The notes beneath the pieces are model-generated. The model was not told where the DNA came from and did not search any database. It worked only from the letters and a program-made list of their open reading frames with translations. Of a stretch of 64,000 nucleotides of DNA, positions 1 to 64,000 are shown in pieces. The DNA is from Xylanimonas oleitrophica (GTDB lineage Bacteria > Actinomycetota > Actinomycetes > Actinomycetales > Cellulomonadaceae): positions 248,001-312,000 of the forward strand of contig NZ_QKWH01000004.1 in NCBI RefSeq assembly GCF_003244315.1, read 5' to 3'. Position 1 is the first letter of the stretch, and each line of letters opens with the position of its first letter. The translations under genes and the position numbers were made by a program.

Positions 1-1
1 C

Positions 2-553
2 CGCTCCGCGCGCCGCTGGATGCACGCCTACCCCCGGCGCTGGCGCGACGTGCGCGGCGACGAGCTGCTGGGCGTGCTGGAGGACGTCGCGGCCGAGGGC
101 GCGGCGGCCGGCGGCGGGCGGTTCCCGCGGCGGCTGCCGGCGCGCGAGGCGGCGGCACTCGTCCGGGCCGGGTGGGCGCTGCGCTGGCGCGAGCGGCCGC
201 CCTGGTACCTCTGGCTCGCCTACCGGGCTCTCGACAGGCGCCTCCCGGAGCGCTACCTGTGGTGGGTCGTCGACGACATCCGTGGGCCGCTGTACCTGTG
301 GCGGCGGCTGAGCCTCGCGGTCGCGAGCGGTGCCCTCACGTACGCGGCCCTCTCTGTGGCTGGCGTCCTGGTGAGGGGGTTCTCCTGGGGCACGGTGGCC
401 GCGATGCTCGCGGGATTCCTCGTCATGTCCGTCCTGACGCGCGGCTATCACCGGCGGACCGCCATGCAGCGGCACGTCTACGACCACCCCGCAGCGGCGG
501 GTGCGAGGCCCGGCGCGGGCGGGCGCGCCGACCCCCCGCCGTCTTCCCGGTAG
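2..553 (+). CDS. Membrane-anchored hypothetical protein, 5' end cut by window
   Basis: The reading frame is open to the left edge, and the first ATG (position 20) lies inside a conserved-looking Arg/Trp-rich segment (RRWMHAYPRRWRDVRGDELL), so the true start is probably upstream. That N-terminal pattern resembles small actinobacterial proteins often encoded beside PadR-type regulators; this is family memory and was not checked. Two hydrophobic stretches follow at about residues 100-140 of the visible part, then an Ala/Gly/Pro-rich tail. It is probably an inner-membrane protein with a cytoplasmic N-terminus. No catalytic motif is visible and no function is claimed. Confidence 0.6.
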   Translation, partial: RSARRWMHAYPRRWRDVRGDELLGVLEDVAAEGAAAGGGRFPRRLPAREAAALVRAGWALRWRERPPWYLWLAYRALDRRLPERYLWWVVDDIRGPLYLWRRLSLAVASGALTYAALSVAGVLVRGFSWGTVAAMLAGFLVMSVLTRGYHRRTAMQRHVYDHPAAAGARPGAGGRADPPPSSR

Positions 554-556
554 AGT
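551..556 (+). promoter_or_regulatory. Candidate -10 box (TAGAGT) for purS-purQ
   Basis: TAGAGT sits in the context GGTAGAGTGG, about 112 nt before the purS GTG, implying a leader of roughly 105 nt. The same ten-base context (GGTAGACTGG) occurs about 100 nt before purL at 34038. No good -35 is visible. Confidence 0.35.
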
Positions 557-667
557 GGGCAGCGGAACCCCGCCGTCGTGCTCCCGCTCGTCCGCCGTGC
601 GCAGTGCCCGCAGGCCCGCACCGGACGGGATCCCGGAGCGACGGTGACCCAACCTGAAGGAGCCCCC

Positions 668-955
668 GTGGGACGCGTCGTCGTCGAGGTCATGCCGAAG
701 CCCGAGATCCTGGACCCCCAGGGCAAGGCCGTGGTCGGGGCGCTGCCGCGTCTCGGCTTCACCCAGTTCACCAGCGTGCGTCAGGGCAAGCGCTTCGAGC
801 TCGAGGTCGAGGGCGACGTCACGCCCGAGGTCCTCGCCGCCGCCCAGGCCGCCGCCGAGACCCTGCTGAGCAACCCGATCATCGAGGACGTCGTGCGCGT
901 GGCCGACGTCGAGGCCGACGCCGCCGGCACGATCACGTCCGCGGGTCTCGCCTGA
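668..955 (+). CDS. purS: Phosphoribosylformylglycinamidine synthase subunit PurS
   Basis: A 95-residue protein matching PurS, the small subunit of the three-part FGAM synthase (PurS-PurQ-PurL) in purine synthesis. The first half carries the typical pattern ([19 protein letters not shown], then GF..F..VR.GK.FEL), and the second half is a short alpha/beta segment ending LSNPIIEDV. The GTG start is chosen because GAAGGAG lies 5 nt upstream; earlier in-frame starts would add a non-homologous tail. The stop overlaps the purQ start (TGATG), so the two are translationally coupled. PurL is encoded 32 kb downstream rather than next to it. Confidence 0.93.
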
Positions 956-1683
956 TGACCGCCGTGGCCCCCGAGACGCTCGACGGCGCCCGCGTCGGCG
1001 TCATCACGTTCCCCGGCACGCTCGACGACCGTGACGCGGCCCGTGCGGTGCGCCTGGCCGGCGGCACCCCCGTCGCTCTCTGGCACGCGGACGCCGACCT
1101 CCACGGCGTGGACGCCGTCGTCATCCCCGGCGGGTTCTCCTACGGCGACTACCTGCGCGCCGGAGCGATCAGCCGCTTCGCTCCCGCGATGGGATCGGTC
1201 GCAGACGCCGCGCAGGGCGGCATGCCCGTGCTGGGCATCTGCAACGGCTTCCAGATCCTCACCGAGGCGCACCTGCTGCCCGGGTCGATGGTCAAGAACG
1301 ACCACCTCCAGTTCATCTGCCGCGAGCAGCCGCTGGTCGTGGAGAACGCGTCGACGGCGTGGACCAACCAGTTCGAGGCGGGGCAGCGCATCACCATCCC
1401 GCTGAAGAACCAGGACGGCCAGTACGTCGCCGACGAGCGCACCCTCGACGAGCTCGAGGGCGAGGGCCGTGTGGTGTTCCGCTACGACGGCTGGAACCCG
1501 AACGGCTCGCGCCGCGACATCGCCGGCATCACCAACGAGCGCGGCAACGTGGTGGGTCTCATGCCCCACCCGGAGCACGCCGTCGAGCCCGGGTTCGGCC
1601 CCGCCGGCAAGGCGGGCGTGCGCACCGGCACCGACGGCCTGACGTTCTTCACCTCGGTGCTGGCCGCTCTCGTCAAGGCCTGA
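955..1683 (+). CDS. purQ: Phosphoribosylformylglycinamidine synthase subunit PurQ (glutamine amidotransferase)
   Basis: A 242-residue class I glutamine amidotransferase that supplies ammonia from glutamine to PurL. The nucleophile is Cys96 in [11 protein letters not shown]. The His/Glu of the triad are in [12 protein letters not shown] (about H205 and E207). The oxyanion-region [13 protein letters not shown] motif is typical of PurQ. Its ATG overlaps the purS stop by one base. A large hairpin follows the stop, suggesting that transcription ends here and that purL is made from a separate promoter. Confidence 0.96.
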
Positions 1684-1700
1684 CCTCTCCGTCACCCCTC

Positions 1701-1764
1701 CGTCGCGGGCCCCTGGACCTCCGCTCCTGACACCTCAGGACCGGAGCCTCAGGGGCCCGCGACG
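1701..1764. terminator. Nested inverted repeat between convergent purQ and MBL genes
   Basis: A perfect 15-bp outer stem (1701-1715 with 1750-1764) encloses smaller stems CTCCG/CGGAG and TCCTGA/TCAGGA. It contains the stop codon of the minus-strand hydrolase. No T-run follows on either side. Its position between convergent genes suggests a bidirectional terminator. Confidence 0.6.
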
Positions 1765-2594
1765 TCGTCGGTCCGGCGCAGGTCCGTGCGGCGCAGGTGG
1801 TCGAGCTGTGCCACCACCGACTGACGGGCCGCGCCCCGCACCGAGGGGGCGACGTCGGCGTACACGTGCGCGACGACGTCGTCCGCCGTCGAGCCCGGAC
1901 CCAGCGCCACCAACGCCTCGCGCACCTGGTCCAACCGCTCGTGGCGGTGCGTCCGGTAGGCACGGACCGCCGCCGCGAGATCGTCCAGCACGGGTCCGTG
2001 CCCCGGCAGCCCCAGCACCGGTCCGCTGCCCGACGACGCCAGCGCCTCCAGCACGTCGAGGCTCGCGAGGTAGTCGCCCAGCGAGCCGTCGGGCTCGGCG
2101 ATGACGGTCGTGCCCCGGCCCAGCACCGTGTCCCCTGTGAGCACCACGGCCCCGGCCGGGGAGCCGGTGGACGGATCGGCCGCGACCGGTTCGGCCACGA
2201 ACGACACCGAGTCGGCCGTGTGGCCCGGCGTCGCCACCACCCGCACGCGCACACCACCCGCCTCGATCGCCTCGCCGTCGCGCAACGGTGCACCGCCGTG
2301 GCAGTGCCCCGGGTCTGCGGCGCGCACCGGCGCCCCTGTGAGCTCGTGCAGCCGGGCGCTGCCCGCCGTGTGGTCGGCGTGCCGGTGCGTCACCAGCACC
2401 AGCGCCACCGGGCCCGCGGCGGCGAGCGCGGCCAGGTGCGCCTCGTCCGCCGGGCCAGGGTCGACGACGATCCCCGGCGCTGCGCCGTCGGGCCCCGGGG
2501 CGCGCAGCACGTAGGAGCGCGTGCCGTCGAGCGTCATCGGCCCCGGGTTGTCAGCGCGCAGGCAGGCGGCGAAGGGCGTGATCGTGGTGAGCAC
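1749..2594 (-). CDS. MBL-fold metallo-hydrolase (LACTB2-like)
   Basis: A 281-residue metallo-beta-lactamase-fold protein with the metal motif H70-x-H72-x-D74-H75 (VTHRHADHTAG), a downstream His in TPGHTADS, and a later Asp in LTGDTVLG. The architecture resembles endoribonuclease LACTB2 or glyoxalase II-like hydrolases; the substrate cannot be told from sequence. The GTG start lies 5 nt after TAGCCT, a good -10 hexamer, so the mRNA may be leaderless. The TAG of that hexamer is also the stop codon of the upstream NrdI-like gene. Confidence 0.85.
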   Translation of the reverse strand: MLTTITPFAACLRADNPGPMTLDGTRSYVLRAPGPDGAAPGIVVDPGPADEAHLAALAAAGPVALVLVTHRHADHTAGSARLHELTGAPVRAADPGHCHGGAPLRDGEAIEAGGVRVRVVATPGHTADSVSFVAEPVAADPSTGSPAGAVVLTGDTVLGRGTTVIAEPDGSLGDYLASLDVLEALASSGSGPVLGLPGHGPVLDDLAAAVRAYRTHRHERLDQVREALVALGPGSTADDVVAHVYADVAPSVRGAARQSVVAQLDHLRRTDLRRTDDVAGP

Positions 2595-2602
2595 GCCTCA
2601 GG

Positions 2603-3073
2603 CTATGCCGGGCGCCCCGGCCCGCTCGACCCTTCCGTCAGCGCCCCGTCCAGCGCGTCCAGCACGCGTCGCGCCTCCTCGACGTCCCACCGCGTGCCCT
2701 GCAGCTCGAGCTCCAGGAGCACCGGCCTGCCCGACGCCGCCGCCACCTGCCGCGCCGCCGCCTGGTAGTGGCGGCCGAAGTTCCGGTTGCCCGAGCCCAT
2801 GACCCCGACGAGGCGACGGCGCGTGACCGGGTCGTCCAGGAACCGGCGCACCGCCTCGGGGATCGTGTCGTTGTCCGGGTTCCCCGTCTTGTACGACGGC
2901 GTCACCAGCACCCACGGTCCCTCGGGCACCGACCGGCGCACCTCCCGCTCGCCGAGGTCCCACGCACGCCGGGCCGTGCCCTGGCACACGCGCTCGCAGA
3001 ACAGCCGGACCATGCCGGAGGCGGAGGAGTAGTAGTAGAGCGGCACCGGGGACCCCGGCGGGTGCTGACTCAC
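2603..3073 (-). CDS. NrdI-like flavodoxin
   Basis: A short flavodoxin-fold protein (about 156 residues) with NrdI landmarks: YYYSSASG FMN-phosphate loop near the N-terminus, VLVTPSYKTG, GVMGSGNRNFG and a C-terminal LELQGTRWDVEEARRVL. NrdI donates oxidant to assemble the dimanganese cofactor of class Ib ribonucleotide reductase. No nrdE, nrdF or nrdH lies in this window, so it is an orphan here. The start is uncertain: GTG 3073 places the FMN loop where NrdI has it, while GTG 3103 would add ten residues. It could be another small flavodoxin rather than true NrdI. Confidence 0.72.
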   Translation of the reverse strand: MSQHPPGSPVPLYYYSSASGMVRLFCERVCQGTARRAWDLGEREVRRSVPEGPWVLVTPSYKTGNPDNDTIPEAVRRFLDDPVTRRRLVGVMGSGNRNFGRHYQAAARQVAAASGRPVLLELELQGTRWDVEEARRVLDALDGALTEGSSGPGRPA

Positions 3074-3120
3074 CCTCCCAGCCTGGCGCACGCACGCGCG
3101 CACGAGCCCGGGACGACGAC

Positions 3121-3164
3121 GGCGCGGGACGCACGGCCCGGAGGTTCGGGCCCTGCGTCCCGCG
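3121..3164 (-). terminator. Long hairpin downstream of the coiled-coil gene pair
   Basis: Arms 3121-3139 and 3146-3164 form a 19-bp stem with one C/C mismatch and a 6-nt loop. It lies just after the 3' end of the minus-strand coiled-coil gene and before the NrdI-like gene, consistent with transcription termination. Confidence 0.6.
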
Positions 3165-3220
3165 CCGGGGAGGGACAGGGGCTGAGCACCTGAGCGCCCG
3201 CTCAGGCTCGGCGTCGGGCG

Positions 3221-4861
3221 CTACTCGTGCCGGTCAGGGGAGATCCCGTCCGGGCTCTCCTGCGACGGCTGGTCCTCCCGCGACGGCTCGCTCCCGTGCG
3301 GCGGCTGGACCTCCGGCTGGCTCTCCGACCGGTCCTCCGGCGGGGACGAGGGCTCGTCCGAGGCAGCGGCATCGGCCTGCTCCGCAGGGGCGGGCTCGGC
3401 CTGCTCTGCCGGTACTGCGGGCTCGTCCTGCCGCAGCGGGTCGAGGTCGCCCTGCGGCCCCAGCGGGTCCAGCGGCCCACCCAGGTCGTCGGCCGCCGGC
3501 ACGACGACGGGGACCTGCCCGGTGAGAAACCCCTGGACCTCCTGCGGCAGCGGCTCGACGACGGCCCCGGCCAGCAGGGACCGCAGCGACGTCATCTGCT
3601 CCTCGAGCTCGGCCTTGCGCGCCGCCAGCTCGTTCAGCTCCGCGCGGGCCGAGGCCAGCGTGCGCTCGGAGTCGGCATGCGTGCGTGCCAGCAGCTGCTG
3701 GGCGTGCTGGTCGATCTCAGCCCTCAGCTCGGCGGCCTCCTCGCGTGCACGACGGCGCACGTGCTCGGCCTCCTTGCGCGCCTCCGCCAGCTCCTGCTCG
3801 GCCTCCTGGCGGGTGCGCTGCGCGGCGGCCAGCTCGTCGTCCGCCCGCTGCTGCGTGGCCGAGACGATCTGGGCGGCCTTGCGCTGCGCCGCGGCCACCA
3901 CGTGCTCCGCCTCCAGGCGCGCGTCCTCCGCGGTGCGCGCGGCCTCGGCCTCGGCGTCGGCACGCGTGTGCTCCGCCTCGGTCACGGCCGCGGCGATGAG
4001 GCGCTCGATGCGCTCGCCGAAGCTGGTGCCCAGCTCGACGGTCGGCACCTCCACGTCGTCGTGCGGGTGGACCTGTGCCGCCTCGCCGTGCGCTGCGCTC
4101 TCGCCCGCCAGAGCGGCCGGCGCCCCGAGGCCCTCGGGCGCAGCGCCGTCGGTGCCCTGCGGGGCCTCTGCCGTCGGCTGCGTGCCCCCAGGACGGCCAC
4201 CGTCGGTGACTGCCACGCCGGCCTCCGGCCCCGTCGAGGCGCCCGTCGTCTCGGCGGCATCGGCGGGCTGGCCCTGGCCCGGCTGCTCGGGGTGCCCGGC
4301 CTCGCCGCCCGCCACCTCGACCCGCTCGGCGTCGTCGGCCCCGGCGTGCACGGGCCACGCAGCGGCGGCCTGGCCCTCGTGCTGCGTCTGCGGCTGGCCC
4401 GCCGGAGCGGGCGCCGCCTGCTCGGTCACGGCCTGCTCGGCCGCCTGGGCCGCGGCGAGCGCCGCCGGTCGTGCGTCGTCGTACGGCGGCGGCATGACGG
4501 CGGGCACCCAGCCGCGCGGCTCCTGGCCCAGGGGCTCGTACGCCACCTGACCCTGCCAGTCCTGGGTGGTGGGCGCGGCGGGCTGGCCGCCGTCGTGCGC
4601 GGGCACCTGCTGGGCGCCCTGCCACTGCTGGCCCTGCTGGTCACCCTGCCGGTCACCCCGCTGGCCGTCCTGCTGGACGCCGTGCTCGTCGGCCTGCGGC
4701 CCCGGCTGCGCGTGCGGAGGCTGCTGCTCGGGGGAGGCGAACGCCTCCCGGGGTGCGTACGCCTGCTCGGCGTCCTCGGCGGCAGACTCGGCCGCCTCCT
4801 CCCACCAGGGCCGCGCCTGCGTCTCGTCCTGCTCGGGCTCGTTCGTGCGGCGCCACTTCAT
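3221..4861 (-). CDS. Large coiled-coil protein with Gln/Ala-rich N-terminus
   Basis: 546 residues. Residues 1 to about 275 are low-complexity (Gln, Ala, Pro, Gly, Glu) and probably disordered. Residues about 280-430 form a long heptad coiled coil introduced by SFGERIERLIAAAVTEAE. The tail is acidic and Pro-rich. No membrane segment or enzyme motif is seen. The entry into the coil matches that of the upstream neighbour (YGERMERMVALAQAEA), so the two look like paralogues. The ATG overlaps the neighbour's stop (TGATG). DivIVA-like or other cytoskeletal scaffold roles are possible but not shown by a defining motif. Confidence 0.75.
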   Translation of the reverse strand: MKWRRTNEPEQDETQARPWWEEAAESAAEDAEQAYAPREAFASPEQQPPHAQPGPQADEHGVQQDGQRGDRQGDQQGQQWQGAQQVPAHDGGQPAAPTTQDWQGQVAYEPLGQEPRGWVPAVMPPPYDDARPAALAAAQAAEQAVTEQAAPAPAGQPQTQHEGQAAAAWPVHAGADDAERVEVAGGEAGHPEQPGQGQPADAAETTGASTGPEAGVAVTDGGRPGGTQPTAEAPQGTDGAAPEGLGAPAALAGESAAHGEAAQVHPHDDVEVPTVELGTSFGERIERLIAAAVTEAEHTRADAEAEAARTAEDARLEAEHVVAAAQRKAAQIVSATQQRADDELAAAQRTRQEAEQELAEARKEAEHVRRRAREEAAELRAEIDQHAQQLLARTHADSERTLASARAELNELAARKAELEEQMTSLRSLLAGAVVEPLPQEVQGFLTGQVPVVVPAADDLGGPLDPLGPQGDLDPLRQDEPAVPAEQAEPAPAEQADAAASDEPSSPPEDRSESQPEVQPPHGSEPSREDQPSQESPDGISPDRHE

Positions 4862-5676
4862 CACGCCTGGTTCCCCTCGTCGTGGCCGCTGTCCGCGCGC
4901 GCGGCGTGCGCGTCGGCGGAGCCGGCCCCCTGCGTGCCACCGGCGGACGCTGCGCCCACCTGCAGGCCCAGCGAGCGCCGCAGCGCCTCCAGCTGGACCG
5001 CGATCTGGTCCCGGCGCTGCACCAGCTCACGGGTGCTGCGCTCCGCCTCGGCGCGCACCCGCGCGACCTCGGCGGTGGCCTCGGCCACCAGGCTCTCGGC
5101 GTGCGCGCTCGCCGCGGCGATCTTCTCGTCGGCGTCGGCCTGGGCGCGGCGCCGGGTCTCCTCGGCCTCGTCGAGCGCCTGGGCGCGGATCGTCTCGGCC
5201 TCTTCCAGCATGGTGCGGGCGCGCGCCTGGGTGCGGTCGGCCTCCGCGCGGGCGTCCTCGATCACCTCGCGGGCCTTCTCCTCTGCGGTCGCGACGGCCA
5301 CGCGGGCGTCGTGCTCGGCCCGCCGGCGCTCGTCGTTGGTGGCCTGCTGCGTCTCGCGGGTCAGGGCCTCGGCGTCGGAGCGGGCGCGGCGGCGGATCTC
5401 GTCGGCCTCGGCCTGCCCCTCGGCCACGAGGCGCTCCGCCTCGGCGCGCGCGGCGGCCGTCGTGGCGGTGGCCTGCACCTGCGCCTCGGACACGGTGGTC
5501 TCGGCGGAGCGGCGGGCGTCCGCCAGGAGGCGGGCGGCGTTCTCGCGCGCGTCGCTCACGGCCTGCGCGGCCTCGGCCTGCGCGAGGGCCACCATGCGCT
5601 CCATCCGCTCCCCGTAGGTCTGCGGCGTGGTGGGCGAGGCAGGTGGTGCGGCGCTGTCGGTCAGTCCTTCGGTCAA
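4861..5676 (-). CDS. Coiled-coil protein (DivIVA/filament-like)
   Basis: 271 residues, nearly all an Ala/Glu/Arg-rich heptad coiled coil (residues about 25-225) with a short Gly/Ala tail. The TTG start at 5676 is chosen because GGGGAG lies 5 nt upstream. A much longer frame exists upstream, but it runs antisense through the NfeD-like gene and is rejected. It is co-transcribed and coupled with the longer coiled-coil gene downstream. Proteins of this make-up in actinobacteria often form polar or cytoskeletal assemblies; the precise role is unknown. Confidence 0.75.
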   Translation of the reverse strand: MTEGLTDSAAPPASPTTPQTYGERMERMVALAQAEAAQAVSDARENAARLLADARRSAETTVSEAQVQATATTAAARAEAERLVAEGQAEADEIRRRARSDAEALTRETQQATNDERRRAEHDARVAVATAEEKAREVIEDARAEADRTQARARTMLEEAETIRAQALDEAEETRRRAQADADEKIAAASAHAESLVAEATAEVARVRAEAERSTRELVQRRDQIAVQLEALRRSLGLQVGAASAGGTQGAGSADAHAARADSGHDEGNQA

Positions 5677-5712
5677 TGGTGCTCCCCTGGTTCCGGGCCC
5701 TCGCGGGAGATG

Positions 5713-5743
5713 CTCCCGGGTACCGGCTCCACGGTACCGGGAG
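5713..5743. promoter_or_regulatory. Inverted repeat in the divergent coiled-coil/NfeD promoter region
   Basis: CTCCCGGGTACCG (5713-5725) pairs with CGGTACCGGGAG (5732-5743) with one bulged G and a 6-nt loop. It lies between the divergent TTG start at 5676 and GTG start at 5828. It could be an operator or an RNA hairpin. Confidence 0.3.
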
Positions 5744-5827
5744 GGTGGCGCGAAGGCCGGGAACCCGCGCCTCTTCACCCTGTGGAAGGGGGGACGGGCT
5801 GGAGCCGGATATGGGAGGTTATGTTCC

Positions 5828-6346
5828 GTGCTGACGGCATTCCTGGTGGTCGCGGGCATCGCGACCGTGCTCGTGGTCCTCGCCTTCGTGTTCGACGGCG
5901 TCTTCGACATCTTCGACGTCGACCTGCCCGGTGACGGTGCGTTCTCCGTCATGGGCCTGTTCGGCGGGGTCGCGTCGTTCGGGTGGACCGCCGTCGCGGT
6001 GATCGCCATGACCGCGTGGACGGCGCTGACCGTGATCGGGGTAGCGCTCGCCGTCGGCGTCGCCGTGGTCGTGGGCATGTCGGCGCTCGCACGGGTGCTG
6101 CGGCGCAGCTCCGCCCAGGGCGCGACGTCGGGCGACCTGGTGGGCGCGGAGGGGGCCGTCGTCGAGCAGGTCTCCCCGGGTGCGCCGGGCCTGGTGCGGG
6201 TCACCTACCACGGGGCTCCGCGCACCGTCACCGCCCACTCCGAGGTCGTCCTGGAGCCCGGCACGCAGGTCGTCGTCGACCGCGCCGAGTCCATGGGCGA
6301 GGTCCACGTCGTCGCGCTCGCCCGCCGCGCCCAGCCGCAGCGCTGA
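5828..6346 (+). CDS. NfeD-like/YuaF-like membrane protein
   Basis: 172 residues. Hydrophobic segments at about residues 2-24, 44-66 and 68-90 are followed by a small beta-rich soluble domain (VGAEGAVVEQVSPGAPGLVRVTYHG, ending in VEPGTQVVV-type strands), the OB-fold layout of NfeD/YuaF proteins. YuaF-type proteins are encoded just before flotillin, as here (67-nt gap). The GTG start has GGGAGG 9-10 nt upstream. The likely role is membrane microdomain organisation together with the flotillin. Confidence 0.75.
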   Translation: MLTAFLVVAGIATVLVVLAFVFDGVFDIFDVDLPGDGAFSVMGLFGGVASFGWTAVAVIAMTAWTALTVIGVALAVGVAVVVGMSALARVLRRSSAQGATSGDLVGAEGAVVEQVSPGAPGLVRVTYHGAPRTVTAHSEVVLEPGTQVVVDRAESMGEVHVVALARRAQPQR

Positions 6347-6413
6347 GCCGCCAGCACCACGTCCCCCTGCCCTCGCCGACCGGCGCGGGCACCGCTCCAC
6401 CGGAAGGTCAGCC

Positions 6414-7877
6414 ATGCCCCTCGCCGTCGCTGCGATCGCCGCGATCGTCGTCGTCCTCGCGATCGTGGTCCTCGCGATCGTCTCCCGCTACAAGATCCCC
6501 AAGGCCAACGAGGCGCTCGTCATCACCGGTGGCAAGGGCGGCACCGGTGGCATGAAGGTCGTCATCGGCTCCGGCGTGTTCGTGGTGCCGTTCGTGCAGC
6601 GCTCCGCGTCGATCTCGCTCGACGCCACCGAGGTGCCCATGCGCGTGGACGAGGGTGTCACCTCGGACAAGATCAAGGTGACGGTCGACGCCGTGGCGCT
6701 GGCCAAGATCGACGGCACGCCCGAGGGCGTGCGGGCCGCCGCCCAGCGGTTCCTGGGCCGCGAGGAGCAGGTGCCCGGCGTGGTCGCCACGGTGCTCGCC
6801 GGCGCCCTGCGCGGCGTCGTCGGCAACATGACGGTCGAGGAGGTCCTCGCCGACCGCGTGAAGTTCGCGACGGAGATCCGGGCCGAGGCCGAGAAGGCGC
6901 TCGCGGAGTCGGGCCTGCGCATCGACACCCTGCAGATCAACGCGATCCGCTCGGAGCCGGCCGACTACATCGAGAACCTGGGCCGTCCGCAGGCCGCCGA
7001 GGTGCGCCGCCAGGCAGAGATCGCCGAGGCCGAGAACACCCGCCAGTCGGCGCAGGCGCAGGCTGCGGCCCGCATCGCCATCGCCGAGGCGAACAAGACG
7101 GCGGCGCTCCGCGAGGCCGAGTTCAAGAAGGAGACCGACGCCGCGCAGGCGGAGGCCGACGCCGTGGGGCCCAAGGTCGCCGCCGCCCAGGCCGCCGAGA
7201 TCACGCGGGCGGAGCAGGCCAACGCCGAGCAGCAGGCCACGCTCACCAAGCTGAAGCTGGACTCGGACGTGCGCGCCAAGGCCGACGCCGAGCTGTACGC
7301 CGCGCAGAAGGCGGCCGAGGCCGACCTGTTCACCAAGCAGAAGGAGGCCGACGCGGCGCTGTACCGGGCGGAGAAGGATGCGGCCGCCCGTGCCGTCGCC
7401 GTCGAGCGTGCCGCTGCCGCCGAGAAGGTGCGCCTGGAGTCCGAGGGCACCGGTCTGGCGAACTCGCTCAAGGTGCAGGGCCTGGCGCAGGCCGAGGCCA
7501 CCCGAGCCACGGGTCTGGCCGACGCCGAGGCGATCAAGGCCAAGGGCCAGGCCGAGGCCGAGGTCAAGGAGCTGCTCGCGCAGGCCTACGACAAGTACGG
7601 CGAGCAGGCCGTCATCGACCAGGTGCTCGCGGCGCTGCCCGCGATGCTGGAGGCGGCCGCGAAGCCGCTCGGCAACATCGACAACATCACGGTGCTGGGC
7701 GACGGTTCCAACGCGGGCGCGGTGACCAACCTGGCCACCGACCTGATGACCAAGGTGCCCGCCGTGGTCAAGGCGACCACGGGCCTGGACATCACCACGC
7801 TGCTGGCCGGGTTCCTCGCCGAGCGCACGCCCGCGCCGGCCGAGGTCGTCACCGCCGAGGCGACACCGGTCCACTGA
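6414..7877 (+). CDS. Flotillin (SPFH-domain membrane scaffold)
   Basis: 487 residues. An N-terminal hydrophobic anchor (residues about 3-24) precedes an SPFH/band-7 domain (about 27-190; ANEALVITG, VKVTVDAVALAKI), then a long Ala/Glu-rich coiled coil (about 195-400) with the repeated AEA motifs of flotillins. A C-terminal oligomerisation region includes YGEQAVIDQVLAALPAML. Flotillins organise ordered lipid domains at the inner membrane. The partner NfeD-like gene lies directly upstream. A strong hairpin follows the stop, closing a two-gene operon. Confidence 0.93.
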   Translation: MPLAVAAIAAIVVVLAIVVLAIVSRYKIPKANEALVITGGKGGTGGMKVVIGSGVFVVPFVQRSASISLDATEVPMRVDEGVTSDKIKVTVDAVALAKIDGTPEGVRAAAQRFLGREEQVPGVVATVLAGALRGVVGNMTVEEVLADRVKFATEIRAEAEKALAESGLRIDTLQINAIRSEPADYIENLGRPQAAEVRRQAEIAEAENTRQSAQAQAAARIAIAEANKTAALREAEFKKETDAAQAEADAVGPKVAAAQAAEITRAEQANAEQQATLTKLKLDSDVRAKADAELYAAQKAAEADLFTKQKEADAALYRAEKDAAARAVAVERAAAAEKVRLESEGTGLANSLKVQGLAQAEATRATGLADAEAIKAKGQAEAEVKELLAQAYDKYGEQAVIDQVLAALPAMLEAAAKPLGNIDNITVLGDGSNAGAVTNLATDLMTKVPAVVKATTGLDITTLLAGFLAERTPAPAEVVTAEATPVH

Positions 7878-7913
7878 CCGCCCTCCGGGGGACCGCTCCG
7901 GAGACCAGACGAA

Positions 7914-7949
7914 GACGCCGGCAGCCACCTTCCCGTGGCTGCCGGCGTC
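7914..7949. terminator. Bidirectional hairpin between flotillin and LLM gene
   Basis: A perfect 15-bp stem (7914-7928 with 7935-7949) with loop CTTCCC, between convergent stop codons. No T-run is present, as is common in high-GC actinobacteria. Confidence 0.75.
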
Positions 7950-7973
7950 GGCGTCTCTGCGCGGGAGCCCGCG

Positions 7974-9056
7974 TCAGGCGGCGGGCGTGCCCAGCGCCTC
8001 GGCGAGCAGGCTCAGCGTCTGCGTGCGGCCTGCCGTCGTCGTCATGCCCTCGTCCTCGCGCGAGGCGCCGACGGGCACCACCATGACCTCCTCGACCCCG
8101 TGCCGGCCGGCGAGGCGGCGCAGCTCGGCGGCCGCGGTGCCGGGCGTGGCGGTCAGCCACCGGGCGCGCATGTCCTCCACCATCTGCTGGCCCAGGGTGT
8201 CGAGCGGGGCGGCCTGCGCCTCCTCGACCGTCTCGAGCGGCCCCATGGGCTTGCCGGTGCGCAGGCGGGCCATCGAGCGCAGCTGCGGCAGCGCCCGCGC
8301 CTCGGCCTCCTCCTGCGTCTCGGCCACCACCACGTTGAGGGTCAGGAACGTGCGCGGCTCGGGGAACGCCTCGCTGGGCCGGTAGCCGTCGCGGTACAGG
8401 GCGAGCACCTGGTCGATCCCGGCCCCGGAGAAGTGGTTGGCGAACACGTACGGCAGCCCCAGCTCGGCGGCGAGGCGGGCCGAGAAGTCGGAGGAGCCGA
8501 GCAGCCACACGGTGGGGGCGCCCGTGGCGGACGGCGTGGCCCGCACCGGGTACGTCTCCCCGCTGGTCAGCCGGATCGTGGCGCCCTCGTGACGCAGCAG
8601 CGCCATGATGTCCTGCACGTGCTCGCCGAACCGCTCCACGTCCGCCGTCGGGCCGGACGAGCGCAGCAGCGCGGTGATGACCGGGTCCGACCCGGGCGCG
8701 CGCCCCAGCCCCAGGTCGATGCGCCCCGGTGCGAGCGCCTCGAGCGCGGCGAACTGCTCCGCCACCACCAGCGGCGCGTGGTTGGGCAGCATCACGCCGC
8801 CCGAGCCCACGCGGATGCGTTCGGTCTGGACGGCGGCCGCGGCGGCCATGACGGGCGGCGTCGAGGCCGCCACGGCGGGCATGTTGTGGTGCTCGGCGAA
8901 CCAGTACCGGGTGTACCCGAGACGGTCGGCGAGGCGCACCAGGTCCATGGAGGCGGCGACGGCCTCGGCCGACGTCTGGCCCGTGCGGACAGGCACCAGG
9001 TCCAGCACCGACAGGGCGGGGGAGAGCGGGGCGGGGGAGAGCGCGGCGGTGTTCAT
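7974..9056 (-). CDS. LLM-class flavin-dependent oxidoreductase
   Basis: 360 residues of the bacterial luciferase-like fold. Landmarks are SVLDLVPV at the first strand, RYWFAEHHNMPAVA, RIRVGSGGVMLPNHAPL, LGLGRAPGSDP and TVWLLGSSDFSARLAAELGLPY. These match the MsnO8/YhbW-type subgroup that uses reduced FMN or F420. The substrate is unknown. The start is uncertain: ATG 9056 gives a conventional N-terminus, while ATG 9071 has a G-run immediately before it but poor spacing. It is monocistronic. Confidence 0.88.
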   Translation of the reverse strand: MNTAALSPAPLSPALSVLDLVPVRTGQTSAEAVAASMDLVRLADRLGYTRYWFAEHHNMPAVAASTPPVMAAAAAVQTERIRVGSGGVMLPNHAPLVVAEQFAALEALAPGRIDLGLGRAPGSDPVITALLRSSGPTADVERFGEHVQDIMALLRHEGATIRLTSGETYPVRATPSATGAPTVWLLGSSDFSARLAAELGLPYVFANHFSGAGIDQVLALYRDGYRPSEAFPEPRTFLTLNVVVAETQEEAEARALPQLRSMARLRTGKPMGPLETVEEAQAAPLDTLGQQMVEDMRARWLTATPGTAAAELRRLAGRHGVEEVMVVPVGASREDEGMTTTAGRTQTLSLLAEALGTPAA

Positions 9057-9211
9057 CGCTGAGGGCAACATCCCCCGGGTCCGGGCTGTTCCACACTCAC
9101 TCTCGCCGCCGGACCACTCATCAGGTCCCGGCTCGGCCTGCGAGTGGCGCCGGGGCGGGTGAGGCTCCCGGGGTCCCACAGGGGGACGGAGCCCAGGAGG
9201 CAAGCACAGCG

Positions 9212-9886
9212 ATGACCGTCATCGACACCACCCCGACGACCGAGGCGACCGCGTTCGAGGAGCAGTACGTGCCGCCACGCGTGGAGCTGGCCGTGTGCCC
9301 GCGCACGCTCAACACGTACGACGGCTTCACCGTCTCGGGCCGCTGCACCGGCTCGATGGTGGACGACGCGGTGGTCGAGGTCTGCGTGTCCGGCGTGGTG
9401 CGCTCGGCGCGCGTGGACGACGACGGCGCCTGGACGGTCCGTTTCGAGGACGGTGCGCTCGGGCGCCGCCACGCCGGGGTGCGCCCCGTGACGGCCCGGG
9501 TGGTGGACGGTCTGCTGAACCGGGCCGAGGTGACCGCGTGGGTCACGGTGGACGAGTTCGAGGACGGCTACGTGCACGTGGACGAGCGGCACGAGGTCGT
9601 GGGCGGCTCCGGTGCCGGCCGCACCCTGTCGGTCTCGGGGGTGCTCGGGCTGGGTACGCACGAGGCGGGCCGCGAGCTGGTGGTGGTGCTGGTGCGCGAC
9701 GACGCCGAGGCGTGCGTGGTGTCGACGGGCACGGTGCGTCAAGGCTGGCGCTGGGGCGAGTGGTCCGCGCGGCTCCCGCTGGACGGTGTGGGGCCGGGTG
9801 CCTACCGGGTGCGGGCCCTGCTGACCGACGTCGCCGGTGCGGACCTGACGCGCACCGCCGTCGGGCGCCCGTTCCGCCTCGTCTGA
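9212..9886 (+). CDS. Unrecognised two-domain beta-rich protein
   Basis: 224 residues with no signal peptide or membrane segment. Two similar halves can be seen: each has a short Ser/Gly strand motif (TVSGRCTGSMVDD; SVSGVLGLGTHEAG), then alternating Val-rich strands and a Trp (GAWTVRF; WSARLPLDG). This suggests two Ig-like or Bacterial-Ig folds of about 95 residues. AGGAGG lies 11 nt before the ATG. The stop codon begins a 14-bp tandem repeat. I do not recognise the family; neighbours give no functional hint. Confidence 0.7.
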   Translation: MTVIDTTPTTEATAFEEQYVPPRVELAVCPRTLNTYDGFTVSGRCTGSMVDDAVVEVCVSGVVRSARVDDDGAWTVRFEDGALGRRHAGVRPVTARVVDGLLNRAEVTAWVTVDEFEDGYVHVDERHEVVGGSGAGRTLSVSGVLGLGTHEAGRELVVVLVRDDAEACVVSTGTVRQGWRWGEWSARLPLDGVGPGAYRVRALLTDVAGADLTRTAVGRPFRLV

Positions 9887-9933
9887 GCGCTGCGGCCTGA
9901 GCGCTGCGGCCTGAGCGCCGCGGTCTGAGCGCT
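9884..9933 (+). repeat. 14-bp tandem repeat beginning at a stop codon
   Basis: TGAGCGCTGCGGCC occurs twice exactly (9884, 9898), once with two changes (9912), then as a partial copy (9926). The first TGA is the stop of the preceding gene. Because 14 is not a multiple of 3, the successive TGAs fall in all three frames. Confidence 0.9.
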
Positions 9934-9945
9934 GTCCGGCGACCG

Positions 9946-10653
9946 TCATCTCTCCACGACGCCGACGACGGCCGGTGCGATCACGATCGTGTAGAGGATC
10001 GCCAGGAACAGCCCGTGGGTCACCACGAACCCCGCGGCGGCGCGCAGGTGCGCGCCGTCGCGGAAGTGGCCCACGAGCTTGCGCAGGAACGACCCGGGGT
10101 GCAGCAGGTCCCAGCTGTTGAAGCGGATGTACCGCCCCAGGTACATGCCGAACGCGACGAGCAGCAGGATGACCGCCGCGGCCACCCAGGACCCGGCGCG
10201 CGCGAGCGGCCGGTCGTCCTCCGGGTAGAGCACGGCTGCCACGACGAGCTGGGCCAGCGCCACGTTCGCCAGCGTGTTGAGCACCCCGGACATCGCGAGG
10301 GTGATGACCAGCACGATGTCGTACCAGAGGGGCACCGCCTCGCCCTCGCGGCGGTGCGACAGGTTCAGCTCCGTGACGAGGTAGGCGGCGTTGGGCAGCA
10401 GGAGCAGCCACACCACACCGCCCACGGCGAGCACGGCGAACAGCGCCACGGGAGAGGGGAACGCCTGCACCACCACCAGCACGGCCAGGAACGTCACCAG
10501 CATGACGGCGGCGGGAGCCACCGAGAGGCCGATGTTGAGCACCATGGGCCGGTACACCCGGGTGCGGTAGGCCGGCGCGCGCAGGAGCACGAGCGCGAGG
10601 GCGTACACGTTGAGCAGCACGAGGCCCAGGGGCAGCAGCAGCACGGCGTCCAC
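9946..10653 (-). CDS. DUF1361 family integral membrane protein
   Basis: 235 residues with about six transmembrane segments. DUF1361 landmarks are LPNAAYLVTEL after the third helix, the amphipathic VPLWYDI, SGVLNTLA, and FGMYLGRYIRFNSWDLLHPG. The function of the family is unknown. GTG 10653 is taken as the start; GTG 10644 is an alternative, and neither has a strong ribosome site. The gene follows metZ on the same strand with a 41-nt gap and might be read from the same transcript. Confidence 0.82.
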   Translation of the reverse strand: MDAVLLLPLGLVLLNVYALALVLLRAPAYRTRVYRPMVLNIGLSVAPAAVMLVTFLAVLVVVQAFPSPVALFAVLAVGGVVWLLLLPNAAYLVTELNLSHRREGEAVPLWYDIVLVITLAMSGVLNTLANVALAQLVVAAVLYPEDDRPLARAGSWVAAAVILLLVAFGMYLGRYIRFNSWDLLHPGSFLRKLVGHFRDGAHLRAAAGFVVTHGLFLAILYTIVIAPAVVGVVER

Positions 10654-10694
10654 CTGGTCATGGTGGCCGACGCGGGCCGGGTCTGCCCGTCGGC

Positions 10695-11978
10695 TCAGGC
10701 GTGCAGGGCCTGCTCGACGTCCTCGACCAGGTCGAGCGGGTCCTCGAGGCCGACGCTCAGGCGCACCGTGGTCTCGGTGATGCCCACGCGGGCCCGGCCC
10801 TCCGGTCCGAGCTTGCGGTGCGTGGTGGTGGCCGGGTGGGTCACGAGCGACTTGGCGTCGCCGAGGTTGTTCGAGATGTCGACGACGCGCAGGGCGTCGA
10901 GGAACCGGAAGGCCCGCTGCTTCGCCTCGTCCGGCCCGGCGCTCGCGGGCACCTCCAGGTCGAACGTGACCACGGTGCCGCCGCCGTCCTGCTGAGCCAG
11001 TGCGAGCGCGTGCTGCGGGTGGCTCGGCAGGAACGGGTAGCGCACCCCGGTGATGCCGGGCATCGCCTCCAGGGCGGTGGCCACCTCGAGCGCCGCGGCC
11101 GCCTGGGCGCGCACGCGCAGGTCGAGCGTCTCCAGGCCCTTGAGCAGCACCCACGCGTTGAACGGGCTCAGCGACGGGCCCGTGTTGCGGACGAACGTCT
11201 GCACCGGCCCCTCGAGGAACTCCCGCGAGCCGATGATCGCCCCGCCCAGCACCCGCCCCTGGCCGTCGATGTGCTTCGTCGCGGAGTACACGACGACGTC
11301 GGCACCCAGCGCGAGCGGCTTCTGCAGCACCGGGGTGGCGAACACGTTGTCCACCACGACGACGGCACCCGCAGCGTGCGCCAGCTCGGCCACCCGGCGC
11401 ACGTCCACGAGGTCCTGCATGGGGTTGGACGGCGTCTCGAAGAACACGACGTCGGCCGGGCGGGCCAGCGCCTCCTCCCACTGGGAGAGCACGTGACCGT
11501 CCACGTAGTCGACCGTGACGCCCCACCTGGCGAGGATCTCCTCGTAGATCACCGTGGTGGAGCCGAACAGGGCCCGGGCAGAGACGATCCGCGAGCCGCT
11601 GCGCACCAGCGCCGCCAGCGTGGTGAACACCGCGCTCATGCCGGTGGCCGTGGCGAAGCACGCCTCGGCGCCCTCGCCCTCGACCAGCCGCAGCCGCTCC
11701 TCGAACGTGTGCACCGTCGGGTTGCCGTACCGGGAGTAGACGAACCGCTCCAGCTCTCCGGCGAACGCGGCCTCGGCATCGGCCGCCGACTCGTACACGT
11801 AGCCCTGCGTCAGGTAGACGGGCTCGGCCGTCTCCAGGTGGTCCGAGCGCCGGTGGCCGCCGCGCACCGCCAGGGTGCGGGGCCGGGCGCTCGCGGGCAG
11901 GGGGCCGCGGCCCGCGCCGCCGAAGGGGGCGCCGTTGCCGGCCGGCCCCGTGGGGATGGGCTGGGGGCCCTGCCTCAT
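10695..11978 (-). CDS. metZ: O-succinylhomoserine sulfhydrylase (MetZ-type Cys/Met metabolism PLP enzyme)
   Basis: 427 residues of the Cys/Met-metabolism PLP family. The Schiff-base lysine is K235 (YSATKHIDGQGRVLGG). ETPSNPMQDLVD and VVDNVFATPVLQKPLALGAD are typical, and the C-terminal NLGDAKSLVTHPATTTH is conserved. MetZ makes homocysteine from O-succinylhomoserine and sulfide by direct sulfhydrylation. The ATG overlaps the stop of the rhodanese gene (ATGA). Rhodanese-metZ pairing behind a SAM riboswitch fits methionine supply. An O-acetylhomoserine preference cannot be excluded. Confidence 0.9.
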   Translation of the reverse strand: MRQGPQPIPTGPAGNGAPFGGAGRGPLPASARPRTLAVRGGHRRSDHLETAEPVYLTQGYVYESAADAEAAFAGELERFVYSRYGNPTVHTFEERLRLVEGEGAEACFATATGMSAVFTTLAALVRSGSRIVSARALFGSTTVIYEEILARWGVTVDYVDGHVLSQWEEALARPADVVFFETPSNPMQDLVDVRRVAELAHAAGAVVVVDNVFATPVLQKPLALGADVVVYSATKHIDGQGRVLGGAIIGSREFLEGPVQTFVRNTGPSLSPFNAWVLLKGLETLDLRVRAQAAAALEVATALEAMPGITGVRYPFLPSHPQHALALAQQDGGGTVVTFDLEVPASAGPDEAKQRAFRFLDALRVVDISNNLGDAKSLVTHPATTTHRKLGPEGRARVGITETTVRLSVGLEDPLDLVEDVEQALHA

Positions 11979-12463
11979 CGGGCGTCGCCGGCGGGCTCGC
12001 CGTCGGCCCACGTGGGGCGCCAGGGCAGGCCGGCCACCTTCCAGCCCTCGCGGTCGCGGACGCCGTCGATCCCGGGAGCGCCCTCGAACCCCTGGAGCAC
12101 GTTGTACGACGGCGCGATGCCGGCGCTGGTGGCCAGGCGTGCGGCGCCGATGGAGCGCTGGCCGGAGCGGCACAGGAACACCACCTTGGCCTGCGGGCCC
12201 GCGCCCGCCGCCTCCAGGCCGGCGCGCAGCTCGGTGAGGAAGGCGGGGTTGGGGCGGCCGTCGCCCAGCACCCACTGCGTGAACACGGTGCGCTTGCCGG
12301 CGGGGGCGGCGTCGGGCACGCCCACCTGCCGCCACTCGCCCTCGGTGCGCACGTCCACGAGCACGGCGTCCGGGTCGGTGGTCAGCAGGTCCCACGTCTG
12401 CTCGGGGGTGATGTCCCCGGCGTACCCGTCGGCGGGGCGGGCGTCGATGCTGGTGTCGCTCAT
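11975..12463 (-). CDS. Rhodanese-domain sulfurtransferase
   Basis: 162 residues forming one rhodanese domain. The active-site loop is LCRSGQRS with the catalytic Cys followed by Arg-Ser-Gly, and LVDVRTEGEWRQVG is the conserved entry motif. It probably delivers sulfane sulfur to MetZ or related sulfhydrylation steps; this role is inferred from coupling (4-nt stop/start overlap with metZ). GGAGGAG lies 2 nt before the ATG region and abuts the closing stem of the SAM-I riboswitch, so translation should fall when SAM binds. Confidence 0.9.
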   Translation of the reverse strand: MSDTSIDARPADGYAGDITPEQTWDLLTTDPDAVLVDVRTEGEWRQVGVPDAAPAGKRTVFTQWVLGDGRPNPAFLTELRAGLEAAGAGPQAKVVFLCRSGQRSIGAARLATSAGIAPSYNVLQGFEGAPGIDGVRDREGWKVAGLPWRPTWADGEPAGDAR

Positions 12464-12470
12464 GGCTCCT

Positions 12471-12574
12471 CCATCGTTCGTGGCGGGAGCACCCTGCGGG
12501 ACCCGGGCGCGGTGCCCGGCACCCCAGGGTTGCTGCGGCGTCGACGTGCCACGTCACTCGGCCGCTCGGGATGG
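12471..12574 (-). ncRNA. SAM-I (S-box) riboswitch upstream of rhodanese-metZ
   Basis: Read on the minus strand, P1 is CCATC (12574-12570) with GATGG (12475-12471). Between them lie the S-box core elements GAGCGGCCGAGTGACG, a GGC...GCC helix, CGCAGCAACC and GGGTGCTCCC, in the order of the SAM-I family. The P1 3' strand GATGG runs directly into the ribosome site (GATGGAGGAG, then CC and the ATG at 12463). SAM-stabilised P1 should therefore block ribosome access directly. Confidence 0.85.
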
Positions 12575-12582
12575 TCGCGGTG

Positions 12583-12588
12583 ATGCTA
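12583..12588 (-). promoter_or_regulatory. Candidate -10 box (TAGCAT) for rhodanese-metZ
   Basis: TAGCAT ends 8 nt before the first base of riboswitch P1, so the transcript would begin at the aptamer. No convincing -35 is visible. Confidence 0.4.
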
Positions 12589-12706
12589 CGTCACGGCCCG
12601 CTGCCGACCAGCGGCCCGTCTCGGATCCTGGTCCCGGATCTTGGACGGCCTCGTGCGTCCCGGACCGGCACCGCCGGCGCGGTGCCCGGGCCCGCACGAC
12701 CGCCAC

Positions 12707-12734
12707 GTGAGACGCCTCGACTCCCTCCTTGACC
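12707..12734 (+). promoter_or_regulatory. GTGAGACGCC-N12-TTGACC element upstream of SAM-IV unit 1
   Basis: GTGAGACGCC (12707-12716) is followed after exactly 12 nt by TTGACC (12729-12734), a good -35 box. The same decamer and spacing precede the -35 of the other plus-strand SAM-IV unit at 44552. The -10 here is weak (GCAGCC near 12752). A start near 12764 would fall at the first base of the riboswitch. Confidence 0.5.
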
Positions 12735-12765
12735 CGCACCGCCCGGTCCGGGCAGCCTCTCCTCA

Positions 12766-12868
12766 GGTCATGAGCGCCAGCGCGAAGCCCCGGCTCGCTG
12801 GCCGGCAACCCTCCCCCTCGCGGCGGGGTGCCCCGGGTGACGACCTGGCCGTGCGGCCCCGCACGGCA
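12766..12868 (+). ncRNA. SAM-IV riboswitch, unit 1
   Basis: P1 is GGTC (12766-12769) with GACC (12842-12845). The core holds the family signature GGTCATGAGCGCCAGCG, AAGCCCCGGCT, GGCCGGCAACCC and GGGGTGCCCCGGGTGA in order. A 3' hairpin, GCCGTGC/GCACGGC (12849-12867), follows as in SAM-IV. It lies 45 nt before the SufS-like gene and should repress it when SAM is plentiful. Confidence 0.92.
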
Positions 12869-12885
12869 AGCGCGGGGAGCCCCCA

Positions 12886-12906
12886 CCTCCCCGGACACCG
12901 AGGAGG
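12886..12906 (+). promoter_or_regulatory. Possible Shine-Dalgarno-sequestering hairpin
   Basis: CCTCC (12886-12890) can pair with GGAGG of the ribosome site GAGGAGG just before ATG 12913, across an 11-nt loop. This could be the expression platform of the SAM-IV riboswitch. Confidence 0.4.
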
Positions 12907-12912
12907 ACCCGC

Positions 12913-14331
12913 ATGGCTGCTCTCACCACCGCCCGCCCCGCCCGCGTCGACGACGTCGCCCCCGTGCTGCCCGTCGTCGGCGCCGACACCCTGGTGCCGC
13001 TCGTCGACGGCCGACGGGTGCCCTACGCGAACCTCGACGTCGCGGCCTCGGCTCCGGCGCTCCAGGAGGTTGCCGCCCGCGTCGAGCGCGTGCTGCCGCT
13101 GTACGCCAGCGTGCACCGCGGCGCCGGCTACCTCTCCCAGGTGTCGACGGCGCTGTACGAGCAGGCCCGCCGCACCGTCGGCGAGTTCGTCGGGGCCCGC
13201 GACGACGACCTCACCGTCGTCGTGCGCAACACCACCGACGCCCTCAACCTCCTCGCCGGGTGCGTGCCCGCCGACCCCGTGACCGGCGAGCCGGGGCGCG
13301 TCCTCGTCCTCGACGTCGAGCACCACGCCAACCTGCTGCCCTGGCAGCGCGGCACCGAGGCCACCGTGCTCACCGGCGGCCCCACCGTGGCCGCCACCCT
13401 GGCCGAGCTGCGCGCGGAGCTCGCCGACGCCGCGGGCACCGGCCAGCGGTACGCGCTGCTCGCCGTCACCGGGGCGTCCAACGTCACCGGCGAGGCCCTG
13501 CCGCTGGCCGCCGTCGTGGAGGCCGCCCACGCCTACGGCGCCCGCGTCACCCTCGACGGCGCCCAGCTCGTGCCGCACCGCCGCTTCTCCCTCGCCGGCA
13601 CCGGCGTCGACTACGTCGCCTTCTCCGGGCACAAGACGTACGCGCCGTTCGGCGCCGGCGCCCTGGTGGGCCGCCGCGACTGGCTCGACGCCGGCACCCC
13701 CTACCTCGCCGGGGGCGGCGCCGTCCGCCGCGTGCGCGCCGGCGAGGCCGTGTGGCACGAGGGACCCGCCCGGCACGAGGCCGGCTCGCCCAACGTGGTC
13801 GGCGCCGTCGCGCTGGCCGCAGCCTGCGAGGCGCTCGCCGCGGTGGACCCGCAGCGCCTGCGCGCGCACGAGGAGGCGCTGCGCTCCCGCCTCGTGGCGG
13901 GGCTGGCGGAGATCGACCGGGTCGAGGTGGCGCACGTGTGGGACGACGCCGCGGACCCGGTGGGCGTGGTCACCTTCACCGTCACCGGGTACGACCCCGG
14001 CCTGGTGGCCGCCTATCTCTCGGCCGAGCACGGCGTCGGGGTGCGGGACGGCCGCTTCTGCGCGCACCCGCTGCTGGGCCGTCTCGGGTTCGACGCGGGG
14101 GCCGTGCGCGCCTCGGTGGGGGTGGGCACGCCGGGGTCCGACGTCGAGCGGCTGCTCGCCGCGGTCCGCCTCCTGGTCGAGGAAGGGCCGCGCGCCCGGT
14201 ACGACGTGGTGGACGGCCTCTGGGTCGTGGTGGACGACCCGCGGCCGGTGCCCGAGGGCACGGGGCTCGAGGGGCTGCTCGCCACGGCCGCCCTCGGGCT
14301 GGACGAGGCGTTCGGCTGCCTCCCCGACTGA
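12913..14331 (+). CDS. SufS/CsdA-like class V aminotransferase (putative cysteine desulfurase)
   Basis: 472 residues, PLP-dependent fold type I class V. PLP lysine is K241 (AFSGHKTYAPFGAG), with VTLDGAQLVPH (D215) and the His pair DVEHHANLLPW. The mobile-loop cysteine is present: VRDGRFCAHPLLG (Cys383), as in SufS-type desulfurases. The C-terminal 60 residues extend beyond the usual domain. Control by a SAM-IV riboswitch suggests a job in sulfur supply rather than housekeeping Fe-S assembly; no suf or isc partner is nearby. GAGGAGG lies 6 nt before the ATG. Confidence 0.85.
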   Translation: MAALTTARPARVDDVAPVLPVVGADTLVPLVDGRRVPYANLDVAASAPALQEVAARVERVLPLYASVHRGAGYLSQVSTALYEQARRTVGEFVGARDDDLTVVVRNTTDALNLLAGCVPADPVTGEPGRVLVLDVEHHANLLPWQRGTEATVLTGGPTVAATLAELRAELADAAGTGQRYALLAVTGASNVTGEALPLAAVVEAAHAYGARVTLDGAQLVPHRRFSLAGTGVDYVAFSGHKTYAPFGAGALVGRRDWLDAGTPYLAGGGAVRRVRAGEAVWHEGPARHEAGSPNVVGAVALAAACEALAAVDPQRLRAHEEALRSRLVAGLAEIDRVEVAHVWDDAADPVGVVTFTVTGYDPGLVAAYLSAEHGVGVRDGRFCAHPLLGRLGFDAGAVRASVGVGTPGSDVERLLAAVRLLVEEGPRARYDVVDGLWVVVDDPRPVPEGTGLEGLLATAALGLDEAFGCLPD

Positions 14332-14340
14332 CGCCTTCAC

Positions 14341-14403
14341 CGTTGTGGGCGGAAGACTCGCCGCAATCCCGTCGGGATTGCGGCGAGTCTTCCGCCCACA
14401 ACG
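14341..14403. repeat. Perfect 30-bp inverted repeat with 3-nt spacer
   Basis: Bases 14341-14370 are the exact reverse complement of 14374-14403, with GTC between them. It lies between the convergent SufS-like gene and the amidase gene. The stem is unusually long and error-free for an actinobacterial terminator and has no flanking T-run or target-site duplication. It may be a bidirectional terminator or a palindromic repeat element; no second copy is seen in this window. Confidence 0.85.
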
Positions 14404-14410
14404 GGACGGG

Positions 14411-15895
14411 TCACCAGACGGGCGGACGGCGCTCGCTCCAGCGCAGGCGCTCCTCCAGCTGTGCGGCGATCGCCAGCAGCACGTGCTCACCACCCGGGCG
14501 GCCCACGAGCTGGACGCCCATCGGCAGGCCCGCCGGGGCCGTGTCCGTGGGATCCGTCCACAGCACCGGCACGGTGATCGCGGGCAGCCCTGCCACGTTG
14601 ATCATCGCCGTGTACGGCGTGAACCGGCACTGCTGCTCGAAGTTGCGCTCCGGGTCCTGCGGGTCGAACCAGCCCAGCTCCGGGGGCACCATCCCCAGCC
14701 CGGGCAGCAGCACGGCGTCGAAGGCCGAGACCCGCGCCACCATCGTGCGCTCGAACGCCGACAGGTGGCGCAGCGCCTCCATGAGCTGCCGCGCGGGCAC
14801 CTTGCGGCCCACGCCCACCAGCCATCGCGTGAGCGGCTCCAGCAGCGCCAGCCGCTCCGGGTCGTCGATCGGCAGGGCTGCGGCACCGGCCATCCACAGG
14901 GTGCGGAAGGCGGGGGCATAGGCAGCGTCGGGCTCCCACGCCGTCGGCTCGACGGCGTGCCCCAGCGCGGTCAGGGCCTCGACGCCCGCGTCGAGGGCAG
15001 CGAGCGCCTCGGGCGCGGGGGAGACGTCGTAGAACCCGTCCCAGGCGCTGAACGTGCTCACCCCGAGCCGGAACGTGCGGCGCACGGCACCGCCGGGGTC
15101 CGTGACCTCGCCCCGCTGCGCGGCCGCCAGGTAGGAGCCGCGCGGACCGGCGGGCGTGCGCAGGGTCAGCGGGTGCGGCACCGCGCCGCCGCCGTCGCGC
15201 GGCAGCAGGCCCTCGAGGAGCAGCGCGGTGTCGGCCGTGGTGCGGGCGAGGGGCCCGTTGACCACCAGGCCGCCCGCGCCGTCGACCCCGCCGCCGGCGG
15301 GCAGCAGGCCGCGGCTGGGCTTGAGCCCCACCACCCCGCACGCCGCCGCAGGGATGCGGATCGAGCCGCCGCCGTCCGACCCCGGAGCGAACGGCAGCAG
15401 GCCGGCGGCCACGGCCACGGCCGCCCCGCCGCTCGACCCGCCGGCCGTGCGCGTGGTGTCCCACGGGTTGCGCGCCGGCGGCCCGGCCAGCAGCTCGGTG
15501 TACGCGGGGAACCCGAGCTCCGGGGTGGCCGTCTTGCCCAGGCTGACCGCGCCCGCGCCGTCCAGGACCTCCACCACGTCGCTGCTCGCCGTGGGCACGA
15601 CCGCGTGCTCGCCGCCGAAGGCCCGCGACCCGAACCCCGTGGGCACGCCCGCGCGGTCCCACAGGTCCTTGTCGCCCGAGGGCAGCCCCCACAGCACCTG
15701 CTCGTCCGTGGGGGAGCCGAGGGCCGCGGCGCGCTCGCGGGCCAGGTCGGGGGTGACGTGGCTGAACGCCCCCACGGCCTCGTTGCCGGCCTCCACCCGG
15801 CCCAGGTAGTGGTCGGTGAGCTCGACGGGGGACAGGTCGCCGGAGCGGAGCCGGTCGCGCAGCTCGACGGCGGTGCGCTCGTGGAGGGCGGTCAT
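14411..15895 (-). CDS. Amidase signature family protein
   Basis: 494 residues with the Ser-cisSer-Lys triad of the amidase signature family: Lys76 (SGDKDLWD), the cis-Ser in TAGGSSGGAAVAVA (about 154-155) and nucleophile Ser178 (GSDGGGSIRIPAA). Full domain length. It is not GatA-like in context (no gatB or gatC). It hydrolyses an unknown amide. The ATG lies 6 nt after TAGCCT, suggesting a leaderless transcript. It is divergent from the GNAT gene with only 48 nt between. Confidence 0.9.
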   Translation of the reverse strand: MTALHERTAVELRDRLRSGDLSPVELTDHYLGRVEAGNEAVGAFSHVTPDLARERAAALGSPTDEQVLWGLPSGDKDLWDRAGVPTGFGSRAFGGEHAVVPTASSDVVEVLDGAGAVSLGKTATPELGFPAYTELLAGPPARNPWDTTRTAGGSSGGAAVAVAAGLLPFAPGSDGGGSIRIPAAACGVVGLKPSRGLLPAGGGVDGAGGLVVNGPLARTTADTALLLEGLLPRDGGGAVPHPLTLRTPAGPRGSYLAAAQRGEVTDPGGAVRRTFRLGVSTFSAWDGFYDVSPAPEALAALDAGVEALTALGHAVEPTAWEPDAAYAPAFRTLWMAGAAALPIDDPERLALLEPLTRWLVGVGRKVPARQLMEALRHLSAFERTMVARVSAFDAVLLPGLGMVPPELGWFDPQDPERNFEQQCRFTPYTAMINVAGLPAITVPVLWTDPTDTAPAGLPMGVQLVGRPGGEHVLLAIAAQLEERLRWSERRPPVW

Positions 15896-15943
15896 GTCGC
15901 CAGGCTACGGCCGAGCGGCGCGGCGGCGTGGTCCAATCCCTCC

Positions 15944-16522
15944 GTGATCCACGACCTCGTCCTGGCTGGCCACGGTGTGCGGCTGGAGCCGCTCGCCGTC
16001 GCGCACGCCCCCGCCCTGCACGCCCTCGTCGACGACGCCCTGTGGGCGGGCATGACCAGCCCGCGCCCGACGACGCCTGACGGGTGGGCGCAGTGGGTCG
16101 CCGCGCAGCAGGCCGACCCGGCCCGGGTGGCGTTCGCCGTCGTGTCGGACGGCGGTGCGGCTGACGGCCAGGTGCGCGGCAGCACCTCGTTCTACGAGCT
16201 GTCCCACGCGCAGCGGCGCGTGGAGATCGGCACCACGTTCTACGGACGCGCCTGGTGGGGGACCACGAACAACCCGGCGTGCAAGCTGCTGCTCCTCGGG
16301 CACGCGTTCGAGGAGTGGGGCATGCAGCGGGTCGCGCTGCGCGCGGACGCACGCAACGTGCGCTCGTGCGCCGCGATCCAGCGGCTGGGGGCGCGTCCGG
16401 AGGGGGTGCTGCGCAAGCACCGGGTGGCGGCGGACGGCTCGACCGGGGACACCGCGTACTTCTCGGTGCTCGACGACGAGTGGCCGGCCGTGCGGGCCGG
16501 GCTGGAGGCGCGACTCGCCTGA
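15944..16522 (+). CDS. GNAT family N-acetyltransferase (RimJ/RimL-like)
   Basis: 192 residues. It opens GVRLEPLAVAHAPALHALV, with the middle strand VRGSTSFYEL and the acetyl-CoA region TFYGRAWWGTTNNPACKLLLLGHAFEEWG. The second half, MQRVALRADARNVRSCAAIQRLGARPEGVL, is the standard RimJ/RimL ending. The acceptor may be a protein N-terminus or a small molecule. The GTG start is the first that leaves the family N-terminus intact. Confidence 0.85.
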   Translation: MIHDLVLAGHGVRLEPLAVAHAPALHALVDDALWAGMTSPRPTTPDGWAQWVAAQQADPARVAFAVVSDGGAADGQVRGSTSFYELSHAQRRVEIGTTFYGRAWWGTTNNPACKLLLLGHAFEEWGMQRVALRADARNVRSCAAIQRLGARPEGVLRKHRVAADGSTGDTAYFSVLDDEWPAVRAGLEARLA

Positions 16523-16597
16523 CAGGTGGCGTGGCGGATTTGCGGCGTGACGTATCCTCGCCACTGTTGGTGCCGAGATTTCCGGAGGTAGGCGCCC

Positions 16598-17587
16598 ATG
16601 CTCGAGGACGTGCTCGGTCTGTCCCGCTCAGCAGCGCTCGCCTACCGCGAGCTCGTGTCCGCCCCTTCGCTCGACGCCACGGAGCTCGGAGCCCGCATGG
16701 GTCTCGAGCCGCACGAGGCCGCCCTCGTCCTGCGCGACCTCGAGGACAGCGGCCTCGTCGCCCGCCAGACGGTCGACGCCGCCCGGTTCGCCGCGGCGCC
16801 GCCCGAGATCGCGCTCGGTGCCATGCTCGCCCGCCGCAGCGACGAGATCCGTGACGCCCGCGTCGAGCTCACCCGCCTGGAGGAGCTGTACCGCAGCTCG
16901 GCCGCCACACGCCGGCCCACCGACGTGCTCGACGTCGTGCACGGCGCCGAGGCCGTGCGGCAACGGTTCGAGCAGCTGCAGCTCGGCGCCCAGGAACGCG
17001 TCGACGCGTTCGTGCGCCCCCCGGTGCTCGCGGTGGGCACCGGCGAGACGTCGGCCGAGGACGAGGCCGTCTCCCGTGGCGTGCACTACCGGGTGCTGCT
17101 CGACCGCCGCCTGCTCGACTCCGGCCAGATCACCCTCAACGCCGCGATCGAGGCGGTGGCGGGCGGGGAGGACGTGCGGGTCGCCGACGCCCTGCCCGTG
17201 AAGATGCTCATCATCGACCGCCGCCTGGCCTACGTGCCCCTCGCCAGCCACGACCCCGAGGGGCAGGACGAGGCGGTCGGCGCCCTGGTGGTGCACGGCG
17301 GTGCGCTGCTCGACGCCCTGGTCACCCTCTTCGACACCACCTGGCGCCACGCCATGCCCGTGGTGGCCGAACCGCGCATCCCCGGCAGCGGGGACGGCCG
17401 CATCGACGAGACGGACGCGCGCATCCTCGCGCTGCTGCTCTCCGGCACCACGGACCAGGCGGTGGCCAACCAGCTCGCCCTGTCGCTGCGCACGGTGCAG
17501 CGGCGCGTGCGGGCCCTCATGGACGTGGCGGGCGTGGACACGCGCATCCAGCTCGGCTGGCACGCCGCACGCCACGACTGGGTCTGA
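16598..17587 (+). CDS. TrmB/LuxR-type transcriptional regulator
   Basis: 329 residues. The N-terminal winged helix resembles TrmB (residues about 5-60; AYRELVSAPSLDATELGARMGLEPHEAALVLRDLEDSGLV), followed by a helix and a phospholipase-D-like middle region (about 100-245). A C-terminal LuxR-type HTH (about 268-325; DARILALLLSGTTDQAVANQLALSLRTVQRRVRAL) has degenerate first positions. Proteins of this layout occur widely in actinobacteria, often near secondary-metabolism or hydrolase genes; the target is unknown. GGAGGT lies 11 nt before the ATG. The lipid block lies convergently downstream. Confidence 0.85.
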   Translation: MLEDVLGLSRSAALAYRELVSAPSLDATELGARMGLEPHEAALVLRDLEDSGLVARQTVDAARFAAAPPEIALGAMLARRSDEIRDARVELTRLEELYRSSAATRRPTDVLDVVHGAEAVRQRFEQLQLGAQERVDAFVRPPVLAVGTGETSAEDEAVSRGVHYRVLLDRRLLDSGQITLNAAIEAVAGGEDVRVADALPVKMLIIDRRLAYVPLASHDPEGQDEAVGALVVHGGALLDALVTLFDTTWRHAMPVVAEPRIPGSGDGRIDETDARILALLLSGTTDQAVANQLALSLRTVQRRVRALMDVAGVDTRIQLGWHAARHDWV

Positions 17588-17600
17588 CCCCGGAGAGACG

Positions 17601-17635
17601 GACGTGGCCCGCACCTGTGCGGTGCGGGCCACGTC
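17601..17635. terminator. Bidirectional hairpin after the regulator gene
   Basis: A perfect 14-bp stem (17601-17614 with 17622-17635) with a 7-nt loop, between convergent stops. Confidence 0.7.
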
Positions 17636-17667
17636 CCGTCAGGGATGCCGTCCGCCGGCAGGTCGCC

Positions 17668-18729
17668 TCAGAGCGGGGTGACCGTGCCCGTGAAGTGCCT
17701 CGTGCGCCGGCCGGAGTTCCAGCCCAGGTAGGTGAACCCGGGGGGCTTGGCGCCGTCGAGCGCTCCCTCGGTCGCGTCCACCGGGGTGATCGCCACGTCG
17801 ACCGTGCCGGGCAGCAGCACCGGCCTGGCGAACTCGACGGTCCACCGGTACGTCGCCCCGCGGGCCGGTCCCACCTCGGCCAGCGCCCGTGCGGCGGTGT
17901 ACATGCCGTGGGCGATGGCGCGCGGGAACCCGAACGCCTTGGCCGACAGGGTGGACATGTGGATCGGGTTGCGGTCACCCGAGATGGCGCCGTAGGCCCG
18001 CCCGGTGCCGGCGGGCAGCACCCACCGGCCGGTGGGCAGCGGCGGCACCCAGGCGCCCTCCGGCTCCCGGTCGCCCTCGGCACCCGAGCCCGTGCCAGAG
18101 ACGGCACCCGAGGAACCCTGCGCCGCTCCTGGCGCGTCCGGGACCTGGAACCCCTTGGCGAGATAGGTGGAGACGCCGCGCCAGGCCAGCACCGGCTCGG
18201 CCGCCGACGGGTCCTCGACGCGCACCTCGGCCACGAGGTCCACCTGGACGCCGCGGCGGTGCGGGCGCAGGTTCTCCGCCCACGCGCGGACCTCCAGGCG
18301 CTCCCCGAGCACGACGGGCCGCGTCAGCGACACGTCGTTCGCCAGGTGCACCATGCCGAGCAGCGGCAGCGGGAAGTCCCCGCGCACCATCACGGCGGTG
18401 GCCAGCGGGAACGCCAGCACGTGCAGGAACCCCGCCGGCAGGGAGTCCGACCCGGGCTCGTGCAGCAGCCGCTGGTAGTCGCGCAGGTGCTCGCCCATGC
18501 GGGCCGTCTCCACGCCCGCGACCCGGTAGGCGACCCGGGGGAGGGCGATCACGCCCTCCGAGGCTGCCGGCCCGCCGCCGATCCCGGGGATCGCCGGCAG
18601 CGCGCGGCCCGCCGCGATACGGCCCGACGACGCCGCGCCGCGTGCGTAGAGGCCGCCGAGGCCGGGCAGCGCCGGCAGCGTCTCGACGTCGAGGTCCCCG
18701 CCGTCCGTCGCGGTCACCACGGCCGTCAC
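17668..18729 (-). CDS. MaoC-like (R)-specific enoyl-CoA hydratase (HtdX-like)
   Basis: 353 residues with a C-terminal hot-dog hydratase domain carrying the MaoC signature (YGAISGDRNPIHMSTLSAKAFG, then AIAHGMYTAA). The N-terminal half is a degenerate hot-dog domain. The product would hydrate 2-enoyl-CoA or ACP to (R)-3-hydroxyacyl. The GTG overlaps the FabG stop (GTGA), so it is the third gene of a coupled operon. The order thiolase-FabG4-MaoC parallels Rv0243-Rv0242c-Rv0241c of M. tuberculosis (established knowledge). Confidence 0.87.
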   Translation of the reverse strand: MTAVVTATDGGDLDVETLPALPGLGGLYARGAASSGRIAAGRALPAIPGIGGGPAASEGVIALPRVAYRVAGVETARMGEHLRDYQRLLHEPGSDSLPAGFLHVLAFPLATAVMVRGDFPLPLLGMVHLANDVSLTRPVVLGERLEVRAWAENLRPHRRGVQVDLVAEVRVEDPSAAEPVLAWRGVSTYLAKGFQVPDAPGAAQGSSGAVSGTGSGAEGDREPEGAWVPPLPTGRWVLPAGTGRAYGAISGDRNPIHMSTLSAKAFGFPRAIAHGMYTAARALAEVGPARGATYRWTVEFARPVLLPGTVDVAITPVDATEGALDGAKPPGFTYLGWNSGRRTRHFTGTVTPL

Positions 18730-20081
18730 CGGCCCACCATGTTCTGGCCGCACACCCGCAGCGTCTGCCCGTTGACGCCCACGGCGGCGGGCGAGGCGAG
18801 GAACGCGATCGCCTCAGCCACGTCGACCGGTTCCCCGCCCTGCAGCAGCGAGGACAGGCGGCGCGCCACCTGCCGGGTCGCGAACGGGATGTGCTTGGTC
18901 ATGTCGGTCTCGATGAACCCGGGAGCCACCGCGTTGGCGGTGCCCCCGGTCGCGGCCAGCAGCGGGCCGGTGGCCGCGGTGTGCCCGACGACGCCGGCCT
19001 TGGTGAAGGCGTAGTTCGTCTGACCGCGGTTGCCGGCGATGCCTGACGTCGAGGCCAGCGACACGATGCGCAGCCCCGCGACGTCGCCACGCTCGGCGGC
19101 CTCCAGGAGCTGGGCGTTGATGCGCAGCTGGGAGGCCACGTTGACGGCCACCACGGAGTCCCAGCGGGCGGCGTCCATGTTGGCCAGCAGCTTGTCGCGG
19201 GTGATGCCGGCGTTGTGCACCACGATGTCCAGGCGGCCGTGCCGCTGACGGGCGTGCTCGATGATGCGGGTGCCGGCGTCGGCTGCCGTGACGTCGAGCT
19301 GCAGGGCGGTGCCCCGCACCTGGTTGGCGGTGCGGGCCAGGCCGTCGCCGGCCGCGGGCACGTCGACGCACACCACGGTGGCGCCGTCGCGGGCGAGCGT
19401 CTTGGCGATGGCGGCGCCGATGCCGCGGGCGGCGCCGGTCACCACGGCCACCTTGCCGGCCAGCGGGCGCTCCCAGTCGGGCTCGCCCGCGACGTCGGCA
19501 GGGCCGACGGGCAGCATCTGGCCGTCCACGTACGCGGACTTCGCGGACAGGAAGAACCGCAGCGTGGCCTGGACGGACAGGTGGTCGACGCCGACGCCGT
19601 CGGTGAGGACCACGCCGTTGCCCGTGGCTCCCGCGCGCAGCTCCTTGGCCACCGAGCGCAGGAAACCGTCGACGCCGCTCCGGACGGCGGCCAGCTCGGG
19701 GCCGTCGGCGGGGGTGAGGGCGCGCGAGACCGTCACCACGCGCCCGCTGGGTGCCAGGCGCTTGAGGGCGGGGCCGACGGCGAGCACGGCGCCCGAGGCG
19801 TCCTCGGGCCGGGCCGTCTCGGTGAGGACCAGCACGACGGCGCCCCAGCGGGCGTCGTCCGCGGCGTCGCGGCGCACGTCCAGGTCCCACCCCAGGAGGG
19901 TGCGGGCCAGGGTGTCGGCGTCGGCCTTGGAGGCGTCGTCGGACACCACCAGGACGGGACCCACGGTGAGCGGGGCGCCGGGCTTGTACCGGCGCAGCAG
20001 CGCCGGTCGGGGCAGGCCGAGCTTCTTCGCCAGGGTCTTGGTCAGGCCGGTGTTGACGGCCCGGGTGTACGCGTCAGTCAT
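18726..20081 (-). CDS. fabG4: High-molecular-weight 3-oxoacyl reductase (FabG4-like SDR)
   Basis: 451 residues, about 200 longer than ordinary FabG. Residues 1-200 form an extra flavodoxin-like domain, and residues about 208-450 are the SDR domain with VTGAARGIGAAIA, HNAGITRD, the Ser in SLASTSGIAGN, and Tyr-x3-Lys in NYAFTKAGV. This is the HMwFabG/FabG4 layout, which prefers long-chain 3-oxoacyl-CoA. GGAGAAGAG precedes the ATG. It lies 27 nt after the thiolase and overlaps the MaoC start. The symbol is by similarity of layout and neighbourhood. Confidence 0.88.
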   Translation of the reverse strand: MTDAYTRAVNTGLTKTLAKKLGLPRPALLRRYKPGAPLTVGPVLVVSDDASKADADTLARTLLGWDLDVRRDAADDARWGAVVLVLTETARPEDASGAVLAVGPALKRLAPSGRVVTVSRALTPADGPELAAVRSGVDGFLRSVAKELRAGATGNGVVLTDGVGVDHLSVQATLRFFLSAKSAYVDGQMLPVGPADVAGEPDWERPLAGKVAVVTGAARGIGAAIAKTLARDGATVVCVDVPAAGDGLARTANQVRGTALQLDVTAADAGTRIIEHARQRHGRLDIVVHNAGITRDKLLANMDAARWDSVVAVNVASQLRINAQLLEAAERGDVAGLRIVSLASTSGIAGNRGQTNYAFTKAGVVGHTAATGPLLAATGGTANAVAPGFIETDMTKHIPFATRQVARRLSSLLQGGEPVDVAEAIAFLASPAAVGVNGQTLRVCGQNMVGR

Positions 20082-20108
20082 CTCTTCTCCTTGCGAGGCC
20101 TCGGTGCC

Positions 20109-21500
20109 TCAGGCCGACTCGATGATCGCGGTGGCGCCCAGACCGCCGGCGGCGCAGACCGAGATCAGGGCACGGACCGGCTTGCCCGTCTCGGCGGCGC
20201 GCTGGGACACCAGCTTGGCCGCCGAGGCCAGGATGCGCCCGCCGGTGGCCGCGAAGGGGTGCCCGGCTGCGAGCGAGGAGCCGTTGACGTTGACCTTGGA
20301 GCGGTCGACCTTGCCGAGCGCGCCGTCGAGGCCCAGCTCGGTGCGGCAGTACTCGTCGTCCTCCCACGCGGCGAGCGTGGTGAGCACCGTGGAGGCGAAC
20401 GCCTCGTGGATCTCGAACAGGTCGATGTCGTCGAGCGTCAGGCCGTTGCGGGCCAGGAGGCGGGGCACGGCGTGCACGGGGGCCATGAGCAGGCCCTCGT
20501 GGCCGTGGACGAAGTCGACGGCGGCGGTCTCGGCGTCCACGAACCGGGCCAGGACGGGCAGGTCGTGGTTCTCGGCCCACTCGCGGGAGGCGAGCAGCAC
20601 GGCGGAGGCGCCGTCGGTCAGGGGGGTGGAGTTGCCGGCCGTCATGGTGGGCTCGGCGGGCACGTCCGCAGTGGCCAGGTGCTTGCCGAAGACGGGCTTG
20701 AGCTTGGCGAGCTTCTCCATGGAGGTGTCGGCGCGCAGGTTGTCGTCGCGCGTCAGGCCGCGGAACGGGGTGACCAGGTCGTCGAAGAACCCGGCCTCCC
20801 ACGCCTTGGCGAGGTTCTTGTGGCTGGCGAGCGCGATCTCGTCCTGCGCCTCGCGGGTGATGCCCCAGCGTGCGGTGGTGATGGCCTGGTGCTCGCCCAT
20901 CGACAGGCCGGTGCGCGGCTCGTCGGTGGCGGGGCTGAGGGGCTTGAGGTCGCCGGGGCGCACCTTGGCGAGCGCCTTGAGCCGCTGCTGGAGCGTCTTG
21001 GCGTGCGAGGCGTCGAGCAGGGCGCGGCGCAGGCCCTCGCTCACGGCGATGGGGGCGTCGGAGACGGTGTCCGTGCCGCCGGCGATGCCGGACTCGATCT
21101 GGCCCAGCCGGATCTTGTTCGAGACGGCGATGGCTGCCTCGAGGCCCGTGGCGCACGCCTGCTGGAGGTCGTAGGCCGGGGTCTGGGGAGACAGGGAAGA
21201 GCCGAGCACGCACTCGCGGATCAGGTTGAAGTCGCGAGAGTGCTTGAGGACGGCGCCGCCGACGACCTCGCCCAGGCGCTCGCCCTGGAGGCCGAACCGG
21301 GCGACGAGGCCCTCGAGGGCGGCGGTGAACATCTCCTGGTTGGAGGCGTCGGCGTACTTCTTGCCGGCCCGGGAGAAGGGGATGCGGTTGCCGCCGACGA
21401 CGACGGCGTCGCGCAGGGCGGGCGCGTCCGGCGTGCTGGGGGTGGTCCGGGCGCTGGTCCCGGTGGTCTTGGCCGCGGAGGCCGTGGAGCGTGTGGCCAC
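20109..21500 (-). CDS. Acetyl-CoA acyltransferase (FadA2-like thiolase)
   Basis: 463 residues of the thiolase family. The acylated Cys is C116 (DLQQACATGLEAA), with IHEAFAS, the catalytic His in AAGHPFAATGGR, and the second Cys in SVCAAGGLGATAI. Length and the long loop region resemble FadI/FadA2-type thiolases of beta-oxidation. GTG 21500 is chosen because AAGGAA lies 6 nt upstream; an earlier in-frame start would add 31 non-conserved residues. It is first gene of the minus-strand lipid operon and divergent from the TetR gene. Confidence 0.92.
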   Translation of the reverse strand: MATRSTASAAKTTGTSARTTPSTPDAPALRDAVVVGGNRIPFSRAGKKYADASNQEMFTAALEGLVARFGLQGERLGEVVGGAVLKHSRDFNLIRECVLGSSLSPQTPAYDLQQACATGLEAAIAVSNKIRLGQIESGIAGGTDTVSDAPIAVSEGLRRALLDASHAKTLQQRLKALAKVRPGDLKPLSPATDEPRTGLSMGEHQAITTARWGITREAQDEIALASHKNLAKAWEAGFFDDLVTPFRGLTRDDNLRADTSMEKLAKLKPVFGKHLATADVPAEPTMTAGNSTPLTDGASAVLLASREWAENHDLPVLARFVDAETAAVDFVHGHEGLLMAPVHAVPRLLARNGLTLDDIDLFEIHEAFASTVLTTLAAWEDDEYCRTELGLDGALGKVDRSKVNVNGSSLAAGHPFAATGGRILASAAKLVSQRAAETGKPVRALISVCAAGGLGATAIIESA

Positions 21501-21597
21501 TTCGTCGTTCCTTCGCTCGAGGGGCTCGGGTCGGTTCTTGCTCGCGAGGCTCGTGACTCGTCGATCGTCCTGCGGTGCCCTGAGGCGGGGCAACTCG

Positions 21598-21628
21598 TTG
21601 TGACGTGCAACTCACAGTACCTGATACT
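21598..21628. promoter_or_regulatory. Candidate TetR operator and promoter in the divergent lipid-gene gap
   Basis: TTGTGA (21598-21603) and GATACT (21623-21628) could form a plus-strand promoter with a 19-nt spacer. The spacer holds a TGTGA-N8-TCACA inverted repeat with a nested GTTG...CAAC, and AGTA...TACT overlaps the -10. The TetR protein encoded next door is the likely ligand. Confidence 0.35.
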
Positions 21629-21663
21629 CTCGGTCTCGTGAGCCTGATCACAGGGGAGCGGCG

Positions 21664-22434
21664 ATGGCGGCGATGACACGGGACCTGGACGGGCGCTCGA
21701 CGCGGTGGGACGACCACCGTGCGGCGCGCCGGCGCGAGCTGGTGAACGCGGCCCGCAAGGCGGTGCACCGGTCGGGCCCCGGCGTCTCCATGGACGAGAT
21801 CGCCGCGGCCGCCGGGACGTCCAAGTCGATCGTCTACCGCTACTTCGAGGACAAGGCCGGCCTGCGCCTGGCCGTCTCCTCGGCCGTCGTGGCCGACATG
21901 CACGACGCGCTCGCCCGGGCCGCGACCGAGGCCCCGAGCCCCCTGGCCGCCCTGCGAGCCATGGTGCGCGTCTACCTCGAGATGATCGAGCACTCCCCGC
22001 ACGTGTACTGGTTCGTCACGCGCACCTCGATCGCCGGCGTCGAGCCCGCCGAGGGCCCCGACGCCCGGCCCGGCGCGGTGGGCACCCCCGACACCCCGCT
22101 GAGCGCCTACCTCGACTCGGTCATCGAGCTGGTCGCCGAGCCCTTCGCGCAGGTCGCCGACGTCTCGACCGACGCGGCTGCGGCGTGGGCCGCCGGTGCC
22201 GTCGGGTTCGTCCGAGGCTCCGGCGAGTGGTGGCTGGCCCGCCGCGAGGCCGGTGCCACCACGCTCGACCGCGAGGAGCTCACCGAGCAGGTGACCCTCT
22301 GGTTGTGGAAGGGCCCCGTCGGGGTGCTGCAGGGCCACGGCCAGCCCGACGACGCTCACGACCCCCGCCCGATCCCTCAGGAGACCGCCGGCGCCGCTGC
22401 CGGCGACCACGGAAGCACGGAGAACAAGCGATGA
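21664..22434 (+). CDS. TetR family regulator of the lipid block
   Basis: 256 residues with an N-terminal HTH at about 26-70 (RRRELVNAARKAVHRSGPGVSMDEIAAAAGTSKSIVYRYFEDKAGL). The C-terminal ligand domain contains EMIEHSPHVYWFV and VRGSGEWWLARR, then a disordered tail. GGGGAG lies 5 nt before the ATG. Its stop overlaps the acyl-CoA oxidase start (ATGA). Divergence from the thiolase-FabG-MaoC operon and coupling to the oxidase suggest it controls both directions, probably in response to an acyl-CoA. Confidence 0.88.
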   Translation: MAAMTRDLDGRSTRWDDHRAARRRELVNAARKAVHRSGPGVSMDEIAAAAGTSKSIVYRYFEDKAGLRLAVSSAVVADMHDALARAATEAPSPLAALRAMVRVYLEMIEHSPHVYWFVTRTSIAGVEPAEGPDARPGAVGTPDTPLSAYLDSVIELVAEPFAQVADVSTDAAAAWAAGAVGFVRGSGEWWLARREAGATTLDREELTEQVTLWLWKGPVGVLQGHGQPDDAHDPRPIPQETAGAAAGDHGSTENKR

Positions 22435-24632
22435 CGACCACCTCCGACCGCACCGCCGAGCCCGCGGGCGCCACCGGCGCCCCCGAGCCCGTCGAGGCCA
22501 CGCCCGCCGCCGACGTCGCCACGACGACGGCGCCGCACGACGTCCCGGCCTCCGGTGCCCCGGCGCGCCCCGCCGTGCGCCCCACGACCGCGGCGTCCGG
22601 CGAGCAGGAGCCCGGACCGCGCGTGGACGTGCCGGCGCTGCACGACGTGCTGCTGGGCCGCTGGCCGCAGTGGCGTGCCAAGGCCCGCGAGCGCGCCACT
22701 GACCCGACCTTCTGGAAGGACGAGTCCCTGTCGATGGACGAGCACCGCGAGCGGGTGCTCGAGCAGATGCGGCTCCTGGCGTCCGAGCCGGACCACCAGA
22801 CCTGGCTGGCGTTCCCCGAGCGCCTGGGCGGAGGCGACTCGCCGGGCGCGAACCTCGCCGGCTTCGAGGAGCTGACGCTCGCCGACCCGTCGCTGCAGAT
22901 CAAGGCGGGCGTGCAGTGGGGCCTGTTCGCCTCCGCGATCCTCCACCTGGGCACCCCGGAGCAGCAGGACCGCCTCCTCCCGGCGGCGATGGACCTGTCG
23001 GTGCCGGGCGCGTTCGCGATGACCGAGACCGGCCACGGCTCCGACGTCGCCTCGATCGGCACCACGGCGACGTACGACCCGCAGACGCAGGAGTTCGTCA
23101 TCCACACGCCGTTCCGCGCCGCGTGGAAGGACTACCTGGGCAACGCGGCGGTGCACGCCACGGCGGCCACCGTGTTCGCCCAGCTCGTCACCGGCGGCGT
23201 CAACTACGGCGTGCACTGCTTCTACGTGCCGATCCGTGACCCGAAGACGATGGAGTTCCTGCCCGGCGTGGGCGGGGAGGACGACGGCCTCAAGGGCGGC
23301 CTGCGCGGTGTGGACAACGGCCGCCTGCACTTCACGCAGGTGCGCATCCCCCGCACGGACCTGCTGGCCCGCTACGGCCAGGTGGCCCCCGACGGCACCT
23401 ACACGTCGTCGATCGACAGCCCCGGCCGCCGGTTCTTCACGATGCTCGGCGCGCTCGTGCAGGGGCGCGTCTCGCTCGACGGTGCGGCGATCACGGCCTC
23501 CAAGGTGGGCCTGGCCATCGCCACCCGCTACGGGGCCGAGCGCCGCCAGTTCACCGGCGCCTCGCCCGTCGACGAGATCGTGCTGCTCGACTACGCCACC
23601 CACCGCCGTCGTCTCTTCCCGCGCATCGCCGAGACGTACGCGATGCACTTCGCGCACGACCGCCTGCTCGACCTGTTCGACGACGTCTTCAGCGGCCGCT
23701 CGGACACCCCGGAGAGCCGCGAGGACCTGGAGACGATGGCGGCGGCGCTCAAGGCGACGTCCACCGACTTCGTGCTCAAGACGCTCCAGGAGTGCCGCGA
23801 GGCGTGCGGCGGTGCGGGCTTCCTCACCGAGAACCGCATCACGAGCCTGCGGGCCGACCTCGACGTGTACGCCACGTTCGAGGGGGACAACACGATCCTC
23901 CTGCAGCTGGTGGCCAAGCGGCTGGTGAGCGACTACGGCAAGGCGCTCGGCAAGCAGGTCAAGACCGGTCAGGGCATGGCCCGGTTCGTGGTGGACCAGG
24001 CCGTCGACAAGCTGCTGCACCGCACCCCCCTGCGGCGCGCCGCGCAGACGCTCACGGACGTGGCGACCCGTTCCGGCGGCCGCCTCGACACCGCGACGCA
24101 GCGCGAGCTGCTCAGCGACCGCGTGGCCACCAAGGTGGAGGAGGTCGCCCTGGCGCTGCGGCCGGCGCAGAAGGCGTCGCCGGAGCGCGCCCAGGAGATC
24201 TTCGACGACCACCAGGTGGCGCTGATCGACGCGGCACGCTCGCACGCCGAGCTGGTGCGGTGGGAGCTGTTCACCGAGGCGCTCGGCAAGATCGAGGACG
24301 CCGAGACCCGCCGGGTGCTGCGCTGGGTGCGCGACCTGTACGCCCTGACCGTCATCGAGCGTGACCTGGCGTGGTTCCTGCTCAACGGTCGCCTCTCGGC
24401 GCAGCGCGGACGCGCCGTGACGGCCGAGATCGACGCGCTCCTGCGCCGTCTGCGCCCGCACGTGCTCGACCTCGTCGACGCCTGGGGCCTGGGGCCGGAC
24501 CACCTGCGCGCGAAGATCGCGACGGGGGCGGAGAAGGAGCGTCAGGACGAGGCGCGGGCCTACTACGCGCGGCAGCGTGCGGAGGGCACCGCCCCGGTGA
24601 GCGAGAAGGCGCTGCGGCGACGTACCGCCTGA
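22431..24632 (+). CDS. Acyl-CoA oxidase/dehydrogenase (ACOX-like)
   Basis: 733 residues. A disordered Ala/Pro/Thr N-tail (about 1-70) precedes an acyl-CoA dehydrogenase core (GAFAMTETGHGSDVASIGTTATYD). The C-terminal half has the acyl-CoA oxidase signature: CREACGGAGFLTENRI, then DVYATFEGDNTILLQLVAKRLV with catalytic Glu484. Length and signature match ACOX more than short FadE enzymes. Flavin-dependent 2,3-desaturation of acyl-CoA is expected; the electron acceptor (oxygen or ETF) is not decidable. Read with TetR from one promoter. Confidence 0.9.
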   Translation: MTTTSDRTAEPAGATGAPEPVEATPAADVATTTAPHDVPASGAPARPAVRPTTAASGEQEPGPRVDVPALHDVLLGRWPQWRAKARERATDPTFWKDESLSMDEHRERVLEQMRLLASEPDHQTWLAFPERLGGGDSPGANLAGFEELTLADPSLQIKAGVQWGLFASAILHLGTPEQQDRLLPAAMDLSVPGAFAMTETGHGSDVASIGTTATYDPQTQEFVIHTPFRAAWKDYLGNAAVHATAATVFAQLVTGGVNYGVHCFYVPIRDPKTMEFLPGVGGEDDGLKGGLRGVDNGRLHFTQVRIPRTDLLARYGQVAPDGTYTSSIDSPGRRFFTMLGALVQGRVSLDGAAITASKVGLAIATRYGAERRQFTGASPVDEIVLLDYATHRRRLFPRIAETYAMHFAHDRLLDLFDDVFSGRSDTPESREDLETMAAALKATSTDFVLKTLQECREACGGAGFLTENRITSLRADLDVYATFEGDNTILLQLVAKRLVSDYGKALGKQVKTGQGMARFVVDQAVDKLLHRTPLRRAAQTLTDVATRSGGRLDTATQRELLSDRVATKVEEVALALRPAQKASPERAQEIFDDHQVALIDAARSHAELVRWELFTEALGKIEDAETRRVLRWVRDLYALTVIERDLAWFLLNGRLSAQRGRAVTAEIDALLRRLRPHVLDLVDAWGLGPDHLRAKIATGAEKERQDEARAYYARQRAEGTAPVSEKALRRRTA

Positions 24633-24637
24633 CGTGA

Positions 24638-24679
24638 CACGACGAGGCCCCGGGCGGCAACGCCCGGGGCCTCGTCGTG
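24638..24679. terminator. GCAA-loop hairpin after the acyl-CoA oxidase
   Basis: A perfect 19-bp stem (24638-24656 with 24661-24679) closed by the stable GNRA loop GCAA, lying between convergent genes. Confidence 0.8.
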
Positions 24680-24696
24680 CCGGCGACGGCGGTCGC

Positions 24697-25122
24697 TCAG
24701 GCGGCCGCCGGCGTGGTCAGGGGCTCGTCGTCGTCGGCGTCCGCTCCGACGCCGGGGACCGGGGCGGGGGCCAGGCCGGGAGCGGCATCCGGAGCGGTGC
24801 CGGCCGGCGTCGCAGGCGCCTCCAGGGGAACGCCGGCGGCTCCGGTCTCCGCTGCCTGCGCCGCCGCGGCGCCCGTCGTCGCGGCGTCCGCCGCCTCGGC
24901 GTCTGCCGGGGGGACGGTGGGGGTGACGGGCACCCCGAGCGTGACGGTGCTGGCGGTCTGCGTCTGCGGCGCCGGGGTCAGCCAGCCGAGCACGACGGCG
25001 GCCACGACCCCCACGAGCGCGGCGGCGACGGCGAGCGCCGTGCGGCCGGTGCCGAGGGCGAGTCCGAGCAGCGCTCCGTCCACCAGGGCGACCCCGGCTC
25101 CGGTCATCAGCACGGCCCTCAT
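24697..25122 (-). CDS. Small membrane protein with Ala/Pro-rich tail
   Basis: 141 residues. Two hydrophobic segments near the N-terminus (residues about 3-22 and 28-48) are followed by about 90 residues rich in Ala, Pro, Thr and Asp. GGGAGC lies 7 nt before ATG 25122. A GTG two codons earlier is possible. The family is not recognised. The tail composition suggests an exposed linker or spacer. Confidence 0.6.
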   Translation of the reverse strand: MRAVLMTGAGVALVDGALLGLALGTGRTALAVAAALVGVVAAVVLGWLTPAPQTQTASTVTLGVPVTPTVPPADAEAADAATTGAAAAQAAETGAAGVPLEAPATPAGTAPDAAPGLAPAPVPGVGADADDDEPLTTPAAA

Positions 25123-25274
25123 CCTCACGGCTCCCTTCGACGATCGTCCCCCACCATGGGACGACACCTGAGGGTCACCTGCATCCCGGGCGCGGCGTCG
25201 TGGCGCGCGTCACCCCGCTGCTCGGTGGCCTCGGTGGAGTGGGAGGGCGCGCCTCCGTGCCCGGGGGCCGCGGG

Positions 25275-25847
25275 TCAGTACCGGTGGTCCCAGCCGGACG
25301 GCTGCCAGGAGCCCGGGGCGGGGTCGGTGGGCGCCTGCTCCCACGGAGAGAGCTCGTGCACCTGGCTCCACGAGGGGCTGGCGGCGGTGGGGGAGGTGCG
25401 CAGGAGCTCCTGGTGCACCTCGCCGGCGAGGCGGAGGGCCAGCTCGAAGCGCACGGGTGTGCAGTTCTCGGCGCTGAGGCGGCCACCGAGGGCCGGGTGG
25501 GGCGAGAAGGCGAGCACCTCGTCCTCGCGGGGGCGCAGGCCGAGGCGGTGAGCCTCCAGGTAGATGTCCTCGAGGAGGATCTCCTCCCGCCCCTCGCGGG
25601 AGTCGAGCTCGGCGTAGAGGTCGACGGCGGTGGCCCAGCGCAGGGTCAGGGTGCCCTCGATGGTGTCGAGGAGCCACCAGCCCTCGAGGGACTCGAGGAA
25701 GACGTCGCCGAACGCCGTCGTGAATCGCGGCGTCTTGCCGTGGACCCCCAGCCACGACCACGACGCCAGCCCGAACGTGAAGGCGTCCGGGGTAAAGGTT
25801 CGAAGGATCTGCACATGCGCATCAAACCACCGTGTGATATTGGGCAC
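25275..25847 (-). CDS. DUF1851-like protein under a CRP-type site
   Basis: 190 residues from GTG 25847. Visible features are the aromatic WFDAHVQILRTF, FGLASWSWLGVHG, FGDVFLESLEGWWLLDTIEGTL and a C-terminal Pro/Ser/Trp tail. The FGD-FLES...WWLLDT pattern resembles DUF1851 (Tdi1/GAD-like immunity-domain relatives). No toxin gene is adjacent, so an immunity role is not supported. The start is uncertain; GTG 25880 would add 11 residues. The start region is less GC-rich than its surroundings and carries a perfect CRP-family palindrome 6 nt upstream. Confidence 0.65.
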   Translation of the reverse strand: MPNITRWFDAHVQILRTFTPDAFTFGLASWSWLGVHGKTPRFTTAFGDVFLESLEGWWLLDTIEGTLTLRWATAVDLYAELDSREGREEILLEDIYLEAHRLGLRPREDEVLAFSPHPALGGRLSAENCTPVRFELALRLAGEVHQELLRTSPTAASPSWSQVHELSPWEQAPTDPAPGSWQPSGWDHRY

Positions 25848-25852
25848 GAGGC

Positions 25853-25874
25853 TGTTGTGACCCACGTCACAACA
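25853..25874. promoter_or_regulatory. Perfect CRP/GlxR-type operator
   Basis: TGTTGTGAC-N4-GTCACAACA is a perfect 9-bp inverted repeat containing the canonical TGTGA-N6-TCACA core. It lies 6 nt upstream of the DUF1851-like GTG start. Such closeness implies promoter occlusion (repression) if that start is correct. Confidence 0.75.
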
Positions 25875-26019
25875 AGTCACCCGGGCCTGCGCCGCGAGAC
25901 CAGCGCCGCTCCCGACCCCGCGCAGCGCCTGCACAGCGCCCGCACCGCCCGCGCTGCCCGCGCTGCCCCCACTGCCCCGACGGCGGTGCGGGGCGGTGCA
26001 ACGCGGTGCCGGTGGCGGC

Positions 26020-26952
26020 TCAGGCAGGCACCGGCGGCGCGTGCCGGTCGTGACGACGGCGCGGTCGCACCGTCGTCACGGCCACCCCGAGCAGCAGCAG
26101 CACCCCGCCCGCCGCCTCGCCCACGGTCGGCACCTCGCGCTCCACCACCCAGGCAGCCGCCAGGCCCACCACCGGCACCAGCATGGTGAACGGCACCACG
26201 GACGACGCCGGGTATCGCGACAGCAGCATGTTCCACACGCCGTACCCGAACAGGCTCGCGAGCCACGCCGTGTAGAGCGTCGAGCCCACCGCGGTCCACC
26301 CCAGGTGCGCCAGCGCGTGACCCACCGCGTCCGGGCCGTCCAGCACCAGCGACAACGCCAGCATGGGCACCGGGACCACCAGCGCCGACCACACCGTCAT
26401 CGACAGTCCCGCCAGCGCCGGCGACCCGGCGGGAGCCGCAGCCCGCCTCCGGCCCGCCGCCCGGCGCGCCACCACGTTGCCCGTCGCCCAGCTCGCCGAG
26501 GCCAGCACCGTCAGCAAGAACGCCCCCGCCGGCGTCGCCGCCCCACGCCCCAGCGCCACGACCACCAGCCCCGCCGCACCCAGCACCACGCCAGCCACCT
26601 GCGCCGCCGTCGGCACCTCCCGGAGCACCGCCAGCGCCAGCAGCACCGTGAAGGCCACCTGCGCCTGCAGCACCAGCGACGCCAACCCTGGCGGCATGCC
26701 CAGCGCCAGAGCGGTGTACAGCAGGCCGAACTGGCCCAGGCTCATGAACGCGCCCACGGCCACGACGTCGCGCCACCGTGCTGCCGGCCGCGGGACCAGG
26801 AAGATCGCGGGCAGCAGCACCACCACGAACCGGATCGCCACGAACAGAGCAGGTGGCACCTCGGCCACCCCGTGGTCGATCGCCAGGAAGTTGAGGCCCC
26901 ACACCACCGTGACCAGCGTGGCGAGGAGGCTGTGACGCAGGGGCACGGGCAC
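26020..26952 (-). CDS. EamA (DMT) family transporter
   Basis: 310 residues with about ten transmembrane helices in two EamA halves. The first half has VVWGLNFLAIDHG, and VLREVPTAAQVAGVVLGAAGLVVV closes it; the second ends EREVPTVGEAAGGVLLLLGVAV. The pattern resembles RhaT/YdcZ/PecM-like drug and metabolite exporters such as EamA itself (amino acid export). The substrate is unknown. The GTG start has no strong ribosome site. Divergent from the MFS gene (75-nt gap). Confidence 0.88.
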   Translation of the reverse strand: MPVPLRHSLLATLVTVVWGLNFLAIDHGVAEVPPALFVAIRFVVVLLPAIFLVPRPAARWRDVVAVGAFMSLGQFGLLYTALALGMPPGLASLVLQAQVAFTVLLALAVLREVPTAAQVAGVVLGAAGLVVVALGRGAATPAGAFLLTVLASASWATGNVVARRAAGRRRAAAPAGSPALAGLSMTVWSALVVPVPMLALSLVLDGPDAVGHALAHLGWTAVGSTLYTAWLASLFGYGVWNMLLSRYPASSVVPFTMLVPVVGLAAAWVVEREVPTVGEAAGGVLLLLGVAVTTVRPRRRHDRHAPPVPA

Positions 26953-27027
26953 ATCCTGCCGCGCCCGGCACGGCCGCCGTGGTGCGGGTCACGGACCGGA
27001 CGGCGCTCGCGGGCCTACGCTCGCGCG

Positions 27028-28347
27028 GTGACAGCCTCCGCCCCGTCCACGAACGGGCCCGCCCACGATCCTGCGACGCCTCCCGTCACGGCGGCCACGC
27101 GGCGCCGCTCCATGCTCGCCTCCGCCGTCGGGAACGGCCTCGAGTGGTTCGACTGGAACATCTACGTGGTGTTCACGCCGTTCCTCACGGCTGCTCTCTT
27201 CGCGTCCGAGGACCCGGCCTCGTCCCTGCTCCAGGTGCTGGCGATCTTCGGCGTCGGCTTCGTGTTCCGCCCTGTCGGCGGCGTGCTCGCCGGGTACCTC
27301 GCGGACCGGCACGGGCGCCGCACCGTCATGATCGCCACCATGCTGACGATGTCGGCGGCGTCCCTGCTCATCGCGCTGACGCCGTCGTTCACCACGGCGG
27401 GCGTCTGGGCGTCGGTCATGCTGCTCGTCGCCCGCCTGGTCCAGGGCCTGGCGCACGGCGCCGAGTCCACGGCGGGGTACGCCTACATCGCCGAGATCGC
27501 CCCGGCTGCGCGGCGCGGGTTCTTCTCCTCCACCCTGTCCACGGGGGTGCTCGTGGGCTCCATGCTCGCCTCCGCGCTCGGCTGGGGCCTGACCGCCGCC
27601 CTGCCGGCCGAGGCGATGGCGGAGTGGGGGTGGCGGGTGCCGTTCCTGCTCGGGGCGGCGCTGTCCGTCGTCGTGATGTTCCTGCGCCGGCGCATGATGG
27701 AGTCGGAGGCCGTGGCGCACATCGCCGCCTCGGACGACGCTCCTGCGACGCCGGAGGTGCGCCGGGGCGTCTTCTGGTCCGGGTTCCGCATCTTCTGGTT
27801 CGTCGCCGCGATCTCCGTCGTGTTCTACACGTGGCTCACCTCGGCCTCCACCCTCGCCCAGACCCAGCACGGCATGGACGCGTCCGCGGCGTTCCGTTCC
27901 TCGCTCGTGGCACAGGCCGTGTGCGTCTGCCTGATGCCGGTGGCCGGGATCGTGTCCGACCGGATCGGGCGCAAGCCCGTCACGCTTACGTTCGCCCTGG
28001 GGTTCGTGGTGCTGTCCTTCCCGCTCATGGGGATGATCTCCGCCGAGCCGTGGACCCTCCTGGTCGCCCAGACGGTCGCGCTCGTGTTCGTCGCGATGGG
28101 CAACTCGATGTACTCCGCGCTGCTGTCCGAGCAGCTGCCCACCCGCTACCGCGCCCGCACCATCGGCATCGCCAACTCCCTGAGCGTCGCGATCTTCGGC
28201 GGCACCGCGCTCTACCTCAACCAGTGGCTGCACGGCATGGGCATGCAGTGGGCGTTCACCCTCTACTTCGTGCTCGTGTGCCTGGCCGCGGCGGTGGCCG
28301 TCTGGTTCATGCCGGAGCGCAAGGGGGTCGAGCTGCACGCCGTCTGA
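27028..28347 (+). CDS. MFS transporter, metabolite:H+ symporter (MHS) type
   Basis: 439 residues with twelve predicted helices. MHS features: AVGNGLEWFDWNIYVVF in helix 1, FRPVGGVLAGYLADRHGRRTVM (loop 2-3 motif), RLVQGLAHGAESTAGYAYIAE, and SDRIGRKPVTL in loop 8-9. Relatives import dicarboxylates, proline/betaine or shikimate. GTG lies 6 nt after TACGCT, suggesting leaderless translation. It stands alone. Confidence 0.88.
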   Translation: MTASAPSTNGPAHDPATPPVTAATRRRSMLASAVGNGLEWFDWNIYVVFTPFLTAALFASEDPASSLLQVLAIFGVGFVFRPVGGVLAGYLADRHGRRTVMIATMLTMSAASLLIALTPSFTTAGVWASVMLLVARLVQGLAHGAESTAGYAYIAEIAPAARRGFFSSTLSTGVLVGSMLASALGWGLTAALPAEAMAEWGWRVPFLLGAALSVVVMFLRRRMMESEAVAHIAASDDAPATPEVRRGVFWSGFRIFWFVAAISVVFYTWLTSASTLAQTQHGMDASAAFRSSLVAQAVCVCLMPVAGIVSDRIGRKPVTLTFALGFVVLSFPLMGMISAEPWTLLVAQTVALVFVAMGNSMYSALLSEQLPTRYRARTIGIANSLSVAIFGGTALYLNQWLHGMGMQWAFTLYFVLVCLAAAVAVWFMPERKGVELHAV

Positions 28348-28451
28348 CGTGGGTGAATGTCGGCACGTGTCAGCCGGCACGCTCACCCCGTCGCCCCGCG
28401 CGCCGATGTTGAAGAGGCAAACATCGCCGCACCGGAAGGCAGCCCCCTCGC

Positions 28452-31100
28452 ATGCGCACCCTGCCCGGCCTCGGCCGAACGCCTCGTCTCGGCCGACTGC
28501 GCAGCCCTGGCCGACTGCGCAGCCTCGGCGGGCTGCGCCGTTCCGGCGGCTCCGGCCGCCCGGGCCGCCCGGCGGGTCTCGGTCGGCTGCTCGGCAGGGG
28601 CCTGCCCGGTCTCGGCCGGTCCCTGCGGGCCCAGCTGTCGGTGGGCGGCGTGGGCGCCGTCGTGGTCACCGCCGTCGTGGTCACCACGGTGGGCGGGTGG
28701 CAGGTGTCCACCCTGGCTGCCGACGCCGGCCAGGACGTCGCCGACCTCGTGCGGCACGACCTCGAGGGAACGGTCGACCGGTCGGTCGCGCTCGTCGACA
28801 CCCAGGCGATGACCGTCGAGGAGCGTCTCGCCACCGAGGTGCGCGTGGCGCAGGCGATCCTGGAGGCCAGCGGCCCGCTGAGCTTCGGCGAACCCGTCGA
28901 GTGGGCGGCCGCGAGCCAGCTCGACGGGTCGCAGACCACCGTCGAGCTGCCGGCCCTGCTCCTGGGCGGCGAGCCTCTCGGCCGCAACACGGCCCCCGAC
29001 GTGGCCTCGCCGGTGGTCGACGAGGTGGCCGCCATGCTCGGCTCCGAGGCGACGATCTTCCAGCGCATGAACCGCGAGGGCGACATGCTGCGGGTGGCCA
29101 CCACCGTCGAGGACGGGCAGGGTCGCCGTGCCATCGGCACCTACATCCCGTCCCAGGTCGCGGGCGGTGGCGCCAACTCCGTGGTCGCGGCAGCGCTGGC
29201 GGGCAGGACGTACTACGGCATCGCCCCCGTGCTCGGGGAGCCGTACGCGAGCGCCTACGTGCCGCTCGTCGTGGACGAGCAGGTCGTCGGCATGATGTTC
29301 GTCGGCACGCCGCAGTCCGAGATCGACGGGCCGGTGCGCAAGGCGATCGCCAAGTCGGTGGTGGCCGATTCCGGGTACGTCACCGTCGTCGCCGACGACG
29401 GCTCCTGGGTGGTGCCGCCGCCCGGCGGTACCGACGGGCTGGGCAACGTCGCCGCCCGGCTCGTGACCGCGGGGTCGCAGTCGGTCCACTCCGTCGAGCT
29501 CGGCGTCGACCTGCCGGACGGCCCGGCGACGGTGCTCGCGCAGCGGTACAAGCCGTGGGGCTGGACGGTGGCGGCGTGGGTGCCCGACGCCGAGCTGCAC
29601 GCCGCGGAGAAGGAGCTGGCCGCGGGGGCGCGGCGCCTGGTGTGGACGCAGCTCGGCGTGGGCGTGCTCGTCGCGCTCGTCGTCGCCGCGGGGGTCGTCT
29701 GGACCTCCGGTCGCATCGTGCGGCGCGTCCAGCGGCTCACCGGGGCGCTGCGCCGTGTGGCCGGCCGCGACCTGTCGGTCGACGTGCGCGGCGAGGGCGC
29801 CGACGAGATCGGCGTCATGGGCAACGCGCTGGGGGAGGCGATCCGGGCGATGCGCGCCGCGCTGCACCAGATGCGGCGGGGCGCCGAGGCCGCTCGCCGC
29901 ACCGCCGAGCGGCTGTCCTCCTCGAGCGGCGAGCTGGAGGAGGCCGCCGGGCACACCTCCGCCAGTGCCCAGCAGGCGGCCGCCAGCGCCGGCGTCGTCA
30001 GCGACGAGGTCCAGGCCGTCACCGCCGCGATGACGGAGATGCGCACCACCATCGAGGCGGTGGCCCGGGACGTCGGCGACGCGTCGGAGCAGGCCGCGCA
30101 GGCCGTGGGCGTCACCACGGAGGCGGCCGAGGTGGCCGTGCGCCTGCGCGAGTCCTCCTCCCAGATCGCCTCGGTGCTCAAGGTGGTGACCCAGATCGCC
30201 GCGCAGACCAACCTCCTGGCCCTCAACGCGACGATCGAGGCCGCCCGGGCCGGTGAGGCCGGCAAGGGCTTCGCGGTCGTCGCGGGCGAGGTCAAGGACC
30301 TCGCCCAGCAGACCACCACCGCCATCGGGGAGATCGGGCCCGTGCTCGAGGCGGTCTCGCGCGACGCCACCGACGTCGGCCGTGCCATCGAGCGTCTCGC
30401 AGAGCAGATCGCCGCTGTGGACGAGCGGCAGTCGTCCATCGCCGCCGTCGTGGAGGAGCAGGCCACCACGACGTCCGACGTCGAGCGCAACCTGCTCGTG
30501 GCGGCCGGCACGTCCAGCGAGATCGCCCAGAGCGCCGCCCTCGTGGCGCGCTCGGCCGAGCAGTCGCAGTCCGGTGCTCTCGAGGTCCGCGGTGCGGTGG
30601 ACGAGCTCACCGAGGTGTCGGAGGCGCTGCACGGAGAGGTCGAGGGCTTCCTGCTGGGTGTCGAGGCGGTGCTGCCCCGGAGCGAGGCCGCGCCGGAGTC
30701 GGACTCCGAGGCCGAGGCCGAACCCGCCGAGGCCGAACCCGCCGAGGTCGAGGACGCGGGGGCGGCGGGCCCCGCCGTCGTGCACGCCGACGACGCGGCC
30801 GCTGACGACCACGCCCTGTCCCACGGCACCGGTGGCGACGGCGAGGACCTCCGCACGGACGACGCCACCGCCGAGCTCGACGCGGCCGCCGACGGCGCGG
30901 AGGACCTCCTGGGCGCCGGGGGCGACGGCGGCCCCGAGCCGGAGGCCGCGGAACAGGCCGACGGGGCGGGCGCGGGACCGGGGACCTCCCAGCGGGACGC
31001 GCAGCGCGAGGCAGCGCAGGACGCCGGGCACGGGGCAGAGCGGGACGCCCGGGACGACGGCGCTGAGCAGGGCGAGGACCGGGACCGGCCGGAGGCGTAG
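28452..31100 (+). CDS. Methyl-accepting chemotaxis protein with Cache-type sensor
   Basis: 882 residues. Residues 1-60 are a Leu/Arg/Gly repeat tail ([15 protein letters not shown]-like). TM1 is about 63-83, an extracellular single-Cache-like sensor about 85-390 ([29 protein letters not shown]), TM2 about 397-420, then HAMP. The signalling tip is [20 protein letters not shown] (about 580-605). A roughly 145-residue acidic Ala/Glu/Asp-rich tail ends without a CheR pentapeptide. No che genes are in the window. The first ATG is used; the tail makes the exact start uncertain. An inverted repeat (CGATGTT/AACATCG, 28404-28426) lies just upstream. Confidence 0.88.
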
Positions 31101-31122
31101 CTCCCGCTGGTTTCCTGAGCAA

Positions 31123-31138
31123 CAGTTCAGCGGAACTG
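31123..31138. promoter_or_regulatory. Palindrome and direct repeats upstream of the glucanase
   Basis: CAGTTC-AGCG-GAACTG is a perfect 6-bp inverted repeat. It overlaps the first of two GGAACGT direct repeats (31138 and 31151). These lie about 200 nt before the glucanase ATG, between it and the MCP stop. A sugar-responsive operator is possible. The leader also holds a 9-bp hairpin (31282-31305) ending 28 nt before the ATG. Confidence 0.35.
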
Positions 31139-31333
31139 GAACGTGAGCAGGGAACGTACCGTGATGCGTTCTGCCCCTTGTGTCCGTTTCACCCTCTCGG
31201 GTTCCATGAGGGCGGGCGTCAGCGCGTCGAGGCGGTCGCCGAGGTGCGACCACCGTCGTGCGCGCCGTCGCCGAGCCGTACCTGCCCTGCAGCTCCGCAG
31301 GGCAGGAGGAACCGTCCGCGAGGGAGCATCCCG

Positions 31334-32590
31334 ATGCGTACCCATCAACGAGCCCGCACCACCTCCGCCCTGATCACGCTGGCGCTCGCCCTGACCGCCG
31401 TCGTGACCGGTGGCGTCGGCACCGCCGCGGCCGCCCCCGACCCGGGGCCCCGCACCACGGCGGCCACCCTGGTCTGGTCCGACGAGTTCGACGGACCCGC
31501 TGGCGCCGCCCCGAACGCCGCGTACTGGAACCACGAGACCGGCAACCACGGGTGGGGCAACAACGAGCTGCAGAACTACACGAACAGCCGCGCCAACTCC
31601 GCCCTGGACGGCAACGGCAACCTGGTCATCACCGCGCGCCGCGAGGCGGACGGGAGCTACACCTCCGCGCGCATGACCACGCAGGGCAAGGTCCAGCCCC
31701 AGTTCGGGCGCATCGAGTCGCGCATCAAGATCCCCCGCGGCCAGGGCATCTGGCCGGCGTTCTGGATGCTCGGGTCGGGCTTCCCGCAGACGCAGTGGCC
31801 GGACTCGGGCGAGATCGACATCATGGAGAACGTGGGCTTCGAGCCCCACATGGTGCACGGCAGCCTGCACGGCCCGGGCTACTCGGGCGGCAACCCGCTC
31901 ACGGGTTCCTACATGCACCCGCAGGGCTGGTCGTTCGCCGACGACTTCCACACCTTCGCGGTCGACTGGTCGCCGGGCTCCATCACCTGGTCCGTGAACG
32001 GTGTGGCCTACCAGACGATCACGCGCAACGACACGCGCGGGAACCCCTGGGTGTTCGACCAGCCGTTCTTCATGATCCTCAACGTGGCGGTCGGCGGGCA
32101 GTGGCCCGGCTACCCGGACGGCAGCACCCAGTTCCCGCAGCAGATGCTCGTCGACTATGTGCGCGTCTACTCCCAGGACGGCACCGGCAGCGGTGGCGGC
32201 GGCGAGCGCGCCGGCACCATCACGGCGAGCAACGGCATCTGCCTCGACGTCGCGGGTGCCGCGCAGGCCAACGGCACGCCGATCCAGCTCGCCTGGTGCA
32301 ACGGCAACCAGGCGCAGCGGTGGACCGTCGCGCAGGACGGCTCGCTGCGTGCGTTCGGCAAGTGCCTCGACGTGGCCGACGGCGCCACGGCCGCCGGCAG
32401 CCGCGTGCAGCTGTGGGACTGCAACGGCTCCGGTGCCCAGCGCTGGACGCACGTGAACGGCAGCCAGGCGCTGCGCAACCCGCAGTCCGGGCGCTGCCTG
32501 CAGCCCGTCGGGCGCGCGCAGAACGACGGCACCCGCCTGGAGATCGCCGACTGCGACGGCAGCTCGGTCCAGAGGTGGATCCTGCCGTGA
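31334..32590 (+). CDS. Secreted endo-1,3-beta-glucanase, GH16 with CBM13
   Basis: 418 residues. A Sec signal peptide (about 1-34, ending AAAA) precedes a GH16 laminarinase domain (about 45-285) with the catalytic E160-x-D-x-x-E165 (SGEIDIMENVG), GQGIWPAFWML and FFMILNVAVGGQWPG. After a Gly/Ser linker comes a ricin-type CBM13 (about 297-418) with repeated Q-x-W motifs (QAQRWT, GAQRWT, SVQRW). The layout and sequence strongly recall the yeast-lytic glucanase of Cellulosimicrobium cellulans. It hydrolyses fungal or algal 1,3-beta-glucan outside the cell. AGGGAG lies 7 nt before the ATG. Confidence 0.95.
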   Translation: MRTHQRARTTSALITLALALTAVVTGGVGTAAAAPDPGPRTTAATLVWSDEFDGPAGAAPNAAYWNHETGNHGWGNNELQNYTNSRANSALDGNGNLVITARREADGSYTSARMTTQGKVQPQFGRIESRIKIPRGQGIWPAFWMLGSGFPQTQWPDSGEIDIMENVGFEPHMVHGSLHGPGYSGGNPLTGSYMHPQGWSFADDFHTFAVDWSPGSITWSVNGVAYQTITRNDTRGNPWVFDQPFFMILNVAVGGQWPGYPDGSTQFPQQMLVDYVRVYSQDGTGSGGGGERAGTITASNGICLDVAGAAQANGTPIQLAWCNGNQAQRWTVAQDGSLRAFGKCLDVADGATAAGSRVQLWDCNGSGAQRWTHVNGSQALRNPQSGRCLQPVGRAQNDGTRLEIADCDGSSVQRWILP

Positions 32591-32592
32591 GG

Positions 32593-32624
32593 TGACGGCA
32601 TGACGGCATGACGGCATGACGGTG
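32593..32624 (+). repeat. 8-bp tandem repeat just after a stop codon
   Basis: TGACGGCA is repeated three times exactly with a fourth variant copy (TGACGGTG), starting 2 nt after the glucanase TGA (32588-32590). The 8-nt period puts TGA in all three frames. Confidence 0.9.
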
Positions 32625-32627
32625 TGA

Positions 32628-32660
32628 CACGGGGTGGTCGGCGACGCCGGCCACCCCGTG
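32628..32660 (+). terminator. Hairpin terminator of the glucanase gene
   Basis: CACGGGGTGG (32628-32637) pairs with CCACCCCGTG (32651-32660), with an inner CGGCG/CGCCG stem. Confidence 0.7.
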
Positions 32661-32774
32661 CGCGCCTGCCTGACCAGGCTGCGGCGGCTGGGTGAAGACT
32701 GAGGGTCCACCGGACGTCGATCGTGCGATCCCCTAGGATCCCGCGTGTCGTCGAGGATCTGGAGGGCACGAGGC

Positions 32775-33362
32775 ATGGCGAGGCGAAGGACGCGCGCGGG
32801 CGCGGCGGTCGGCGCCGCGGTGACCGTGGCGCTGCTGGCGGGGTGCACCGGTGCTGGTGGCGCCGCCGAGGTGGACCCGCCGTCGGCCGCCCAGGAGGCT
32901 GACGGCGACGCCGGTGGAGCGTCTGCCGACGTCATCACCGTGGAGGGGCCCGACCCTGACGACGTGATCGCCGACGGGACGTTCACCGTGCCGGGCTCCC
33001 GGGACGATCAGGTCCGCGTCGGCATCCAGCGCCTGGCGGTCGAGGGCGACGTCATGAACCTGCGCCTGGTGCTCACCCCGCTGTATGACAACGACGGCAG
33101 CGCGGTCTCGGTGTTCCAGATGTTCGACCAGACGATCGGCATCGTCCTGATCGACCGCGAGAACCTGAAGGAGTACCGGGCGGTGCACTGGACGGCGGGC
33201 ACCTGGTCCACCGACGCGGTGCACGCCAAGGCGTTCGAGGGCGAGTCGGTCGGTTACCAGACCTGGTTCGCGGCACCGGTGGACGACATCGACACCATCG
33301 ACGTGCAGCTGCACGCGTCCTGGCCGGTGTTCGAGGACGTGCCGATCGTGCGGGAGGACTGA
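32775..33362 (+). CDS. Lipoprotein of unknown function
   Basis: 195 residues with a lipobox (VALLAGC; Cys about 22) after an Arg-rich n-region, so it should be a lipid-anchored extracytoplasmic protein. The mature part has an acidic linker and then a beta-rich domain (VRVGIQRLAVEGDVMNLRLVLTPLYDNDG, WFAAPVDDIDTIDVQL). GGAGGG lies 8 nt before the ATG. It is followed after 1 nt by the OmpA-like gene; the pair resembles actinobacterial surface lipoprotein/OmpA-domain pairs. Function not recognised. Confidence 0.8.
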   Translation: MARRRTRAGAAVGAAVTVALLAGCTGAGGAAEVDPPSAAQEADGDAGGASADVITVEGPDPDDVIADGTFTVPGSRDDQVRVGIQRLAVEGDVMNLRLVLTPLYDNDGSAVSVFQMFDQTIGIVLIDRENLKEYRAVHWTAGTWSTDAVHAKAFEGESVGYQTWFAAPVDDIDTIDVQLHASWPVFEDVPIVRED

Positions 33363-33363
33363 C

Positions 33364-33975
33364 GTGCGAGGCCGTCGTCGTGCGCTCGTGCCGGGCGGGT
33401 TGACGCTGCTGCTGGTCTCCGGGGCCGCCCTGCCCGCACAGGCGGACGAGCCGGGCTACGTCTGGCAGACCCTCGCCGAGGTCGCCGAGGAGCTCGGGCT
33501 GCCGGACCAGGCACCGAGCTCCCGGGCGATCGCCGAGTCCGTCCGCGGCTACTCGGCCCAGGACACGGTCCGCGAGTACTCCTTCAAGAACACGGTCCGC
33601 GGGCTCGAGACCGTGGAGGAAGAGGCCGGCGAGACCGTCGTGACGCTGGCCGGTGACATCCTGTTCGCGTCCTCGAGCGCGGACCTCTCGCCGGCAGCGG
33701 TGGCCAAGATCGGCGAGCTCGTGGTCCCGGTGCCCCAGGGCGCGGCGCTCGCCGTCCACGGCCACACCGACACCGTGGACGAGGACGCGTTCAACCAGGA
33801 GCTGTCCGAGCGCCGGGCACGCTCGGTGGCCGAAGCCGTCGCCCAGGCCCGGCCCGACCTGGTGCTCGACGTCCAAGGGTTCGGCGAGACGCGCCTGAAG
33901 GTGCCGGAGACCGGGGACGACGTCGCGGCTGCTCGGGCGGAGAACCGACGGGTCGAGCTGCGGTACGCCGGCTGA
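33364..33975 (+). CDS. OmpA-domain secreted protein
   Basis: 203 residues. Signal peptide about 1-27 (ALPAQADE). The C-terminal OmpA/MotB domain (about 95-200) contains VHGHTDTVDEDAFNQELSERRARSVAEAV and GFGETR, ending with NRRVELRYAG. OmpA domains usually bind peptidoglycan. GGAGG lies 6 nt before the GTG, overlapping the end of the lipoprotein gene. Probably translated together with the lipoprotein and acting with it at the cell wall. Confidence 0.85.
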   Translation: MRGRRRALVPGGLTLLLVSGAALPAQADEPGYVWQTLAEVAEELGLPDQAPSSRAIAESVRGYSAQDTVREYSFKNTVRGLETVEEEAGETVVTLAGDILFASSSADLSPAAVAKIGELVVPVPQGAALAVHGHTDTVDEDAFNQELSERRARSVAEAVAQARPDLVLDVQGFGETRLKVPETGDDVAAARAENRRVELRYAG

Positions 33976-34039
33976 CGCGCGGCCGCGTGCCGCCGTCTAC
34001 CGGCGCGACGCGTGCGGCGGAGCTCGGTCACGGCGCCGG

Positions 34040-34045
34040 TAGACT
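34040..34045 (+). promoter_or_regulatory. Candidate -10 box (TAGACT) for purL
   Basis: TAGACT in GGTAGACTGG, about 95 nt before the purL ATG, matching the context upstream of purS at 549. The leader between contains a CCCCGTTCCCGGGG hairpin. Confidence 0.35.
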
Positions 34046-34139
34046 GGCCGAGCCTCGCCCGGACCGATGCCGGATGCCGGCCCCGTTCCCGGGGCGGTGA
34101 TCACCCGGTCCCGGGCACCTAGCGACCCGAGGGATCTTG

Positions 34140-36482
34140 ATGACCGCCGCTGACCCGACCGTCCAGGCTGCTTCCCCCGCCCCCCGCCCGCGGCTCGACA
34201 CCGTGGAGAACGCGGCCTCGACGCCGGACGAGACCCAGCCGTACGCCGAGCTCGGCCTCAAGCCGGACGAGTACGAGCGCATCCGCGAGATCCTGGGTCG
34301 CCGTCCCACGGCCGCAGAGCTGGCCATGTACTCGGTGATGTGGTCGGAGCACTGCTCCTACAAGTCCTCCAAGGTGCACCTGCGCAAGTTCGGCGAGCGG
34401 GTCACCGAGGAGATGAAGCAGCACCTGCTGGTCGGCATCGGGGAGAACGCCGGCGTCGTCGACATCGGTGACGGCTGGGCGGTGACGTTCAAGGTCGAGT
34501 CGCACAACCACCCGTCGTTCGTGGAGCCGTACCAGGGTGCTGCGACCGGTGTGGGCGGCATCGTGCGCGACATCATCTCGATGGGCGCCCGTCCCGTGGC
34601 CGTGATGGACCAGCTGCGTTTCGGCGCGGTGGACAACCCGGACACGGCCCGCGTGGTGCACGGCGTGGTGTCCGGCGTCGGTGGCTACGGCAACTCCCTG
34701 GGCCTGCCGAACGTCGGCGGCGAGCTCGTCTTCGACGCCTCGTACCAGGGCAACCCGCTGGTCAACGCGCTGTGCGTGGGTGTGCTGCGGCACGAGGACA
34801 TCCACCTGGCCAACGCGTCGGGCGTGGGCAACAAGGTGATCCTGTTCGGTGCGCGCACCGGTGGCGACGGTATCGGCGGAGCGTCGATCCTCGCGTCGGA
34901 GACGTTCGAGGACGGCGTGCCCGCCAAGCGCCCGAGCGTGCAGGTGGGCGACCCGTTCATGGAGAAGGTGCTCATCGAGTGCTGCCTCGAGCTGTTCTCG
35001 GCGGACGTGGTCGAGGGCATCCAGGACCTGGGGGCGGCGGGCATCTCGTGCGCCACCTCGGAGCTGGCCTCCAACGGTGAGGGCGGCATGCACGTGGACC
35101 TGGACTCGGTGCTGCTGCGCGACCCGTCGCTCAACGCGGGCGAGATCCTCATGTCGGAGTCGCAGGAGCGCATGATGGCCGTGGTGCGGCCGGAGAAGCT
35201 CGAGGAGTTCCTGGCGATCACCGCCAAGTGGGACGTCGAGACGTCGGTGATCGGTGAGGTCAACGACTCCGGCCGCCTGACCATCGACCACCACGGGCAG
35301 CGCATCGTGGACGTGGACCCGCGCACGGTGGCGCACGAGGGCCCGGTCTACCACCGCCCGTACGCGCGCCCGGCGTGGCAGGACGAGCTCAACGCGTCGA
35401 CGACGGCGAGCCTGGCCCGACCGGAGAGCGCGGACGAGCTGCGCGCCACCGCGCTGCGCCTGCTCGCCTCGCCCAACCTGGCCTCCAAGTCGTGGGTGAC
35501 GGACCAGTACGACCGGTTCGTGCAGGGCAACACCGCCCTGGCCCAGCCCGACGACGGCGGTGTGGTGCGCGTGGACGAGTCCACGAACCTGGGCGTGGCC
35601 CTGGCCACGGACGCCAACGGCCGCTACGCCAAGCTGGACCCGCGGGCGGGTGCGGCGCTGGCGCTGGCCGAGGCGTACCGCAACGTGGCCGTCACCGGCG
35701 CCACCCCGATGGCCGTGACGGACTGCCTCAACTTCGGCTCGCCCGAGAACCCGGACTCGATGTGGCAGCTCGTCGAGGCCATCGAGGGCCTGGCCGACGC
35801 GTGCCAGGAGCTCGGCGTCCCGGTGACCGGCGGCAACGTGTCGCTCTACAACGAGACGGGCGAGCCCGGCCGCATCGACTCGGCCATCCACCCCACCCCG
35901 GTGGTGGGCGTGCTCGGCGTGCTGGACGACGTGCGCACCGCGACGGCGTCGGGCTGGCAGTCCGCCGGCCTCAGGGTGCTGCTGCTGGGTGCCACGGCCG
36001 ACGAGCTCGACGGGTCGGCCTGGGCCGACGTCGAGCACCAGCACCTGGGCGGCCTTCCCCCGCGCGTGGACCTGGCCGCGGAGAAGGCCCTGGCGTCGGT
36101 GCTCGTCGCGGCCCGCGGCGACGGCCTGGCCGCCGCCGCGCACGACCTGTCCGAGGGCGGTCTCGCCCAGGCGCTGCTGGAGGCGTCCCTGCGCTTCGGT
36201 GTGGGCGTCCGCGTCTCGCTCGACGGTGTGACGCAGCGCGACGGCGTGAGCCCGTTCGTGGCGCTGTTCAGCGAGACGACGGCGCGTGCCCTGGTGGCCG
36301 TGGACCCGGCCCGCGAGGCTGAGCTGGTCGCGGCGGCCGAGGTGGCGGGCGTGCCCGTGGTGGCGCTGGGCGAGACCGGCGGGGACGCCGTCGTCGTCGA
36401 GTCGGCTGCAGGCGGGTTCGACATCGCGCTGGACGAGGCCCGCGAGGCGTTCGAGGGCACGCTGCCGCGCATCTTCGGCTGA
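34140..36482 (+). CDS. purL: Phosphoribosylformylglycinamidine synthase subunit PurL
   Basis: 780 residues, the small-type PurL that works with PurS and PurQ. Landmarks are [96 protein letters not shown] and [13 protein letters not shown]. It uses ATP and PurQ-derived ammonia to amidate FGAR. GAGGGA lies 5 nt before the ATG. It is monocistronic here, 32 kb from purS-purQ. Confidence 0.97.
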
Positions 36483-36631
36483 CGCGGCACGACCACGACC
36501 CGAGCCCTTCACCCTGCGCCTGCGGGGTGGAGGGCGCGAGTCGTCTGCGGTGCCAGAGCAGACCCGGAGCAGACCCGCGAGCTGCCCTGAGCACAGTCCT
36601 GGGCACAGCCGCCGACGGAGCGCCCGCCGCC

Positions 36632-37651
36632 CTACGGCACCAGCGCCCAGCCGAGCACCGCCTCGCCGAACGAGGGGCCGAACGCGGGGCTGTGGCTGCC
36701 GCCGTCCACCGTCCACAGCGCCACCCGGGAACCGTCCTCGCAGCCCTGCGTCCAGGTGGTCACCTGCGTCTCCGCGCCGGCCAGGCTCGTGTCGAGGTCG
36801 AGCGGGTCACCCGCCTGCTGGGCGGCCGGGTCGCACCCGTCGAGCGTCACCCAGGCGGCGACGCTGTCGGCGGCCGACGGGTAGCGGGCGCCCTCCGGCG
36901 GCAGCGTGCCGCCGGCGTAGAGGATCGTGTCGTCGGCGGTGCCGTGCACCTGCAGGACGGAGACGGGGCGGGACGGGGCGCACGCCCCGGCGTCGTCCGC
37001 CATCGCGCCGGCCACGGAGACCACGGCGCGGAACAGGTCGGCCTGCTCGCACGCGAGGCGGTAGGCCATGAAGCCGCCGTTGGAGTGGCCGACCGCCACC
37101 ACGTTCCGGGGGTCGACGGCGTACCGCTCGCCGACGGTGGTGACGACGTCGGCGAGGTAGGAGGAGTCTCCCGGGGCGGCACCGAAGAAGTCGCAGCAGG
37201 CGTCGGTGGCGTCCCAGAAGCGCAGCCCCTGCTCGTCCTCGGTGCCCGCGGGGGAGACCACGAGGGCCCCCGCCTGCTGGGCGGCCGACCCGATGCCGCC
37301 GAGCTGCTCGACCCAGCGCGGCTGGGACCCGTAACCGTGCAGCAGGAGCACCAGCGGGGCGGGCTCCTGCGGGGTGTACGAGGCCGGTACCCGGATCGCG
37401 AACGGCCGGTCGGGGTGCGTGGCGGTGACCAGCTCCCCGTCCTCCCCGGGGGCGACGGGCGGCGGCAGCGTCGGCGTGGTGCCGAGCGTGCGCTGGGGGC
37501 CGGCCGGCCCAGCACCCTCGGTGCCGGTCGGCGCGGCGTGGTCGGGGCCGTTCGCGGGAGGCGCGGACGACGGCGGTCCAGGGCTGCAGGCGGCGAGCAG
37601 GGCGAGCACCACGATGGTGGCGAGCGTCAGGACACCCGGACGAGCCGTCAT
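36632..37651 (-). CDS. Lipoprotein PHB depolymerase/feruloyl esterase-like hydrolase (LpqC-like)
   Basis: 339 residues. Lipobox LLAACS (Cys about 22), a Pro/Thr/Gly linker to about residue 75, then an alpha/beta hydrolase. It has LLLHGYGSQP for the oxyanion region, nucleophile Ser in VGHSNGGFMAYRLACE, and LQVHGTADDTI for the acid. The ending is typical of the polyhydroxybutyrate-depolymerase-like esterase family (LpqC). It probably hydrolyses an ester at the cell surface. Confidence 0.85.
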   Translation of the reverse strand: MTARPGVLTLATIVVLALLAACSPGPPSSAPPANGPDHAAPTGTEGAGPAGPQRTLGTTPTLPPPVAPGEDGELVTATHPDRPFAIRVPASYTPQEPAPLVLLLHGYGSQPRWVEQLGGIGSAAQQAGALVVSPAGTEDEQGLRFWDATDACCDFFGAAPGDSSYLADVVTTVGERYAVDPRNVVAVGHSNGGFMAYRLACEQADLFRAVVSVAGAMADDAGACAPSRPVSVLQVHGTADDTILYAGGTLPPEGARYPSAADSVAAWVTLDGCDPAAQQAGDPLDLDTSLAGAETQVTTWTQGCEDGSRVALWTVDGGSHSPAFGPSFGEAVLGWALVP

Positions 37652-37709
37652 CCGACCATCCTCGGTCAGAGGGCGGTGCCTCGCCGCTGCGGTCCCGTCG
37701 AGATGCGCG

Positions 37710-37745
37710 AGGGGCGGGCCACCCCGGCCTGGGTGGCCCGCCCCT
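37710..37745. terminator. Hairpin downstream of icd
   Basis: A perfect 14-bp stem (37710-37723 with 37732-37745) with an 8-nt loop, 20 nt beyond the icd stop on the minus strand. Confidence 0.75.
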
Positions 37746-37764
37746 CAGGCGGTCACGGCGCTGC

Positions 37765-44518
<6,754 letters not shown>

Positions 44519-44551
44519 GCGACCGGCGCCGCCCTGACGCGTGTCCGGGAT

Positions 44552-44602
44552 GTGAGACGCCGATGGTCCACCGTTGACTTCCCGCCCACCGGTTCGTAGT
44601 TT
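44552..44602 (+). promoter_or_regulatory. Promoter with upstream GTGAGACGCC motif for the SAM-IV/leader-peptide unit
   Basis: TTGACT (44574-44579) and TAGTTT (44597-44602) are separated by the ideal 17 nt. GTGAGACGCC (44552-44561) ends exactly 12 nt before the -35, as at 12707. Transcription would begin near 44609, about 60 nt before the riboswitch. Confidence 0.65.
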
Positions 44603-44668
44603 CCCGCGCACCGAGGCACGCCTCCGGTCTCCCCGCCGGGGCGGCAGGGCGGTCTCGGTGTCTTGAGC

Positions 44669-44768
44669 GGTCATGAGCTCCGACGCGAAGCCCCGGCTGG
44701 TCGGACGGCAACCCCCCGCGCGGGTGGGTGCCCCGGGTGAGGACCAGGTTCGCCGCCGGCCGGCGGCT
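44669..44768 (+). ncRNA. SAM-IV riboswitch, unit 2
   Basis: P1 GGTC (44669-44672) with GACC (44742-44745). Core signature: GGTCATGAGCTCCGACG, AAGCCCCGGCT, GGACGGCAACCC, GGTGCCCCGGGTGAGGACC. A GCCGCCGGCCGGCGGC hairpin follows. It precedes a 30-codon leader peptide rather than the main gene directly. Confidence 0.92.
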
Positions 44769-44815
44769 GGACAACACGCGAGCCCGCCCCCTGGGCGGGA
44801 CCTGGAGGAGACAGC

Positions 44816-44908
44816 ATGAACCGGAGCACGAGGCCCCGCGCCGCTGCGTCGTCCTGGAGCACCACCGTGCGGGTCTGCGACACCCGCGCCACCTGTCGCT
44901 GTCGTTGA
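44816..44908 (+). CDS. Cys-rich leader peptide (30 residues)
   Basis: A short frame with an ideal ribosome site (GGAGGAG, 5 nt before ATG). The peptide is basic and Ser/Thr-rich, and all three Cys are in its last ten residues, CDTRATCRCR. Two of the Cys codons are TGT, rare in this genome. It lies between a SAM-IV riboswitch and a monooxygenase gene and is followed after 30 nt by a strong hairpin. This is the arrangement expected of a cysteine-sensing attenuator peptide; Cys-rich uORFs with such a role are known in mycobacteria. The sensing role is inference. Confidence 0.7.
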   Translation: MNRSTRPRAAASSWSTTVRVCDTRATCRCR

Positions 44909-44938
44909 GCGCCACCGCCGGCGCCGCGTCGCGCTGAC

Positions 44939-44958
44939 GCGTCCGTCCTGACGGACGC
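44939..44958 (+). terminator. Attenuator-like hairpin after the Cys leader peptide
   Basis: GCGTCCGT (44939-44946) pairs with ACGGACGC (44951-44958) around a 4-nt loop. It lies between the leader peptide and the monooxygenase start. It has no T-run. It could be the terminator or translation-control stem switched by ribosome position. Confidence 0.45.
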
Positions 44959-45082
44959 CCGCGCTCCCCGCCCCGGCCCCGCCCGCCCCGTGCGGGCCCC
45001 TCCCTGCCCTCTCCGGCAGCCTGCACCGCCGTCGCGCCCCGTGCGCCCGGCCGTGCGGCCGCACCCTCGAACGGAGCTCGCC

Positions 45083-46390
45083 TTGTCGCACCCACTGGCC
45101 TCGTCGCACCCTCAGCCCGCCGCCCGCACCACCGCCGACGGCGCGGAGCCCGCCCGCCCGCACGTCGTCCTCGGCGTCGACCTCACCGCCGCGGGCGCCC
45201 GTCCCGGCAGCCACCACCTGCACGGGGCGGTGGCCCCCCGCCCCTTCGACGCCGAACGGTTCGTCCACCTGGTCCGCACGGCGGACCAGGGGCTGCTCGA
45301 CCTCGTGACGCTCGACGAGGGGTTCCTGCTGCACCCCGGGCGGCGCCGGGTGCCCGGCCGCCTCGACGCTGCCGTCGCCGCCGCCCGGGTGGCCCCGCTG
45401 ACGTCCGGGGTGGGCCTGGTGGCCGCCGTGGAGGCGGTGCACGTCGACCCGGGGCACGTCGCCGCGGCCATCGCGCGGGTCGACCGCACGAGCGGTGGTC
45501 GCGCGGGATGGCAGGTGGGACGCCCGGCCGACGGCGCGTCCCCGGACCAGCAGTGGGCCTCGCGCGCCGCCTCGTCCGTGGCGCAGGTGGCACGCCTGTG
45601 GGACGCCGGCGCGTCCGAGACCGCCGAGGTCGGCGTCGACGGGCGCGTGCGCGTGGACCACGACGGCATCCGGTTCGCCGTGCGCCGCCCGCAGGCGTCC
45701 GGGGCGCCGCTCCCGCAGGGCCGTCCGCCCGTCGTCGTGCGCGCCCACGAGGAGGAGGGCGCACAGGTCGCGGCAGCGACGGCCGACGTCGTGCGCCTGC
45801 GGGTGACCGACGCCGCCCGCGCCGCCCGGCTGCGCGCCCTCGTGCGCGAGGCCGCGCAGGCTGCGGGCCGTCACCCGGACGACGTCAAGGTGCTCGTCGA
45901 CGCTTACGTGGTGCTCGCGGCCGAGCCGGAGAGCGCCCGGGCGCGGCTCGAGCTGGTGGAGGCGATCGAGGGGCCCGACGCCGCCGGCGGGGCGCTGGTG
46001 GTGTCGGGCACCGCTGCCGACCTGGCTGCCGTCGCCACGGACTGGGTCGACGCCGGCGCCACCGACGGCTTCGTGCTGCGGCCCTCGTCCCTCGGGTCCG
46101 ATCTCGACACCGTCGTGGGCCGCGTGGTCCCGGCTCTGCAGCGGGCCGGCCGGTTCCGCACCGCGCGGCCCGGGCACGGGCACGCGGGCACCCTGCGCGG
46201 GGCGCTGGGCCTGCCCAGCGTGCTGTCCGCGCGCGCGGCGGCCACGGCTGGCCGGACGGCGCGCGCCGACCGTGCTGACCAGGCGCCCGCCGGCCGCGCC
46301 CCTGCTGGGCGGGACGGGCGCGGCGGGGTGCGCCGTCGCGACGACGGCGGCCGCTCGCCGGCCGCGCGGCCGGCCCTCGTGGCGAGCTGA
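45083..46390 (+). CDS. LLM-class flavin monooxygenase, NtaA/SnaA/DszA-like
   Basis: 435 residues from TTG 45083 (CGGAGC 6-8 nt upstream). Luciferase-like fold: FVHLVRTADQGLLDLVTLDEGF, VAPLTSGVGLVAAVEAVHVDPGHVAAAIARVDRTSGGRAGWQVG, SVAQVARLWD, then a C-terminal barrel end. The last 60 residues are a low-complexity Arg/Ala/Gly tail. This subgroup includes oxygenases that release sulfur or open heterocycles. Control by SAM-IV plus a Cys-rich peptide suggests organosulfur scavenging. The reductase partner is not in the window. Confidence 0.82.
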   Translation: MSHPLASSHPQPAARTTADGAEPARPHVVLGVDLTAAGARPGSHHLHGAVAPRPFDAERFVHLVRTADQGLLDLVTLDEGFLLHPGRRRVPGRLDAAVAAARVAPLTSGVGLVAAVEAVHVDPGHVAAAIARVDRTSGGRAGWQVGRPADGASPDQQWASRAASSVAQVARLWDAGASETAEVGVDGRVRVDHDGIRFAVRRPQASGAPLPQGRPPVVVRAHEEEGAQVAAATADVVRLRVTDAARAARLRALVREAAQAAGRHPDDVKVLVDAYVVLAAEPESARARLELVEAIEGPDAAGGALVVSGTAADLAAVATDWVDAGATDGFVLRPSSLGSDLDTVVGRVVPALQRAGRFRTARPGHGHAGTLRGALGLPSVLSARAAATAGRTARADRADQAPAGRAPAGRDGRGGVRRRDDGGRSPAARPALVAS

Positions 46391-46466
46391 GCCGCCGGGG
46401 ACCCGCGGACCGGTGGTGCCCGCCCGGGCCCTGCCGGGCCGCGGGTGCGCAGGTAGTGTCCGGTCC

Positions 46467-46988
46467 ATGGCGACGGTGCTCCCCTACGACGGTCACATGC
46501 CCGAGATCGACCCGACAGCGTGGCTGGCTCCCACGGCCACGGTGATCGGCCGCGTACGCATCGGCCCGCGCGCCAGCGTCTTCTACGGCGCGGTGCTGCG
46601 CGGCGACATGGACGAGATCGTTCTCGGCGCGGGCAGCAACGTCCAGGACAACTGCGTGCTGCACACCGACACCGGTGTGCCCACCCACGTGGGGGAGAAC
46701 GTCGGCATCGGCCACGGTGCGATCGTGCACGGCGCCACCGTCGAGGACGGGTGCCTCATCGGCATGGGTTCCACGCTGCTCAACGGCTCGGTGGTCCGCG
46801 AGGGCGCGTTCGTCGCCGCCGGGGCGCTGGTGCGCGAGGGGCAGGAGGTGCCCGCGCACCACCTCGCCGTCGGCGTCCCCGCCAAGGTCCGTGGCGAGCT
46901 CGACGAGGAAGGTCGTGAGCGCGTACGGCGCAACGCGATCCAGTACCAGGAGATCGCCGAGCAGCACCGGCGCGCCGTCGGTTCCTGA
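46467..46988 (+). CDS. Gamma carbonic anhydrase family protein
   Basis: 173 residues, left-handed beta-helix hexapeptide protein (YrdA/PaaY type). The zinc His set is H66, H83 and H88 (VLHTDTG, GIGHGAIVHG). It also has VFYGAVLRGDMDEIVLGAGSNVQDNC and a C-terminal helix (YQEIAEQHRRA). Carbonic anhydrase activity in this subgroup is variable. ATG lies 7 nt after TAGTGT, suggesting a leaderless mRNA separate from the monooxygenase operon. Confidence 0.92.
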   Translation: MATVLPYDGHMPEIDPTAWLAPTATVIGRVRIGPRASVFYGAVLRGDMDEIVLGAGSNVQDNCVLHTDTGVPTHVGENVGIGHGAIVHGATVEDGCLIGMGSTLLNGSVVREGAFVAAGALVREGQEVPAHHLAVGVPAKVRGELDEEGRERVRRNAIQYQEIAEQHRRAVGS

Positions 46989-46993
46989 GCCTG

Positions 46994-47025
46994 CGGTGCC
47001 CGACGCCCGCGGTGCCCGACGCCCG
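46994..47025 (+). repeat. Two perfect 16-bp direct repeats after a stop codon
   Basis: CGGTGCCCGACGCCCG occurs twice in tandem, 5 nt after the carbonic-anhydrase stop. Confidence 0.9.
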
Positions 47026-47033
47026 GCGTGCGA

Positions 47034-47065
47034 GAGGCCGGGCCCCTGTGCAGGGACCCGGCCTC
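47034..47065. terminator. Bidirectional hairpin between carbonic anhydrase and MetE-like gene
   Basis: Arms 47034-47048 and 47051-47065 pair over 15 positions with one mismatch, between convergent genes. Confidence 0.65.
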
Positions 47066-47084
47066 CGGCGCCGTCCGCCCGTCG

Positions 47085-48302
47085 TCAGCCCCAGAGCTCC
47101 TGGGAGGCGATGCGGGCGCCCTCGGTCAGGGAGCGCAGCTTGGCCCACGCGATCTGGGGGTGGATGCGCCCGCCCAGCCCGCAGTCGGTCGAGGCGATGA
47201 CGTTCTCCTTGCCGACGAGGCGCGCGAACCGCTCGATCCGGTCTGCCACGAGGCGCGGGTGCTCCACCACGTTGGTGGCGTGCGAGACGACGCCGGGCAC
47301 GATCACCTTGCCCTCCGGCAGGGTGCGGTCCTCCCACACTCGCCACTCGTGCTCGTGGCGCACGTTGGCGGCCTCGAAGCTGTAGCCGCCCACGTCGGCC
47401 TGCAGCACCTGGTCCACGATGTGCTCGAACGGCAGGTCGGTGCTGTGGGGGCCGTGCCAGGAACCCCAGCACACGTGCAGGCGCACGCGCTCGGTGGGCA
47501 GGCCGCGCAGCGCGTGGTTGAGGGCCTCGACCCGCACCTGCACCCACTTCTGGTAGTCCTCGACGGCGGGCTCGGGCTTGACCTGGTCCCACGACTCGGC
47601 CAGGGAGGGGTCGTCGAGCTGGAGGTCGAGCCCGGCGTCGAGGATCGCGGTGTACTCCTCGCGCAGCACGTCGGCCCAGGCGTACACGAACTCCTCGTCG
47701 CTGGCGTAGTGCTTGTTGCCGATGCGGGCCGCGGAGCCGGGGGAGAGAGCGGCGACGAACGCGCCGTGGGCGCCGGCCGCCCCTGCCGCCGCCTTCAGGT
47801 GGGCGACGTCGGCGGCGACGGCGTCCTGCCCGGTGTAGCGGAGGGGTCCGGTGGCGGTGGGGAAGGCGGGCGGCGGCTGGTCCGGGTCCGCGAGGTGGAT
47901 GCCCGACGTCGGGTCGCCGTAGGCGTCGGCGAACTCGGTGAAGTCGCGGCGGTCGAGGAAGCTGGTGAGCTCGACCTTGCCGGGGGCGGAGCGGTGCGGC
48001 TCGGCGAGGGCGGGGTTGTCGACCACCTCGAGCCCGCCGGTGCGGTCGAACGAGTAGGTCCACCAGGCGCCGTAGTCCACCGACTGCGTGCTGGTGTGCC
48101 CGTACTCGCCGTCGTTGACGATGTCGATGCCCGTCTCGACCTGCTGGCGCACGACGTCGGCGACGGCCTCGCCGAGCAGGGCGCGGTGCTCGTCGGGGTC
48201 GAGCCTGCCGGCGGCGCGGGCGGCGTTGGCCTCCAGGAGGCGGGGGCTGCGGGGCAGGGAGCCCACGTGGGTGGTCAGGATGCGGTCGGTGCTGCTGGGC
48301 AC
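47085..48302 (-). CDS. MetE C-terminal-like (cobalamin-independent) methionine synthase family protein
   Basis: 405 residues, one TIM barrel resembling the catalytic half of MetE rather than the full 750-residue enzyme. All zinc ligands are visible: H276 and C278 (RLHVCWGSWH), E310 (GYSFEAANV) and C374 (ASTDCGLGGR). HVGSLPR at the N-terminus matches this short family. It probably methylates homocysteine (or another thiol) from a methyl donor that may not be folate. GAGGAGAG lies 4 nt before the GTG. A SAM-IV riboswitch upstream ties it to methionine supply. Confidence 0.88.
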   Translation of the reverse strand: MPSSTDRILTTHVGSLPRSPRLLEANAARAAGRLDPDEHRALLGEAVADVVRQQVETGIDIVNDGEYGHTSTQSVDYGAWWTYSFDRTGGLEVVDNPALAEPHRSAPGKVELTSFLDRRDFTEFADAYGDPTSGIHLADPDQPPPAFPTATGPLRYTGQDAVAADVAHLKAAAGAAGAHGAFVAALSPGSAARIGNKHYASDEEFVYAWADVLREEYTAILDAGLDLQLDDPSLAESWDQVKPEPAVEDYQKWVQVRVEALNHALRGLPTERVRLHVCWGSWHGPHSTDLPFEHIVDQVLQADVGGYSFEAANVRHEHEWRVWEDRTLPEGKVIVPGVVSHATNVVEHPRLVADRIERFARLVGKENVIASTDCGLGGRIHPQIAWAKLRSLTEGARIASQELWG

Positions 48303-48366
48303 GGTTCTCTCCTCGGGTCGATCACGCTTGCCGCGCGGCTGCTCGCCCCGAGGGGCGGCCGGCGGC

Positions 48367-48451
48367 CAGGTCATCTCCCGGAGCACCCCGCCGTGAACGT
48401 GGGGGTTGCTGCCCAGCCAGCCGGGGCTTCGCGCTGGGGCTCGTGACCTGC
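48367..48451 (-). ncRNA. SAM-IV riboswitch, unit 3
   Basis: On the minus strand: GGTCACGAGCCCCAGCG, AAGCCCCGGCT, GGGCAGCAACCC, GGGGTGCTCCGGGAGATGACC. P1 is GGTCA/TGACC. It lies about 65 nt before the MetE-like GTG. The gap holds a CGCCCCTCGGGGCG hairpin whose CCTC could pair with the GAGG of the ribosome site. Confidence 0.9.
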
Positions 48452-48505
48452 TGGGAAGTCAACCCCATGACGGGCGGCGGTGCCCACCTCCGGGGCGGGG
48501 ATTCT

Positions 48506-48521
48506 CACGATCCGGATCGTG
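48506..48521. promoter_or_regulatory. 16-bp perfect palindrome upstream of SAM-IV unit 3
   Basis: CACGATCCGGATCGTG lies between the formate-channel gene's 3' end and the riboswitch. On the minus strand it runs into GTGAGAATCC, which resembles the GTGAGACGCC motif of the other SAM-IV units, but no -35 follows at 12 nt. It is a candidate operator. Confidence 0.4.
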
Positions 48522-48534
48522 CGTCGGCGCAGGC

Positions 48535-49470
48535 CTACCGGTCGCGCCAGGGCAGCGTGCCCCGCTGGGCCACCCACAGGCCGAGCCCGGTGAGCGTGGC
48601 GGCACCCACGAGGTTGCCGAGCAGCACGGGGATCTCGTTCCACAGCCACCAGTCGGCGAAGGTGACCTCGGCGCCCACGAGCATCCCGGCGGGGATGACG
48701 AAGAGGTTGACCACCGAGTGCTCCCACCCGAGGCCGAAGAACAGGGTGATGGGCATCCAGATCGCCACGACCTTGCCGCCGGTGGTGCGCGAGGTCATCG
48801 CCATGACCGCGCCGAGGGAGACGAGCCAGTTGCACAGCACGGCCTTGAGGACGACGAGTCCGAGCCCCGCCCCCAGGCCGAGGGAGGCGTAGTGGATCGT
48901 CTTGTGCTCGGCGAGGTCCCTCATCCAGAGGGCCACGGGGGCGTCGGGGGTGGTGCCCATCTCGGTGACGGTGGCCCAGAAGACGACGGCGAAGACGCCG
49001 CAGCCGAGGGTGTGCCCGACGACGGCCCAGCCGATCGAGCGCACCACCTGGCGGCCGGTGGCCCGGCCCCGCCACCAGGCGAGCGGAACGAGCCCCATGG
49101 TGGAGGTGACCAGCTCGAGGCCGAGCAGGATCACGAGGCACAGCGCGACGGGGAACACGAGGGCGCCGGCGAACGGCACGCCGGTCTGGACGGCGACGGT
49201 GCCGGCCAGGGTGGTGACGGCGCCGAACACGAAGGACCCGAGCACGGAGCGCACCAGGATCGTGGGCACGGTGCGGGATGCCTTGTACGCGCCGGTGGCG
49301 ACCATCTCGTCGACGAGCGCGGCCGGCGGGACGGTGGTGGCGGCGGGCCAGGGGTCGGAGGGCGGCGCGCCGGGTCCGCCGGAGGTGCCGGCAGCGGGTG
49401 CGGCGGCGGGCGGGGCAGCGGGCGCGGCAGGTGCTGCGGCGGGTGTGCCGGGGGTTCGGGTGGCGGACAC
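48535..49470 (-). CDS. Formate/nitrite transporter (FNT) family channel
   Basis: 311 residues. An Ala/Pro-rich tail (about 1-45) precedes six membrane helices. FNT landmarks are the central NWLVSLGAVMA, WMPITLFFGLGWEHSVVNLFVIPAGM with the central pore His (GWEHSVVNLF) and a final WNEIPVLLGNLVGA. It carries formate, nitrite, lactate or hydrosulfide; the ion is not decidable, though sulfur genes are adjacent. The GTG has GAGG 6 nt upstream. A GntR-like operator overlaps its promoter. Confidence 0.9.
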   Translation of the reverse strand: MSATRTPGTPAAAPAAPAAPPAAAPAAGTSGGPGAPPSDPWPAATTVPPAALVDEMVATGAYKASRTVPTILVRSVLGSFVFGAVTTLAGTVAVQTGVPFAGALVFPVALCLVILLGLELVTSTMGLVPLAWWRGRATGRQVVRSIGWAVVGHTLGCGVFAVVFWATVTEMGTTPDAPVALWMRDLAEHKTIHYASLGLGAGLGLVVLKAVLCNWLVSLGAVMAMTSRTTGGKVVAIWMPITLFFGLGWEHSVVNLFVIPAGMLVGAEVTFADWWLWNEIPVLLGNLVGAATLTGLGLWVAQRGTLPWRDR

Positions 49471-49494
49471 GGGGGCCTCGTGTTCTCGGACGGT

Positions 49495-49509
49495 TGTGGT
49501 AAGACCACA
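49495..49509 (-). promoter_or_regulatory. FadR-subfamily GntR-like operator overlapping the FNT promoter
   Basis: TGTGGT-N3-ACCACA is a perfect 6-bp inverted repeat. On the minus strand it contains TGGTCTTACCA, matching the TNGT-N3-ACNA consensus of FadR-type GntR regulators. A -10-like TAGTGT (49514-49509) overlaps it. Confidence 0.5.
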
Positions 49510-49592
49510 CTATCGCACGGCCCGCTCACGGACCCGTGCGCTCCCGGCGTGCTCACCGCGCCAGGCACCCCACCCCGCCTTAGGGTCGGCTC

Positions 49593-51074
49593 GTGCCGAC
49601 CCGTCACCTGAGCCTCGCGACGACCCCGTCCGACGACGTGCGGGCCGCCCTCGCCGCGCTGCGCGCCGAGCTGGGACTGCCCGCGATGTTCCCGCCCGAG
49701 GTGCTGGACGAGGCGCGCGCCGCCGCGCTGCGCGACGTCTCCCGCGACCGCCAGGACAGGCGCGACATCGAGCTGGTGACGATCGACCCGCCCGGCTCCC
49801 TGGACCTCGACCAGGCGGTGCACGTGGCCTCCTCGGGCGAGGGCTACATCGTCCGCTACGCCATCGCGGACGTGGCAGCCTTTATCACGCCGGGCAGCGC
49901 CCTGGACGTCGAGGTGCACCGGCGGGGCACCACCGTCTACGGGCCGGACATCCGCACGCCGCTGCACCCGCCGGCGCTGTCGGAGGGCGCGGCGAGCCTT
50001 CTGCCGGAGGAGGACCGGCCCGCGGTGCTGTGGACGATCGGGCTCGACGGGTCCGGGGAGATCACGTCGGCCACCGTGACCCGTGCGACGGTGCGCTCGC
50101 GCACCCGCCTCACCTACGGCGAGGCGCAGTCCGCGCTCGACGACGGCACCGCCCCCGAGTCGCTGCAGCTGCTCGCCGACGTCGGCCGCCTCCGCCAGGA
50201 GCGGGAGCGCGACCGTGGCGGGGTGTCCCTCGACGTGCCCGAGCAGGAGGTCGTCCAGCGGCCCGACGGGTCGTTCGGCCTCTCGTTCCGCCGCACCCTG
50301 CCGGTGGAGGGGTGGAACGCGCAGATCTCGCTGCTGACGGGCATCGCGGCCGCACGCATGATGCGTGACGCGGGCGTGGGCATCGTGCGCACCCTCCCTG
50401 CCGCCGACCCGCGCGACGTCGCCCGCCTGCGCCGCACCGCCGTCGCCCTCGGCATCGACTGGCCGGAGGAGCTGCGCTACGCCGACCTGCTGCGCCGGCT
50501 GGAGTCACGGCGCCCGGCGCACGCGGCGTTCCTCAACGAGGCCACGACGCTGTTCCGCGGGGCCGGCTACCTCGCGTTCGGCGTCCCGGAGCACCGTGCC
50601 GACCCGCAGGCCGGGGCTGTCACGCGCCTGCCCTCCGACGTCCGGCACGGTGCCATCGCAGCCGAGTACGCCCACGTGACGGCGCCGCTGCGCCGGCTCG
50701 TGGACCGGTACGCCACCGAGGTCTGCCTGGCGCACTCCGCGGGCCGGGAGGTGCCCCGCTGGGTGGCCGAGGCCCTGCCGGCGCTCCCGGCCACGATGGC
50801 CCGCACCGCCCGCACGGCGTCGTCGTTCGAGCGGGCCTGCGTCGACGTGGTCGAGGCTGCGCTGCTGGCCGGCCGCGTGGGTCAGCAGCTCGACGGCGTG
50901 GTGGTCGACGCCGACGAGGCGCGCGACGGGCGCGAGCGTGGCCTGGTCGTGGTGCGCGACCCGGCCGTCCGGGCCCGGGTCGACGGCGACCGGCTGCCCC
51001 TGGGCGAGCGCGTCCGCGTCACGCTGGCCGAGGCGTCGGTGGCCGAGCGGCGCGTCGGCTTCACCTACCCGTGA
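49593..51074 (+). CDS. RNB-domain ribonuclease (RNase II/R family)
   Basis: 493 residues, shorter than E. coli RNase II. The RNB catalytic domain has the metal Asp cluster IDPPGSLDLDQAVH (D65, D71, D73) and YAIADVAAFITPGS, then MRDAGVGIVRTLP, HVTAPLRRLVDRYATE (the RNA 3'-end clamp) and a small C-terminal beta segment. No clear N-terminal cold-shock domains or full S1 domain are seen. It is likely a processive 3'-5' exoribonuclease. GTG lies 6 nt after TAGGGT, suggesting a leaderless mRNA. Confidence 0.92.
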   Translation: MPTRHLSLATTPSDDVRAALAALRAELGLPAMFPPEVLDEARAAALRDVSRDRQDRRDIELVTIDPPGSLDLDQAVHVASSGEGYIVRYAIADVAAFITPGSALDVEVHRRGTTVYGPDIRTPLHPPALSEGAASLLPEEDRPAVLWTIGLDGSGEITSATVTRATVRSRTRLTYGEAQSALDDGTAPESLQLLADVGRLRQERERDRGGVSLDVPEQEVVQRPDGSFGLSFRRTLPVEGWNAQISLLTGIAAARMMRDAGVGIVRTLPAADPRDVARLRRTAVALGIDWPEELRYADLLRRLESRRPAHAAFLNEATTLFRGAGYLAFGVPEHRADPQAGAVTRLPSDVRHGAIAAEYAHVTAPLRRLVDRYATEVCLAHSAGREVPRWVAEALPALPATMARTARTASSFERACVDVVEAALLAGRVGQQLDGVVVDADEARDGRERGLVVVRDPAVRARVDGDRLPLGERVRVTLAEASVAERRVGFTYP

Positions 51075-51121
51075 CGGGCCGTCCTGGCAGGGGGCCGTGC
51101 CCGAGGGGTTAGCCTCCCGTC

Positions 51122-51493
51122 ATGCCTGCCCGACGCCGTACCGACCCCGCCGCCGGCCGTGCCGCCGTCGGCGCCTGGCTGCGCGGCCAGGCCGCCCGTC
51201 CTGAGGTGACGACGGCGGTGCGCTTCACGCTCGAGGAGCTGGCCGACGTCGCCCCCGGGCACGCCGTGGAGGTGCGCGTCCCGCCGGCCGGGGCCGTGCA
51301 GGCCGTGGCCGGCCCCCGCCACACGCGCGGCACGCCGCCCAACGTGGTCGAGACCGACGTCGAGACGTGGCTGGGGCTCGCCACCGGACGGCTCTCCTGG
51401 GCCGACGCCGTCGCCGCGGGTCGCGTCCACGCCTCCGGCGAGCGCGCGGACCTGTCCGCGCTGCTGCCGCTCCAGGCCGCCCGGGAGCGCTGA
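51122..51493 (+). CDS. Sterol-carrier-family protein
   Basis: 123 residues. The pattern [68 protein letters not shown] matches the small actinobacterial SCP2-like family often found near purF. A role in lipid or hydrophobic ligand binding is a guess. ATG lies 6 nt after TAGCCT. Confidence 0.8.
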
Positions 51494-51498
51494 CGCGC

Positions 51499-51519
51499 GC
51501 CGGCCCGGTGCGGGCCGGC
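51499..51519 (+). terminator. Short hairpin after the sterol-carrier-family gene
   Basis: GCCGGCCCG/CGGGCCGGC with a 3-nt loop, 5 nt after the stop codon. Confidence 0.6.
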
Positions 51520-51644
51520 ACCGCCCGGCGCTGAGCGGGCCGGGTGACGGAGGGACCCGCTACGCTGCCCGGGCACTGTGACCCCCCTCACCCTCCGGGC
51601 CGACGGCGCCCCGACCTCACGGCGATGCCGAGCCGTGACACACC

Positions 51645-51677
51645 GTTCATCAGCGGTTCATGCGGGCCTGGTTCGGT
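51645..51677 (+). promoter_or_regulatory. PHO-box-like direct repeats
   Basis: GTTCATCAGCG (51645) and GTTCATGCGGG (51656) are adjacent 11-nt units, followed by a weaker CCTGGTTCGGT (51667). Eleven-nt direct repeats starting GTTCA are the form of PhoP boxes in Streptomyces (established knowledge). They lie about 40-70 nt before the start of a nuclease/nucleotidase, a natural phosphate-starvation target. Confidence 0.55.
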
Positions 51678-51714
51678 GAGGGCGCAAACCCGTGACTCTC
51701 ATCGAGGAGCAAGC

Positions 51715-54700
51715 GTGACTCTCGCGGAACCCCACGCGCGGCGCAGGAGGGGCGTGGTCGCCACGCTCCTGAGCGCGGCGCTCGCCGTCCCGGCGTCGAT
51801 CGGCCTGGCCGTCCCGGCAGCCGCGGCGCCCGACGGCTCGGGACTCGTCATCAACGAGGCCTACCTCTCGGGCGGCAGCGCCAACGCGCCCTACCGGAAC
51901 AAGTTCGTCGAGCTCTACAACCCCACCGACGCGGCCATCGAGCTCAGCGGCATGTCCCTCCAGTACCGCTCCGCGACGAGCACCGGTGCCTTCGGCGGAG
52001 TGGTCGCGCTCGACGGGTCGGTGGCCCCCGGCGGCTACTACCTCGTGGCCGGCGGCTCCAACGGCACCACCGGCCAGCCGCTGCCCACGCCCGACCAGTC
52101 GAGCGGCAGCCTGAACCCCTCGGGCACCACCGGCACCATCGCCCTGGTGCGCGCGACCTCCGCCGTCGCCCTGCCCGCGGGCGGGGGAGTCAACAGCGAC
52201 CCGCGCGTCGTCGACCTGCTGGGCTACGGCACCTCGAACACCTTCGAGACCAGCGTGGCCCCCGCGCCGAGCGCCAACAACGTGCCGGCCTCCATCAACC
52301 GCACCGACGCCGTCGACACCGACGACAACGGCGCCGACTTCCGTGTGCTGCAGACGGTCACGCCGCAGACGAGCACGGGCGGCGGCCAGCCGGACCCGGA
52401 GCCCACGCCCGAGCCGACCGCCGAGCCCACGGCGCCCGCCGAGCCGGGGCAGGACTCCCACACCATCGCCGAGATCCAGGGCACCGGCGCCGTCTCGCCG
52501 CTCGTGGGCCGCACCGTGACCACCACGGGTGTCGTCACCGCGGCCTACCCGACGGGCGGCCTCGCCGGCTACACGATCCAGACGCCCGGCACCGGCGGCA
52601 CCACCGACGCCACGCCCGGCGCCTCGGACGCCCTCTTCGTCTACTCGCCCTCCACGGCGGGCCGCGTGAGCGTGGGCGACACCGTCCAGGTCACCGGCGC
52701 CGTGAGCGAGTACTACGGCCTGACGCAGATCACCGTGTCCAGCACGGCAGGCCTGCGGGTGCTGCCCGCCGGCGAGCCCGTCACGCCGCTCGAGACTGCC
52801 TGGCCGGCCACCGACGCCGAGCGTGAGGCGCTCGAGTCGATGCTGGTCGCCCCGCAGGGCCCCTTCACGGTGTCCAACACCTACTCGACGAACCAGTACG
52901 GCGAGGTCGGCCTGGCGGCCGGCGAGGGCCCGCTGGTCCAGGGCACCGAGGCGGGCCGTCCCGGCTCGGCCGAGAAGGCCGCGGTCGAGGCCGACAACGC
53001 CGCCCGCGGCGTCGTGCTCGACGACGGCGCGAGCGTCAACTTCCTGACGTCGGCCAACAGCTCCATGACGCCGTCGTACGTCTCGCTCGAGAACCCCGTC
53101 CGCGTGGGCGCGCCCGTCACGTTCACCGCCCCGGTGATCGTCGACTTCCGCAACGACACGTGGAAGCTGAACCCGACCGGCCCGCTGACGGCGGGCACCG
53201 CCTCGCCCGTGACCTTCGAGAACACCCGCACCCGCGCCCCCGAGCCGGTGGGCGGCGACCTCAAGGTCGGCGTCTTCAACGTCCTCAACTACTTCACGAC
53301 GCTGGGTGCCGACTGGCCCGGCGCGACGTCGTACAAGGACCGCCAGGGCAACCCGGTCACGGTCAACAACGCGCCGAACAACGGCCCGCGCGGGGCGTGG
53401 GACGCCGCCAGCCTGGCCCGCCAGCAGGCCAAGATCGTCGCGGCGATCAACGACCTGGACGCCGACGTCGTCGGCCTCCTGGAGATCGAGAACTCGGCCG
53501 CGCTGGGCGAGGAGGCCGACGAGGCGCTCGCCACGCTGGTCGACGCCCTCAACGCCGACGCCGGCTCGGACGTGTGGGCCTACGTGCCCTCATCGGCCGA
53601 CCTGCCCGCGGCCTCGTCGCAGGACGTCATCACCAACGCCCTGATCTACAAGCCCGCCGTCGTGGAGCGGGTCGGTGACTCGCGCGCCCTGGGTGACCAG
53701 AGCCGCAACGGGCAGGCCTTCGCCAACGCCCGCGAGCCCATCGGCCAGTCGTTCGCGCCGGTCGAGGGCGGCGAGCCGTTCTTCGTCGCCGTCAACCACT
53801 TCAAGTCCAAGGGCTCGGCCGGTCCCTGGCCGGGCGACGCGGACAAGGGCGACGGGCAGGGCTCGTCCAACGAGTCCCGCGTCCGCCAGGCCACCGCGCT
53901 GCGCGACTGGGTCGCCACGGTGACCGAGCCGGGCGAGGCCGTGGCGCTGGTCGGTGACTTCAACGCGTACACGCACGAGGACCCGATGCACGTCCTCTAC
54001 GACGCCGGGTACACCGACGCCGCCACCACGTTCGCGCCGGGCAAGTACTCGTACTCCTTCAGCGGCCTGTCGGGCTCGCTCGACCACGTGCTCCTGAACG
54101 AGGCCGCTCTCGCGCGCACCACCGGTGCCGACGTGTGGGAGATCAACGCCGAGGAGTCCATCGCGCTGGAGTACAGCCGGTACAACTACCACGGCACGCT
54201 CTTCTACGAGGACGGTCCGTACCGCTCCTCCGACCACAACCCCGTGGTCGTCGGCCTCACGGCCGGCGAGGACGCGGGCGAGCCTGGTCCGGTCCGGCTC
54301 GACATCCTCAACATCAACGACTTCCACGGCCGCATCGACGGCAACACCGTGGCCTTCGCGGGCACCGTGGAGGAGCTGCGCGCCGAGAACCCCGAGGGCA
54401 CGCTGTTCGTGTCGGCGGGCGACAACATCGGTGCCTCGCTGTTCGCCTCCGCGGTGGCGGACGACCAGCCGACCATCGACGTCCTCAACGCGCTCGGCAT
54501 GGACGCCTCGGCCGTGGGCAACCACGAGTTCGACCAGGGCTTCGAGGACCTCGCCGGTCGTGTGACCGACGAGTCCGACTTCCCGATCCTCGGCGCGAAC
54601 GTCTACCTCAAGGGCACCACCACGGCGGCCCTGCCGGAGTACGAGGTCGTGTCCGTCCAGGGCGTCGACGTCGGCTTCGTCGGCGTGGTCACCCCCGAGA

Positions 54701-56814
54701 CGCCCACCCTGGTCTCCCCGGCCGGTGTGGCCGACCTCGACTTCGGCGACCAGGTCGAGGCCATCAACCGCGTCACCGCCCAGCTCAAGGACGGCGACCC
54801 GTCCAACGGCGAGGCCGACGTGGTGATCGCGCTGGTGCACGACGGCGCCTCCGCGGGCACGCCCGACGGCGCCACGCTCGAGGAGGAGGTCGCTGCCGGC
54901 GGCCCGTTCGCCGAGCTCGTCACCGAGACGGACGCCCGCGTCGCGGCCATCCTCACCGGTCACACGCACAAGCAGTACGCGTGGGACGCGCCCGTGCCGG
55001 GCGTCGAGGGCAAGACCCGCCCGATCGTCCAGACGGGCAACTACGGCGAGTTCCTCGGCCGCACCACGCTGACCGTCGACCCGGCCACGGGTGAGGTCAC
55101 CGACCACGAGTCGCGGAACGTCGCACGCACCACCACGGCGACCGACGTCCTCGTGGGCACGTACCCGCGGGTGGCCGAGGTCAAGACGATCGTCGACGCC
55201 GCCCTCGCCCACGCCGACGAGATCGGTTCGCAGCCGGTCTCGGAGGTCACCGCCGACATCACCACGGCGTTCGCCGGCGGCTCCTACGTCGACGGCGTGT
55301 GGACCGGCGGGTCCCGTGACGACCGTGCCTCGGAGTCCACGCTGGGCAACCTCGTGGGCAACGCGCTGCGCGACTCGCTCGCGGCCCCCGAGCGCGGGGG
55401 TGCCCAGATCGGCATCGTCAACCCGGGCGGCCTGCGCGCCGACCTCCGGGTGGGCGAGGACGGCGTCATCACGTACGCCGAGGCCAACGCGGTGCTGCCG
55501 TTCGTCAACAACGTGTGGTCGCTGACCGTCACGGGAGCACAGCTCGAGCAGATCCTCGAGGAGCAGTGGCAGACCAACGCGGACGGCACCCGTCCGTCGC
55601 GCCCGTACCTGGCGCTCGGCCTGTCCGACAACGTCACCTGGGTGGCTCGCACCGCCGACGGCAACGCGACGCCGGGTGACAACGTGCTGGCGGTCTACGT
55701 GGACGGGCAGCTCGTCCAGCCCGACGACACGTTCCGGGTCTCCACGTTCAGCTTCCTGGCGACCGGTGGTGACAACTTCCGGACGTTCGCGCAGGCCACG
55801 GACGTGCGCGACTCGGGCCTCGTGGACCGCGACGCGTGGATCGCCTACCTGCGGGACAACGCCCCGCTCTCGCCGTCGTTCGCCCGCACGCGGGTGGTCG
55901 CGGGGGCGCTGCCGGGCACGGTCCGTGCGGGGGAGCAGGCGTCGGCCGAGCTCTCGGGCCTCGACCTGACGTCGCTCGGCTCGCCCCGCAACACCACGGC
56001 CACGGTCGCGCTCGTCCCTGCGGACGACACGGCGGCCGAGGGCGTGAGCCTGGGTGACGTGGCCGTCTCGAACGGCACGGCCACGATCGCCGCGACCGTG
56101 CCGGCCACCACGGCGGCGGGGCAGTACGCCCTGAAGGTGACCGCGTCGCCGTCGGGCACGACGGCGCTGCTGCCGCTCACGGTCGAGGCTGCCCCGGCCC
56201 CGCCGGCCGGGGTCACGCTCACGGGCCTCAGCGCCCGCGCGCAGTGCGTCGACGGCCGTGCCGCCGTCGCCGTCTACGCCGTCAACGGGGAGCAGGTGCC
56301 CGTGGACATCCGGCTGACGACGCCGTACGGCGACAAGAAGCTGGAGAAGGTCGCGCCGGGCAAGGCCGCGTACGCGATCTTCACCACGGGTGCGGTGGCC
56401 GTGCCCGCCGGCACGGCGCAGGTGGCCGGCTACTACTGGGACGGCGTGGGCCACCACCAGGTCTACACCGTCGAGTACGCCGCGGTGGAGTGCACCCCGC
56501 CCGTGCCCGCCTACTCGCCGACCACGATCTACACCGGCGGCGAGAAGGTCACCTACCAGGGCAAGGTGTACCAGGCCCAGTGGTGGACCCAGGGCGCGGC
56601 GCCGGGCGCCTCCCCGTGGGGCTCCTGGATGGAGGTCGGTGCCGAGGTGAAGACCTCGACCGGCACGTTCCTGCGCTGGACCGACTCGTGGGTCTACACC
56701 GGTGGTGAGACCGTCGTCCACGACGGCCACCTGTGGAAGGCGCGCTGGTGGACCCGCAACCAGGCCCCGGGGGCCGAGCTGTGGGGCCCGTGGCAGGACC
56801 TGGGGAAGATCTGA
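51715..56814 (+). CDS. Secreted multidomain extracellular nuclease/5'-nucleotidase with chitin-binding repeats
   Basis: 1,699 residues. Signal peptide (about 1-37). Lamin-tail domain about 40-170 (GLVINEAYLSGGSANAPYRN). OB-like segment then ExeM/NucH-type endonuclease-phosphatase domain about 515-850 (KVGVFNVLNYF, VVGLLEIEN, VNHFKSKGSA, VGDFNAYTHEDP, RSSDHNPV). Metallophosphatase about 860-1150 (DILNINDFHGRIDG, VGNHEFDQG, LTGHTHKQYAW). 5'-nucleotidase C-terminal domain about 1180-1370. Ig-like region, then two CBM5/12-type modules about 1600-1699 (YTGGEKVTYQGKVYQAQWWT and a second copy). It should cut extracellular DNA and dephosphorylate nucleotides while bound to chitin or wall. GAGGAG lies 6 nt before the GTG. 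Confidence 0.93.
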   Translation: MTLAEPHARRRRGVVATLLSAALAVPASIGLAVPAAAAPDGSGLVINEAYLSGGSANAPYRNKFVELYNPTDAAIELSGMSLQYRSATSTGAFGGVVALDGSVAPGGYYLVAGGSNGTTGQPLPTPDQSSGSLNPSGTTGTIALVRATSAVALPAGGGVNSDPRVVDLLGYGTSNTFETSVAPAPSANNVPASINRTDAVDTDDNGADFRVLQTVTPQTSTGGGQPDPEPTPEPTAEPTAPAEPGQDSHTIAEIQGTGAVSPLVGRTVTTTGVVTAAYPTGGLAGYTIQTPGTGGTTDATPGASDALFVYSPSTAGRVSVGDTVQVTGAVSEYYGLTQITVSSTAGLRVLPAGEPVTPLETAWPATDAEREALESMLVAPQGPFTVSNTYSTNQYGEVGLAAGEGPLVQGTEAGRPGSAEKAAVEADNAARGVVLDDGASVNFLTSANSSMTPSYVSLENPVRVGAPVTFTAPVIVDFRNDTWKLNPTGPLTAGTASPVTFENTRTRAPEPVGGDLKVGVFNVLNYFTTLGADWPGATSYKDRQGNPVTVNNAPNNGPRGAWDAASLARQQAKIVAAINDLDADVVGLLEIENSAALGEEADEALATLVDALNADAGSDVWAYVPSSADLPAASSQDVITNALIYKPAVVERVGDSRALGDQSRNGQAFANAREPIGQSFAPVEGGEPFFVAVNHFKSKGSAGPWPGDADKGDGQGSSNESRVRQATALRDWVATVTEPGEAVALVGDFNAYTHEDPMHVLYDAGYTDAATTFAPGKYSYSFSGLSGSLDHVLLNEAALARTTGADVWEINAEESIALEYSRYNYHGTLFYEDGPYRSSDHNPVVVGLTAGEDAGEPGPVRLDILNINDFHGRIDGNTVAFAGTVEELRAENPEGTLFVSAGDNIGASLFASAVADDQPTIDVLNALGMDASAVGNHEFDQGFEDLAGRVTDESDFPILGANVYLKGTTTAALPEYEVVSVQGVDVGFVGVVTPETPTLVSPAGVADLDFGDQVEAINRVTAQLKDGDPSNGEADVVIALVHDGASAGTPDGATLEEEVAAGGPFAELVTETDARVAAILTGHTHKQYAWDAPVPGVEGKTRPIVQTGNYGEFLGRTTLTVDPATGEVTDHESRNVARTTTATDVLVGTYPRVAEVKTIVDAALAHADEIGSQPVSEVTADITTAFAGGSYVDGVWTGGSRDDRASESTLGNLVGNALRDSLAAPERGGAQIGIVNPGGLRADLRVGEDGVITYAEANAVLPFVNNVWSLTVTGAQLEQILEEQWQTNADGTRPSRPYLALGLSDNVTWVARTADGNATPGDNVLAVYVDGQLVQPDDTFRVSTFSFLATGGDNFRTFAQATDVRDSGLVDRDAWIAYLRDNAPLSPSFARTRVVAGALPGTVRAGEQASAELSGLDLTSLGSPRNTTATVALVPADDTAAEGVSLGDVAVSNGTATIAATVPATTAAGQYALKVTASPSGTTALLPLTVEAAPAPPAGVTLTGLSARAQCVDGRAAVAVYAVNGEQVPVDIRLTTPYGDKKLEKVAPGKAAYAIFTTGAVAVPAGTAQVAGYYWDGVGHHQVYTVEYAAVECTPPVPAYSPTTIYTGGEKVTYQGKVYQAQWWTQGAAPGASPWGSWMEVGAEVKTSTGTFLRWTDSWVYTGGETVVHDGHLWKARWWTRNQAPGAELWGPWQDLGKI

Positions 56815-56842
56815 CGCCCTGACGGGCTGAGGTGACCGGCGG

Positions 56843-56879
56843 AGGCCGGGGGAGCGCGGTGATCGCGCGCCCCCGGCCT
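56843..56879 (+). terminator. Hairpin terminator of the nuclease/nucleotidase gene
   Basis: AGGCCGGGGG (56843-56852) pairs with CCCCCGGCCT (56870-56879), extended by GCGCG/CGCGC, 28 nt after the stop. Confidence 0.7.
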
Positions 56880-56906
56880 TCGCCGTCCCTTGGCTACCCT
56901 GGGAGG

Positions 56907-57302
56907 GTGAGCACCCCCGAGCAGCCGCAGGCCGGCACCACCACCGAGCCGACCGCCGACGCGACGCCCGCCGCGCCCCCCGCCGCCGAGGTCACCGACG
57001 AGGCAGCGACCGCGCCGGAGGCGAGCCGTGAGGCCGAGGTGGCTGCCGTCGTCGACCCCGGCACGGTGCGTCGCGCCCCCCGCTACAAGGCGTTCTTCTG
57101 GATCGGAGCGCTGCTCGGCGTCGCGATCGGCCTGGGGCTGGGCCTGTACCTGGTCTTCACCCACGACCCGTCCCAGGGCGTGCCGCTGTTCAAGCCGGGC
57201 GTCTACGTGACCGTCGTGGTGCTCGCCACCACCACCGTGACCACCCTGCTCGCAGGTCTCGTGGCCGTGCTCCTGGACCGCCGGAGCGTCAAGGGGCGCT
57301 GA
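56907..57302 (+). CDS. Two-helix membrane protein upstream of purF
   Basis: 131 residues. A Thr/Ala/Pro/Glu-rich N-terminal half (about 1-55) precedes a basic RRAPRYKAFFW and two transmembrane helices (about 62-84 and 97-120) with a short loop. Small membrane proteins of this form occur beside purF in several Micrococcales (recollection). The GTG lies 6 nt after TACCCT, with GGGAGG directly before it. Confidence 0.75.
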   Translation: MSTPEQPQAGTTTEPTADATPAAPPAAEVTDEAATAPEASREAEVAAVVDPGTVRRAPRYKAFFWIGALLGVAIGLGLGLYLVFTHDPSQGVPLFKPGVYVTVVVLATTTVTTLLAGLVAVLLDRRSVKGR

Positions 57303-57322
57303 ACCGGTGGGCTCGCCCGTGT

Positions 57323-57328
57323 GATACT
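57323..57328 (+). promoter_or_regulatory. -10 box (GATACT) giving a leaderless purF mRNA
   Basis: GATACT is followed by 6 nt and then ATG 57335. Transcription would start at or next to the A of the start codon. No ribosome site is present. Confidence 0.55.
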
Positions 57329-57334
57329 TGTGAC

Positions 57335-58882
57335 ATGCCTCTGCGCCCTGACGGCCGCCTCACCCATGACCTGATGCCCGGCGAGAAGGGCCCCCAGGAC
57401 GCCTGCGGCGTCTTCGGCGTGTGGGCCCCGGGCGAGGAGGTCGCCAAGCTCGCCTACTTCGGCCTCTACGCGCTGCAGCACCGCGGGCAGGAGTCCGCCG
57501 GCATCGCCACCTCCAACGGCGAGCAGATCCTGGTCTACAAGGACATGGGCCTGGTGTCCCAGGTGTTCGACGAGACCGCGCTGGACGCGCTGCACGGCCA
57601 CATCGCCGTCGGCCACTGCCGCTACTCGACCACGGGCGGAGTCACGTGGGAGAACGCGCAGCCGACGCTCGGCGCCACGGCGTCGGGCACCGTGGCCCTG
57701 GGGCACAACGGCAACCTCACCAACTCGGCCGAGCTGGTCAACCTCGTCGCGGAGCGCTACGGCGCGCAGCGGCGCGGCGAGCTGGCCCGCGGCAACACCA
57801 CCGACACCGCCCTGGTCACCGCGCTGCTCGCCGGCGACGAGGACCACACCCTCGCCCAGACGGCGCTCGAGGTGCTGCCCCGCCTGCGCGGCGCGTTCTC
57901 GCTCGTGTTCATGGACGAGCGCACCCTGTACGCCGCGCGCGACCCGCAGGGCGTGCGCCCGCTCGTGCTCGGCCGCCTCGAGCGCGGCTGGGTCGTGGCG
58001 TCCGAGACGCCGGCCCTCGACATCGTCGGTGCCAGCTACGTGCGCGACGTCGAGCCGGGCGAGCTCATCATGATCGACGCCGACGGCCTGCGCTCCGAGC
58101 GCTTCGCCGAGGTGCAGCGTGCCGGGTGCGTCTTCGAGTACGTGTACCTGGCCCGCCCCGACAACGTCATCAACGGCCGCTCCGTGCACGCCAGCCGCGT
58201 CGAGATGGGCCGGGCACTGGCCCGCGAGCACCCCGTCGACGCCGACCTGGTGATCCCCACCCCCGAGTCGGGCACGCCGGCCGCCGTGGGGTACGCGCAG
58301 GAGTCAGGCATCCCGTTCGGGCAGGGCCTGACCAAGAACGCGTACGTGGGCCGCACGTTCATCCAGCCCTCGGACACGCTGCGCCAGCTCGGCATCCGCC
58401 TCAAGCTCAACCCGCTGCGCGAGGTCATCCGCGGCAAGCGCCTCGTCGTCGTGGACGACTCGATCGTGCGCGGCAACACCCAGCGGGCCCTGGTCCGCAT
58501 GCTGCGCGAGGCCGGGGCGGCCGAGGTGCACGTGCGCATCTCCTCGCCGCCCGTGAAGTGGCCCTGCTTCTACGGCATCGACTTCGCCTCGAGGGCCGAG
58601 CTCATCGCCAACGGCCTCTCGGTCGAGGAGATCGGCCAGTCGCTGGGCGCCGACTCTCTCGGGTACATCTCCATCGACGGCATGATCGCCGCCACGGAGC
58701 AGCCGGCCTCCCAGCTGTGCGCAGCCTGCTTCACCGGGAAGTACCCCATCGAGCTGCCGCCCGAGGAGCAGCTCGGCAAGCACCTGCTGGAGCAGCCGGA
58801 GCTGCCGCTGGGCGCCCCGGAGGACGGCCTGCGGGCACTGTCCGTCTCCGCCGGCGGCACCGGCGCCCTCCAGCACCCCTGA
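57335..58882 (+). CDS. purF: Amidophosphoribosyltransferase
   Basis: 515 residues. A 23-residue propeptide precedes the N-terminal nucleophile Cys24 (QDACGVFGVW). The glutaminase domain (YALQHRGQESAGIA, GHCRYSTTG, ALGHNGNLTN) is followed by the PRTase domain with the PRPP loop RLVVVDDSIVRGNTQRALVRML, and Cys residues in CAACFTGKYP typical of Fe-S-containing PurF. It commits PRPP to purine synthesis. The mRNA is probably leaderless. purM follows after 76 nt. Confidence 0.96.
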   Translation: MPLRPDGRLTHDLMPGEKGPQDACGVFGVWAPGEEVAKLAYFGLYALQHRGQESAGIATSNGEQILVYKDMGLVSQVFDETALDALHGHIAVGHCRYSTTGGVTWENAQPTLGATASGTVALGHNGNLTNSAELVNLVAERYGAQRRGELARGNTTDTALVTALLAGDEDHTLAQTALEVLPRLRGAFSLVFMDERTLYAARDPQGVRPLVLGRLERGWVVASETPALDIVGASYVRDVEPGELIMIDADGLRSERFAEVQRAGCVFEYVYLARPDNVINGRSVHASRVEMGRALAREHPVDADLVIPTPESGTPAAVGYAQESGIPFGQGLTKNAYVGRTFIQPSDTLRQLGIRLKLNPLREVIRGKRLVVVDDSIVRGNTQRALVRMLREAGAAEVHVRISSPPVKWPCFYGIDFASRAELIANGLSVEEIGQSLGADSLGYISIDGMIAATEQPASQLCAACFTGKYPIELPPEEQLGKHLLEQPELPLGAPEDGLRALSVSAGGTGALQHP

Positions 58883-58958
58883 CCCTCCGCAGCCCGGTGG
58901 TCGAGTCATCGGCCGGCGGGCCGAGCCACCCACCACCGAGCGCATGGAGCACCCGAAC

Positions 58959-60068
58959 GTGACGAACGAAGGCCTGACGTACGCCGCCGCCGGCGTCGAC
59001 ACCGAGGCGGGCGACAAGGCCGTCGAGCTCATGAAGGACGCGGTGCGCCGCACCCAGGGCGCCGAGGTGCTCGGGGGAGTGGGCGGGTTCGCCGGGCTCT
59101 ACGACCTCGGTGCGCTCACGGCGTACCGCCGCCCCCTCCTGGCGACCTCGACGGACGGCGTGGGTACCAAGGTGGCCGTGGCCCAGGCGATGGACAAGCA
59201 CGACACCATCGGGTTCGACCTGGTGGGCATGGTGGTCGACGACATCGTCGTGGTGGGCGCCAAGCCCCTGTTCATGACCGACTACATCGCCACCGGCAAG
59301 GTGGTGCCCGAGCGCGTCGCCGACATCGTCCGGGGCATCGCGCAGGCGTGCGAGGTGGCCGGGACCGCCCTGGTGGGCGGCGAGACCGCCGAGCACCCGG
59401 GCCTCCTCGGCCCGGACGAGTACGACGTCGCCGGTGCCGCCACCGGGATCGTCGAAGCCGACGCCGTGCTCGGCCCGGACCGCGTGCGCCCCGGTGACGT
59501 GCTCATCGGCATGGCGTCCTCGGGTCTGCACTCCAACGGCTACTCGCTGGTGCGCGCCGTCGTGAAGCACGCCGGGTGGGAGCTGGACCGGCACGTGGAC
59601 GAGCTGGGCCGCACCCTGGGCGAGGAGCTGCTCGAGCCCACCCGCGTCTACGCCTCCGACGTGCTGGCGCTGGCCGCCGACGAGGCCGCGCAGGTGCATG
59701 CCTTCACGCACGTGACCGGCGGCGGGCTCGCGGCCAACCTGGCGCGCGTGCTGCCCGCCGGGCTCGTGGCCACCGTGGACCGCGCCTCCTGGCAGGTGCC
59801 GGCCGTGTTCGGCATGGTGCGCGAGCTCGGCAAGGTCCCCGTCGCGGACATCGAGGGCACGCTGAACCTGGGCGTCGGCATGGTCGCCGTCGTGGGGGCC
59901 GAGGGCGCGGACGCCGCGCTCGCACGCCTCGCCGCCCTCGGTGTCCCTGCGTGGGAGCTCGGCACCGTCTCGTCCCTCGACTTCGAGACTGCGTCGCACG
60001 ACCTGGTGACCGGCACCAAGGGTGTCGACGGCGGTGCCGTGCGCCTCGTGAACGACTACCGGTTCTGA
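58959..60068 (+). CDS. purM: Phosphoribosylformylglycinamidine cyclo-ligase
   Basis: About 369 residues. Landmarks are GLTYAAAGVDTEAGDKAVELMK, GGFAGLYDLG, LLATSTDGVGTKVAVAQAM, DLVGMVVDDIVVVGAKPLFMTDYIATGK, LVGGETAEHPG, GMASSGLHSNGYSLVR and FTHVTGGGLAANLARVLP. It closes the imidazole ring to give AIR. GTG 58959 gives the family N-terminus (MTNEGLTYAAAG) with GGAG 8 nt upstream; ATG 58944 would add five residues. Confidence 0.94.
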   Translation: MTNEGLTYAAAGVDTEAGDKAVELMKDAVRRTQGAEVLGGVGGFAGLYDLGALTAYRRPLLATSTDGVGTKVAVAQAMDKHDTIGFDLVGMVVDDIVVVGAKPLFMTDYIATGKVVPERVADIVRGIAQACEVAGTALVGGETAEHPGLLGPDEYDVAGAATGIVEADAVLGPDRVRPGDVLIGMASSGLHSNGYSLVRAVVKHAGWELDRHVDELGRTLGEELLEPTRVYASDVLALAADEAAQVHAFTHVTGGGLAANLARVLPAGLVATVDRASWQVPAVFGMVRELGKVPVADIEGTLNLGVGMVAVVGAEGADAALARLAALGVPAWELGTVSSLDFETASHDLVTGTKGVDGGAVRLVNDYRF

Positions 60069-60120
60069 CGGGAGCTGGTGGCCGGCCTCACCGGGCCGGT
60101 CACCAAGCCCGAGCAGCACG

Positions 60121-60158
60121 ACGAAGGGCCGGACGGCTGATGCCGTCCGGCCCTTCGT
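60121..60158. terminator. Strong hairpin between purM and DUF3073 gene
   Basis: A perfect 17-bp stem (60121-60137 with 60142-60158) with loop TGAT, between convergent genes. Confidence 0.8.
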
Positions 60159-60222
60159 GTACTGCTACTACTACTCGGATCATCAGACCCGCCGGTGCAG
60201 CCGGGGAGTCTGTCAGGGCGCC

Positions 60223-60426
60223 TCAGCGCTCGTCGTCGTCCCAGGAGCGGTACCGGTTGTCGAAGTCGTCGTCCGCGGTCGGGGAGAACCGGTCCTCGGT
60301 GGCGACGTCGGTGTGACCGCTCCCTCGCAGCTCCTGCTCCAGCGCGCTGTAGTTCGTCGCGGGGCTGAAATACTTCAGCTCGCGAGCAACCTTGGTCTGC
60401 TTCGCCTTCTGACGGCCGCGGCCCAT
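60223..60426 (-). CDS. DUF3073 family small protein
   Basis: 67 residues. The highly conserved start MGRGRQKAKQTKVARELKY, SPATNYSALEQEL and an acidic end (DDDFDNRYRSWDDDER) identify DUF3073, found in most actinobacteria next to purM and bldC. The basic N-terminus and acidic tail suggest nucleic-acid or ribosome association, but the function is unknown. The 284-nt gap upstream to bldC holds no gene. Confidence 0.93.
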   Translation of the reverse strand: MGRGRQKAKQTKVARELKYFSPATNYSALEQELRGSGHTDVATEDRFSPTADDDFDNRYRSWDDDER

Positions 60427-60710
60427 GGCTCCCCCTCAACGTGGAGCGGGGCGGCGACGTGCTCAGACGTGCGGCCCCGGAGTAAGTGCGTGTCTGTTCA
60501 GGGTCCAACGGTACATGAGCGGCAGGCATTCCCTCCACTCCGAACGGTGATCCTGAGCACCTTGGCGAGACTCCGTGCCAGGTCGCCGCGCAATTCATCC
60601 TCCCCCCAAGTCGCATAAATCGTCCTTGCGCCCACAATGGGAGGAACGCGGCCGTGCACGTCACTTCGGGCGCCGCCCGAGACCGGCCGACAGCAGGGGA
60701 GGTGTGCCGG

Positions 60711-60923
60711 ATGTCGCTCCATCATGGAGAGTCTGAAGTTCTGCTGACACCGGCGGAGGTCGCAAGCCTGTTCAGGGTGGACCCGAAGACGGTCACACGC
60801 TGGGCGAAGGCCGGCAAGCTGTCGTCCATCCGGACGCTCGGCGGCCACCGACGCTACAAGGAGTCCGAGGTGCGGGCGCTGCTGGGGGCAGCGTCCGAGA
60901 ACGCCGAGGACAGCACCCAGTAG
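60711..60923 (+). CDS. bldC: BldC-like MerR-type developmental regulator
   Basis: 70 residues, a single winged-helix MerR DNA-binding domain without an effector domain: LLTPAEVASLFRVDPKTVTRWAKAGKLSSIRTLGGHRRYKESEVRALL. Near-identical to the BldC type, which binds direct repeats head to tail and controls the onset of development in Streptomyces. AGGGGAGGT lies 7 nt before the ATG. An AT-rich CATAAAT (60614-60620) in the gap may mark its promoter. Confidence 0.94.
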   Translation: MSLHHGESEVLLTPAEVASLFRVDPKTVTRWAKAGKLSSIRTLGGHRRYKESEVRALLGAASENAEDSTQ

Positions 60924-60991
60924 CAGGACGACGACCCGGCGCCGCGCACGGCAGCCGGGCCGGCCCGCCACGGACGACGTGGCACGAACGC

Positions 60992-61028
60992 ACGGGTGCC
61001 CGGCGGCCTCAGGCCGCCGGGCACCCGT
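60992..61028. terminator. Hairpin after bldC
   Basis: A 15-bp perfect stem (60992-61006 with 61014-61028) with loop CCTCAGG, between convergent bldC and the DUF3618 gene. Confidence 0.75.
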
Positions 61029-61058
61029 CGTCGTCGCGCCCCGTGCAGGGGTGTCGTC

Positions 61059-61418
61059 TCAGCTGCGGACCTTGCGCACCACCAGGGCGGTCACCACCAG
61101 GACGACGGCGCCCGCCGCCCCCAGGAGAACCTTGACGTTGCGGGCCCGCCGCTCGTCGGCCGGCAGACCGTCACCGGTCAGCAGCCCGCCGGCGTCCGAC
61201 GCGGCCGTGCGGGTGGCCGACGCGAGCTGCGCGGCCTGGTAGCCCGGCGAGAGGCGGGTCGTCAGCTCGTCGATCGTCGCGCCGAGCTCGGCACGAGCCC
61301 GCTCGACCTCGGAGCGCAGCTCCTTGGCCGTGGGCTCCTTGCCGGTGGGGGCGGCACCCGTGCCGGGAGCCGCGTGACCCGCAGGGCGGGGGAGCTGCTG
61401 TTCGGGCGTGGTGCTCAC
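61059..61418 (-). CDS. DUF3618 family membrane-anchored protein
   Basis: 119 residues. The DUF3618 motif LRSEVERARAELGATIDELTTRLSP is followed by one C-terminal membrane helix (VKVLLGAAGAVVLVVTALVVRKV). The N-tail is Pro/Gly-rich. The GTG overlaps the stop of the holin-like gene (GTGA). DUF3618 proteins are commonly encoded next to holin-X proteins in actinobacteria; envelope or stress roles are suspected but unproven. Confidence 0.88.
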   Translation of the reverse strand: MSTTPEQQLPRPAGHAAPGTGAAPTGKEPTAKELRSEVERARAELGATIDELTTRLSPGYQAAQLASATRTAASDAGGLLTGDGLPADERRARNVKVLLGAAGAVVLVVTALVVRKVRS

Positions 61419-61867
61419 GGGCGGGCCTCCTCGGTGGTCCCGGTGGCGTCGTCGCCCTTGACGGCACCCTTGACGGTGGCGATGTCGTCCTTCACGCGGT
61501 CGATCGTCTCGGGCTTGCTGGCGACCTTCTTGAAGGTCCGGACACCCAGCATGGCCAGCACGCCCGCCAGGAGCAGCATGACGACGCCGACCACGAGCGC
61601 CGACAGCCACAGGGGCCAGGCCTCGGCCAGGCCGATGACGGCCGCCCAGATCAGCACGCCGACGGCGTAGAGGACGATCACCGCCGCGCCGGCCAGCAGC
61701 CCGGCGCCGATGCCGGACGCCTTCGCCTTGCTGGTCAGCTCCGCCTTCGCCAGCGCGATCTCGGACCGCACGAGCCGCGTGGCCTGCTCGGACAGCTGCT
61801 CGAAGAGCTTGCCCAGCGTCGGCTGCGGCGCGGCGGACGGTGTACGGCCGTCGTCCCAGTCGGTCAT
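61415..61867 (-). CDS. Actinobacterial holin-X (phage holin superfamily III-like) membrane protein
   Basis: 150 residues. A helix LGKLFEQLSEQATRLVRSEIALAKAELTSKAK leads into two transmembrane helices (about 50-75 and 80-108), then a basic amphipathic tail (KKVASKPETIDRVKDDIATVKGAVKG). This matches the PF07332 'holin' family, chromosomal and not linked to phage genes here. GGAG lies 8 nt before the ATG. Coupled to the DUF3618 gene. Confidence 0.87.
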   Translation of the reverse strand: MTDWDDGRTPSAAPQPTLGKLFEQLSEQATRLVRSEIALAKAELTSKAKASGIGAGLLAGAAVIVLYAVGVLIWAAVIGLAEAWPLWLSALVVGVVMLLLAGVLAMLGVRTFKKVASKPETIDRVKDDIATVKGAVKGDDATGTTEEARP

Positions 61868-61968
61868 CGTTGCTCCATCCTCGGTGTGCAGGACTGCGGG
61901 TTCCACTCAACTCGCTTCCCGAGGACCCGGCAATTCAGAACGCCTGGTAGGAGGGCAGAAAAACGACG

Positions 61969-62002
61969 AGACCCCCGGATCCAGGGCAGGATCCGGGGGT
62001 CT
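61969..62002 (-). terminator. Intrinsic terminator of the tRNA operon
   Basis: A perfect 14-bp stem (61969-61982 with 61989-62002) with loop AGGGCA, followed on the minus strand by CGTCGTTTTT, a true U-run. It lies 6 nt beyond the 3' end of tRNA-Phe. Confidence 0.88.
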
Positions 62003-62007
62003 TCCGG

Positions 62008-62080
62008 TGGCTCCGAGGGGCGTCGATCCCCTGACCTCACGATTTTCAGTCGTGCGCTCTACCAACTGAGCTACAGAGCC
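62008..62080 (-). tRNA. tRNA-Phe (GAA)
   Basis: 73 nt. Acceptor GGCTCTG/CGGAGCC, D-arm TAGCTCAGTTGGTAGAGC, anticodon loop ACTGAAAAT with GAA, T-arm GGGGATCGACGCCCC. CCA is not fully encoded. Last gene of a Glu-Asp-Phe operon. Confidence 0.96.
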
Positions 62081-62131
62081 TCGGACACGAACGCCCGGGC
62101 GCCGTTTCCGACGTTCCGGGCGCTTGGTGCG

Positions 62132-62205
62132 CGACCCTGACGGGACTTGAACCCGCGACCTCCGCCGTGACAGGGCGGCGCGCTAACCAACTGCGCTACA
62201 GGGCC
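62132..62205 (-). tRNA. tRNA-Asp (GTC)
   Basis: 74 nt. Acceptor GGCCCTG/CAGGGTC, D-arm TAGCGCAGTTGGTTAGCGC, anticodon loop with GTC inside CTGTCAC, T-arm CGGGTTCAAGTCCCG, discriminator G as usual for tRNA-Asp. Confidence 0.96.
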
Positions 62206-62334
62206 TTGACCCGTTGCGATCTCTCGCTCTCGGGCCGGGTAGAAGCGTACATCACTGCGGAGGTAAACCTGAAATCGACCTCTGACCTGCGACGACGCCC
62301 CTGGTTGCCGACGACCTCGCGGTGCGCCGACCAG

Positions 62335-62407
62335 TACCCCCAACGGGATTCGAACCCGTGTACCCGCCGTGAAAGGGCGGTGTCCTAGGCCGCTAGACGA
62401 TGGGGGC
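62335..62407 (-). tRNA. tRNA-Glu (TTC)
   Basis: 73 nt. Acceptor GCCCCCA/TGGGGGT, D-arm CGTCTAGCGGCCTAGGAC, anticodon loop CTTTCAC with TTC, T-arm CGGGTTCGAATCCCG. First gene of the operon; its 5' end is 31 nt from the divergent metallopeptidase start. Confidence 0.96.
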
Positions 62408-62438
62408 CGGGACGGTCAGCCAGCATACCTGGGAGAGG

Positions 62439-62801
62439 ATGGACCCCGTGGTGGAGATGTCGCGCGAGGAGTTCGAGGCAGCGGTGTCGGACGCGCTCGA
62501 CACGGTGCCCCCCGACCTGACGGCCCAGATGGACAACGTCGTCGTGCTCGTCGAGGACGACGCGCCCGCCGAGGACCCCGGGCTGCTCGGGCTCTACGAG
62601 GGAGTGCCGCTCACCGAGCGCGACCTCGGGTGGGCCGCCGGAGCCCTGCCCGACCGCATCACGATCTTCCGCAACCCCACCCTCGCCATCTGCGACACCC
62701 GCGACGACGTCGTCGAGGAGGTCGCCATCACCGTCGTCCACGAGATCGCGCACCACTTCGGCATCGACGACGAGCGGCTGCACGAGCTCGGCTGGGCCTG
62801 A
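62439..62801 (+). CDS. Zincin-like metallopeptidase family protein
   Basis: 120 residues. It carries the compact zincin motif H-E-I-A-H-H-F-G-I-D-D (VVHEIAHHFGIDDERLHELGW), preceded by ERDLGWAAGALPDRITIFRNP. This matches the small actinobacterial family annotated as metallopeptidase (PF06262-like). The substrate is unknown. ATG 62439 follows GGGAGAGG; an upstream ATG at 62400 would overlap tRNA-Glu and is rejected. Confidence 0.87.
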   Translation: MDPVVEMSREEFEAAVSDALDTVPPDLTAQMDNVVVLVEDDAPAEDPGLLGLYEGVPLTERDLGWAAGALPDRITIFRNPTLAICDTRDDVVEEVAITVVHEIAHHFGIDDERLHELGWA

Positions 62802-62820
62802 GACCCGGCCACCCGAGCCC

Positions 62821-63165
62821 CTGCGCTGCGCGGGCGGCGACGGCCTCGTGCCTCGGCCTGCACCGCCCGCTGCGCTCCGGCTCAGCCCTGGGGGCTGGTG
62901 GTCGGGCTGAGCCTGCGCTGCGCGGGCGGCGACGGCCTCGTGCCTCGGCCTGCACCGCCCGCTGCGCTCCGGCTCAGCCCTGGGGGCTGGTGGTCGGGCT
63001 GAGCCTGCGCTGCGCGGGCGGCGACGGCCTCGTGCCTCGGCCTGCACCGCCCGCTGCGCTCCGGCTCAGCCCTGGGGGCTGGTGGTCGGGCTGAGCCTGC
63101 GCTGCGCGGGCGGCGACGGCCTCGTGCCTCGGCCTGCACCGCCCGCTGCGCTCCGGCTCAGCCCT
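62821..63165. repeat. Perfect 92-bp tandem repeat, 3.75 copies
   Basis: Copies start at 62821, 62913, 63005 and 63097; the first three are identical over 92 bp and the fourth is identical for 69 bp. Each complete unit contains GGCTCAGCCC and GGGCTGAGCC 15 nt apart, an inverted repeat. The last copy includes the galE stop codon. It fills the gap between the convergent metallopeptidase and galE genes. No sequence change between copies indicates recent or continuing amplification. Confidence 0.97.
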
Positions 63166-64000
63166 CCGGGTACCCGTCGGGGTTCTGCGACTGCCACCGC
63201 CACGTGTCCGCGCACATGTCGTCGATCGTGCGGGTGGCGCGCCAGCCCAGCTCCTTCTCCGCACGGGACGGGTCGGCGTACGAGGCCGGCAGGTCGCCGG
63301 GGCGGCGCGGGCCGATCTCATAGGGCAGCTCCCGCCCCACGGCGCGCTCGAAGGCGTGCAGGAGCTGCAGCACGGACGTGCCGGTCCCGGTGCCGAGGTT
63401 GAACGCGCGGGTGCGGTGCTCCATCCGGTCCAGGTGCTCGAGCGCGGCGACGTGCCCGGCGGCCAGGTCCTCCACGTGGATGTAGTCCCGCTCGCCCGTG
63501 CCGTCCACGGTGGGGTAGTCGTCGCCGAACACCGTCAGCCTCTCGCGACGTCCCACGGCCACCTGCGAGAGGTACGGCATGAGGTTGTTGGGGATGCCGG
63601 AGGGGTCCTCGCCGATGCGGCCCGAGGCGTGCGCGCCCACGGGGTTGAAGTAGCGCAGCAGCGCCACCTTCCAACCGTCGTTCACGGCGGCGACGTCGGT
63701 GAGGATCCGCTCGATCATCACCTTCGTCTGCCCGTACGGGTTGGAGGAGTCCAGGTGCTCCCAGTCCTCCTGGTAGGGGACGGGGGCCTTCTCGCCGTAG
63801 ACGGTCGCGGAGGAGGAGAACACGAAGCGGCTCACGCCGTGGCGCAGCATGGCCTCGACGAGCGACAGGGTGCTGTCGATGTTGTTGCGGTAGTACTCCG
63901 CGGGCTTGGCGACCGACTCGCCCACCGCCTTGAGGCCGGCGAAGTGGATCACCGCGTCCACCGGCTCGGCGGCGAAGAGGGCATCGGTGCGGGCGGTGTC
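63158..64000 (-). CDS. galE: UDP-glucose 4-epimerase, N-terminus beyond window
   Basis: The C-terminal 280 residues of an extended SDR. Landmarks are VIHFAGLKAVGESV, FSSSATVYGEKAPVPYQE, the catalytic Tyr-x3-Lys in SNPYGQTKVMIE, LRYFNPVGAHASGRIGEDP, GTGERDYIHVEDLA and FNLGTGTGTSVLQL. It interconverts UDP-glucose and UDP-galactose. The Rossmann start lies past position 64000. The stop codon lies inside the fourth copy of the 92-bp repeat, so the repeat array starts at the very end of this gene. Confidence 0.95.
   Translation of the reverse strand, partial: DTARTDALFAAEPVDAVIHFAGLKAVGESVAKPAEYYRNNIDSTLSLVEAMLRHGVSRFVFSSSATVYGEKAPVPYQEDWEHLDSSNPYGQTKVMIERILTDVAAVNDGWKVALLRYFNPVGAHASGRIGEDPSGIPNNLMPYLSQVAVGRRERLTVFGDDYPTVDGTGERDYIHVEDLAAGHVAALEHLDRMEHRTRAFNLGTGTGTSVLQLLHAFERAVGRELPYEIGPRRPGDLPASYADPSRAEKELGWRATRTIDDMCADTWRWQSQNPDGYPEG

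Follow-up and report, generated by a model that had tools for sequence, protein, structure and literature searches.

A perfect 92-bp tandem array at the galE stop codon of Xylanimonas oleitrophica belongs to a dispersed hairpin family and is probably a locally amplified small palindromic interspersed element

Mycobacterial MIRUs are tandem units of 40-100 bp that lie at gene junctions in gene orientation and overlap stop codons; their copy number differs among strains, and they are not known to have large dyad symmetry. Integron attC sites are imperfect hairpins with conserved bulges and a variable tip, in which structure is conserved over sequence; the feet of the hairpin are formed by R'' and R' boxes that end in AAC / GTT. 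For the Rickettsia palindromic elements (RPEs), we know of no mobilizer. RPEs are described, in the part of PMC10969869 that deals with them, as palindromic repeats of ~150 bp that sit in frame inside unrelated genes, almost half of them being within ORFs. GTAG- and CGTC-tagged REPs are, in the corresponding sections of PMC3733652, small dispersed palindromes of 20-40 bp, mostly downstream of genes; their stems measure 8-9 bp, and one end bears a tag. According to the same sections, GTAG REP ends often supply a stop codon, and some REPs are found within genes for helicases or repair proteins; a dedicated transposase is apparently lacking for the CGTC class, which mostly carries a CCA-like tail at its end and occurs mainly as head-to-head dimers (PMC3733652).

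The locus compared here with these systems lies at the end of galE, within the window, i.e., the whole 64,000-nucleotide stretch of X. oleitrophica DNA that was analyzed (Table 1). Tandem Repeats Finder (TRF) identified a repeat of period 92, with 3.8 copies and a 100% match, at 62820-63165; an array that is perfect over 345 bp is far above chance. In the direction of galE, the first bases of the units are 63164, 63072, 62980, and 62888. The three 92-mers are identical, whereas the fourth unit matches them over 69 bases, to 62820, and then diverges from the repeat, which bears out the three full copies and one partial copy of the initial annotation, as well as its placement of the perfect tandem copies across the galE stop. 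Unit 1 is composed of, in order, the outer 5' arm GGGCTGAGCC, which includes the galE stop, the core, the 3' arm GGCTCAGCCC, the motif GACCA, and a spacer; its bases 5 to 7 are the galE TGA (63160-63158), which thereby falls within the outer stem. Partial unit 4 consists of the 5' arm and the core, without the remainder of the 3' arm and without GACCA. Three consecutive tRNA genes (Rfam RF00005) are present on the minus strand at 62008-62407, just past the metallopeptidase gene.

Table 1. Array units and flanking genes, in window coordinates
Feature	Position	Strand	Evidence
Unit 1, 92 bp	63073..63164	-	covariance-model match 63083-63168, 80.4 bits
Unit 2, same sequence as unit 1	62981..63072	-	model match 62991-63076
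Unit 3, same sequence as unit 1	62889..62980	-	model match 62899-62984
Partial unit 4	62820..62888	-	model match 62813-62885
galE stop TGA, in 5' arm of unit 1	63158..63160	-	
galE, UDP-glucose 4-epimerase	63158..64000, 5' end outside window	-	TIGR01179 E 1.8e-109, above cut-off; Pfam Epimerase
Zincin-like metallopeptidase, convergent neighbor of galE	62400..62801	+	Pfam PF06262 E 2.4e-33

The array is a member of a dispersed family found at many unrelated genes and is not, as had been assumed, a feature of galE. When compared with its own genome, the array region matched other places at 69-88% identity, with the top values on short pieces, and its DNA matched 125 of 200 genomes of the host family at E <= 0.001. 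A covariance model built from 26 aligned units detected 17 copies in this genome, at 8 places (with the same result for two models), and, at E <= 1e-4, matched 47 of 101 genomes of the family, from 15 of 25 genera, where the 17-copy and 47/101 figures are lower bounds, a part of the first-look candidates having been scored. Similarly, the top copy count, at least 44 in genome G026, is a lower bound, since 44 copies were recovered from 44 scored candidates. A sample of 149 genomes from the order gave matches in 8; seven of these belong to the family, and the remaining one, outside it, matched weakly (E 8.6e-5). Copies often stand in arrays or are trailed by partial copies, with TRF periods of mostly 88-96 and two odd arrays of periods 57 and 43. 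At L116 (G123), the array comprises 6.2 copies of 57-bp units that keep the arms and the stop position, with most of the core absent. A second subfamily, GGAGGTGCAG..GGAACCGCAGG, its arms often CGCCTGAGCC, was seen at L177, L182, L193, L313, and L328-L331; it is frequent in G026 and G006, and its copies are closely alike. In phage and plasmid collections, blastn gave no match with 270 bases; a 17-base pattern matched five viral contigs, but none of the stretches examined contained an element according to the model. The element family is apparently undescribed, and no publication on it was found in the open-licence literature, which was searched partly among the best-ranked matches only.

The copy number at galE is given as assembled and may be wrong, since the source assembly is a draft of 28 contigs. 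Comparable arrays are present in genomes of one or two contigs, with four (G033), three (G159), two (G048), and two (G009) model matches. Perfect copies in a draft assembly would also be left by an assembly artefact, or by a purely local slippage repeat at the galE hairpin that is unrelated to other copies; the same structured unit at many unrelated genes, in other species, and in single-contig genomes makes this explanation very improbable. Instead, we consider it probable that the array is a locally amplified small palindromic interspersed element, one that inserts in sense at gene 3' ends with the stop codon in its outer stem.

Each unit is predicted to form, on the galE strand, one hairpin of ~77 nt, in which GGGCTGAGCC and GGCTCAGCCC enclose a core of 57 and are followed by GACCA and the spacer. 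The inverted repeat GGGCTGAGCC/GGCTCAGCCC that the initial annotation had singled out is therefore present, but as the outer stem of this much longer hairpin rather than as the whole structure. Its further proposal, that RNA hairpins would form for either gene, holds insofar as the array is hairpin-forming, but the strands are not alike: in comparisons with shuffled sequences, the entire array folded with z -8.7 on the galE strand and z -3.1 on the opposite strand. A single unit with its tail folded at -72.2 kcal/mol (z -6.2) on the galE strand. Rfam gave no match across 62820-63165 at E up to 1.

In an alignment of 26 units, which were chosen for similarity in DNA sequence rather than for structure (L006, L097, L100, and L106 were left out before alignment A1 was built), the TGA is invariant at positions 9-11 and one common structure accounts for the units, with 96.0% of cells paired. 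Twelve of the 26 pairs are altered on both sides, giving a covariation score of 0.293 (mean of the shuffles, 0.107), and 0 of 500 shuffles matched any of five structure measures. On the gene-sense strand of this similarity-selected alignment, G-U pairs exceed A-C pairs (24 vs 9), with one fixed U-G pair excluded, and this U-G pair is nearly invariant, being found in 70 of 73 first copies. The element structure is directional, in the sense of the host gene; the excess of G-U over A-C suggests that the folded form is the sense strand, whether as RNA or as single-stranded DNA, and may point to selection acting on RNA or on this one strand of DNA.

The covarying, RNA-type structure in gene sense, the U-G pair, and the G-U excess are also what one would expect of the main rival to a mobile origin, namely a functional 3'-UTR RNA element (a terminator or an mRNA-stabilizing hairpin) that evolved and was retained at many genes, its arrays being neutral expansions. 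We regard this alternative as unlikely, although it deserves to be taken seriously. Several observations weigh against its terminator form: (i) at galE, the interval 62400-63400 contains 0 sites with a terminator-like hairpin and T-run, so that an intrinsic terminator was rejected at this locus; (ii) a separate inverted repeat follows the inositol-3-phosphate synthase array in G000 and G131, as judged by eye; (iii) by a rough frame call, neighboring genes are co-directional in 34 cases (one being a copy internal to HrpA), convergent in 32, and unclear in 5; and (iv) some next genes begin close after the repeat, at 15 bases (L005), 22 bases (L191 and L196), and 28 bases (L120).

The element holds a fixed position relative to the stop codon of its host gene. 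Of 39 places read in G020, G026, G033, G040, and G050, 33 have the stop codon of a GC3-rich frame at model offset 7-8, five have it at 13-31, and one has none (one sequence being counted twice). Because this first model includes the stop, a second model was built from the core only, with no arms and no stop codon, and run on G002, G006, and G099, genomes absent from both training alignments, where their genera were nonetheless represented by other species. Here, 43 of 52 places had a coding stop at -8..-4 relative to the core, as compared with 15 of 2080 random positions; the other nine comprise six with a coding stop at -3..+23 and three with none within reach, and three G099 places at contig edges were left out of the 52 scored. 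In XPB-type helicase genes of three genera (L129, L202, and L208), the element begins before the stop, such that it covers the codons for the last protein residues and contains the stop codon; the XPB-type assignment was tested at L129 only, by NF045503 and PF16203 on the last 98 residues.

The arms match the host gene. At 50 of the 52 core-only places, which were not chosen on their arms (L322 was set aside by choice and L361 by a length rule), the ten bases before and after the core were complementary at 8 or more of 10 positions in 44 cases, 22 of them perfectly, whereas shuffled pairings gave a mean of 12.8 and a maximum of 20 in 500; thus, the outer arm follows the host gene. The outer stem of first copies at 73 places was 95.7% paired, as against 69.3% (maximum 74.7%) with 3' arms swapped among places, but these rows were picked by a model that rewards pairing, which makes the 50-place test the fairer one. 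Two repeats of other loci (L104 and L199) were excluded from the duplication, outer-stem-pairing, and neighbor-direction counts, and L180, with the same sequence as L179, was excluded from the outer-stem-pairing and neighbor-direction counts and kept in those of stop offset, duplication, core identity, and arm asymmetry. In a comparison of how constant the two arms are in subfamily B (36 places), departures from the consensus fell in the 5' arm alone at 9 positions, in the 3' arm alone at 19, and in both at 42.

Past the last element copy, the end of the host gene frequently reappears in local alignments. The duplication score reached at least 9 in 46 of 72 places, as compared with 2 of 72 for DNA 200 bases further on; pairings with other places reached this score in 19.6% of 720 cases, a background that is raised by the shared TGAGCC motif. 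The length of the duplication varies among the 46 places, and a tandem duplication could look alike; several of the 26 places below the score end in longer partial copies. At L191 and L196, the 13 bases CAAGGAGTCCTGA lie on both sides of a single element, and the second copy retains AAGGAG ahead of the next gene, which starts 22 bases after the element. At L129, a 24-base duplication surrounds a single element.

One insertion-like case lies within a protein. In this genome, a gene for an HrpA-like RNA helicase contains two tandem 96-bp copies in frame (L003, G000:C25:12832-13015), with the reading frame open through the double copy. The two copies add 67 residues between positions 242 and 243, which are adjacent in HrpA of PDB 8po6, presumably the E. 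coli protein. A copy within a coding region argues against a 3'-UTR element.

Presence at orthologous genes is patchy. Among 80 galE relatives from named genomes, there was no model match at the stop and two matches elsewhere in the loci; hence the copies "fixed and diverged in relatives" that the initial annotation had set against recent expansion were not seen at galE. A galE 85% identical to that of the window (G033) has an element of another subfamily at its stop (L193). At rplI, 5 of 11 ends in one genus were unreadable and were dropped; by eye, the element is present in G050 and absent from the five other readable ends, and the second gene-end copy of G050 continues into TGAGGC, like the element-free ends of G009 and G089. 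The 80 galE relatives and the five of six readable rplI ends without the element speak against a retained 3'-UTR function. Recent local amplification, as initially proposed, is probable, and both presence and copy number vary between species at orthologous genes.

The gene for inositol-3-phosphate synthase (TIGR03450) carries the element at its stop in 13 of 30 loci, with none to about five copies per species and degraded element pieces at two further loci (L230 and L235). In some element-free loci the gene end is still doubled, as with GAGCGCTGACGCGCTGACC at L214, and coinciding match positions were found in six genomes besides the 30 loci (G039, G040, G059, G070, G092, and G099). At L212, L218, L226, L229, and L232, the hairpin tip is swapped for another GC hairpin, GGGCCCGGC..GCCGGGCCC; in G064 (L229), both tip types are present within one array. 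The element occurs in several genera at this gene, at XPB, and at a response regulator identified by eye, which could mean that these are old, retained, functional elements. Its occurrence at inositol-3-phosphate synthase in many genera favors the 3'-UTR alternative.

Core identities are consistent with more than one history. For the same gene in different genomes, they ranged from 0.56 to 0.93 in the pairs tried, and the medians were 0.86 within genomes (where G026 contributes 190 of 274 pairs) and 0.75 between genomes. Elements at the same gene in different genomes are not always each other's closest, and the core identities fit repeated arrival or within-genome homogenization as well as inheritance. 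In G026, L177 and L187 differ in their own gene ends and share the same spacer, the same second gene-end copy, and a core with one difference, a likeness expected if a unit moved recently. In genus g3, the one pair tried, L177 and the sister species G002, matched in the downstream part alone and thus provides no clean empty site.

We infer that the copies are insertions of a mobile element. Such an element would consist of the ~77 nt hairpin with a short tail of GACCA and spacer, living in one actinobacterial family, and would insert in sense at or right after the stop, where the host stop would join the outer stem. Its 3' arm may find the target by pairing with the gene end, or may be corrected later to match. 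Quasi-palindrome correction is a route by which one arm is corrected against the other. Tandem copies could arise later where the gene end is doubled, by slippage or by unequal exchange between its two copies, and the mobilizing enzyme would probably be supplied in trans. A more specific version, in which a stop-codon-seeking hairpin chooses its target by pairing of the 3' arm with the gene end, inserts as single-stranded DNA or RNA, and duplicates the gene end, is a tentative suggestion that we hold to be improbable as a whole. If this version were true, the host protein, and often the ribosome site of the next gene, would stay intact, and arms that change after imperfect insertions would lead to new target specificities.

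Two candidate agents were sought among the 101 family genomes. Movement by a Y1 (HUH) transposase of the same genome, as for REP/RAYT elements, would suit a palindromic, dispersed repeat that lies near gene 3' ends and at times in helicase genes, features shared with the tagged REPs as far as these are treated in PMC3733652. Yet Y1 transposase (PF01797; search controls positive in 5 of 14) was found in only 1 of 101 genomes (the non-carrier G074), whereas the element is found in 47; moreover, the hairpin is about twice the REP size (20-40 bp), copies run head to tail, and the outer stem varies by locus. A REP/RAYT element acting in cis is therefore largely refuted, and we give this explanation very little credence. 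Reverse transcriptase (RVT_1) was present in 8 of 101 genomes (G004, G015, G028, G031, G036, G061, G064, and G079), in 3 of the 47 carriers, and in none of the seven genomes with at least 20 copies; it was rejected as a common agent.

If the element is indeed mobile, it would amount to a class of bacterial interspersed repeat that seems not to have been described before, whose address, the stop codon, is exceptionally precise and for which the host gene supplies half of the outer stem. It would offer a testable case of small non-autonomous elements that spread without gene damage, as well as a test of how arms stay complementary at each site and of which trans enzyme moves the element. Strain typing in the family could also make use of the arrays as variable-number markers.

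Among the described systems, integron attC sites share with this element an imperfect hairpin, conserved bulges, a variable tip, and a structure that is kept rather than the sequence, but GTT / AAC core boxes were not seen by eye at the consensus hairpin feet. MIRUs, as they are commonly described, resemble it as tandem units of 40-100 bp (here with periods of 88-96), in stop overlap (here in 43 of 52 places), and in gene orientation, but differ in that large dyad symmetry is present here and not known from MIRUs. MITEs have constant terminal inverted repeats, whereas the outer arms here covary and differ by locus; the gene end doubled in 46 of 72 places would correspond to a MITE-type target-site duplication, except that its length is variable and tandem duplication could mimic it. 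An RPE-like insertion in frame is represented by one clear case, the HrpA-like gene, most copies being on stop codons; in contrast to RPEs as portrayed in the relevant part of PMC10969869, the present family sits at stop codons in most places read, with arms that match the host gene. With the REPs, in the sections of PMC3733652 on the tagged classes, it has in common a small dispersed palindrome that lies mostly downstream of genes. It departs from that account (PMC3733652) in its ~77-nt hairpin with the unpaired 3' tail GACCA in place of a 20-40 bp palindrome with a GTAG/CGTC tag, in its direct tandem arrays, in its outer-stem stop codon, and in its locus-specific arms; a Y1 (HUH) REP-associated transposase was found in 1 of 101 family genomes, and this one is not a carrier. 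We file the element as a variant of small palindromic interspersed repeats that, by lifestyle, stands between the tagged REPs, the RPEs, and the MIRUs.
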